From positions 3,361,501-3,425,500 of the forward strand of contig NC_092702.1 of assembly GCF_964275005.1 (NCBI RefSeq): a stretch of 64,000 bases of DNA, in the 5' to 3' direction. Source of the DNA: Diadema setosum. Lineage: Eukaryota > Echinodermata > Echinoidea > Diadematoida > Diadematidae. The notes under the pieces are model-generated. The model was not told the DNA's origin, ran no database searches, and saw only the letters and a list, made by a program, of their open reading frames with translations. Positions 1-64,000 of the stretch are shown here, piece by piece. Both the position numbers and the translations under genes were made by a program. Every line of letters starts with the position of its first letter. The first letter of the stretch is position 1.

Positions 1-3000
1 TTTTTCCTATACTTTCCAAAAATTTAGTAAACTGTAGGGTACATGATGCATCGCTGCATTTTCACAGACAGTGTCACATCAGTATTATTTCTTGATGCTG
101 ACTACGATACAAAAATACTGCCACGACATCTGACATCTCTTTAAATCTTTGATTTCCTCCTAGTGTACCAGGAGGAATGGTGGGCTCTAGACACACCGCT
201 GTGAAGTTTAAGTCCGGACTGGTGAAAGGTGTGTCAAGCAGCTGTGGAGAGAGCACATTCCACCAAGAACAATGGGCTAAATCCAGCCTAAATGACAACA
301 AAATGCAAGGCCAAAAAACGACACACTTCCGCTAGTGACCCCAACGCCTGTCCCACCTTGCAAAAGATTGTGCACAAGAATTTGTTGATCCACGGTGTGA
401 ACTTCCATTAAAACTTGTAACCTTGTCTGACCTCACACAAGGGGGTCGGCATGGGGTCATCAGCCAATGGCAAAATACCTGCCAGCTGCCACTGACTCAT
501 ACAATGTATGCCCTGTATACTTGTATCGTATCCCACTGTGCTTGAGTTTTGAGATCTGATGGTCTTACTCCCTGCAATAGTACCAAGTGATGCTTTTGCT
601 ATGGCAAGCGCAAGAAGCACAACATGGACGCAATTATCACAGAACAGCATATACGATGTGTATGACAGAGTTGTGATGATTTGAGACGGTGCAATTGGGT
701 CAAGCTTTAGCTGCATCCTTTGAGATGGTTGAAGCTCTATTTTTTTTTTTTTTTAGAGAGAGATGTACTTTGAAATATTTGTTGCCTCACAATATCATGA
801 AAGACTATCACAATCTCTCTCTCTCTTCCAGTAAATCTTCCACTATCAACTTGTCTACTGGAGATCTACATCTTTATTTATTTTCTACATGCTCATGAAT
901 GATGCATTTATTGGTCAGTTACTGACTTGCTTGTTTGGGCAAGAGCAAAAACTTTCTTTTGTTTGGGGGGCGGGGTGGTCATGATACTGCAATATGCCAT
1001 GTTTTTGCAATCTTCTTCTTCTTCTTTGTATGGCACACACCTGGCTGATGCTGTCTGCTGACTATCAAGAGTCACCTGGGGCGAACTATGAGGGGGTCGG
1101 CATCATTCACCCATTTCATTTTTTTTTTTGTGTATAGGTATGTGCTATTGAAATTAAAACAATATATTTGTTTTCAATACAACATCCTCAACAGGCATAC
1201 CGACTGAAAATAAGGTCCTCATGAACACACACTTCAATGTATCAATTGAAAAACAAAAGACCCAGGGGGTCTCGCGCTCACATGAGTATCACAAGTTCAC
1301 CTTCAATGCATTCTTGCAGACTACTACCTGAGAACATTGCTAACTACTGGGGCGGGCAGCTTGTATGCGGCACGGTGTCCATTCACATATTCCATCACAC
1401 TGGTAAAAATACCTACCTAGTATGGTATACTGTAGTTAGAAAACCTGACTATTCAGTTTAAACAAAACAAAACAACAAAACAAAACAAAACTTTATTGTA
1501 AACTCTGCCCCCCCCCCTTTGATCCCTGCCCAACCCATGGATCTACTATGAATAAACTTGAAAGTGAACTCACTAAAGTATTTACTCAGGGTTACTCCAG
1601 TTTTAAACAATATTCTTTTTTTAAACAGGGTTCTGGGGTCTTTGAATAGATCTATTAAGTATGTACATGTAAATTGTCACCCTTGTGATAATGCCCTGGG
1701 TTTTGTACAAATTCAACTATGTCTTTCGGCTCAGATGAGCTAAAAAGAAAAACAAAAAGAAAAAGAGAAGAAAGTTTGAGAATCTTAAGAAGCTTGCAAT
1801 GACCTGGTTTGGCTCTATATTACATTCAACTGATACCTAAGATCTGGTATTATTCTTATTTTATGCAAAAAAGATTGGTTAAGAATAATCATGTACTTGA
1901 ACTTGTCATTCTGATTATTTTCACAAACTGTATAATCATATGAATGAAGAGTAACCAATTTATACCGTGGTAATCACCTATCAGATTTCATTATCGGCTA
2001 AAAGCCAGCAAGAGTATGTACATTACACACATTTGGCAACCTTGTTCCAGTGCTACAAATTACACAGACTTATTCCATCATAGTTTATTTAAAGTGAAAA
2101 CAGCTTTATTCCGCACATTTCCTAGGCATACGTTCACATTTGGGAGCGAAATTTGACAACTTTTGCAGGCGTACCAGAACTTTGTTTGGGCTTTAATAGC
2201 CTACAGGATGTTTGTGCCAGAGTAAGAGAGTGATGCAGGTATACAATATTTCATCACAAGTACAATGTTCAGCACACTGTAATGTAATTGAAATATAAAA
2301 AAAAAAACACACAAACCCCCCCCCCCCCCCCAGAAGAATATGAATCTGAAGTACTTGCTGACAGCCTTACATGCCTTGCTGGAATAGATTTTGATACTTA
2401 TACAACCTACAGTACTTGTCATTGAAAGACAATCATATATCAAACATTGCATTGAAGGAACTGCTCTGACATGACATGCGAAAACAAAATACAAAGGCAG
2501 CCCTTGGAAAGACCATGGTGGGTTGAGGGATTAGTAAAAATGAAGACCTTCAGGGCAACGAATATTGCACTCCATACATTGCATCGCACATCCTCCTTCA
2601 AGCAGCTACTGGAATCATACAGTTTATAAACTGTCTTATCCTGTTATTCATTACTATCAGTTTATTTGCGACAGATATTTTTCTTGTTGCGTCATCAGTC
2701 TCTGGCTAGATTGAACCTTGTGTCGTTAATTTAATCTTCGCAAAGCGTTTCTTCCCTCTTAGCTTCAATGGCCTTCGCTGTAATCTCAACCAGCCGATTG
2801 TGTTGACAGTGGGGTGTGCGTGCTTGGCTCCCAGAATCAGCTACGATAAGCTGTACCCGACGATTGCGTACATACACCCCACACACACCCTGCTGATCAA
2901 TATTTGTGCTACAAAGTAGATTTGTAGAACCACTCCTATCACTTAAAAAAAAAAAAATTGTGCTTTGCCTCATTTAACGGGACATGATGTAATGGCATGT

Positions 3001-4353
3001 AACAAATGTTGCTTGCCGCCATGTTGCTTAACATGAAAAAACACTCTTTTTTTCCCCTATTGACATGCACTAGAAGGAAAATCTATACAAAGTTGGTCTA
3101 CAAAAAAGTAAGCAACCGTGATCCATCGCAAAGGCCTTATTATGAAATTACACTGACATATACTCTTTCAGGTGTCTGGACTCTATGATACATGTATCTA
3201 ACGGCATTTATGTCCTGCTGTGGTATGAAAGCTGGCACCAGAATAAGCACAATTTTTAGAAAACTTGCTCTGAAGTTCTCTGTGGGAGATAAGGTGCTTA
3301 TCAAACCCTTCAAGGGCTCAAACTTTTGAAATAAGCATTCAATTAATCTTCTTGAACCTGAATCTATTGTAAGTTAGACGTGCAGCTCAGGCATAACTAT
3401 CCTTCTTTCCGTCCAACAGAAAGGGAACATTGGTGACAAGAATGAGATTTGGGAGATAAAGATGATACTTGATCTGCTCATTAACAGTTAGCTTCCAGTC
3501 ATCCGTTCCAGTCAGTAAAGAAAATACTCTACTGGATGTGCCAATTACACAGTCGCAGTCAAACATGAACAAAACTTTAAACATTGCACAGGATTTTTAA
3601 AAAAAGTGACACAACAGAGAATGAACGAGAGAAAGAGAGAAAAGATGAAATATTTTTATAGATGGATAAACACAGAGAGAGAGAGAGAGAGAGAGAGAAA
3701 GAAAGATGAAAAATCAACATTAATAAAAGGACTATGCTTTTGCCATATGTATATTATGCTATGAGATTCCTACAAAATAATATTCACACACATAATTTGA
3801 TGAATTACATCACCCTCATGTCTTCTTGTGTCACTTATTTCCTGTTTGAAATCAATCAATGCCTTAATATCACAAGCTCAACAACTTTTCTTCCTGGCTT
3901 CAACTTGTATATTTGAGGTCAAAGTGCCGGTACTACTCAATATTGACTTGAAAACCAACACAATATCATTATGACTGAACTTCAGATTACAAAGCAAACA
4001 AGATGAACAAATATGCACTTGAACCTCAGTAAAAATAAAAGAAACCGAAAGACATGACTGCATTATCATTCCATAAATGACGAGGCTCATTACTTTTTAT
4101 CTATGTTTACACTTTATTCATGATTATGATTAATGTTAGACAAAGAAAAAAAAATGTCAGGGAGTTTGTGGATGGAAAATTTGTCACTCTCAGTAAAACT
4201 TAGATATTTTCTAATAAGTATAGTGCTGTCTGGTGCAAATAAAAATCAAATACTCTATGCTGTATGGAGCATTTAGACTGGTGAATAGTACCACTGTTTA
4301 TATACGAGGCATTAAGGCAAACAGAATTCCCACATTTCCTATTATATAAAACA
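1..4353. other. No gene supported; simple repeats only
   Basis: No exon chain with matching phases could be built here on either strand. Several open frames on the minus strand (around 74-301, 408-716, 2731-2973 and 3387-3584) read somewhat like protein, and the one ending at 2731 follows a T-rich tract plus AAG that could be a splice acceptor. None could be joined to another or to a known family. The stretch also holds an A-run/C-run near 2297-2332 and a GA microsatellite near 3668-3699. It may be 3' UTR or terminal exons of a minus-strand gene, but that is a guess. Confidence 0.4.
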
Positions 4354-4896
4354 ACTAGAAAAGCACTCTGAGAGCGCAGACCTCAGCCAAGTAGTTACTT
4401 TCCACCGATGATCTTGCTCTTCCCAATGAGATTTTAAAAGCTCTTTGGGCTCTTCCATACAGATCAGTGATTTCCACCCATCGATATACATTGTACATGC
4501 TAAAAATCGCCCGATTTCCCAACATAGAAGCCTTTATTACGTCATAAATCCTCAGCTGCACGGCGCCCCTCGCCCTACCAGAAACTAGAGCACGCACTTT
4601 AGTGCGCGCATGCAAACCTCAAATATGCGCAGCCTGAACTCCAAAGTTCATTGACCCTACAGTACCTGCCAAAATATCAAAAATCCTTCATAAATTCCCC
4701 AAAAATTCTCGGATCACTACCAAAAGTTAATCGTTTGTCACTTGTGTCATTCTCAACCTTTCCTGTAAGTTTCATCCAAATCCGTCTACTACTTTTTGAG
4801 TTATTTTGCACACAGACAAACTAACGAACGAACAAACAAACGAACCAACGGTAACAAAAACATACATTGTAACCTCCTCCCTTGGCGGAGGTAATA
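4354..4896 (-). mobile_element. Helentron-like non-autonomous element, family C, near-complete copy
   Basis: Read on the minus strand, the copy starts with TATTACCTCCGCCAAG and ends with a subterminal CTTGGCTGAGGT, the inverted copy of the start with one mismatch. An imperfect hairpin GCGCTCT-c-AGAGTGC follows, then TTTTCTAG before T. Both flanks are consistent with insertion between two Ts. The interior holds the stretch CAAAATAACTCAAAAAGTAG, seen widely in marine invertebrate repeats. There is no coding capacity. The class is inferred from end architecture, not from a helicase gene. Confidence 0.6.
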
Positions 4897-6663
4897 ACAA
4901 GCCACTGAAATTTTGGCCTGATAACATTCAGATAATATCTGACTTCATGGTATAGTGTGCCTACACGTGTATGTGCCAAGGAAAACTAATTGCTCAGGGC
5001 ATAAACATAGTTTCAGGGGCACCAATGAAGGTATTCCCAAACTTTTCCTTCCATTCTGATATGATCAGATACACCATCTAGCACTACATGTGCAAATAAG
5101 ATATCATGTAAAAAGTACTCAATGCCAGAAACTTTGGCATACAAACTATTGACCAATTATATTCCACTGCCAAGTGCTGGTGTAAATCCAAATAAAACAG
5201 TACTTCATTTCATACAGTCATATCTGCACTATACTGTTTACTGTACAAGGCTTTTAGCATTTTTGGTTTTATTCTAATTTGCGTATTTTCCAACAGAAGA
5301 TACTGTAAAAGCTGTTATTTTTGCAAGGGTTTAATTATTTCAAATTTTGCAAATTTTGCAAATCACTAGTGTGTGGCGAATTAAACAATACGCAAAAATA
5401 CTGCCACCTGATCTTAAACGGATAAGCATCAGTGCATGTACAGTTGTATGAGAGCCGTCGTGTCAAATCGCGAAAAACAACATCTTGCAAATATGTATGT
5501 GACCTTCTCATTTGCAAAAAATATCTGCATGCCAAAATAATGGCTTTTACACTATTTGGTAATTGCATGGCATCACTCAGACTTAATTTCATTCCAAGAT
5601 AAATTATGTCATCAAACAATACAAGGCTTTGTAAGGTGCAGGCACTGTGTCTGGTTGAATGAATGACTCTAAATTTGTGCCGTGTTGGACTGTACAATCT
5701 ACTGTCTGGGCTGTCTTGGTCAAACAATTTTCCTTACACACGACATTATATTCTTGATAATTTCTTCTAGATCCCTGAACTGTTGATTTCCTGTCACCGT
5801 TACTCTAAACAAAAAGAATAACCTATGTTAATGTCATAATGCCAACTGTCCTGTACATTAACAAGTTGTGTTTGTTCTGACCACTGTGACTACACTACTT
5901 CAAACAAGGAAAGATTGGACATACACAGTACCATAATCCTTGTCATTAATGGGTCCTTTGTAATTCTAGACCAATGTTTTGTTTTGCATGTTTTTGTTGG
6001 GGTCCTTTTGTAAGAAGCTGAAAATGTAATTGTACACTGTAGCTCCACTGAACGAAGTATGGTTTAATGAGAAACTTGGGATAATACAAAAATAAAAATG
6101 ACATCAAGGCTGTTCACTGCCAGACCACTTGTAGATAATCTCCCTCGAGCCAGTCACACCGCTGAGAGAAAGGCCAGTCTGTCATGTAAACATTCTGAGT
6201 AAGGGCAGACAAATATTATTCTCCTAGCCCTGGCATCTGCCTAAAGGAGATTTACCTGAAGAAGAGAATTGTTTGTATGCAAGGATTTATCTGAAAGCTC
6301 TAAGTAGATCACTAAAATTCTGCCCAGAAAATTGAATTACAAAAAAGAGAAAGTTACAAATGATCTAGGGCTTGAATATCTCTAACCTGCTTTTCCCACG
6401 GCTATTAATAGACACATTTGTCCCATGAACATACAGATACTTTTCATGTACTGTATGGTTTTTAATATATTTTGTCATGTGTTGTTTTGAGCTCTCCTGT
6501 CTCATTCTTCTTCTTCTTGACCACAATCAACCTGCTGATTATTCTGTCACTTTTGGGGAGGTCTGAGTTATGCACGTTTTCAAAGGGTTCAGGTAGTTGC
6601 AGAAATAATCTTGTATGTCTCTGCTTATCTAGATTTTAATAGTCTGCATTTATTTTTGTGCCA
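4897..6663. other. Gene-free stretch holding one TA-flanked MITE
   Basis: Apart from the MITE at 5301-5554 I see no gene, RNA or repeat I can name in this stretch. Confidence 0.4.
5301..5554. mobile_element. TA-flanked MITE with TACTGTAAAAGC ends
   Basis: The left end reads TACTGTAAAAGCTG and the right end, reversed, TAGTGTAAAAGCC. The element is about 254 bp, non-coding, and bounded by TA as in mariner-type elements. Its ends resemble those of the element at 26116-26311, so the two probably share a transposase source. The long open frame crossing it on the minus strand is a by-product. Confidence 0.55.
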
Positions 6664-6756
6664 TTAACCCGTTGAGGACGGTTTGATTTTGCTACAACAC
6701 GCAATTCCCATAGACACCTGTCCGAGTATACTCGGGACTTGTCCTCAACGGGTTAA
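6664..6756. mobile_element. Short TTAA-bounded palindromic MITE
   Basis: A perfect 16-bp inverted repeat, TTAACCCGTTGAGGAC (6664-6679) and its reverse complement (6741-6756), bounds 61 bp. Inside is a second perfect palindrome, CCGAGTATACTCGG (6722-6735). The terminal TTAA would be the target duplication of a piggyBac- or Kolobok-type transposase. It directly abuts the next element and shares its TTAA. Confidence 0.6.
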
Positions 6757-7317
6757 AGGACAAGTTCACCTTCATAGACATGTGGATTAAATTAATGCAG
6801 CAATATTAATAGAACACATCAGCACAAGTTTGAGGAAAATCGGACTATCCGTTTAAAAGTTATGAATTTTTAAAGTTTCTGCTCAGTCACTGCTGGATTA
6901 GAAGACTACTACAACTTGGGATGTCACATGTGTACAACTATATAAAGAAAATATAAAGAAAATTCAACATACGATGTATTTTCATTTTTCTCACATAACA
7001 AAAGAACACTTGACTTCTCTCTTTCAGAAGGCAGGGGGAATAATATTACCCTTAACATACGTCAGTGACGAGTCGAGGAAATGTGCACTTTTTCAAAAAG
7101 TAACATTTTCTGAAGTTCTCTTCATATTTTCCTTATAGCGTTGTACGCATGTAACATCATACGCTGTAGGAGACTCTCATCCAGCAGTGACTGTGCAGAT
7201 ACTTGAATTGTAACTTTTGAACGGATTGTCCCGATTTCCCCCAAACTTTCCCTGATGCATGCAACTAATATTGCTGCATTCACTCAATCCACATGTATAT
7301 GAAGGTGGACTTGTCCT
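6757..7317 (+). mobile_element. TTAA-flanked fold-back MITE, family A, copy 1
   Basis: The element starts AGGACAAGTTCACC and ends GGTGGACTTGTCCT, and TTAA lies immediately outside both ends (6753-6756, 7318-7321). Inverted similarity continues well past 100 bp from each end, so the whole unit folds back on itself. The second copy at 16290-16838 is in the opposite orientation and also sits between TTAA sites. No transposase is present. Confidence 0.7.
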
Positions 7318-7564
7318 TTAAGGAAGCAATAAGATGTTTATACAAAGAGTTTATTAAATGTAAAGTAGCATCATTCTAATCAATGATCAATGGCTCCATA
7401 GAATTAACGGTAGGGACACATGCTGATAATCACCCATTTCCCTAAAGTTGTATTCACATTGTACAAATGTACACACTTATAATACAAAATAGCAGGATAC
7501 TGACACTGATCCAAATATTGACATAATATGTACAAGTGTGAATCTCACTAATTATTGGTAAAGA

Positions 7565-7800
7565 AGCTGTGTTCACCTAATCAGCTTCCTGCATGCTGCG
7601 CCATGCCTCAAGCAGAGCACATGCTTTAGTGCACGTACACAATGTGTGCAAACCTCAAATACGCGCAGTTGGAACTCCCAAGCTGATTGTCCCTTTTCGG
7701 CAAAAATGAAAAATATTTCAAAAATTCATAAAAATTCCTGGATCACTAGACAATCTATCTGTTCCTTACATTACTATCAACTTTTCCTGTAAAAAACAAA
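7565..7800 (-). mobile_element. Family C fragment
   Basis: This segment matches the middle of the family C copy at 4354-4896, including the stretch around ACCTCAAATACGCGCAG and the run ending near AAATTCCTGGATCACTA. Both termini are missing. Confidence 0.45.
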
Positions 7801-8401
7801 CAAATAAACTACAAAAAGCACTAGGAGAGTACAGACCTACATTGTACGCCAATTAAGCCAGCAACTCATTTCCACCCTTACGAATACATGTACATGCAAT
7901 TTCCCAAAATAGAAGCCTTTTGTTCAAGTCCTTGCACGGCGCCTTTCCCGAATAGAGCACACGCTTTAATGCCCATATGTAAACCTCCAGTACGCGCAGC
8001 TTGAACCCCAAGTTCGTTGACCTTATACTAGCCCGACCAGACCGCTGTGCAAACAGCAGTCTGACATGTACTAGTGTTTAAACGTTGTAAACGACCGTCG
8101 CTTTTGACGGCAAGACCACAAAAATGTCTTTTATTTTGTTTGATTTTAACAGTAATACCACCCACCTATATCGTATTTTGCTGATGGTTGAGTTGAATTT
8201 GGTGTTTTGTTGGTATCCAAACCTTACTGTTGAATTTTTCGGAGTAGATTGTGCGATGATTCACAAAATCAACGAACTACCACGAACGCTCAACCCGAGG
8301 TACCGTGGTAGCATTTTACGTACGCCTGTGCGTTTCTTGTGTTACGTAAAGCTTGTCGTCTTCTACGTACATGTATTTCCGCGCGTGCTGCTCTCATGAT
8401 T

Positions 8402-8451
8402 TGACGTCACTTCCGCTCCGACTAGCTCATCCACTTCCGCTTCGACTAGCT
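8402..8451. promoter_or_regulatory. CRE plus duplicated ETS-site cassette
   Basis: TGACGTCA at 8402-8409 overlaps the first of two direct repeats, CACTTCCGCTCCGACTAGCT (8408-8427) and a copy with one change (8432-8451), 24 bp apart. ACTTCCG is the reverse of the ETS/GABP core. CRE plus ETS is common in animal housekeeping promoters. No gene has been attached to it. Confidence 0.35.
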
Positions 8452-8718
8452 ACGTTGTAGTATAGGAGAGTGATTGCTATTCAATAACACGCAGAAGATG
8501 AGGAGTGAAGCAATACGGATGCTTACAGACCTGATTTTAAGGACGGATTTTGGTGGGTTTTTGACGTAATTAAAAAAAATATGCATACCGATTATTGAAT
8601 GATTATCATAGATTACGGGGATTCCTTATATTTTAGTTTTCCACGATTAATAAAGATATTCATGAAGGAAACGTACACCCACCGCTGAAAATAAAAACGT
8701 CTGCGAAGGAGTAGACGT

Positions 8719-8749
8719 GCAGCCGCTGTCGCTTCGCGACAGCGGCTGC
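8719..8749. repeat. Perfect 14-bp inverted repeat with a 3-nt loop
   Basis: GCAGCCGCTGTCGC, a TTC spacer, then its exact reverse complement. It is strongly GC-rich for the surroundings and lies 9 bp inside the right end of the 730-bp insert. Confidence 0.75.
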
Positions 8750-8863
8750 GTGTAGTTAACCTTATACATGCTAATAAGATGAAAAATCTTTCAAAAATCC
8801 ATAAAAATTCCTGGATCACTACGAAAATTAAATGAGATGTTCCTTGTGTCAATAACAACCTTT

Positions 8864-9087
8864 GGAAAGAGTTCCTTATGTCCCCCCCCCCCCACTATAC
8901 TAGTTTGCACAAGATAGATGGATTACTGTTTTTTTTTTTTTACTACATGCCATTTATATTTTGAGAAGACTTCCTTTTGAGACATAACCCTGGCATGGCC
9001 TTTATTTAGTTTATTATTGGTGAAGAGGAGTAGTAATTTGTTTGTTTTGTGCAAGTTGGGGGGGGGGGGACATAAGGAACTCTTTCC
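8864..9087. mobile_element. hAT-like MITE with 8-bp target duplication
   Basis: Flanked by CAACCTTT on both sides (8856-8863, 9088-9095). Its ends are inverted repeats of about 40 bp that start GGAAAGAGTTCCTTATGTCC and run through a C/G homopolymer to a sequence near TTGCACAA. The family C copy at 4354-4896 keeps the unfilled target (CAACCTTT once, near 4755). The 8-bp duplication fits hAT-type transposition. It is non-coding. Confidence 0.7.
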
Positions 9088-9355
9088 CAACCTTTTATGC
9101 AAGTTTCATTTTAATCCGTTTAGATTCTACAACTTTATGAGTTATTTTGCAAACAGACAAACCAATGCCGATGATCACTTAACCTCCTCCTTCCTCAGGT
9201 AGTAATTATACACAGCCTGCCCTGTCGCTGTACACATGGCAGTAGAATCTACCGAGTGGTTGTCTAGTAGGAGTAGATTCCAGGCCCGTAGCCAGGATTT
9301 GTCAAGGGGGGGTGCGGTCACTAAAAAAACGGACCTTCGGTACCAATACCAATGA

Positions 9356-9392
<37 letters not shown>

Positions 9393-9787
9393 TATATATA
9401 TATATATATTCTTTGGACGACCGAACTACAAAAGTTGTATAAGAATTTGCGCGCAAAGCGCGCCGCAAATTGTGAATTTTGACTGTTTTAATGAGGAAAA
9501 TTGTATTTTTGTCTGTTGCATGCAATCGCGTTACGGTATTTCATCTAGGAAATAGTAAAAACTCATTTTGCCAGGAAGTTGCAAAGTTTAATTGTGTTTG
9601 AGACTCTGCGCGCGTAGCGCCCCGCAAAATTGAGAATAGTGATTTTCCTGGTGTTGTTTTAACTTTTATTTTTTCTATTGTATACCCGCGTTAGCAGGCC
9701 TGAAGCCAGGATTTTTAAAGGAAGGGGGGATTGCGTTAATTAACAAAACGGTCCTTTGACACTGTCCCAGGAGGGGTAGCGACAATT

Positions 9788-10075
9788 AAAAGGTGGACAC
9801 CATGCTCATACATGGACTTTCAAAATGGCCCCTAAACGAGTAATGATCATATGATTTTTTGGGGCCTTAAAAACAAGTATTCCTTAAATGTTTCCTGCAC
9901 CCTAAAGAAGTATACTTCATCATGATTGAACAATATACCATTTTCCCAAATCTCGGCCTCTTTGATACCCTTTGATTATATACTCTCGTACATCACACTT
10001 TCCATCTAATCCGTGAGAAAAAACGACCCCTATTACGCGTTTTCTTTAGCGAGTATGGTCACGGTGTCCACCTTT
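9788..10075. mobile_element. Inverted-repeat element with AAAGGTGGACAC ends
   Basis: AAAGGTGGACACC at the left and GGTGTCCACCTTT at the right are reverse complements, about 288 bp apart, with further matching (CATGCTC / GAGTATGG) inside. It is a non-coding MITE nested in the 2.6-kb transposon. Confidence 0.5.
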
Positions 10076-10301
10076 CTGTTGGAGTTTTCCATCCCATTGG
10101 ATGCTGTTTGGAAGATGAAACATTCACTTTACAGTATATCAGCCGTTGGTATGCGAGTTTGTCAAAAACGAAAATAAATAAGAAAATTTTTAAAACAAAA
10201 TGAATTGTAAATGTGAACCATTTGTATTTTGCCTCCTTCTGGTAGGATATTTCCAGCATTTCCGAACTTTCAAATAATCATTTTAGATTTAATAATATTA
10301 A

Positions 10302-10627
10302 AGGTAGTAGATCCGATTCGCAAACATCTCCAATATCAGTCAAATGTCATATTAACCATCATGCTAAGAAGGTTTTCTTTGTGAAATTTGGAGGTCAGTG
10401 AAATTCAAAAATTAAACATCCGTTAGCCATTGGAAGAAGTTGAGTGCAAATTCAGACCTCAGGCTTAGTGCTCAGATGTTTTCCTATTTGATTTGATCTG
10501 TCTTACTGTGCACACTAAGATACATACTGGAATGGTTATTTCTTATCTATTTAATTATAGTAGCATATTTGGTTACTAGCTGTCTCTAGGCATTTTCGAA
10601 TTTGGGCTGCAAAGAGATCCACTACCT
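10302..10627. mobile_element. TTAA-flanked MITE with AGGTAGTAGATCC ends
   Basis: The left end AGGTAGTAGATCC and the right end GGATCCACTACCT-type sequence are flanked by TTAA (10298-10301, 10628-10631). The right end plus about 70 bp of flank recurs, diverged, at about 10945-11040, so the two lie in a duplicated segment. It is non-coding. Confidence 0.55.
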
Positions 10628-11866
10628 TTAAGTTAGAAGAGAGATAAGTAAATAATGATAAAATAAACAAACAAAAAAGAAAACACTGAGTTTCTTTTGT
10701 AATACTATCTGAAAAACTTTTTACTTTACCATTTTACTTCATAGCTCAGCACTTTCCATTCTCTCTCATACCCTCTTACCCATTACATTTAAATGAAATA
10801 CAACTAAAATGAGTTTGCGTGCCTGCATAATACTCTTTGGAAATTATAGTTGAAAATGTTCTTAGGTTTTGGCTCACTTTAAAATGAGAACCAATAGAAC
10901 TGTCACAACATGAGAAAATGTATAAGTAATAATCAACACTACATTTCCGAATTTGGCCTGCAAAGAAATCCGCTACCTGTAAGTTAGAAAAGAGAATAGT
11001 AAATAATGATAAAATAAACAACAAAAAAGAATGAGTTTCTACCGCCGTATCCAGAACAGAGCTTGAAACGGTGCAGGCTCAAGAAATCGTTTGTACTATA
11101 ATACGTCTTGAAGCACTGTGTGATACTGTTGACTCAGACTTCTACAAAGCTGTAAGTGAGAATTGTAATCCAATCCGACTCATTACCTGAGATATTTATG
11201 AAAATATATCAATAAAGAATGTAAATTAAATAACGATGCGTCACAATGCAGTCTAACGCTCTCACAATGCTATTATACATAGGGTTTTTCACTGACTGTT
11301 TTTACTCCGGAGCTCTTGCAACATTCAGGCTTTTCCTACTATATCTTTGTGAGACGTAGTGTCTCAGGTTTTCGATTATAGTAAATTCGAGGAAATTTCT
11401 TTAATTTTTATCATATATGTAAACTTGAGGCTATTAGATTTTCATCCACTTACCTCTGTTCCTGTGAAAAAATGCAAGTGTCAACCTCAATGTCATCCAC
11501 GAATCGCACGTACTCGGGCGGCCAGTGGAAAAAAAAAACACCGGTCACACGCGCCATAAGGGCCATGGCATGCAGTGCCAATATAATAATAGCTCGCACA
11601 AATTGATACATAACATTTGTGTTTGTGTGCATGGGGACGATCCGATGGTTCATACAACAAAAGGGTTTCGTACAATTATTTTTAACATTGTTAAACGTAC
11701 TCTTCCACATTTACGTAGCATATAATGTGTCTTTATATTTATTTGGATTGTTATCTTGAGAATTGCTAAAAACCGTTATTATGAAAAAGTGGACCTTTCA
11801 GAATTTGGGGGGGGGGGGGGGTGCGTACGCACCCGACGCACCCCCCCTGGCTACGGGCCTGGATTC

Positions 11867-12800
11867 TAGAGTTCTTTGCTAACTAGAAATAGCTTCATTC
11901 GGTGCCAAGCAATGAAAACAGGGAGCACAATAAATGTGCACTTGTCAATTGTCTAGACCCTGTTCCGCATCACTCGTTCCAGAAGTAGAACCTCACTACT
12001 ACACTAACACTATATAACAGCAGTACGAGTAGGGGATCTACGATAACTGAACAGTTTGACCTGGGATATATTCCAGAACGGTTGGAAGATAAACAAGGAA
12101 CGGGACGTCGTCGGCCTGTGGTGTGGTGCTCAACTACGTTTCTACTTACACAGTTACACAGTCAAGCGCAGACTGAATGTGAAAGCTTTTTGGCGAAGTA
12201 AGGTGACAAAATGCTATCAAACTAAGCACAGCAACAGTCGCTGGATGGAGACGATGTCCAAGTCGGAGTCAGGAGCTTTTTCGGTGTGATGACAACATCA
12301 ATCGTCAGCTCATCATAAACCGTAGAAATGACCCTCTACACGACAACACCACTCACTTCCAGGTCCAGCATAGCAGATCTTGATCAGAGTGCAGAAATTC
12401 CCAAACACCAATCCAATCGTTACGTTGCGCAGTGCAGTGTATGTGTTGCAATGTTGACTTGACAGCTGGCTGGCGAGCGACGACAGCAGCAGCATGCACA
12501 GGAGGGCACCCTGTTCAGTTGAGGTCATCGAGCAAAAGGGCTGTTCATACTTACGAACAGTGTCTTATCGATCACAAGTCCAATACACGGAAAAAGACAG
12601 ACGCGCGGATAAACGATAAGGCTAACCACGATAGGTATAAACGCCAGCTGTCGTATGTTTATCAAAACGTTTTCCTTGATTAGCCTATTTCAAAGGACCA
12701 TAGATATTTTGTGCACTGATGGACGTTCAAAAAACTTGAGTAATAATTCTGTCAGACGAATACATACAGTACAAGAATACGCCGTATGTGCGAGCTCATC
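11867..12800. other. Apparently single-copy DNA around the secreted ORF
   Basis: No repeats are evident, and the sequence is less AT-rich than its neighbours. The only candidate gene is the minus-strand ORF at 12313-12528. A plus-strand 77-codon frame at 12056-12289 has no feature I can defend. Confidence 0.35.
12313..12528 (-). CDS. Possible small secreted cysteine-containing protein or first coding exon
   Basis: A 71-codon frame on the minus strand has a textbook signal peptide: a short N-terminus (MTSTEQG), a hydrophobic core ALLCMLLLSSLA, and a likely cleavage near SSQ-HC. The mature part would carry five cysteines (HC, NFC, KIC, WCC) and one N-glycosylation sequon (NVT). A strong donor-like sequence (GAA then GTGAGT) lies near codon 57, so this may instead be the first coding exon of a longer gene running left. 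No following exon was found and no family is recognised. It could be chance; the signal-peptide shape is the only real support. Confidence 0.3.
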   Translation of the reverse strand: MTSTEQGALLCMLLLSSLASQLSSQHCNTYTALRNVTIGLVFGNFCTLIKICYAGPGSEWCCRVEGHFYGL

Positions 12801-12959
12801 AGGGGCAGATCCAGGAATTCTGTAAAGGGGAGGCGCCTTTATACAAAATTAAACGGGGTGCACGCACCCTTTTTTCTTTTTTTTTCTTTTGTTTTGATAA
12901 AAAGAAACCAAAATAAAGGGGGGGGGGGCGCCCTGTGCACCCCCTCTGGATCCACCACT
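12801..12959 (+). mobile_element. Family D MITE (AGGGGCGGATCCAGG ends), copy 1
   Basis: Starts AGGGGCAGATCCAGGAATTC and ends CTCTGGATCCACCACT, imperfect inverted repeats. The interior is a T-rich stretch between two GGGTGCAC/GCGCCC-type blocks. Flanks share GAGCT. Five copies occur in this window; this one is uninterrupted. Confidence 0.6.
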
Positions 12960-13966
12960 TGAGCTTGCGTATACACTTTACAGTGATATGTGTGCTTGTA
13001 GTGCTTGTTTAATTTATGGTACATGTATTTTCAAGTATTTTCATACAAAATTATTCAAAGAAATTACTTTTCTGAACATTTTACAAATGATAATAATATT
13101 TGATGATGATATACCTACAGAAGGGAAAATAAAGTCACAAGCTGATGAAGAAAATGAAGATGAAAAAAAAAATCAGAAAAAAATTGTATACATGGGGGTC
13201 ATATTTCTATGGGATTTAATTTGTAATCATTATGCAATGAGTAAGACGGCAGGTCTTATATTCCACTTTCATTATACAAATGGGTGTATTTTTGTTATTG
13301 GGTTACTAAAGTTTTGGCTCATGCATTGAGGAATGACGATCACATCAAAGGAATTTATTTTGGCCATTATGAAGTAGGCCTACGTTCAATTCTATCACTG
13401 TACATGACATAAAAACAGCACTTAGCCACTTTCAAGCTTTCAGTGAAAAGCAAGTGGATTATATGACAATTTTATACAAAGAAAACACTTATAATCGTTA
13501 TAGGAAAGGATACAGATGATGTGGGATTTTGGAGTTTGAAAATATTGTGACAGAAATATTATATACATTGGGACATTTTATGGTTGAGTTGGGGGATATT
13601 GAGTAAAATAAAGAGATTGCTGGGTTCATGGAAACAGAGAGGTCTCACTATATCGGGGGAACTATTTATTTGGAAGCATTTGCACTTTCAAACTTGAATT
13701 ATCCTCATTAATATAGTGCCAAATTTGATTCTTTTAGAAATAAAAAGAATATGTTTTCCACTTTATTTGGAATGGCAAAGATCATACAAAAAGAAAATAA
13801 AGTATATGGAGATGAAGAGGGCCATGGATGATTAATTTCCGAATTTTATTTCTTAGCACAAGATTTCATAATTTGTATTGTTGTTGTTGTTGTTGTTGTT
13901 TTTTTTTTTTTTACAATCACAAAGATATATGGTGCATTGTATCAGGTGTGTTTGATGCAAGGTGTG
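12960..13966. other. AT-rich gene-free stretch
   Basis: Nothing nameable except a (TTG)n plus T-run near 13878-13913. The 113-codon frame at 12988-13329 has an AT-driven composition and no domain. Confidence 0.4.
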
Positions 13967-14104
13967 TAGGGGCGGATCCAGGAATTCCAGAAAGGGGAGG
14001 CACTTTAAAGAAATTTAAGGGGGTGCACACCCCCATTTTTTCTTTTTATTTCTTTTGTTTTAACCAAAAATAAAGAGGGTGCGCCCCCCTCTGGATCCAC
14101 CACT
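13967..14104 (+). mobile_element. Family D MITE, copy 2
   Basis: AGGGGCGGATCCAGGAATTC at the left, CTCTGGATCCACCACT at the right. Direct-repeat flanks (GGTGTG) are visible on both sides. Its internal stretch CTTTTTATTTCTTTTG is the intact form of the site interrupted in copy 4. Confidence 0.65.
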
Positions 14105-15673
14105 GGTGTGAGAGGTACACGTGTGTGAAGATTGGGTAGGGTACCATAGGTCGTCAGGTGCATGCGTGAATTTTCAAAACAGGTTGTTATGAATGTAGAT
14201 AGAGAATGCAAGATGATCAGCTGTATGACTGATTTGTTATTGAATTATTTGAAGGAAATGAAATATACTGATATATATATATATATTTTTTTTCTTTGGG
14301 GGGGGGGGCGACTTGTAGAAATGACCAGTGGTACAGTATAATGATGTAAGGATCAATAAATGAACTTTAAGTTAAGGAGTGTGACGTGACTATACTCAAT
14401 TTAACCACCCCCCCAAAAAAAAACAAACAAACAAACAAACAAAACAAAACAAAAACTACTTGCATAACAAAAACAACCATACTTCGCTGAGCTCTCTGGG
14501 TGCTGTGCAGCCAGTCAGAATGTTTGTTTCATGATACAAATTTCTCATATAAATTATAGCTGCATGGTCCCCAATCAAAACAACAACAGTAACATACAAA
14601 ACAACACATGTTTAAATTGTTTAGACTGGTCATTTGAACAACCTGACCAATATGCATGGTCGAGATGAACGACTGTATAACTACGCCCTTCTGTGCGCCC
14701 TTCTTCTTAGATAATAAAGAGATATTGATCAGAAAAATGATTGTCACAAAATAATGCTGATCTCTGAACTTACTCACTGAATACACGATTGGGTCTGCCT
14801 TCCATTGTTTACTAAAATAATGTTGAATGAGAGAACAATTTTAGTCTCTATAACGTTTTGTTTTGTTAGAAATTAGAGTGCAAAGTCAAAAAGTATTGTG
14901 AGAAGAATTGAGATTTCGCCTGGAAATTGAGTAAAGAACAAAAAGTCTACAAACAGAGCAGTGTCATGTTTATCGTATTTTCACAGTACTGAATACAAAA
15001 TAATTCAATAAATTCCATGATTCGTCTAAGCTAAGACCAGTTCTTTATTGATTCAGGAACACCACTGTCCTAGACAATCTGTCACAAAATCACAAAACAT
15101 TTATACGACGAATGTACACAAGGCTAATAATACTTGGGCTTCACACGCTTGGTATTCCTGCTTTATTCTGTGTTCATTATTTGCGTAAGTCTACAAAATA
15201 TTTTACTAATATAGAAGGAAATCCGATCATAATTGCCCAATAAGTTAAGTTCACTGTAATATCATTGTTATTTTCTCATTTTTCGATTCAAGATGGTGGT
15301 AGTTGACTCGGTAATGTGTTCACGTTCGGTCAATTTGGTCCCACATATAGAGATACGTGTGTGGGCGACGGGATCTACAGTCTATTGCTGCATGCTGCAC
15401 ACAGTCGAGCTGACGATGTAGCCTGTAATTTAGTAGGACCACCGTACCTATGTTTCTAGACTTCTTCTTTTTCTGTAGAAGTGCATCCTTCATAGTTGAA
15501 GATCAGCGCACTACAGAGTGGTGTGCATGCCGTCATGGCACTTTGAGAGACTGGGCCCTCAAGGGCCAATCATTATTTACATGATATAGTGAACTGTAGC
15601 TGTGGACCCTAAAGGCCTAGGCCCTACATCATACATGTGAAGTGCTGCTAAAAATCCTCGGCATAACTGGATG
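14105..15673. other. Gene-free stretch with microsatellites
   Basis: A (TA)n tract and G-run near 14270-14310 and A/C-rich simple sequence near 14406-14456. The interval about 15300-15450 is relatively CpG-rich and could hold the promoter and non-coding first exon expected for PCGF1. No splice donor could be fixed. Confidence 0.3.
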
Positions 15674-15905
15674 CTAGATGAGGGCTTCCCTCAATGCCTT
15701 GTTAAAGACATCGAGTGATGGGAAGATTGCAGGATCCTTCTTCAGGTTGTTCCATTCTCTGCAGATGCTGGGAAAGAAGGATGAAGAGAAAACTTGTGAG
15801 CTGGAGTGTGGGATCGGATCCAGAATCGGCTAGCATGGCCTCTGGTATTTGATGTCAATGGTGTGAGATGGTCCTTCCAGTCAATATCAACTGTAGGTGG
15901 TAGAA
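15674..15905 (-). pseudogene. LINE reverse-transcriptase C-terminus relic (CR1/Jockey-like)
   Basis: On the minus strand the frame ending at the TAG at 15674-15676 reads FPSICREWNNLKKD, then AIFPSLDVFNKALREALI and stop. This is the characteristic end of non-LTR retrotransposon ORF2 proteins (RTIREWNNLP...SLDSFKxxL). A second frame just upstream continues the same homology (VDIDWKDHLTPL ... RGHASRFW), so one frameshift separates them. Only the last about 75 codons survive. The clade is a guess. Confidence 0.55.
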
Positions 15906-16289
15906 CCTTATTGTAAAATTTAGGTGTCTAAATTTGCGTCATCATACAAATTAGGCAAGTTCCAGAAAGAAGCGACAGTGAGAAGAGCTCAAGAGTACAT
16001 TTGAAAGTTGAGGTGTTATGTAATGACTCGTAATATACATATAACTAATAATGTAAACATTTTAAAATTATGATTATTACTGAAGAAGTACATACCGGTA
16101 TTTTTTTAGGCTTTTGATATCAGCTTGCATTTAGAAGTTTTAGTATTTACATGTACCTTGAATTTGCCTTGAAGGCCATGTTGACACCTCGCTACTGCGG
16201 TCAGTCATGTGGGTAGTACATTAGTGCAGATGTGGTGGTGTGGGGGGTCCAATAGGGCCCATTTAAAAACCCAGTTGCGTTGAATTTAA

Positions 16290-16838
16290 AGGACAAGTCC
16301 ACCTTCATATACATGTACATGTGGATTGAGTGAATGCAGCAATGTTATTGGAACACATCAGTGAAACTTTGGGCGAAATCGGACAAACCGTTCAAAAGTT
16401 ATGAATTTTTAATAGTATCTGAACAGTCACTGCTGGATGAGAAGACTACTAGAGTGTATGATGTCACATGAAAATATAAAGAGAATTTAACAAAATTTTA
16501 CTTTTTGAAAAAAGTGCACATTTCCTGGACTCATCATTGACGTATGTTAAGGGTAATATTATTCCCCTTGCCTTCTGAGAGAGGGAAGTCAAGTGTTCTT
16601 TTGTTATGCGAGAAAAGTGAAAATATCTTGAATTGTCCTTATATTTTCTTTATATCGTTGTACTCATGTGACATCACATGCTGTAGTAGTCTTCTCATCC
16701 AGCAGTGACTAAGCAGAAACTTCAAAAATTCATAACTTTTAAACGGATTGTCTGATTTTCCTCAAACTCTTGCTGATGTGTTCTATTAATATTGCTGCAT
16801 TCACTCAATCCACATGTCTATGAAGGTGAACTTGTCCT
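16290..16838 (-). mobile_element. TTAA-flanked fold-back MITE, family A, copy 2
   Basis: AGGACAAGTCCACC at the left and GGTGAACTTGTCCT at the right, with TTAA directly outside (16286-16289, 16839-16842). Its right end matches the left end of copy 1, so it lies in the opposite orientation. It sits about 110 bp upstream of the first recognisable PCGF1 exon. Confidence 0.7.
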
Positions 16839-16949
16839 TTAATTGTCTTTTGAAGCTCAAGTGTAAGCTTATGTATAAATTTACACATAAATTCAAATCA
16901 ATTTTTCCTCCATCTTTTTTTTTTTCAATTTTTCTTCCTTTGTCTACAG

Positions 16950-17036
16950 GTAGGTTGAGTATGGCAGGACCTACATAACTTCCATGTCTTCCTCCGGTGG
17001 GATAGAGTGGTTTTGTTGGGAAACAGGCGTTTCATT
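16950..17036 (+). other. PCGF1 5' UTR part of the first coding exon
   Basis: A pyrimidine tract and TGTCTACAG end at 16949, a good acceptor, so the leader is spliced from an unseen upstream exon. Two upstream ATGs (16961 and 16984 regions) open short frames that stop before or across the main start; neither is in frame with exon 2. Confidence 0.5.
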
Positions 17037-26535
<9,499 letters not shown>

Positions 26536-27971
26536 GATTGACCTTTGGAGCAGTCGTCCCCGCAGCACTGCACTGACTGATGTGGGAGGATCTGTTAACG
26601 CCTGTTGCCGACCGAGAGATCTCGCACCGCTATGAAATCAACAATCATGCCAGAGGACCATACCCATGACACGCTTTGATGCACGCGGAAATTTGTTTTC
26701 AGCCATTATACGATTGACACTGCATCAGCTGCCGATATTTTGCACCTATATCTCCACAAGGATTCATTTCTGCATTGGCCTCATCATTTTGACACTATTG
26801 ATTTTAACCCTTCTGTTGGTGGAAAGACTTTGTTTGGAACTTTCATGGGATTGGCTTTTGCTTTTGGTGATGGACATTAAAAGGTGGAGGTGAAGGGAAT
26901 GGCTGTAAACACTCCAATAGTGGACCTGCAGGATTTGGATAGTGTGGGTTTGGATGCTTGAACATTTTGGAAATTCCTTGTATCATACTCGGTGCACTAA
27001 CATGTGAGGGTGTGATATGAGCAATAACTGATACCCCTTGGGTTGAAGTGAGTTTGAGTGACTGTGATTCAACATCCAGAGCTGACATGTGATGTGTGTA
27101 TGCATGCAGGAAAAAGGAAGACGAAGAAGAAGAAGATAAAAATGGACCAATGTGCAAAATGTGCTGATCATCAACGAATAACGGTATCTGTGGCAGAAGT
27201 GACTTGTGCCCTTCTACGGTGGATGTGCTGATCATCAACGAATAATGGTATCTGTGGCAGAAGTGACTTGTGCCCTTCTACCGTGGATATCTGCCGCATA
27301 TGAATGGAGGGGCATACAAACTGATAGGGAGATTCATTTTGTGAGGAGGTACTGCATGTGACAGACTCGCATCAAGATGCAAACGAAGCACGTACAAAAC
27401 ATCTTTGACGAATAAAAGAAGAAAAAAGGGGGGAAATTGAGCGCTCTCAAAGGAATCAGCAATCTCATGTTTGCCTGTTGTATCTGTTGTGGAGCTGTGT
27501 CATAACACCAGTCCATGGTTCCATCCAGGCATTGATTTCCCCCTTGCAGATTTGGAATGTTGTTTTTGCATAAGATCGCCAAGCAAACATGAGTAGGTGG
27601 TACAGGGAAACCCTGTTATAATGAGCTCGCTTGTAACAAGGTACTGCTTTTAATGAGTTGAATTGGAGGTCCCTATTTTCTGTTACTTTGTTTATTAAAT
27701 TGGTCTCTTTTTTTAGTATGTTTACAACAAGGTACCAGTAATAATGAGGGAAAAATCAGTGGTCCCCATGATCTCCTCATAAGTTGTAGAGAGATTCTCT
27801 CCTACACTTTGCTTTTGTTTTGTTATTTTCTTGAAATGCTTACAAAGATATTTCTCACATTGACTGATATTAATAGATTGCTTCTGAAATGTATTTAAAT
27901 TTATGGAAATTTCTTTTCATACAGAATAGTAGCGAATCATTTTGTATATCTGCTCCCTCCAAAGAAGTTTC
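26536..27971 (+). other. PCGF1 3' UTR region with a 64-bp direct duplication
   Basis: Follows the TAA directly. An AATAAA lies at 27411-27416. A direct duplication with 64-bp period starts at 27161 and 27225 (GTGCTGATCATCAACGAATA in both). The UTR could end here or extend to the AATAAA near 33283; the sequence alone cannot decide. Confidence 0.4.
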
Positions 27972-28338
27972 TTAGACCTTGTTTACAGTGCAGCGAGCCG
28001 CGGCCTAGCCGCGGCCGAACCTGGCCTCAATTGCGGTACTCGGCCCCGCAATTGTGCCCATTTACAGTGCCGGGCTCGGCCCGTGCTTTTGATTCAAACC
28101 TTTCAATATAAACAAACAACTATTATTAGGAGCGCACCAGTCGCAGTTTGGTACTGCATTTGGCCCAGTTTGCGTTTACAGTGAGAAAAGACAGGGGCCG
28201 AGACTACTTCCAGAGCTTGGCCAAATGCGCAGCCAATTTTTGTGCTGTATTTGGCCTTTTGCACGTTTACAGTGAGTGAAAAGGCCGGGCTGGCCGCGGC
28301 CGAGCCCGGCCTTTTCACTCACTGTAAATGGGGTCTAA
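27972..28338. mobile_element. GC-rich MITE with TTAGACC ends and four TTTACAGTG motifs
   Basis: The left end TTAGACCTTGTTTACAGTG and the right end CACTGTAAATGGGGTCTAA are inverted repeats. GTTTACAGTG recurs four times, alternating with GC-rich blocks of GGCCGCGGCCGAG type, which make strong local palindromes in an AT-rich setting. It is non-coding. Confidence 0.6.
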
Positions 28339-30162
28339 GGCATGACTTAACTTAGCATTGATCAGTTGTTGCTAGGTAGGGCAAACATCTGATAAGTTAG
28401 TGATTGTAATTGCGATCTCTTATGAACAAAGCATGCATAGATGCAGAGAATTTGAATACATTACAGAGATGGTCTATTGAGTAGTTTGCTGACCCAGGAG
28501 TTATTAAAAAAAACTGATATTCAAAGCTGATATGAAGCTAAATGGCTATTGAACCAGGATGTCTGTTTCATAAGCATGTTACTGAGAATTGCAATTTTGA
28601 ATGATTGCAGTTACCGTAGGAGCAATTGGGCAACAACTAATCAGCTTCAAGCCTGTGATTTGTTGCCATAGTAACTGCAATTATCACAGTTTTCAGTGAT
28701 TGCAAAGCCTCAACAAGATGGATTCTCCAGCTTCATGCTTACAAAATTTGAGAAAATGGTTGTTCCAAGTTCTAACATGGAACAGCGAGGCAGATTTGTG
28801 ATAAATTTTTCTTCACATGTAAGCAGCATCATGCAGGATTTTATTCATTCCATTGTCAGTGTAATAACACTGTTACAATGCATTGACTACTTGTTTTGTT
28901 GTATAATACATTGTATGGTACACAGATTGTGCGCTGCACTGTGGTTTGATACACAGATTGTACGTAACAGTACTCAGATTATTACCATGGCAACACAGAC
29001 TATACCATTCTCCACAAGCTCTCTTTCGTACAGTTATGTGTAAAGAAAAGATTTTGTCTTGAGCATTTTGATTTCATGATGATGACTCTTCTTAATTTGT
29101 TTAGTTAATTGTGAGTTCCCCATATGAAGCAAAAATGATGAGATTGATATTTGTGAATATGTTCACAGTTGTGCATTTCAAGGAAGTTGAAGGTGTTTCT
29201 TTGCACACTGAACATTTACATTATGAAATGTTTTATGTTGTTATTTTTTGCCACACCAAACACTCCATCATTGACTTTCAGTTTCATCTACGGAAATCTT
29301 GCCTTACTAACGTGATCAGAGCAATACTGTATCTTGATATGTGCATTGCAGTGACGTCAAAGCGCTTTGAAGAGTATCGCTGATAGCTTTATGAACCAAA
29401 TTTTAAGATAGAAACATTGCAACATTGAATGTCAATGCATGGTACTGATAGCTACATCTCTAGATACAGTGTGATGAACGTCTTTAACTGCTGTTACTTT
29501 TATTTAAACATATTGCATGCATGGCTCAAGAACACATTGTGGCACTAAAATCAAAATTACAGTTTTCTTTTCATTGATTGAAGAGGAGAGATGTTTTAAA
29601 TTCACAATTTTGCTCTTTCCATGTTGTACAAATAGAGATATTTCTGGCACAGAGCATGAATTGTAGTTTGGATAGGCATGGATAGGCCTTGTCCATTGCA
29701 ACAAAAAAAGTGGGGCTTTTTTTTTATAGTGATTTTTTGAACGTCAAGGTTTTTCTATCTGCACTAGACATTGATGTTGTAACTTTTCAGTCAGGAGTTG
29801 AAATTTTCAGACTTGTCAACAGACCTACCTAGTCTCACCCATCTTGGGGGTCTTTCTCATGCTCACACGCCTGACAAGCTTTTTCTCACGCCTCTCATAA
29901 ACAAAACAAACAAAACAACAAAACAAAAACCCCTCAAAACATGGATTTCCAACTGTCCTAAAAGTTACATTTTTTGAAACAACATCTTTTCTAAAATCAG
30001 AATAAGCCAAGATATTATTTTAAGTATGCACCAGAGCACACAATTTACAGCTTATAAATGGCAAAGCTCCTGCAACTTGGGCGGGATAACACTATGGTGG
30101 CATCACAACTGAGAAATCTTTACTATGATGACTGCTACGATACTTCTAATAAGCAGGTACTA
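28339..30162. other. T-rich gene-free stretch
   Basis: No gene or dispersed repeat is recognised except an X-box-like GTTGCCATAGTAAC at 28662-28675, in a segment with inverted ATTGCAATT/AACTGCAATT-type sequence. May be PCGF1 3' UTR. Confidence 0.35.
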
Positions 30163-30741
30163 ATCGGTGTAAGACCGTACTAACATCTTTAACCACACTT
30201 TAGTGACTGGTTATCCTCCTTTATGTTAGTGGCATGGTGAGGATGGGATCACCAATCTTATTGTGCAAGACTGAACTAACATCTTCAACTATACTTTCCT
30301 GAATGTTTATCATCCTTTATGTTAGTGGCATGGTGAGGATGGGATCACAAATCTTATTGTGCAAGACTGAACTAACATCTCCAACTATACTTTCCTGAAT
30401 GTTTATCATCCTTTATGTTAGTGGCATGGTGAGGATGGGATCACCAATCTTATTGTGTAAGACTGAACTAACATCTCCAACTGTACTTTCCTGAATGTTT
30501 ATCGCCTTTTATGTTAGTGGCACGGTGAGGATGGGATCACCAATCTTATTGTGTAAGACTGAACTTACATCTTCAACTATACTTTCCTGAATGTTTATCA
30601 TCCTTTATGTTAGTGGCATGGTGAGGATGGGATCACCAATCTTATTGTGTAAGACTGAACTTACATCTTCAACCATACTTTACTGAATGTTTATCGCCTT
30701 TTATGTTAGTGGCAAGGTGAGGATGGGATGAACAATCTTAT
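30163..30741 (+). repeat. Six-copy tandem array of a 96-bp unit
   Basis: The landmark ATGTTAGTGGCA... recurs at 30223, 30319, 30415, 30511, 30607 and 30703, exactly 96 bp apart each time, so no indel has been fixed between units. Units differ by a few substitutions (for example CATGG/CACGG/CAAGG). Confidence 0.9.
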
Positions 30742-33356
30742 AGTATTAAGAAACATCTGTGTGTCATAGATACTACTTTTCATCCACAAATTTGCATTAA
30801 AAGTTTGTGGGACTTTTGTGACATAGCTACTAATCAATATTTTTGGTATTACTGGTTGATATGTTTGTTTGGTGGGTGTTTTTTTTTTTTCATTTTCATT
30901 CAATGTGTGTAATGCAGCTTTTTGTGGTGGTTTATTTGTTGCAATAGGTGTAGAAATCTCTGAAAGTTCTTTTTTCCCTGTATATTTATGTGCATTTATT
31001 TTGAGAAGAGTTTACCCTTTTGAACTTGTTCTTTGTTTGCTGACATGTTGGTGGGATATTGATTATGATATATTTTTGATGACATCTTATCTAGATGGGT
31101 GGATGTCTGAGTGTTTCATCATGTTTTTGAAGTACTGATATGGATTCATCATTTGTAGAGAGCTGAATCTCAAGCCAAGAGTACTAATGTACTGTGCATA
31201 ACAGTAACTGTAATACTGTCAAGGCTTGGAAGGTCTGAAATAATTAGTAGATTGCTAAGATATGCTAGAAGCGTATTTTATGTGACAATGTTTTTATTCT
31301 GATTGTGATGTTCATCTTACGCTGGTGGTGTAAGATATGTGTATTTCAATGACTGAATGTCTTCACTAGTGTATGGTTATTTTGAAATACTTTAGGTACT
31401 CATTAAAGCAGAGTGAGTTGTGCTATAAAAGAGATAATTACAACAAATGTGTATTTGAAATGCTATGAGTATAACTTAGCTATGTTTTTTAAAACGAACT
31501 GGTATCAAAATGAACTGTTAATCCACCACTCGCACATGACACACATGTTATTTTTTTTAAAAATAAGTAAAGTTTGCATCATGTGCATAAATATCTGTTA
31601 AAAAAGCCATTCATTGTGTAATGAGTTGATTTAGGGAAGTGATTGTGAAGAAATGTTATGAGGGTTCAACTGGAGCAGTGCCAAAGTTATGACTTGTGTG
31701 TATTCTTAGCCATCTTTGATGGTTGCTGGATAATCAGGATGTGTTTTCTTGGGTAGTGAACAATGTTTTCTAGAGCCACCTCAGTGTGAGAGCCAGAGAT
31801 AGTGTTTTCAGCAAGTTGCTGCAAGAGTTTTACGATGATCCCACCAAGTACTGTTTAATCATTATTTTTCTTTTTTTTTCCCTGTATTTTTTTTTTAAAT
31901 GAAGAGGCATCTTAAATGTATCACTAACCCTAAAGATGAAAATATGTGGACTGTTTACTGATACAGTGCCATCGCACGAGGGTTTTGCTCGTTACCTTTT
32001 TATACCATAGAAGGTGGGACACATTATTTCTCATGTATCATTATGGTTTCAGTTAAAATCATGAAGAGTAATTATGATTCTTCAAATGATACTGCATGGG
32101 GTGTTAAAAATACTCACAGCTCCTTGGAATGAAGTTAACTTTTGATGATTTGATGCCATCAAGTTTGATGTTTGTATGGCAAGCTTATAAGCACAGACAA
32201 TCTAATCAACCTCGATTAAACTTTTTACCGAAAATGGACAAGCATCTGTCCAGGTAAACATCATAGTGTCAGTTAAGAGAACAACAGGTGTGGTATTGAA
32301 TGATGTAAGATTGGCTTGTGGTTTTATTTGTTACTGCTGGTCCTTTTAATTGCTGTAAGGCCATTCTTTTGATGATTCTATATTTTCAGTTGGGCTTCAT
32401 GTTGGTGTACTTTTTACATGCATACGTGCAACTGTGTTTTTTTTTCTGTTGCACAAAATTGTAAAAAAATGGTAAAACATCAAAGCACTTTTTTGTTTTC
32501 AGTCATTGTTCTGCGATGAAAAATAGAACAAATTGGAATCAAATGCAAACAGCAACATAAGTTGATTTTCATGACTCGTTACCCACCTCTCCCTCAGGAA
32601 AGGAGAAGATACACCCAAGGAAAAAAGCATAACAAACAAAATGCATTGTAGAAAGCATGATTTCAGATCATGTCAGTTGAATATGCTTAACCTTTTGGTG
32701 GCAAAATTTGTGATCATTTCATTGGACAGGAAAAAGTTCATCTATGGTAATGAGGTCATGATGTACAATAAGTATCAACATTTTGATGGTATTTTGAAAG
32801 GAAAAATTGGTTACCATAGTTCTTGGTGGTGGAGGTGATGGTTTGTAATGGGTTTAATCAACAACTTTGGATGATGCTCTCCTTTTTCTTGTTTCTTCTT
32901 TTTAATAAGAATATTAGCATACCTCAGATGGCATTTTTACTGTATCACATCCATTGAAACCTCAATACAGTACAAAAATGATGATGTCACAGTCTATTGT
33001 TAAAGCCTGGGTTTGAACCAGGTGTGAGCATGGTTAGCAACAACAGTTGTGTGTACAGATATGCGGGCAAGGTTAGGTTGTTTAGAAGCTGTTTCCATGG
33101 TGATGAATGGCTATGACATGACACTTTGGTACCCTATTGTGTGAGAAGTATTGATTGATGAGACTCTGAAGCACTGAATCGACGAATGCTATTTATTTCC
33201 TTTGCCCAGTGATTTATAGTACTATGATGTTCATGTTTTCATGTAAATATGTACATGTAAACAGCGGTAAATTATATTTCGGAATAAAGCTTATACAAAA
33301 CCTGCTTCATTGACTCCTGCTTGTGATTTCTACATGATGCATTTGTCTTATAGCCT
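30742..33356. other. T-rich gene-free stretch ending at a polyadenylation-like signal
   Basis: No repeats are recognised. AATAAA at 33283-33288 with downstream T-rich sequence makes a plausible plus-strand poly(A) site, possibly a distal one for PCGF1. Confidence 0.3.
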
Positions 33357-33440
33357 TTGATAATAATAATAATAATAATTGCATTTATATGGCGCTTCAT
33401 ACTGACGTTTCTAAGCGCACTTTGCTACTCATACAAATAG
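33357..33440 (+). repeat. (TAA)n plus GCATTTATATGGCGC motif of a dispersed repeat
   Basis: Five to six TAA units, then TTGCATTTATATGGCGCTTC. That junction is common to a repeat found in many marine invertebrate genomes (from memory). Only this end is recognisable. Confidence 0.4.
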
Positions 33441-33837
33441 ATAAAAAAAATAATAAAAAAACACACAATAACATTAACAAAATCAGCGTTAACAGTAACA
33501 AAAGAAGAAGAAAGAAAAGAAAAGAAAAGAAAAATACATGTGATACAATGGTACAATAATTGATAACTGTGTGCGCCTCCAGGAGAAAAAAAAAAAATTA
33601 CAACTGATTAAACAGGTGAGTTTTAAGAAGTAATGGTGAACAAATCTTGAGCTACAGGGCCCTCGCCTTTTCATCACTGTGAGTGTTTAAGCACTAAAAC
33701 ACAGACTTGTTTCTGTGTCTGTGAGCTGCCAATGAAAACACAGAGAAGTACATATAGCTATACTGACAAGGTTTGTCAGATTTTATGATGATATGCATGA
33801 AAGATAACGAGGCATATTTACATTTATACAATGCACA

Positions 33838-33925
33838 GGCATCTCTCCTTATAACAAAGTCCTCAGAACCGGCAGTTTTCTTTCGTTATATCGAAATGAC
33901 CTTATAGCCAAACAAGTGAAGTAAA
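33838..33925. repeat. Family F (TTATAACAAAG) fragment
   Basis: Matches the left parts of the copies at 51690-51955 and 54550-54716: CTCCTTATAACAAAGTCCTC, then GGCAGTTTTCTTTCGTTATA, then CTTATAGCCAAAC. The other half is missing. Confidence 0.4.
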
Positions 33926-34243
33926 TAAAGATACATAACCATGTTCGTTTTAACAGGAGTGCACTTTATTAGCCATAAGAAGCCAGGTAACCGAATTCTT
34001 GGTCGTGTCAAGAAGGTACCTCGGTTGTGTCAATTGTTTTGGCAGTCTTATTTTATGAGGTTGAGCAGGGATGTCTTCTTAGCCAAGGTCACACTACTAG
34101 CAGAACTACAAGTCCAGGCGATTTTCATAATTTCACATCATGGAGTACATGAATTTACATCTCCATGTTTAGATTTCATTTGTGGAATTAATTGTGGTCC
34201 TTGAGCAGAGAAACTGATACTCTAAATAAGAAGTAGAATTACA

Positions 34244-34503
34244 TTGAACAAGGATGATGACATTTTATATACAGCTTCACCATTAAGAGAATGTATGAGA
34301 TGGGACTCATCACAAGAATGCACGAGTAGGAGGGTCATATATTTCAGAAATGTAGCAATGTACTAGTAATTCCATTACAATACCCCTCGCTTAACAAGGT
34401 CACCTGCATATAATTTATGCATGCTTAATTCTTCCTTTGTTCTGCTTCCCTGAGCCCTCACTCGTGCATTCTTATGGTAAAGCTATGTAATCATCCTTGT
34501 TCA
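34244..34503. mobile_element. Fold-back MITE with TGAACAAGGATGAT ends
   Basis: TGAACAAGGATGAT at the left and its reverse complement at the right, with inverted similarity continuing inward through AGCTT-ACCAT-AAG and AATGCACGAGT. It is non-coding. Confidence 0.55.
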
Positions 34504-34729
34504 TTGTGATTTGTTATCAATTTTTATTCCTTATCCCAAGCACCGTGAATTATGAAACTCTGTACCCAGTACATGTATAACCAATTTATGGTTGTTCAAA
34601 TGTTAGAGTGTGAAAATTATCAGGAGTTTTCCTTTCAAGCTTTGAGAAGTTTTGCCAGTGTGACTGTGGCTATCTAGAGTAAATAGACGTTGATCTAAAA
34701 AACAACAACTGAAGAAACCTTAATTTTTT

Positions 34730-35040
34730 TTTAAGTCATGCGCGACACCTCCGAGAAGTTATGCGCTATAACCAGGTGGTATCCCAGGTGATTGAACAAA
34801 AGATCGCATCAGTAAACATAACAATAGAGCAGTCTCGCAGCAGAAAAAGACCTGTTGATTTCCCATTCCAGTTTGCTCTCTCTTTCAATGCACTGACAAC
34901 AATGAATGTGTGTGTGTATTTCTAATGGACTGTTTTACTAACAATATATCAAAATTTTATGCATGCCTGTCTAACTATACTTCTTGCGGACAACGTGAAA
35001 GTAGGGAGGTGGAAGGTCTCTCTTCGACCTCCCTGGTAAA
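34730..35040 (-). mobile_element. Diverged family G copy
   Basis: In reverse orientation relative to 36818-37545, it shares GAGAAGTTATGCGCT, the TTTGCTCTCTCTTTCAATG block and a terminal GGGAGGTGGAAGGTCTCTCT. It is more degraded than the other copy. Confidence 0.4.
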
Positions 35041-36817
35041 AGCTTGCCCGAACTTTAGCCAACACCCAGGGCCTACATAGCAACAACTGATAGGGGGATT
35101 CACACGTACAAATTAGCGGGTTCGAATCTCGAGATTTAGAGCGCGATCGCTAACCCGCTAATTCTAAGCGTTTGAACGCTTGCCAAAAAAGAAAAAAGAA
35201 AATAGATAGATAGATAAATGAATGAAATAATGAAATAAAATAGAATGAAATGAAATAAAACTCGAGATTCGGAGTACGCGCCAATAGAATGAGGTCCAGT
35301 CTTATTATGGTAGGTTTCGCTTCATAGATTCGAGCATCGAAAATGATATAAAGTGTATTATATTGATATTCAAAAATGTAGTTATATCAATGTTCTTCCC
35401 TAAACGACGCGTGTTCTATAGAGATAAGGGAGTTTTCAAAGGCAAAAAGTAGAAACAAAAACACGCTTGGACACGTTTAAGCAGAGCACAGTGCATGATT
35501 CGAAAAATATGCCAGTTTAAAGATATGAAAATAACACTAATGGGCAAATGTGCGCATCATGGAAAATATGAATCTTATAAAAGAACCTAATTTTCTTCTC
35601 ATTTCGATTTGCATTTTTTTTTTTTTTTTTTGGAGGGGAGCAGAAATACATGTGTGAAATTTTGAACTCTTTATACAAAACTGTTCTAATGTTTCAAAAT
35701 TCCTTCAAAATTTTACGTTGAAATACAGCTTGAAATTTTATGAAAATGTGAAACCTTTCTGCATCTCCAAATTTAGTCTTGGAGCTATCAGAGCGGCGCC
35801 GAGCACGCCATGTGGATTCAAAGAGCACTGTTAGACATCCCATTGCAACGCTTTAAGAATATATGTGTTTGTAGGGATTCCTAACGAGGTTTGAGAGCTG
35901 GAGTTCCAGCTGGCTTTAACTATTGAATATAATATGTGCAAAAGTGTAAATCTGAGCTGTACGTTGTGAAAGTGTTTGAAAAAGTACCCTCCCGGTTTTA
36001 AGACTTCTCCATTCAACATTCAAAAGATCCCGCTTTACCATTCACCGCAAAGAGCAGGATGTTTAACCCGGTGAGGTGGTCCACATCCAACTGAACCCCA
36101 TGGAAGACCAGCTTAGTGAAGCTGAATATAAGCTATATCCAGCCATCCTCTCAGATGGAAAATGAACAAACAAACAGACAAAAAACTTCCGCAAATTAAA
36201 ACGATAAGGTATAATCTGCAAGTACATTGTATATAGTGCTTCACGAATCAATGTCAGATTAGTGTCTGGACATGTCTAGTCGAGTAATCTTTATTTTTTT
36301 CCCCCCTTTGCGAGCTGCGCATCCCCATGCTTATTACTGCTCATCTTTTATCAAGTAGGGATGACAAAAATTGCCACTATAAAGACGTGTCTACATCTCA
36401 AGAGTTGCTGGTCATTGTGCGATGAGATATGAATCAATCGTCTGCCTTTCTGTAAAAGCAGATCCAACTTGGCACATTCTTCAAATATTTTTAAGTGGCG
36501 GCATCAAAGTGGGTTCAAACGAGGGAGTGTGAGTACTGTGTGACTCCCTATCTCTGGAGCCTCCTTTGGATTACGAAGAATTGTTACTTCATCCAATTTT
36601 ATCACACCTCCTTTGATTAAGCACTATCAATGCATGTGCGATTCTATATTAAATTAAAGCCTTCAGTCACTATAGGTATCATTTTTTTTAAATCAAAATG
36701 GAACCAACCGCACGTTCAAGCCCGAAATTCGCACACAATGAAGAAATATTTAGATGAAGGTTCAATCATAATCATCGAATTACTTGTTCATATAGTAAAC
36801 TAGAAGAAAATTAGACC
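35041..36817. other. Gene-free stretch with one palindrome
   Basis: Contains the palindromic element at 35111-35163 and an AT-rich simple tract near 35200-35260. No exon is seen. Confidence 0.35.
35111..35163. repeat. Small palindrome around a Pol III B-box-like sequence
   Basis: The arms AATTAGCGGGTT and AACCCGCTAATT are perfect inverted repeats. Between them are two further palindromes, AATCTCGAGATT and GCGATCGC. GGTTCGAATCT at 35119-35129 resembles the tRNA T-loop/B box, but no tRNA fold is present. Confidence 0.55.
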
Positions 36818-37545
36818 AGGGAGGTGTAAGAAAAGGAGAGACAATTCGTTCGTAACTCATGGAAACACATATTTGGTTTCAAAGCGTTACAATGGGAAGT
36901 CTAGCATTCCACTATACGCTTTGAAGTCATGCTCTGCACCGCTCTATACTAGTTGCAAGGCGAAGTTCGGAGACGAAGAACGCATTTCACCTTTCGTTGA
37001 ATTACAAGCTTTATTCCCCGTAAAATTTTAAATGAAATACTCTAGTTGTTTAAGAGTAGTTTAGGAAAGAATTCAATATTATAAACGTGTATTTCTAGTT
37101 TCTTCGTAATGCGCAGATCGAAATGAAATACAAATTAGGCCCTCTTAAAAACCTAATATATTTCTATAATGCGCACATTTCCGCATGTTAGTTTTTTATC
37201 CTTTAATCTGGGATATTTTGATCTTTTAAATAAAGTATTCCGCTAAAGCGTGCACCAGCGTGCTTTTAAACTATTTGCTGTTAAAATTGTCAGTTTTACA
37301 CTGCATCTTGATTCGCTGTTCCAATTCAAGGTACACAAATTCATTGTTGCCATCACATTGAAAGAGAGAGAGCAAAATGCAGTAGGGGCAAGTATATTTC
37401 TAGAGAGCGCTAGTCCCGATTATTGATGCTCTCTTTTGTCAAAGCACCTGATCTCCACCTGTAGTTAAGCGCATAACTTCTCGGCGGTGCCGCGCATCCT
37501 TCAAAGGAGAGCAGGAGTTGTCTCTCCTTTTCTTACACCTCCCTG
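36818..37545 (+). mobile_element. Family G hAT-like MITE with 8-bp target duplication
   Basis: ATTAGACC flanks both sides (36810-36817, 37546-37553). The ends are near-perfect inverted repeats of about 32 bp beginning AGGGAGGTGTAAGAAAAGGA. It is 728 bp, with no transposase. Confidence 0.7.
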
Positions 37546-37615
37546 ATTAGACCATGCAGAGTTATCTGACTCTTCAAAGGCGTATTTATAAACAACGAAA
37601 TTTTTTACCTATAGC

Positions 37616-37771
37616 AGTGGCGGATCCAGAGGGGGTGCACCGGGTGCGCGCCCCCTCTTTATTTTTTGTTAAAACAAACGAAATATAAAAAGAAAAAATG
37701 GGGGATGCTGCACCCGCCCCCCTAATTTTGTAAAGGCGCCTCCTCTTTACGGAATTACTGGGTCCGCCCCT
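37616..37771 (-). mobile_element. Family D MITE, copy 3
   Basis: Reverse orientation: AGTGGCGGATCCAGAGGGGG at the left, GTAATTCCGTAAAG-type end reading CCGCCCCT at the right. Full length. Confidence 0.6.
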
Positions 37772-38939
37772 GCATACCATATGAAATTACCAAAAGTTCT
37801 TCACTCCAGAAGCCAGTTCAGAATTAGCTCATGTGCACATTGCTGAAAATGACCTTTCTTTTCTCTCCCTTTCTCTCTCTCAATTAAAACTGACGCAGAC
37901 AAGCTACACCTGTACTTCACTCGAAGCCCACCTGTGAAACAACGAAATCTTCCATACCGATGTAGTCTCCCTACGCACTGAAATATTTTGAATGCCTGAG
38001 CTGGCTGCATTACTAATCGTGTGAAAAGCGTCATTGAACCTCTGCGCGTTTGTTTACATCTTTCATGTGTTGCGCAATAAGCGAAACAGTCGCACGTGGG
38101 AATCCGACCATTTTGTCTCAGCTCAGCAGCGGCCAGTGTGTGTGTCGGTGAAATGCGCGCTCGTTCCTGGAGTTTTTGCGACTGCTGCGCAAACAATGTA
38201 CTAATGTTAGTACAACTTGGCATTTATGCATAAGAAGGTACAGGTGCACGTGAAGTTGAGAAGAGAAGTATTGAAGATCTTTGATCTTTGATTTTTATGC
38301 TTCCTTCAAGAGAGCAAGTGACAGCTAACACGAAATCAATTACGCTGACGAACAGGTAAACGGTATTTTATTTTTTGCTTGGCACTAGAGTCTATAGTGT
38401 CGGGATAAGAGTGACATGACACTTCCGCAAGACAACAGGGAATTGATTTAGATTGTATTTTGAAGATGCAGTAGAACTTTTCTAGACCCAGCTACCAGTA
38501 CCACTGTCACTGACACAGGCACGTTGCTCCAGCCCGGGCCGGGGACGCGGACGCAATTTCAACTTAGTTTCACGCTGGTCTAACGTTACATTTTAATAAG
38601 ATACACGAACGACTAAGTCGCGTGTTTTGAAATGGAGTATTGAAAATGTTATTGAATTTAGATGATCTAGGGATATATTTGAGAAAAGGCAATCACTTCA
38701 AAAATGTGCGACTTATGCAGAACATGTGATTTGATGGTCTATAAGTAGATCCTAGGTCCTAACCGCACAATTACAAGCGACCCCAACACTAGTTACAGCG
38801 CCCCACGCCGGGGTTAGTCTAGATGTAGACCCTAACGTTAGATCTATTATAGAGACGAAGATACCTCCGTGACTTGAGTTCAGACTTGATGGTGCTAATT
38901 GAATGCATACCACTAGTTTCTACCAGTAAAGAAAAGATC
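37772..38939 (+). promoter_or_regulatory. Possible promoter and non-coding first exon of the large + strand gene
   Basis: This interval is richer in CpG than its surroundings (especially 38030-38240) and free of repeats. A donor-like CAG-GTAAAC at 38353-38358 would fit a non-coding first exon spliced to the acceptor at 44060. No TATA box or initiator could be fixed. This is inference from composition and one splice-like site. Confidence 0.25.
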
Positions 38940-41900
38940 AGGGGCGGATCTAGGAATTCCGTAAAGGTGGGGGGGGGGGGGGGGGTGGTCTGAGCGCAAA
39001 CTAGGTCTGGTGCTACTTCCAGGTTTCATCTCATTTCTTTCTTTTTATTAGGTGATCCGAGTATCCTCTCGGATCACCTTCTGTATCTGTACTGATTCTT
39101 TGTTTTCCTTCTTCTTCTTCTTCTTTATTTCTGGACAAAATTTGTGTATCGATTAGCTCAGAAAGTCCTCCTCCTATCAATGTCAAAATTACACCATATG
39201 TGCATCACGTCCCAAAGACGACGGGTCAAGTAAAATCGTAGTGATCAGTCGACCGTGACGTCACTATGACGTCATTATATGAAAACACATTCTCAATTAT
39301 ATCTCAATTATGGAATGGAATTTTTCAATGAAATTTACGTCACATATAGTTCAAGTCAACGTGATTCTACTCATGTTTTCAAAATTCATCTATATACTTC
39401 AAACATGCGCGTACGCGCGCGTTGAAATATTTGTATGCTCAAATCGAGCTCAAAATTTTTTTGCACACGTTTCAGACCATTTGGAGCATTTTTTGAAAAA
39501 TTGAAAAAATCGGACGGACGCGTACGCGCGCGCACATATACGCACACACAGCTCATATGCAATGAAAATTTCCCGTTTTTTCACTTTGATCGGATGTCTG
39601 AAATGTCAAGAAATATATCTACCAAGTTTCAAGTCAATCCCACTCAAAATGACATCATACGGGTCCGTCAAAGTTGAAATTCCGCGCGCGCGTCAATGGC
39701 GATATACAGTGCAACAATGCCAAAAAACTGCCAATTTTAAATCCGATTTTACTCGTCAGGATGGACGGTGACCCCCCATTTTCTTTACATATTCTGAAAG
39801 CTGATGAGTTGTACATGTCATTTCAGGGGTTGGCAATGCTGGAGAAATGATTAGAATATATCAAATTTCTTAATAAAGTTAAAAAAGTAAATTTTCAAAA
39901 TGACGTCATCAAATTTCAAGTTCATTCAAGCATATCTCACTTATTCTTTAGTTGATTTTCGTCCAAATTTCAATATGTTGTAACTTATTAAATGGTCTTT
40001 CAGATATATAATAACAACAATTTGATTGGATGACGGCATCACCTCGTAAAAAGGGATTAAAAGTAACATGGTTAAATTTGACCACTTTACGTGTTATCTC
40101 TATGGGAGTGCAGTTTTTCTGGAAATGAAAACTGACATGACTATCTTTATCGAGCACTAACTCACTTATGCTTCGGTGAATTTCTCCCATATTTTAGTAT
40201 GTTGTAGCTGAGACTTTGGGCTATCGTAAGTGTGCCCTTTGTTTTTTCATACGGAGTCGGCATCATGCCCAAAAACTTGGTTGAAATTAAAGCTTATCTT
40301 CCATGTATTTTCATATTCCTTTCTTTCTGCAACTTTCTTTGCAATAACTCAAGAAAAACAAGCTCTATCAGCCCAATATTTTGCACATGTTTAGTTTATG
40401 TCACGTACATTATTTCATAAAATAACAACTACTTGATCGGGCACCTTCTTGGGTATGTAAATTAGGGTCAAAGGTCAAAAATGTTTCATCCTGTATCTTG
40501 GTGAATACATGTCTTATCTTTCCCATATTTTGCATACGTAAAGACCATGTTACAAGAATCATTTCACAAAATAACCACTTTTTGCTCAGACGCCATCTTG
40601 TCTGTGCAAAGTAGGGTCAAAGGTCATATGTACTTCTTTCTTTATCTTCATTATGACGTGTTATCTCTATGGGAGGGAATTTTTCTAGATGTGAAAATTG
40701 ACATGATTGTCTTTATCGACGACTAGCTCAATTACCCTTCGGTGAATTTCTTCCAGATTTTAGTATGTTGTAGCCAATGTAATACTCTTTAAGTTTTGTT
40801 AATCAAAGTTTTAATCGGATGATGTCTTCACCACGTGAAAATGGATATAATGTAACCTTGTCAAATTTAACCAGTTTACGTGTTATCTCTATGGGAGGGA
40901 ATTTTTCTGGAAATGAAAATTGACATGACGGTCTTTATCGAGCACTACCTCACTTACTCTTCTGTAAATTTCTCCCAGATTTTAATATGTTGTAGCTGAG
41001 ACTTTGGGCTATCATCAGTGATTCTCCATTTTTTCATACGACGCCGAGATCACGTCAAAAAACTTGGTTGACATCAAACTTATCTTCGATGTATTGAGAT
41101 ATTTCTTTCTCTCTGCAACTTTCTTTGCAATAACTTAAGAAAAACAGCCCCTATCATCCCCATATTTTGCACATGTTTAGTTTATGTCACGTACATTATT
41201 TCATAAAATAACAACTACTTGATCAGACACCATCTTGGGTATGTAAATTAGGGTCAAAGGTCATAAATGTTTTAACCTGTATCTTGGTGAATACATGTCC
41301 TATCTTTTGCCATATTTTGCACACGCAAAGGCCATGTTACAAGAATCATTTCACAAAATAACCGCTTTTTGCTCAGATGCCATCTTGGGAGTGCAAAGTG
41401 GGGTCAAAGATCATATGTACTTCTTTCTGTATCTTTGTTATGACGTGTTATCTCTATGGGAGTGCAGTTTTTCTGGAAATGAAAATTGACATGACTATCT
41501 TTATCGAGCCCTAGCTCACTTACCCTTTGGTGAATTTCTCCCAGATTCTAATATGTTGTAGCTGAGACTTTACGTTACCGTAATGTGCCCTTTGTTTTTT
41601 CATACGTTGTCGGGATCACGTCAAAAATTTTGGTTGAAATTCAAGTATATCTTCGATATATTGACATATTTCTTTATTTCTGCAACTTTCTTTGCAATAA
41701 CTCAAGAAAAACGGCCTCTATCACTTCCATATTTTGCACATGTTTAGTTTATGTCACTTACATTATTTCATAAAATTACAAGTACTTGATCGGACACCAT
41801 CTTGGGTATGTAAATTAGGGTCAAAGGTCATAAATGTTTCATCCTGTATCTTGGTGAATACATGTCCTATCTTTCCCATATTTTGCACACGCAAAGACCA

Positions 41901-42800
41901 TGTTACAAGGATCATTTAAAAAATAACCTCTTTTTGCTCAGATGCCAGCTTGTCTATGCAAATTGAGTTCAAAGGTCATATGTTCTTCTTTCTGTATTTT
42001 CGTTATGACGTGTTATCTTTATGGGAGGGATTTTTTTTTATTGTGAAAATTGACATGATTGTCTTTATCGAGCACTAGCTCACTTACCCTTTGGTGAATT
42101 TCTCCCAGATTCTAATATGTTGTAGCTAAGACTTTGCGCTATCGATAATGTGCCCTTCGTTTTTTCATACGATGTCGGGATCACGTTAAGAATCTTGGTT
42201 GAAATTAAAGCTTAACTTCTATGTATTGAGATATTTCTTTCTTTCTGCTACTTTCTTTGCAATAACTCAAGAAAGAAAAACCCTATCACCCCCATATTTT
42301 GCACATGTTTAGTTCATATCACGTACATTATTTCATAAAATAACAAGTACTTAATCGGACAACATCTTGGGTATGTAAATTAGGGTCAAAGGTCATTAAT
42401 GTTTCATCTTGTATCTTGGTGAATACCTGTCCTATCTTTCCCATATTTTTTACACGTATAGACGATGTCGCAAGAATCATTTTCCAAAATAACCACTATT
42501 TCATCAGATGCCATCTTGGGAGTGCAAAGGTGGGTCAAAGGTCATATGTACTTGTTGCTGTTTCTTCGTTATAGTGTCTACAGAATTTGGTACCTAACAT
42601 GGCAGATATGACTCCCTTTGCTAAATGAGAATCCAAACATCACACGGCTAATGTCTCTAAACACAGATGAAACCTGTATGGTCATGCCTATTCCGATCAG
42701 GAGTCGAATCATTGATAAAAAAAAAAAATCGGATCACCTTAATTTGTCAGTGATGACAAATTACAATCTCTAGTTTCTTTTGTTTTTTGGATCCGCCACT
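38940..42800 (+). mobile_element. Family D MITE, copy 4, split by a 3.7-kb insertion
   Basis: The left part 38940-39048 begins AGGGGCGGATCTAGGAATTC; the right part 42775-42800 ends TGGATCCGCCACT. Joining the flanks restores CTTTTTAT-TTCTTTTG exactly as in copy 2, so the insertion was clean and between two Ts. Confidence 0.65.
39049..42774 (+). mobile_element. Helentron-like element, family B, 3.7 kb, with ~565-bp tandem units and DR1 sites
   Basis: The 5' end TAGGTGATCCGAG is followed at once by its own inverted copy CTCGGATCACCTT. Near the 3' end the inverted repeat TCGGATCACCTTAA is followed by a hairpin (TTTGTCA-gtga-TGACAAA) and ACAATCTCTAG before T. The second half consists of tandem units starting at about 40091, 40658, 40880, 41445 and 42010 (GTGTTATCTCTATGGGAG landmark): four of about 565 bp and one truncated to 222 bp. 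Each full unit holds two nuclear-receptor DR1-type sites. The first 850 bp has two CRE-like TGACGTCA/TGACGTCAT sites near 39256-39275. There is no helicase ORF. Confidence 0.6.
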
Positions 42801-44060
42801 GAAGATGGATATCAGCCTGTAAAATTAATGAATTATTTCAATGACGTGCTGACATTCATTGCTTGGTCGATTTGTCTTTAAGTGTGCATTGTGCTAAATG
42901 TAAATCTACACTCCTGCACAAAGCTGTCCTTTCCATGCTTTCAATCAGTTTCATGTACAGGAATTATCATTTTCCAAGGAAAAATTCCATATTTATAGAT
43001 TCAGAAGAAACTGATGAGATAGTAATGTGTGGTCTATTATGAAGGACAATTATTATTAACTGCGACCAGCCCCAACGGTACCACAGTATAACTGTGTACA
43101 AGGAGCGCAACGGGGTTAAAGTATGCCTTATCACATCAATTGAGATATCTAGCCTGACCTAGACGTTTTCTGTGAAGCATCAGGGAGCCTGTGTATAGTT
43201 AAAATTGAGAGTGAGGCATAAAAGAAAAGAGAGAGAGAGAGAGAGAGAGAGAGACAAACAAAATGTCAAGGCTACATATATCAAAATCACATAGAAACTG
43301 GGCAGAAAAGACAGATGTACTGTAAGCGTGTTTCTATAGCAACTGGGCTTTTAGTTAATGTAAAGTTCCCTCGGCTTTGCCACAGAAGTTACGAGAGAAT
43401 GGAATTAGGTTGATCGAGACCTCGCTTCAGTAATGTCGAGAGTTTTATGTCTTGAAATTATGTTGCAAGCAAATCATGCTTTGGGGCTAAAGGATTTTCA
43501 TTTCTCTCTCTTGGTCAGCCAGTGTGGAAGTGATGGTGCTTTGGTCATCTTTTTCTTTGTCTGTCTTTTCCAAATCTGTGGCTGCTGTTAAGACAGAGAG
43601 ACAAACAGAGTTGATTATTATAGGGAAGAATTATCTTTATCTCTGACATGCATTGTGTATCAAAGAGCAGAATGTTCTTTTATAACTGTCCTAGATTTCT
43701 TATAAAGGATGCTTTTTTATGTAGGTACCTGATGATGTGAAATGAATTACACTCTAAAAGACCTACGGTACACATTAAGTCACAGGCATATATGGCAGGG
43801 AGAGCTAATTTAAGAAGGATGTAGGATACAATTACCAATGACTTGAATAACTGACCTGTAGTATTGCCAGAGCTTGTAATGTTTGGTTTTGCTCAAATAT
43901 ATTTGATGCTCTTTCTCATTACTTTATTTCAAATACTAGTATAAATGTTAAGTACCTGAGGTATCCTCTTAGCCAAAATTCTAAGATTGATAAAAATGGT
44001 TACGTGATTTGATTGCAAATTTGATTTGAATTGATGTTTTTATCTTTCATGTTCTCATAG
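42801..44060 (+). other. Presumed 5' intron sequence of the large gene
   Basis: No exon or dispersed repeat is recognised; a (GA)n tract lies near 43228-43253. Ends at a TTCTCATAG acceptor (44060). Confidence 0.35.
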
Positions 44061-44132
44061 TTGATACCAAGTGACCTTACAGGGAAGTGTGATGAATGCT
44101 TTATCAGGGGAAAGAGGTTGGTGATGTGGTGA
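44061..44132 (+). promoter_or_regulatory. 5' leader with upstream ORFs
   Basis: Between the acceptor and the main ATG are three upstream ATGs. The one at 44092 opens 10 codons and stops at 44124. The one at 44096 opens about 30 codons in another frame and overlaps the main start. A third is followed immediately by TGA. That TGA lies directly before, and in frame with, the main ATG, so the coding region cannot extend further upstream in this exon. Confidence 0.5.
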
Positions 44133-47100
44133 ATGCGGTTGGACACAATGACCAAACCAGGCTTCTCTCAGGCCCACAGAGATCACTGTAAAATTTACGT
44201 CGTGAAGACCAGTGGTGTCGGGTCGTCAAAGATACGATGCCGACTCATCAGGCTCAAAGATGTTAAGGTCATCTTGAAGAACATACATATGGCACATCCG
44301 GGATTCTCAGAGCAACGCTGTCCAGGTGTCCTGAAGGTGGAACCCTCTGAGCAGGATCATCCCAGGAGGCACCCATCAGGAGTGTGGAAGGAGAGTGTGA
44401 CATCCTGGAGAGCTCCCACCAGGAGGCATCGGCTCCCCCGTCGCCTGAGGGATTATGTCCTGGACAAGACTGTAGTCCATCTCATAGAGTTCAATGACTG
44501 GTTTTACGGTGTCCAGACTGATGCAGCCAGCACTCCTCCAGTAGAGAAGTCATCTCGCAAAGGAGCCTGCGGTGGAGCTGTAAATGGGAAGTCTAGAGTA
44601 GGGCTTGTCAAACAGAAGATTAGAGGGAGGCTGCTGATCAGGAAGAGACAGAAAGGAGTAAAAGAAAGTCTTGACTGTCAGGACGTGACTGGAATTTGGT
44701 ACAAGTCTCTCTTACATACACCACAAAGATCAGCATCATTGACCATGCAAGAGACATCCTGTGACAGAATAGTAGAAAGGGAACATGAGCTCAGGACAGG
44801 AAAAGAAAATTGTCTTGAGACAGAGACATGGAGACAGACAGAGATCAGAGATGGACAAAAGTCCAAGAAAACTGTTTGTAGTAGACAACTCTTTCAGACA
44901 TCAGATAGTGCCCAGGGGAGAGGAGGAGATCCAGGGTCAAATAATGGACTATCACTTCCAGCAGTGCTGCCTTTACAATCTGAGAAGACAGTCTCTTCCC
45001 TTAAGGGTTGCAGGAGAAGAGGCAGGCCAAGAAAAAATGCAAACATCAATACACAACAGCCAGCAGAGGATGACAGAATTCCAGACCTCTCTGCAAAGCT
45101 TCCATCTAAAAGGAAAAAAGGTCTTCAACCATCAGACAAGATATCAGGAAGGCCTGTAGACGGCAGATCAAGAAAATCAAACTCTGTAGAACAGACACAG
45201 AGTAGGACCACTGAACCAGCTTTCAAGAAAGATGCTCATTCCAAGCATTCTTCAAGGGGAAGGCCAAGACAACTGAAAACTGATGATGCATTCTTTGTCA
45301 ATCGTGGTCAACAGTGCAACTCTCGGGCTTCAAAGAGGCCAAGAGGAAGACCCAGAAAGTCTATGCAGAACACACAAAAACAATATGGCAACCCCACAGA
45401 GTTCATCCTGCAAAGCAGTAATGCCTGTTCATCCAATACATCTTCGCCTAGGAAGGTGTGCCGACACCCAAGGAAACCAAGGGGTGATGCAGGTGTATGC
45501 AAACGTGGATCTACCAGAGAGGCAAAAGGAGGCAAACAAACAGATCGTAAGAAGCACAATAGGATAGAGACAGAGACGGAAGCTTCTACCTCTTTCCTCA
45601 CAAGTCTTCTGATGTCAGAAAATTGTAGTCGCTCTGGGTATGATGTTGCACCGTTCATCGTTAAACCTCATCTTCCAGTCCAGGAACAGTGTTCCAGACA
45701 GAACTACAGTGGAAATGATGGAGGAAGCTCTTTGAGTACATCCAAGGAGCATCCACAGAGCACTATGAGTAGATCTCACAATATCACAAATCGAGTTGCC
45801 TCACAAGCTAAGAGAAGACGCCGTAAAACTGGTAACAGTGTTACTGGGGTTTCAGTGGAAGCAAGAAGACATGTATCCAATGGTCCCACGAGAAGGAGTA
45901 AGAGGTTGCAGGCCAAGGAGGATTGCAGGAGGTACAAGGAGCTGTGGTGTAACGGAGGAGCCATAGTGTCAGAGAGGACTACAATTCCTGACACAGCTAC
46001 CCTCACTTACAGCAGGAGAGGGCCAGAAAGAAGTCACATGCATCCTCGAAACACAAGAAATACAGGTGAGAGCTAAGATCCAATTTGAAGTTTAGGTTTT
46101 ATGTAGCTTTTATGGTGGCTCATTCAAGTCCATCTGATGTGCTTGTTACTTTTATACCAGGTTAGGAGATGTTCATTAAGTCATCAATCTATTCTGCTTA
46201 ATCTCTGAGCATATTTGTAAGGTCAGCATTTCAGTTGGATCCAACTAAGGCTTATTGTTATATATACCTGAGTGGGCTGGATAACTTACAGTCGGGTCAA
46301 GTACGGAGGAATTTAGTGAATGCTGATGAAAAAGCATGGCAAGTTACATATTGCTAAATTTCTAGGCAGATAAAGTGTTAAGCTGCCAATGCAGATATGG
46401 TTTTCCAGATGAAGTATCATGATATCCTAATTAACATTCAAGTTTTTGATTTCCTGAAAGATGGAAAAGAGAGTATTTGATGTATCAATGTGTAATGCTG
46501 CATCATTTGATGATGAAATGTATTTTCTGAATCGTGCTGTAGACTCTTTGCTCCAGGAGTTTGTAGCCATCTGCCCTTTGATGTCAGATATGCCTTTCTC
46601 GGATGAAGAATGTCTGTCACTGCTCGCGGAGACTCCTCTGTTTGCTGAGTGTGGTCCCGATTTTGCAGTCACAACATCACTGAGACAGCCACATGTCAAT
46701 ATAAACAGGTATTTTAGATCATAACACTGCATTATTGGACTGTATGTATGACATTGCAGTTTAGAATAGCTCCCACAATCTGTTCTGCTGGACATTTTCA
46801 AATTTGGTATAAGGCACATCACAAAACTGCCATAGTGCCGTGATTGCTATGATTAATATGTGAAGGAATGAATTGTTGTACATAAAATATCTGAATATTT
46901 ATCATTTTCCTGTAATTTTGCAATGGAAATTTTTGCAGTCGTGTGTTTACCTGTTGATTTGAGATTCACATTTATTGGTTACTCATACTACCTTCCCCCA
47001 CAACCCCACCCTGCTGAATTCTTGAAGGTACTTTCTCTGATTGATGGTATTGCCTAATCGCTATTTCATCATTTGCTCCATATGTATACATGGTGTCTCA

Positions 47101-50100
47101 ATGTTGTCTTTCTATCAGCTTGCCAATGATGCATGCAAATTTTCATTTTCAAGAGTTATTTTAATCATTCGGTAGAGTTCATAGAGCTATGTAGCATACA
47201 GGCAATGGTGCGGGTCCTCAGAGTGAGGATGCTGTTAGAAATATATTCCAGTGTGGCAGCACTGTCTGATGTCCATCTTCAATAACTGTGGGAAGTACCT
47301 GTTCAATGATGATGTTTGTGACGATGATTTTCTTGGTAGGAGTGAGGAGGAGAGGCAAATTCATAATCCTGGTCCTCCACCCAGAGTGAGACGTCTCTAT
47401 GGGGAATTCCTCCTTGATGAGTTTTCTGTGCGCCTCCTAGCCAGTCGCCGTGGCAACGCATCACCAAAGGGAGATGAGCACAACTCAGGCAGCGATTCTT
47501 CTCCATCTCATGGCATCTGCAGTGTGGATGGATGTAGGGTGGCCTCCTTGTTCGGAAGTGCGTCCAGGAGCAGTGTCCTAAAGCTACAGGAGCTTGGACT
47601 TGACCCGATCACCAAAGATGGAGGAAAAGGCTGCCAAGGAAGCACTGAGTATGACGATACAGGATTACTCCCCCAGAGGACCAGCAGCATGGTTTCACTT
47701 TATCAAAGTAAGCCAAGGTTTGACCCCCCCCCCCCCAAAAAAAAAAAAAAAAAAAAAAAAAAACAACAACCAATATGTATACTTGTAATATATGTTGTTC
47801 AAGTAGCAAAATGGTGACTTTACTTTAATAACAACCTTTATGAATTGCTGATAGTGTGCTTTGTTTGTGTAAAATATATAAACTATGTTCAGTGTTTTAA
47901 CTTTTATTGCCTGCACGATCTCCTTGTTGCAAAGGTATTGGTGAGATGAAGGTTTTGATTTTTGATAGAACATCTGCTTGTCACGCAGGTGGTTTTGCAG
48001 AGCTATGCCCTGAATCAGAGAGAGGCACACCTACATCAGAGCAGGTTGAGAGGCAAACCAAGGTGAGATATTGTGTGGCTGCATTAATTGTGATGTTTTG
48101 GCAGTTTGGCACAGATTATTTTCCATACTATTTCATGAGAAGAGATACTCCTGATCTACTTCTCCTTATTTTGAAGAATAAGAAGATGTTAAGAGATTTC
48201 TCAAAGGAGAATCTACTTTGAAAAACAATGTTTTGAAAAGAAGGAAAAAAGAAAAGTGACTTAAAAGTAGCCTACAAAAATAATAAATGTTGTACGGTCA
48301 ATGACTTAATGTTAAATGATGTGAAACAACATGATTTTTTTTTTTTTTTAGAAAAGAGGAAGGTACAAAAATGTGCCTCAAAGTAATTTTTGTTAATATT
48401 TCTTTCTCTCACAGAGCACTAATAAATACAGAATTTGTGGTTATATGTATCCTGTGATTCTTAAAACTTAAAGGAAAGTGTGAGCCAAGATGAGATCCTG
48501 CCGGAAGAAGTGTGGCTGCCTACATACATTGTACACCAGGATGACAAGACCATTCTCTTCCGCCCGCTCGGCGAGTGGAGTTCATCAGAAGAGGCGTGGC
48601 GCATCCCAAAGGTCCTCTGGAGGAGGCCAGCCGATGGAGCCTGGTTTGTGAACGAAGTCCTGGGAGACACCACAGCAGCCAAAGCCTGCTTTGTCCCAGA
48701 GGATGCCTGGTTGGCAAGCTGGGGCCTCTGCCCGGGAGACTCCCGAGTTTATAGCGTAGGTCCACCCCTACCGGTACTGCAACCAATGCCAGGTGTCCTT
48801 AATCCTGCAGATGGAGGAATGGTGGATACCCTTAAAGGCCAGACCGTTCTAAGTAGGCATCATCCAGAGGAGCTGTCTTGTTGGCCCATACCTGGAATTC
48901 CTTTGCCTGTTACCTGGCAGCAAAGTTGCCAGGAAGGAAGAACCACTTCTGACCCTAGTGTCTGGTATCACCAACTGAGAGATTCACCCAGTTCTCCGCC
49001 TCAGATCCAGAAAGCTGCAAGTGTTTGTGATGCTTCCACATTAGAGTCCAGACCTCTACCAGACCCAGATGTTTGTCTCCAGTCTGTCTCCAGGACTGCC
49101 CACCACTTGGAGTCTCCATCATCAACTGTTGACAAGTCTGTGATGCTTCATCATGAGGGAAATCTTCTGGAGCTTCAGTCTCATGGTGAATGCCAGGCAA
49201 GTGTGCCTTTCCATTATCATGTCATGTTTACTTTGATATTCAGAAATTATGTTCTTTGTAATGCAGGTAAAAACAGGAATAGAATGATATATCAATTAAA
49301 CTTGAGAAGAATGCAACAAGTATCGTCCAGCATATCTTGTTAAGACTTTAAGATGAACTAATTCATATATGAAGCTTGTGGGATTTGATTTTCAAGTTTC
49401 ATATAATGCCTTCTTCTCAGCCATTTTCAACTTTGGATCCTGAATAAAGCTATCAAGTTGCCTGAGGTGTTATTGAACGCTTAAAGTCTGTGCAAAATCA
49501 CAGTTTCAGTTCATAAAACAAATCATTTGATCAACTTTGATTACAGAGTGCATAACATCAGCAGTCCTCAGTTAATTTCATGCTTGATTATACCCCCGCC
49601 AAACAAAGTTCGAAGGGGGTATATAGGAATCGGCGGACAGTCGGGCGGTCGGTCGGTCGCGCGGTCGGTCCGTTGCAAATTTTGCATCGCGAACTACTTC
49701 TTCAGTTTTCAACCGATTCCCATAAAACTTGGCACAGATGTGTGCCTTGGGTTGTAGATGTGCAAGACGTATTTTTTGACAGTACCCAAAAGTATGTTGC
49801 CATGGTAACGGCATATTATGGGCAAAAATGGGTACAAATCTTGCGTCGCGAACTCCTCCCACAGTTTGTGATCAATTTTTATGAAATTAGGTGCAGATGT
49901 TCATCTGAATATGTTAATGTGCAAGACACATATTTCCGCAGTGGCAAAAAGTGCGTTGCCATGGTAACGGCATGTTATTGGTAAAATATAGGGCAAAATG
50001 CTTCATGGCAAAACTGCTTCGTCAGTGTTCTTCCAATTCTCATGGAATTCATATTGAATGTTTGTCTTAGGATATAGGTCAGCATGACACATTTCTTGAC

Positions 50101-53100
50101 AGTGACAAAAAGTATGTTGCCATGGTAACAGCTCACATATTATGAGCCAAAATGATGGAAAATTTTGTGTTGCAAACTACTTCCTCAGTTTTTGCCCAAT
50201 TTCCATGAAACTTGGTACAGATGTGTGCCTTTGGTTGTAGATGTGCAAGACGCATTTTTTGACAGTACCCGAAAGTACGTTGCCATGGTAACGGCATATT
50301 AATGGCAGAAGATCAAGGAAAGATCTTGCGGATTTAACTACTTCCTCAGTTTTTTGACCAAAGCTTATGAAATGTTGTTTGGCGGGGGTATAACCAGTCG
50401 CTGTAGCGACATTTCTAGTTAGACTTTGTCTTTGATGATTTAAATGTTTTTTAGTTTGTTCGTTTGTTTCAGGATGTGGCCATTGACAGATGGGATGGGC
50501 TGGATGCAATGGCTACTCCATTGCTTGCGAGTAATGGCCTTCAAATAGCTACATCACCTTCAACAGTCCTACCAACCAGCTTTGAACCAGCTTTTGTGTC
50601 TCCTGATGCAGTTTTGTCACACGCCCCAGATCATGGGCCATTTCCACAGCAAGATGTCAGCCATCATGACCATCAAACTTTCGGGTATCTGCAACATTTG
50701 ATCAAAAAATGGCTTAGCCTTCTCAGTAACCAGAGGGATCGATCTGCTTGGCTTGTTGAATTTCACTTGATGGATCTCCAAATCAAACTAGATCACTTCC
50801 TCGTTGATTTGATATTTGATTGATTCATTTGTCTACATTTTATGTCATCTTTTATGTTATTTCTAGAGCCAAAAGCTCCCTAATGTCATACTGTTCTGTG
50901 AGTGGTTGAAAATGTTGATCTCATCACTGACCTGTGATATTGTATAGTTAACAAGATATTAGATCTCTGAGACACTTAAATCCAGTGCGTACTCCCTTTA
51001 CTCTTTGTTAAAATAAAAGAAATTATAAAAAAAAAGGAAAGGGGGCACGTGTGCCCTCTTTTATTGTTTTTATTTTTATTTTGCACCCCACCCCCTTTCC
51101 AGAATTCCTAGATCCACCCCAGTAAATCACACTGTCTGCATAACATTGTTGCAATATATGATGTACAGTCAAGTAAACACATTGTGAATCTAGTTTTTGA
51201 GACATGCATACTAATTTGTTTAGACGTAATATTTCAGTTAAACCAGACACAAATCTCTGTGTGGACTGTCCATTTCTGGGTACTGTGATTGTGAGATGCT
51301 ATTTCATGTTATGCTCTGTATTCTAGATCTTCCAGTGAGCTACAGCAGTATGAAGCACAGAGTACATCCTATGACGTCCATGTGCCATCTACAGTACAAG
51401 AAGCTCTCAGCATGGTCCAGGTAGGCAATGTTTGAATTTAGGGGTCAGAGTAATTTTGATCTCCTGAGACACTCTCTTGTAACAACTATTGCTTTTGTGA
51501 TGTTTCAGGGATGGATTTCTCATTTATTTGATTTGGGGCCTCGTCACTTTAGAATAGTGAATAATGCAAGAAACTAAACAACATAACCTATGTTAAACTA
51601 TTTGGTAACTTATTTCATTAGTTTCTTTTTTTTCAGCTACAATGTATGTGCAATTATGCCACTTTAAAGCAAAACATCAATGGTGTATAGGTGACTCCCA
51701 TTATAACAAAATTCTCATGACTGCAAGTTTTCTTTCATTATATCAAAATTCTGTTATAGCCAAACAATATCATATATAAAGAAATAATATATCTTTATAT
51801 ATTCAATTGTTCAGCTATAACAAAATTATATGTTGATCACTATTAGTAGGCCTTATATATTATAAAGTTGACAATTTTTGAGCGTGAACTTTTACTTCAT
51901 TGTAACAAGATTTTCATTATAACGGTGTTCATTGTGATGGGGGTGCACCTTACCCTGTGTATTTTCACACTATGTTATGCAATGAGTTCTCCTTTTTTAC
52001 TTCTCATACAAAATTTTTGCTTTGTTTGCTTTGTTTTTTTCAGGATTGTGAAGATGTGGATAGCCTTGGACAGCTGCTGTTTGAGTGGTGCATATTGGAT
52101 GTTCCCTTCAGAAGGGACTGGGATGTTGTTGGTAGGATGGATGGGAAGCTAAAGAGGTCTCGGCCCCAGTCTGCCCAGGACTTCTGCAGGTTTGCTTGTG
52201 GCTTCCATGCAGCCTCACAGAGAGGTAGGAAATAATGGGATTCTTACAGGCATTTATTTGGTCATTCTTGTACTTGAGGTTTCAAAGTGCCAGTTGAATG
52301 ATTGTTTAGGAAAGTGTAGTTCACAGAAATACATGGTAGGCATTTGAATGAAAAGAGTCCCATTTCTGTGTCAGATCAGTGAAAATGTAGAATCAGGCAA
52401 ATAAGAACTTTATGGTAGAAAGAATGTCACTCTGTAGTCATCCATCATGAGGAAAGATATACATATCAATCTAAATTAATTGTGTAATAAAATGCATTAC
52501 TGAGATGATTATTGGAATTATAGATGTGACTAAAGACTGTCGGTCAACCCCTGTCTGCATGGAGGGACTTACAAGGAGATTGTGATTTGTTTTGGAGTAT
52601 GTGAGTAAGAGTCATCAATAGTCTTCATTTCCAAGAATATAATAATTATTTTGACAAAGTTATTAAGTGTGAGTTTATTCATCAGACCAATGTTAATCAG
52701 CAACTATCATGAAGAATGTCCTACTTGATAGAGGCTTGTTAAAATTGATCAAAAAACCCAATTTATAAAGGTTGTTGCTGTCCCTCTGGGGAAAGAATGC
52801 ATTTATGAGTAGAATTAGCTGACTAGGAAGGTGGATGATAGATGAAACTTGGAAGATATGACCTTTAAGGAATTATCCCAAAGGGCAGTTGAATTAGATG
52901 TCAATATTATGCAGAAGGCACCCTTTGGCTTCGAAAGAATTGATCACCACTGCAAACAGTATGTAAATAGGATAGTGACACACACTTGCTCCTGCAAAAA
53001 TTATCCCGGTCTTATTTTCTCGAAGGACTTAGGGTAAAGGTTTTGATAGGGTTTTAGGTTTAGTTAGATGTGAGGATTAGGATTATGGTTATGTGTGTGG

Positions 53101-56100
53101 GTAGAATTTATGTTTGGCTTAGCCTGCAGATATTTTGTGGGAGCAATTGTTGCAGGAACAACTGTCGTGGAATAAAGTGGGATACACCACTAACTGGTCT
53201 TATATTGTGGCTTGCTGTAGCCTGTTCAAGGTCTTAGTATGAAGCATTTGCTGTTGCACAATACTTCCTGCATTTGATGAGGTGGTGAGAGATTTCTGTT
53301 TCTGCCTTGATAGCAGAGAAGTTTATGTATGACACAAATTCTTCAGAGAATCGTGTCTGAGCTGTGCGACAGAAACACAGTCTCTGTCTTTTGATTGCTA
53401 CTTCTCCTGCACTGAGGGATGGTACTTATCATGATATTAGTGTCGGGGTTTTTTTTTCCTTTGCTCTCATATTGTATTCTCTTCTTTTCATCTCTGAGAA
53501 GCTCACTTCACCACTCCCTTCGAGGACCAGTCCACCATTATCTATCTCGGACTAGCAGCCTTCAGTAGGTGCCGAGATTGCCATGACACTTCAGAGATGA
53601 AGCTCGATGAAGACGCTTACTGCATCCTTCAGATGATTCTGCACCTCAAGCTCCCACTGACTGAAGTGCTGGCATCCTCACCTGGTCTGTTGCCATGGCT
53701 ACCTGGAAAGCCAGATGGACTGCTGCTCAGGGGTGTACTGACAGTACTGGTCGACTTTGACCCCATCACAGCCTTCAGCATCCTTCAAGGTGGGCCGACA
53801 ACTTTTTGTTATTTTGTTGTTCTCATGCACCATATTCAGTTGGATGTTCGCCAGTCACATGACCATAGAAAAGTTCTAAACCAAAGATGAGTTAGTCACT
53901 CACAGAAAGACATTATTTACATTTTTAAGCATTTTATAGTCTTGCTCAAAACTCAGACTTTTCATTTTTTTTAAAAGAAATGTTTGCTATGATTGGAATA
54001 AAAGGAGCTTTAAAAACAGTTTAGTTTGTCTTATGACTGTTTGACATATTTGTCACCAAAATATTTGTTTCATTCTTTCAGGTAAATGTAGATAGATAAG
54101 TGTAATGAGGATAATAGGAGATGAAAGATATGTTGTTGTTGTTGTTGTTTTTAATCCAAGTCAACTGCTGTTAAGTAGTTAAAAGTAGTTGCCCAATAAT
54201 GAATAGTACAGACGATGTGTATGTGAAAGGGTTCATAAGAAGTGCTAAGGTCAGGATTGATTTCAGAGTGTGACATTTCAAATGCATCTCCTGTGTTACA
54301 CCTTGTGAAAAGCTTGAGTATTGTTTAATTTGCCCAGGAATCGGTTGGACCCACTTGTGCTGGGAGGAACCAGGTATCAGGGAGGTGTTTGGTCAACAGC
54401 TCAGCAGTCTTGTGGAAGTCTTGCTGGACTGCGGAAACTACCAACACTGCCGCACTGCCCTCACCCACCTCCTCAACCTTGACGGTATGTCAATGACAAA
54501 GATTCAGTTGCAAGTTGCATATTCGTAGCGAAAGGTATTCCTTTTTGCATTGAATACAGATGACTCCTGGGACCAGCAGTTTTCTTTCCTTATAGCTGAA
54601 TATATAAAGAATATAAAGATACGTGTATGGAGATTATTATTTTGCGACCTGAATTTCTACTTCGTTGTAACAGGATTGTGTTATGAATGTGTTTGTTATA
54701 ACGGGAATGCACTGTAGTCATCGTTTGCCCGGTTCAAAATTATCTTCGTCTAATATGGTGGTAGCAGACTCTCTAGATGGAAGTTTAGCCTTGCTGAAGG
54801 TGATTGGTTGTTTACGTGACATACAGAAATAGAAATTTGCTGAAGCAAAGTACCATGAAATACCACACTCGGGATGTTTGACTAGATATATTCTTGCATA
54901 AAGTGACATGAATTAGTTAAGTTTTAGATTTTTAAGACCACAGTGTCAAGAACAGATTTTTACAGTCACAAGTCATTATACCCCCGCCAAACGAAGTTTG
55001 AAGGGGGTATATAGGAATCAGCGGACGGTCGGGCGGTCGGTCCGTTGCAAATCTTGCGTCGCGAACTACTTCCTCAGTTTTCAACCGATTCCCATAAAAC
55101 TTGGCACAGATGTGTGCCTTGGGTTGTAGATGTGCAAGACGTATTTTTTGACAGTACTCAAAAGTACGTTGCCATGGTAACGGCATATTATGGGCAAAAA
55201 TGGGTACAAATCTTGCGTCGCGAACTCCTCCCACAGTTTTTGATCAATTTTTATGAAATTAGGTACAGATGTTCATCTGAATATGTTAATGTGCAAGACA
55301 CATATTTCCGCAGTGGCAAAAAGTGCGTTGCCATGGTAACGGCATGTTATTGGTAAAATATAGGGCAAAATGCTTCATGGCAAAACTGCTTCATCAGTGT
55401 TCTTCCAATTCTCATGGAATTCATATTGAATGTTTGTCTTAGGATATAGGTCAGCATGACACATTTCTTGACAGTGACAAAAAGTATGTTGCCATGGTAA
55501 CAGCTCACATATTATGAGCCAAAATGATGGAAAATTTTGTGTTGCAAACTACTTCCTCAGTTTTTGCCCAATTTCCATGAAACTTGGTACAGATGTGTGC
55601 CTTTGGTTGTAGATGTGCAAGACGCATTTTTCGACAGTACCCGAAAGTACGTTGCCATGGTAACGGCATATTAATGGCAGAAGATCAAGGAAAGATCTTG
55701 CAGATTTAACTACTTCCTCAGTTTTTTGACAAAAGCTTATGAAATGTTGTTTGGCGGGGTATAACCAGTCGCTGTAGCGACATTTCTAGTTTAATTTGAA
55801 AGACACATAATTACTACTAGTTTTCATGGAATTTGTAAAAAGTTGTGATTCTTTAGTGGAGAATATGCTAGTTTCTGCATGTGAAATCGTAGATTCAACT
55901 TTGTTATGATGATGTTTATGAAAACAGATTTTCTCAGCAAGAGATAACATGCATTCTAAGTTTGCAGTTTGTTGTGCTGTTTCCAAAATGTAGATGAGAG
56001 ACAATCTTGTTGCCAACTATACAACAGCCTCCTCAGCAAGGTACTTGATACGTGTGGCAGATGTCCTTCAGCCATGGCCATCTTTGAAGACATGATGGAT

Positions 56101-56781
56101 GCTGGCTTGGTGGTCAACACCCCGACCTTGAGCAAACTCCTCACGTTGATGTGGAAGTCACCAGACGAAGAAGGGTACGAGGATGCACTCTGCGTGTATC
56201 ACTATGGACTCGGTCTCGGGGTGTACCCAGTCCACACAAGGCGGGGCACTGTCTGGGAGGCCACCGTCTTCCTTGGCGCTTCCGATGCCGAGATATTCTT
56301 CACCCTGAGGACGCTCCTGGACCAACTCCTGGACTGGCTGGTAGCGGAGTGTGGAACTGGTGGTCCTGGCCCTACAGATGATGGAGGGGCTGTTGAAAAT
56401 GGTGTTTTGGAGGAGAGAGTCACTGACAGGCATTCCAAAGGCCACACCCTGGAGGGCATGATGCCAGCATCTGGTCCTCTGGACAGGCAGCTGAGTTGTC
56501 ATGAAGGTATAGTGCAGAGTGTGAACATCTACATCAACCTCAGGGAGGCTCCAGATGCGGTGAGGGACTGCCTCCTATCGGAGGATGAAATGTCGATTGA
56601 CGTGTTTGCCAGGATGCTGAGCACCAAGAAGGCGATTCAGAACTCACTGAAGGAGAACTTCCAACCACTGACTGTCAGACTCCACACGAATGGGTCAAGC
56701 GATGGGTCCTCCAACTATGCTTACACTCTTGCTTTCAACCGAGAACCACTCAGTTGCTGGTTACTAGACCTTCTGGACTAG
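44133..56781 (+). CDS. Large AT-hook protein with C-terminal helical repeats; candidate TOPAZ1-family orthologue
   Basis: Eleven exons join without a phase error: 44133-46065, 46474-46708, 47340-47707, 47989-48062, 48474-49196, 50473-50684, 51327-51420, 52044-52224, 53499-53789, 54338-54484, 55994-56781. The product is 1681 aa; human TOPAZ1 has 1692. Three AT-hook cores (GRPRK/GRPRQ) lie at about residues 294-301, 374-380 and 401-410, in a basic, disordered region. Residues about 880-955 are Trp-rich and compact. The region about 1180-1681 is helical with a PPR-like pattern; YHYGLGLGVYP followed by a hydrophobic helix resembles the TOPAZ1 C-terminus as I remember it (YHYGKSLGIYP). TOPAZ1 is a germ-cell protein needed for male meiosis in mice; vertebrate copies are not known to me for AT-hooks. 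The acceptor of exon 2 is the least certain border. Exon 5 ends at a GC donor. The family call is tentative; the exon chain is firm. Confidence 0.75.
49197..50472 (+). other. GC-AG intron (intron 5 of the large gene)
   Basis: Exon 5 ends TGCCAG and the intron starts GCAAGT, the standard GC-donor consensus. Only this border gives phase 0 to match the next exon (GATGTGGCC after TTTCAG). The nearby GT at 49186 would put a stop codon just after the junction. Confidence 0.7.
49589..50418 (+). mobile_element. Helentron-like element, family H, copy 1, with four RFX X-boxes
   Basis: The 5' inverted repeat TTATACCCCCGCCAAACAA is followed by a short (GGTC)n-like tract, then four tandem units of about 160 bp plus a partial fifth. 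Then come the inverted repeat TTGTTTGGCGGGGGTATAA, a hairpin GTCGCT-gt-AGCGAC, and ATTTCTAG before T. This order matches that described for Helentron-derived HINE/DINE-1 elements. Each full unit ends in GTTGCCATGGTAAC (49796, 49955, 50116, 50279). It lies in intron 5 of the large gene. Open frames across it are artefacts. Confidence 0.7.
50984..51120 (-). mobile_element. Family D MITE, copy 5, diverged
   Basis: Reverse orientation. The inner GGGGGCACGTGTGCCC palindrome and the terminal CCAGAATTCCTAGATCCACC are recognisable; the other end is eroded. It lies in intron 6 of the large gene. Confidence 0.5.
51690..51955. mobile_element. Family F MITE, intron 7 of the large gene
   Basis: Starts near CCCATTATAACAAAATTCTC and ends near CATTATAACGGTGTTCATTG, imperfect inverted ends around TTATAAC. 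Relatives lie at 33838-33925 and 54550-54716. Confidence 0.45.
52225..53498 (+). other. Intron 8 of the large gene
   Basis: No named repeat. Ends in a long pyrimidine tract and CTCTGAG; a second AG three bases later (GAGAAG) would be an equally phased acceptor that drops one residue. Confidence 0.5.
54550..54716. mobile_element. Family F MITE, intron 10 of the large gene
   Basis: Shares AGCAGTTTTCTTTCCTTATA at the left and TTGTTATAACGGGAATGCAC at the right with the other family F copies. Confidence 0.45.
54977..55789 (+). mobile_element. Helentron-like element, family H, copy 2, with four RFX X-boxes
   Basis: Nearly identical to the copy at 49589-50418 and in the same orientation, in intron 10 of the same gene. 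Differences include a shorter GGTC tract at the left and one fewer G in the right inverted repeat. X-boxes are at 55168, 55327, 55488 and 55651. The left flank ends in T and the right flank begins with T. Confidence 0.7.
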
Positions 56782-59700
56782 TTTGAAGTCTGTAGAACAA
56801 AGTTACAAAGTTGATGTTACACAAAGTCCAAGTTTTCTTTCTTTATTGTTCATTCCTGCAGGAAAGGATAGCTTCACCATTCTCTGACATGTATCTGTCA
56901 TGCTTTGAAGCTTGTGCAATAACAACAAAAGTGTAAGTTATTGTCAGGTATTTATCTATGACAATCATGCATGACACAACCTTATCACATGAGTGAATAC
57001 ATTGCCAAAGCAAATGAAAAACCAAAGATGTTACATTTATCTGCATTATGTGATGAAAGTACATGTGTACTAACTTGTGTGTGAGCAGTGGTAAACAGCA
57101 AATAAAATGTGTGCTTAATCATGTTCTGAAATACAGTTTGATGTTTTCATCAGGTTTTGGTTTTTTTTAAAGATATTTATTGCAAACATACCAAAGTTTA
57201 AGAGGTTTTACTACCAATTGCTGAAGTTACGTTTTATTCTACAGTAGAAGTAGTTTTATAGCTAATGTAACTACAGTGGAAGTAGTTTTATAGCTAGTAT
57301 ATTTTTGAAAAGATGTGGTGCAGGCACTTGCCTACAAACTTTTTTAATTGAATGATGGTAGTTCTTGTCATGTAATCCTAGCTCTCAAACCAGAGCCAGG
57401 TTTGAATGGGCACCTGACAATGGTTGTGCTGACAATAGATGCAAAGATCACTAGAAGCTACAATGGAAACTCAACTACAATGTACATTGGAACAGAGAGA
57501 CCTAATGTAGTAAAATATGTGACAGTATAATTGTTTTGGTTTTTTTTTTCCCCCGAGATGAAAAAAAGAATTTTCCTCATCTTTTTTATTGCTACATGGA
57601 ACAAAGTACCTCATATATAAGAAACCAAGTTTCCAATGTACTTGATTGGAAATAGGCCATTGTTTGAGAGTTGAGGAAGGAGATGCAGGTGCTAGTTGTT
57701 GTTGCTATCAGTGCTTAGTGACACAGGACTCGCGATTGAGATGCAGTGGCAATCATGAAAACTGATATATACTTTTGCCGTAGAATAGAGTCAGTGCATT
57801 CAGGTTAGATTTGCCTCTAGAGAAAAACAAAATTATTTCATCATGGTCATTCATCTAAGAAAGTTGAGTGCTAATCAGTGCTTTTTAAGTGTGTGTCTTC
57901 TTCCTAACTACATTTTTTTAAGATGAAGATATTGCATTGATCAAGATACTATCAAGATATGTATTTTTTATTCAAGTGAAGTCGAGTTCACCTTTGTTTG
58001 ACAAATATGTTAAGATGTGAAGAACAAAGCAAGTGTAGTAGAACCACTGGATTAGTGTCATTACTAGTACTTCTCTAAGCTTACATCAAAATGTTTTTTT
58101 TTTCCAGAAAAGTTTCCCATGTTGGCTCTTGTCAAAGAGCATACCATTGAATTATGGTATTCACATTAAGAGGCATTTGTACTTGCTCACTAACAGTAGC
58201 TGTTGTGTTTTTCTTTAGTTTCTAAGAAAAATTCAGTCCTACTTATTCTGTTCTACCCATGTGCCGATGATAGTGATTCTGAGTCTATCAGTATGTTTCT
58301 GTTCTGCTACCATGCCGCTTTTCAGATGGGTAGCATTAATAACTTTATTATACATCTATCATTTTAATGTTCTGGTGAATACTAAGTGTTTTCTCAATAT
58401 TTCAAGTTTGCTTTCAATGTTGAGGCATTGTTCTATGTATCTGATACTTTAGAACATATATTTGTTGTCTTCAATTCAGACATTATATTCTTTTTAATTC
58501 TGAATACATCATTTTGGACATGAACCAAGCTGTGCTTTCATTTTATAACAGTTTGAACTTTGTGTTGAAAAAAAGTATTTTATTTTTGGTGTTCTTCAAC
58601 AGGTGGGCATTAAATTTCTCAACAATATTTGTATTTTACTTTGGACTGGACAGTGCTATTTGCCATAATTCTTGTCACGCAATATACATGCAAAACAAAA
58701 CAGGAATCAGAAGTTCTCTTTAGATTTTTATTTTAGATTTTTGACAGATGCGCTGTTTCATTAAGAATGCATGAATATCTTTGTGAAATTATAGAACACC
58801 AAGGTTTTGTTTATTCATTTAATCTTGCCAATTGTGCACAAAGTTTTTCTACACCAATGCAGATGCTTAGTGGTCATCAAACTGCAGTCATTATTATTTA
58901 CAAGGCACAGGAAGCAGTATAAGAGGTCTCAAATTACCATTGCAGAATTTTAGCTGCTAATTCAACAGTTTAGGAGGCAACGTATCCATTATTCCTGGTA
59001 CAATAGAGAACAGCGCCATCTATTGAACAGCTTTGATGTTTTTTGCTCACTTGCGCAACACTGTATTGTAGTGCACAGGTTGTATTAGTTATGATTTACA
59101 AACAGAACCGAAAGTTCTTTCTCCCCGAGGTCTTGGAAATGTGAACTCAGAACTGATTTTATGGTGGTTGTTATACCGCTACCAAGTGTAGTTAAATGTA
59201 GAGTGTATGTTGCATTACTTTGTTATTCTGTCACTCTGTAGACATTTTGGAGACAAGCTTACAAATGATCACTTGTAATCAATGATATATAGGTTACAAA
59301 GTGGACTTTTGTATTAGATACAAACAGACATATATGGTGAAAATGAGTTCTTTGTGTTGATTACAAAGAAGAATACACCTGTTCAGTACTTGCATAGTGC
59401 TCTGGGGGAAACTTAAGTCAAAAGCTTGGGCATAAAGGGCAAAAATCTTAAAGATGCAAGCAAATGCTGTTCGCTGCATGCACTGAATGTTGTTCATATC
59501 TGTAAGTATGTCATGTGTAGCAACAATGCAATGCATTGTGGGAGAATAGGTTGTCCTATGTACTGTGGAGACATAGTTCTCACAAAGTATGTGTTGATTA
59601 TTTTGCCACACACTACAGACATGCCAAACAAGGCAAGAGAACAAGGTCGCCAGTTTGGCATTAAACCAGTGCTTGTAAAAACAGAAATTGCTTTTATATG

Positions 59701-60404
59701 TACATCATTTTTGTGAGTGAAGCTGAAATTCTGTGAGAAAGTGATGTGAACTGCAGTACTTAATAGATTCTCAGTATGAAATATGCACACAAAATCACCG
59801 ACTGAACAATTGACAAGTTATGCTCGATAAGAATCATCACAACATAGAATGGTTTATTTCCCCATGCCATATCTTTGATTTGTTCCAGAAACAATGACAA
59901 ACTTTTTCAGATTGTGTAAAAGCACAAATTATCAAAAACATACATTCACACTATCATACATATTTCTTTCCTCTAGGTAGATACTGAATTGGAGAGTTTT
60001 TCACAGCAAGCATTGATTGTACAGTGTATTTCAATACCTATGGTACTTCATGAAGAGGCAGGAGAGAGCCAATACATGTAATGCCCTTCTTTTTGACCAC
60101 TTTTTTTTTTCTGTAGAGGGACAGCATTTTGTCTCTGCCCTTCAAGCAAACAAATGCACTTTTCCCATGTACTCGAGAGAATTACTGTTCAAGCACACAG
60201 TGCTCCAATGTTGGTTTCATACCCGAGTTATTTTGTACAGGTGATCTATGAACACACTGCACAGCATAGTTTGCCTAAAATGTAACCCAGTGGATTTTGA
60301 GAGATGATTTTTCATTTGTCTATTGACTGTTGCTTCTCAAATTTACATATTGATGAGCAGGTTGTAAATACTTGTACAGCAGAGAGAGTAAGAGAATCTT
60401 CATT
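56782..60404. other. Convergent intergenic / 3' UTR region
   Basis: The plus-strand gene ends at 56781 with AATAAA at 57101-57106. The minus-strand gene ends at 60405; TTTATT at 59853-59858 is a possible poly(A) signal for it. Between them I see no exon, RNA gene or named repeat. Confidence 0.4.
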
Positions 60405-63400
60405 CTATTCTTCATCAGCTTGACATCTGAGGGCGCTCTTCAGTTTCTTGATGCTTGGTTTACTGCTGCCTGGTCTCTTGTTTGTTTTCTTGGCTCCATC
60501 TTCTTCCCTTGTACCAGGATTCTAGGAAAGCAGACATGAACTAGAAGATTATGGGCACAAGCCTGTTTCAATGATATTTATGTAGCTCGTAGAGTTGAAA
60601 TTTTATTTTCCAGGTAAGATGAAAATCATTTTGTTAAAGTCTTTTTACCCTCCCCCACCCCCTCCCCTTTGAAATAAAACAAAATCAAGTTCCGTGAATG
60701 TTCTTTTTTTTTAGGGGGGGGGGGGAGTGTGGATGATAGTGTGCCCTTGCCAATAAATCAAGACTTGTGTTTGTCACAAGTATACGTCTTCATGTCCAAA
60801 GCACAGCACAATGTTTAGTGTGTTGAAAACTTAATCCATGTATGTCGCATAGTGACTTAGCAATGGGAATTCAGAACTGTGAAAACGGAAAACAAGCCTC
60901 TATTTCGTTATTTTTCTTTTCATCAAGACTCGAGAGAAACATAACTTGGCAGAGGCAAACTTCTATACCAACCAAGTCCAACACTAGAATATTGTAACCT
61001 TTACAGTACCTTACAAGTTGTACTTTTATTAACTTGTGACAAGATGCACTAATGATGTCATACAGAGATTTTCTTTTTACTGTTACTATGTGTGAATAAG
61101 ATTGTATGCTCAATCTTTATTATTATGAACACCAAGTTAAAAAGATAGGAACTAGCCTCGGACTTGAACCCGTGCCACCAACTGCTTACTTGGCGGCAGC
61201 ACTACTACTGACCTGAAGCTAGTTCATGACAGTTACATGATGATGTTAGAACAAATATCCAAGCATTGCTTCTCTTTTATTCTCTCTTGGCCTTATATTC
61301 ATGATTAATTAGCCTCGAAAATGGCAAGTAGCATGAATGAAAGGATTTGTTCGTATGTCGTTTTTGTTTTTAGCAGAGAGAGTAGTTACAGAGGTTTTTG
61401 TTTATGTTATGATAGGTTCTGTATGATATGCTAAAAAGAAAGAAAATTCCCTTCATTCATGATACAAAATAGTAGTCTGCATTCTTCTTACCTGTCTTAT
61501 TTGGCCTTGGTGTCGACTCTGCTGTTGATAAGGTACTGTGATACCTTGACTTGATGTCCATGTTTGCTGAGGGTTTGGTCAAGCACGGTAAAGAGAATAA
61601 AAGCATAGGTAAAGTTTAATACCTAGGTAAAGGATATGTGTCATTATTTACACAGAATTATCAGCAAAACTCTTGCATACTGCACTTTGATTGAATAAAC
61701 CTGCACACAGCTCACTTTCTTGGAAAATTGTTTGGATAGTGGAAAAAATTATCCTCTCCTTCTCAAACAAAATAAAATTAGATACACAAGCAAAAATTGA
61801 TTTGCAGATATATCACTGATTTGCAATAGATTTTGCTGCTTACGTAACATTTTTTTTCAGCTTACACTGTATGTTACATTTTGATAAATCCAATCCAGTC
61901 TTATTTTTTGAAGGAGGAAATCCCACCTTCAGAACTCTGTACTGCACAAGTGTCCATATTGCCTAACCACTGAAATGTCCTCTTATCAGGAATGTTGCTA
62001 TGTCAGGCATAAAAAATGGAAGAATATAAAAGCAATGGGACCAGAAAAATTACCACATTCCATCAGGTATATTGCTATATCCAACCTTGGTATAACAAGG
62101 TTCCAATGAATAACTGATTCTACAATCAAATAAAAGACAAGTATAATTCTTCACCTGATGAATGCTCACAGGTGGATTAGCTTCTTGCTTGACAGCAGCA
62201 GCCCCAGAGTGTTGCCGATGAAGTTGTTGTTGCCACTGCTGCCGCTGTAGTTGGTCAATCTGGTGCTGCAGGGCCTGGCACAAGCCTTCCAGCGAGTCGT
62301 CTCGGCATCCCTCCAGCTCTGCATGAAGTCTGCAATGAAGTATTGCTTACTTTACCATACATGAATATTTGATGACTAAGTGCACACATAAACTGGCACT
62401 CTTTCCCTCTCTCTCTCTTTCCATTACAATATGAATATATACAGTACATATTTAAACACATGCATATGTATGTGTACATAATATTTCGGATGCAACTAAA
62501 CTAAACGAACTAAGCAACGCATAAATTGAGATTTCTGAGTTTTGGAGATGTTTTGACCATTTTCCTCAGCTTATATGTTACTTTACAAATAATACAGTCA
62601 AACCTGCCTTAGCGATCACCTGTCTTTAGTGGACACCTGCTGTATACAACCACTAAAAGCTATTCCCTCCAAAAGAAAAAGGAATGATAAAGAACCTGTT
62701 TATAGCAGCCACCTGTCTATAATGGCCACTCTTTCTGTCTCCCTTGGGTGACTGCTACAGACAGGTTTGAATGTAGTTTCATTCACAGTTATAATGACAC
62801 TAGTAGATTATTTTCACCTGGTTTAAGAAAAGAAAAATAACAACAATCAAACAAAGTTACCAGTTGGAAGAGGAACTGTTATTTCTGGGAAATGACACAA
62901 TATGATACTTTCCATGAGTTATAAATGGATCTGTACCTTTTAAATTCAGGATCTGAATGGGGCTTTTCTGCAACTTGCAACTTTTCTGCTTCCAATTGTG
63001 CAGTCTTTGCTTTCTCCTTGCTCAGCCTGCTTTCAGCATCTATAAAAGGATAGAGGGAAAGTGTACAGATTCACAACCACCTGAAAATTTTGAAGCCAAT
63101 CCACAGATGTGAATTAGTTTAGTCTCAGAGTGAAAGGATTTTTGTCATAATTGGTGAATTTGTTTTGAGGAAATGTGGATCTTGTGTAAAATCATTTTTT
63201 TTTTCAATTACTTTTTTGTACTTATTTTGAAGAATGTGACAGGGACTTGGTGAATATGGTTATTTGAATATGCAGAGCATAAATTGATTTGCACTAATCC
63301 GCCATGAAGAGTGCCATAATTTCAGAGAAGAGATTTTTACGATATAGTAACTTCATATCTCAGGTAGATGTGTGATTCACTGTAAGCCGACTTTTATATT

Positions 63401-63760
63401 TGTGTATCATAATCAAGAATACACAAAAACATAATGTAATCAGGTGAATTTCTTCCATCAATGAATACCATCTTTATAAATCTTGCAAAATGGACAAACC
63501 ACCAAGAATGATGCACATTATTTTGAAATTCTTGACTACTACACTGCAATTTAACAATTACTGCACATGGCTCTGATTCGTGTACCTTTTCTTATCACAT
63601 AAACAACTTTATTGGATCCTGAAAGGAATGATTTGTGAATGAAGGTATTCTGCTTTACCTTTTATCTCCTGTTTCAATCTTTCATTCTCCTTTTCCATTG
63701 CCAGCCTCTCCTGATCAATGGACGTCAGCATGTCTTTCTGTTTTCTGCTGACCTCCAACT
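60405..63760 (-). CDS. Coiled-coil protein, C-terminal part (runs off the right edge)
   Basis: Five minus-strand exons with matching phases: 63760-63659, 63039-62937, 62329-62155, 61566-61492 and 60521-60405 (stop TAG at 60407-60405). Together they give about 190 residues. The first two exons are a continuous heptad-rich coiled coil (ELEVSRKQKDML, MEKENERLKQEIK, SRLSKEKAKTAQLEAEKL). Exon three adds LCQALQHQIDQLQRQQ and a Gln-rich run. The last two are low-complexity, then a basic tail (KKTNKRPGSSKPSIKKLKS) that could be a nuclear signal, ending in an acidic ADEE. The N-terminal part lies beyond the window. I do not recognise the family; the coiled coil alone is compatible with centrosomal, synaptonemal or cytoskeletal proteins. 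Confidence 0.7.
61148..61234 (-). repeat. tRNA-like B-box module, relative of that at 19862-20163
   Basis: On the minus strand it reads GCAGTTGGTGGCACGGGTTC, then AAGTCCGAGGCTAGTTCC, collinear with the intron 3 module of PCGF1 and with a B box GGTTCAAGTCC. The 5' half of a tRNA is not recognisable. It lies in an intron of the coiled-coil gene. Confidence 0.4.
62593..62775. mobile_element. Family E MITE, short copy
   Basis: TACAGTCAAACCTGCC at the left and the reverse complement TACATTCAAACCTGTC at the right, bounded by TA. Inside are repeated CACCTGTCT / CTATAATGGCCAC-type motifs. It lies in an intron of the coiled-coil gene. Confidence 0.6.
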
Positions 63761-64000
63761 CTGTGGAGGGAAATGAACAATGCCTAGAACCTTTTCTGAC
63801 AACCTTTTCATATGAAAAGTTAGCTATTAGATCAAGTGTAGAGCCAGAAACTTGTCTTTCAACCACTCATATTATTAAGCAATGTGGACTTTATATAAGT
63901 CAAGAGCCTCTAATCTTAAATCTCTGGCTTAGGATAGGTCATCATACATATGTTTTTGTACAAGTTGATTTACCTGCAATATATTACATGTGTACCAGGT

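What the first reader, a model, noticed from the sequence alone, without database searches (positions are those of the whole stretch)
49589..50418. A transposon that carries four perfect RFX X-boxes per copy
Each ~160-bp internal unit contains GTTGCCATGGTAAC, which fits the RFX consensus GTNRCC-N(0-3)-RGYAAC exactly and is fully or almost palindromic. The sites are 159, 161 and 163 bp apart, close to a nucleosome repeat minus linker, and are among the best conserved bases of the units. RFX factors drive ciliary genes and, in mammals, spermatogenic genes. A mobile element that spreads regularly spaced RFX sites could build ciliary or germline regulatory modules; conservation of the site in diverged units hints at selection or at a role in the element's own transcription.
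Basis: partly seen in the sequence, partly recalled or inferred. Interest (0 to 1): 0.75.

Follow-up and report, generated by a model that had tools for sequence, protein, structure and literature searches.

The report
Transposon repeats that keep RFX sites
A small, very abundant sea-urchin-type transposon carries about four copies of a textbook binding site for RFX, the cilium-gene switch protein; the site is the part best kept between its diverged repeat units, although individual inserted copies decay much like ordinary junk DNA.

Summary
Copy 49589-50418 carries four exact GTTGCCATGGTAAC sites, and a second copy (54977-55789) carries four more. The element has the anatomy of a HINE, a non-autonomous Helentron: subterminal inverted repeats, microsatellite, ~160-bp central repeats, 3' hairpin ending CTAG, insertion before T. 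The 913-Mb host genome encodes bindin, so it is probably a sea urchin. It holds 9,238 exact GTTGCCATGGTAAC sites (about 8 expected); of the first 100 listed, 92 have another within 520 bp.

Conservation depends on what is compared. Among 13 diverged unit lineages of three related families the X-box is the best-kept 14-mer (0.98 against 0.69 outside it), varying mainly at one position where RFX allows C or T. One family was found without using the X-box. Among individual copies the X-box decays at or near the background rate, so host selection on insertions is not supported. My reading is constraint on the source elements, most likely through RFX binding that helps the element spread; binding itself is untested. 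Anatomy and precedent are known (oyster HINEs, Drosophila ISX); my searches of the held library found no report of an RFX box in Helentron repeats.

The parts
49589..50418 (+). Copy 1 of the element (HINE family A), 830 bp, inserted between T (49588) and T (50419)
   Evidence: boundaries by comparison with copy 2 and 88 genomic copies
49589..49606 (+). 5' subterminal inverted repeat TATACCCCCGCCAAACAA (copy 1)
   Evidence: the repeat finder I1, arms 95% complementary
49608..49623 (+). inverted repeat complementary to the 5' subTIR
   Evidence: the repeat finder I4, 81% complementary
49632..49672 (+). GGTC/CGGTCGGT-type microsatellite
   Evidence: sequence, the repeat finder D4 at 49634-49665
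49677..50318 (+). four central repeats, starting at 49677, 49836, 49997 and 50160 (159, 161 and 163 bp apart); a fifth partial unit follows to about 50373
   Evidence: the repeat finder D1, D2, D3
49796..49809 (+). X-box 1 GTTGCCATGGTAAC
49955..49968 (+). X-box 2 GTTGCCATGGTAAC
50116..50129 (+). X-box 3 GTTGCCATGGTAAC
50279..50292 (+). X-box 4 GTTGCCATGGTAAC
50375..50392 (+). 3' subterminal inverted repeat TTGTTTGGCGGGGGTATA
   Evidence: the repeat finder I1
50397..50410 (+). 3' terminal hairpin GTCGC-TGTA-GCGAC
   Evidence: sequence
50415..50418 (+). terminal CTAG, followed by host T
   Evidence: sequence; the next base is T in 88 of 88 copies
54977..55789 (+). Copy 2 of the same family, 813 bp, inserted between T and T
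   Evidence: 96% identity to copy 1; boundaries
55168..55181 (+). X-box 1 of copy 2
55327..55340 (+). X-box 2 of copy 2
55488..55501 (+). X-box 3 of copy 2
55651..55664 (+). X-box 4 of copy 2

Best explanation
The element is a HINE (non-autonomous Helentron, a rolling-circle transposon) of a probable sea urchin. Each full central repeat carries an RFX X-box, GTTGCCATGGYAAC. Shown: the anatomy, insertion before T, high copy number, the X-box as the best-kept segment between unit lineages that are otherwise about 61% identical, near-background decay of the X-box in individual copies, and a host gene with an RFX1-type DNA-binding domain. Inferred: the X-box is held by selection on the source elements, because copies with bound sites spread better. 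The likely route is a host RFX protein bound at several sites per element, holding the element open or transcribed in cells that pass to the next generation, so that Helentron enzymes supplied by an autonomous partner can reach its ends. After insertion most copies drift. Thousands of X-boxes are thus seeded in the genome as raw material for RFX targets, without evidence that particular ones have been adopted.
For: Anatomy: matched to the Helentron descriptions in PMC4067079 and PMC7492417. Between units of copy 1 (copy 2 gives the same counts): X-box 14/14 invariant, rest 64/151, p=1.4e-5. Families A+B, 9 lineages: 13/14 against 20/142 invariant, p=2.2e-9, the one variable column being C or T where RFX accepts Y. 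Family E, found by its 5' end and not by the X-box: all 8 units found by an X-box-masked profile hold an X-box-like site; mean majority share 0.973 against 0.781, p=2.4e-4. 13 lineages: X-box is the top 14-mer window, 0.981; the next is 0.86. Counts: GTTGCCATGGTAAC 9,238 (8.4 expected, reversed control 1), GTTGCCATGGCAAC 2,076 places (5.2 expected), GTTACCATGGTAAC 692 places (3.4 expected, reversed control 4). RFX DNA-binding domain in the genome: 10 matches, best E 1.4e-22; one exon matches hRFX1 1dp7 at E 2.1e-32. In family A no X-box variant outside CpG is shared by two copies, against 33 shared variants elsewhere in the core (about 2.9 expected in the X-box).
Against: No binding, accessibility or expression data. 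Copy-level X-box conservation is absent or weak. An autonomous partner with this 3' end was not found: 11 Helitron_like_N matches on contigs C1-C3 all lie more than 65 kb from the nearest exact tail; tails with mismatches were not compared. The element has no recognised gene of its own, so transcription is not obviously needed. Two other segments (GATGTGCAAGAC and CTTCCTCAGTTTT) are also conserved, less strongly, which RFX does not explain. Family B was found through the X-box, and unit lineages are related by descent, so the column tests overstate independence. One of the 8 elements found by the 5' end has no recognisable unit and no X-box (L153). Of 50 listed GTTGCCATGGCAAC places 40, by eye, have no second one within 520 bp, so not all perfect X-boxes are in arrays of one spelling.
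Confidence: 0.5

Rival explanations
1. The 14-mer is conserved for a reason internal to the element (recognition by the Helentron replication protein or its single-strand-binding protein, or a recombination or hairpin signal within the repeats), and its match to the RFX site is coincidental.
For: HINE and satellite repeats in bivalves keep short palindromes or motifs without a known RFX link: a conserved palindrome near the repeat junction in DTC84, two conserved motifs in BIV160/Cg170 (PMC5139131 passages). Constraint acts at element level, as expected for such a signal.
Against: The sequence matches the published classic Rfx palindrome, spacer AT included. A hairpin would predict paired changes at positions 4 and 11, but position 4 is G in all 13 lineages while position 11 is C in two and T in the others, which leaves a G:T mismatch. 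The further spelling GTTACCATGGTAAC, also allowed by RFX, occurs at 692 places.
Confidence: 0.25
2. Host exaptation: inserted X-boxes are retained by natural selection on the host because they regulate ciliary or germline genes.
For: [quoted passage not shown] In old B copies non-CpG X-box bases differ at 0.064 against 0.093 (nominal p=0.02).
Against: Family A copies: no difference (p=0.36). B units: X-box 11.3% against 14.9% (p=0.24), 45% of off-anchor windows equally conserved, outer bases changed in 48% and 30%. Only 11 of 53 B units keep the exact palindrome.
Confidence: 0.07
3. Passive explanation: the units share a recent origin or are homogenised by gene conversion, and the X-box is just the segment that escaped divergence.
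For: Units within an element are paralogous and u1/u4 are 87% identical. Element length and site number vary, so units are gained or lost.
Against: Conversion would keep whole units alike, yet lineages have diverged to about 61% mean identity (45% at the lowest) while 13 of 14 X-box columns stay fixed. Family E shows the same.
Confidence: 0.1
4. The sites recruit RFX to the element's disadvantage or neutrally, for example RFX1-type repression or nucleosome phasing that keeps copies silent and so spares the host.
For: Several sites per element at near-nucleosomal spacing. RFX proteins can repress as well as activate (recalled).
Against: Spacing is not fixed (139-148 bp in the family E elements read; 57 of 70 spacings on C1 at 143-164 bp). 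Selection at element level should remove sites that only harm spread.
Confidence: 0.08

Closest known systems
HINE / non-autonomous Helentrons (DINE-1 of Drosophila; HINE-Mo of mites), PMC4067079
   Same: subTIRs, inverted repeat beside the 5' subTIR, microsatellite, central tandem repeats, 3' hairpin, insertion at T-rich sites
   Different: the passages I read report no RFX site in their repeats
Cg_HINE elements of the Pacific oyster, PMC7492417
   Same: same module order; GTCC-type microsatellite; short arrays of repeats mostly 140-180 bp; motifs shared between otherwise dissimilar repeats (Cg_HINE_4)
   Different: sequences not compared here (figure alignments not held); the word RFX is absent from the main text
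Tsp transposons of Strongylocentrotus purpuratus (Cohen, Liebermann and Kedes 1985), classed as DINE-1-like in PMC4067079
   Same: sea urchin element of the same class; possibly the same family
   Different: the paper is not held, so sequence identity and any X-box remain unchecked
ISX of Drosophila miranda, PMC4384637
   Same: a transposable element (Helitron-like, as I recall) that distributes binding sites for a host chromatin regulator
   Different: binding and host selection are reported there (abstract); here only sequence evidence, and host selection is not supported
RFX X-box of ciliary genes, PMC3414849
   Same: GTTGCCATGGCAAC is named the classic palindromic Rfx site; the window's site differs by C to T at position 11, allowed by RGYAAC
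   Different: there it concerns sites at genes, here tandem sites inside a transposon

Membership tests
HINE (non-autonomous Helentron) | subterminal inverted repeats, the 3' one tens of bases inside the 3' end | tested here: met
   18-bp core arms 49589-49606 and 50375-50392; 26 bp remain after the 3' arm
HINE (non-autonomous Helentron) | short inverted repeat next to the 5' subTIR, then a microsatellite | tested here: met
   49608-49623 (I4); GGTC/CGGT run 49632-49672
HINE (non-autonomous Helentron) | short palindrome (hairpin) near the 3' end | tested here: met
   GTCGC-TGTA-GCGAC, 8 bases before the end
HINE (non-autonomous Helentron) | insertion at T sites with no target duplication | tested here: met
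   base after the 3' end is T in 88 of 88 copies; both window copies are T|element|T with otherwise unlike flanks. The base before the 5' end was T in 45 of 88 by a fuzzy start match, which leaves the exact 5' base uncertain; empty sites were not sought
HINE (non-autonomous Helentron) | short array of central tandem repeats | tested here: met
   four units, starts 159-163 bp apart
HINE (non-autonomous Helentron) | no coding capacity | tested here: inconclusive
   830 bp crossed only by stop-to-stop frames of up to 142 aa among those listed at 90 aa or more; these frames were not scanned for domains
HINE (non-autonomous Helentron) | ends shared with an autonomous Helentron | tested here: inconclusive
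RFX X-box | fits GTNRCC-N(0-3)-RGYAAC | tested here: met
RFX X-box | bound by an RFX protein | not testable with these tools
   no binding data; the host has RFX DNA-binding exons
Tsp transposons | sequence identity with the 1985 elements | not testable with these tools
   paper not held

The most novel reading that the evidence does not exclude
Helentron repeats in this lineage depend on RFX: several consensus-optimal X-boxes per element are needed for amplification, because RFX-bound chromatin in the germ line or ciliated precursors is where the element is mobilised. The ~160-bp 'satellite-like' central repeat of such HINEs would then be an enhancer array kept by transposon-level selection, and the main source of perfect X-boxes in the genome.
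Probability: 0.3. Interest if true: 0.8.

Novelty: new variant of a known kind. Interest (0 to 1): 0.58.

Why it matters
Central tandem repeats of HINEs occur in insects, molluscs and sea urchins, and I know of no function for them. A consensus-perfect transcription-factor site that is their most constrained segment gives a directly testable function. If the first listed sites are typical, most GTTGCCATGGTAAC X-boxes in this genome sit in such arrays, so motif counts, RFX target prediction and ATAC motif enrichment in such genomes need transposon masking. It would also be a clean case of selection on the element separated from selection on the host.

Tried and rejected
MITE with terminal inverted repeats: rejected, since 26 bp with a hairpin and CTAG follow the 3' repeat and the flanks show no target duplication beyond T. 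Nucleosome-spacing argument: rejected as special, since spacing follows unit length, which differs between families. Relatives in other collections: the paired X-box pattern gave 0 matches in viral contigs and 0 in genome contigs; a unit motif gave 1 viral match, a chance hit in a coding-like stretch; a third viral pattern gave 0. Cross-species comparison therefore failed. An X-box-masked unit profile on 119 sequences (window plus 118 loci) gave 625 hits; the last 60, the only ones printed, look like the partial fifth unit. Families C (L124, L125) and D (L126) were looked at but not used in any test. The Bindin control (0 of 14 named genomes) carries little weight: the same 14 also gave 0 for RFX and for Helitron_like_N, so they may hold no animal. 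Paper searches used for the novelty statement: (all 10 allowed). The 28 loci found with a pattern that contains the X-box were left out of the copy counts. Other rows dropped: 2 of 90 copies without a 5' end; 5 of 88 copies of 1000 bp or more; 2 of 27 B units; 16 of 69 profile hits without the X-box region aligned or too short, then 5 of 53 units in clusters under 4; L149's first site, left out of the 14 units.
Full report
WHAT IS THERE. The window contains two full copies of one element, at 49589-50418 (830 bp) and 54977-55789 (813 bp), 96% identical. Each has, in order: a subterminal inverted repeat TATACCCCCGCCAAAC, an inverted repeat complementary to it, a GGTC-type microsatellite, four central repeats about 160 bp apart, a partial fifth repeat, the second subterminal repeat, a 5-bp-stem hairpin, and CTAG followed by T. 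These are the features given for HINEs, the non-autonomous Helentrons, in PMC4067079 (passages read) and for the oyster Cg_HINEs in PMC7492417 (Results and the first part of the Discussion read). The element is therefore a family of a known kind, not a new kind of transposon.

HOST. The window lies in a 912.7-Mb, 102-contig genome. It encodes bindin (Pfam PF02084, E 2.9e-54), a protein I recall as a sperm protein of sea urchins and other echinoderms. The 14 control genomes gave no match, but they gave none for RFX or Helitron_like_N either, so that control says little. No species name came from any call.

THE SITES. Each full repeat carries GTTGCCATGGTAAC. The four sites in copy 1 and four in copy 2 are exact. 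PMC3414849 calls GTTGCCATGGCAAC the classic palindromic Rfx site (two passages read). The window's form differs only at position 11, C to T, which RGYAAC allows. The genome has 10 matches to the RFX DNA-binding domain. One exon, read from L155, matches human RFX1 in PDB 1dp7 over 59 residues at E 2.1e-32. I recall, not from a call, that 1dp7 holds RFX1 on a palindromic X-box.

ABUNDANCE. The 37-bp 3' end with up to 3 mismatches occurs 684 times. GTTGCCATGGTAAC occurs 9,238 times; the reversed control once; 8.4 expected from an order-1 Markov model of the window. GTTGCCATGGCAAC occurs at 2,076 places (5.2 expected) and GTTACCATGGTAAC at 692 (3.4 expected; reversed control 4). Of the first 100 listed GTTGCCATGGTAAC sites, all on contig C1, 92 have a same-strand neighbour within 520 bp; 57 of the 70 spacings are 143-164 bp. 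Of 50 listed GTTGCCATGGCAAC places 40, by eye, have no second one of that spelling within 520 bp, so not every perfect X-box is in an array.

CONSERVATION BETWEEN UNITS. In copy 1 (and equally in copy 2) the X-box is invariant at 14 of 14 columns across the four units, against 64 of 151 elsewhere (p=1.4e-5). A search for paired GTTGCCATGGCAAC sites found 104 places and led to an older family B, with six to eight X-box-like sites in each of four fetched stretches and, where I read it (L122), the same type of 5' end. Across 9 lineages (4 of A, 5 clusters of B) the X-box keeps 13 of 14 columns, the rest 20 of 142 (p=2.2e-9); mean pairwise identity is 61%. B was found through the X-box; of its five clusters, three (8 units) carry the T11 form, which the search pattern did not ask for. 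To avoid that bias I sought elements by a 17-base piece of the 5' end alone: 9 hits, 8 fetched, the ninth being L122. Of the 8, two are family A, two are a new family E with units 139-148 bp apart (L151, L152), three look older (L148, L149, L154), and one has neither units nor X-box (L153). The full units that an X-box-masked profile finds in the seven others each hold an X-box-like site, with up to 3 mismatches (compared by eye). In E the X-box majority share is 0.973 against 0.781 (p=2.4e-4); over the 14 non-A units aligned, 0.908 against 0.720 (p=9e-5); those units were cut at their X-box-like sites. With A, B and E together (13 lineages) the X-box is the best 14-base window, 0.981; the next are TAGATGTGCAAGAC 0.860 and ACTTCCTCAGTTTT 0.813. 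Columns and lineages are not independent, so the p-values are guides only.

CONSERVATION BETWEEN COPIES. For family A, 90 copies were taken from 100 listed exact 3' ends (of 684 counted), which favours young copies. Two had no recognisable 5' end and five were 1000 bp or longer; 83 plus the two window copies were aligned. Median divergence from the majority sequence is 0.6%. Outside CpG the X-box has 12 changed cells of 4238, all singletons; the rest of the core has 264 of 48189, of which 187 are singletons. Singleton rates do not differ (p=0.36; distinct variants p=0.12; column test p=0.055). At CpG the rates are alike, 16 of 508 against 94 of 2696. No X-box variant outside CpG is shared by two copies, against 33 shared variants elsewhere, where about 2.9 would be expected in the X-box by site number. 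That hints that X-box mutants do not found new copies, but it is weak. For family B, 20 loci were chosen by an anchor outside the X-box, giving 23 anchored units. The X-box differs at 11.3%, the rest at 14.9% (p=0.24), and 45% of off-anchor windows are as well kept. A count within clusters gives 37 of 576 against 564 of 6079 (0.064 against 0.093, nominal p=0.02), while the outer X-box bases, which are CpG, changed in 38 of 96 cells (other CpG bases 94 of 341). Only 11 of 53 units keep the exact palindrome. So inserted copies decay at or near the background rate.

READING. Conservation among source lineages with decay in copies is what selection on the element, not on the host, leaves behind. 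The tolerated change (position 11, C or T) is one RFX accepts, and position 4 stays G in these 13 lineages, so the pattern fits protein recognition better than a hairpin that would need paired changes. RFX is the best-named candidate. That it binds, and that binding helps the element spread in germ-line or ciliated cells, is inference. An internal function for a Helentron protein is the main rival.

PRIOR ART. HINEs and their satellite-like repeats are known, sea urchin Tsp transposons are classed with them in PMC4067079, and bivalve repeats keep short motifs or palindromes (PMC5139131 passages). Spread of binding sites by a transposable element of this kind is known from ISX (PMC4384637, abstract and outline; PMC4067079 passage on D. 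miranda), and RFX motifs are noted in pig SINEs (PMC10471783, passage). I found no paper in the held library that reports an RFX site in Helentron repeats (searches; listings, with passages read from those named here and from PMC11136912 and PMC8615465).

Noticed in passing
L126:349-987 (G000 contig C4): A separate array with five X-box-like sites (including GTTACCATGGTAAC and GTTGCCATAGCAAC) 139-172 bp apart in units that look unlike families A, B and E; perhaps another repeat that keeps RFX sites.
   Followed up: partly
L124:554-718 and L125:560-724: A different dispersed repeat with two GTTGCCATGGCAAC palindromes 151 bp apart, seen at several places; no unit similarity noticed.
   Followed up: partly
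genome, listings (for example C1:32853052-32854276): GTTACCATGGTAAC sites often come in groups about 1 kb across; at three of them a GTTGCCATGGCAAC lies 144-152 bp away, suggesting one more X-box array family.
   Followed up: no
genome: 21 open frames of 3276-3517 aa with a Helitron_like_N match: a seemingly intact, perhaps recently active rolling-circle transposon family.
   Followed up: no
window 48465-56781: Both HINE copies appear to lie in introns of a gene on the + strand; the open frame 55960-56781 has a sub-threshold PPR_2 match (E 0.069) and reminds me of the germ-cell gene TOPAZ1 (recalled, untested).
   Followed up: partly
window 28662-28994: Two X-box-like sites (GTTGCCATAGTAAC on +, GTTGCCATGGTAAT on -) 319 bp apart, not matched by the element in a BLAST of the window.
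   Followed up: no
window 30167-30741: Six tandem copies of a 96-bp unit, 92% matches.
   Followed up: no
window 18743-18900: Perfect (AAC)n run of 52.7 copies.
   Followed up: no
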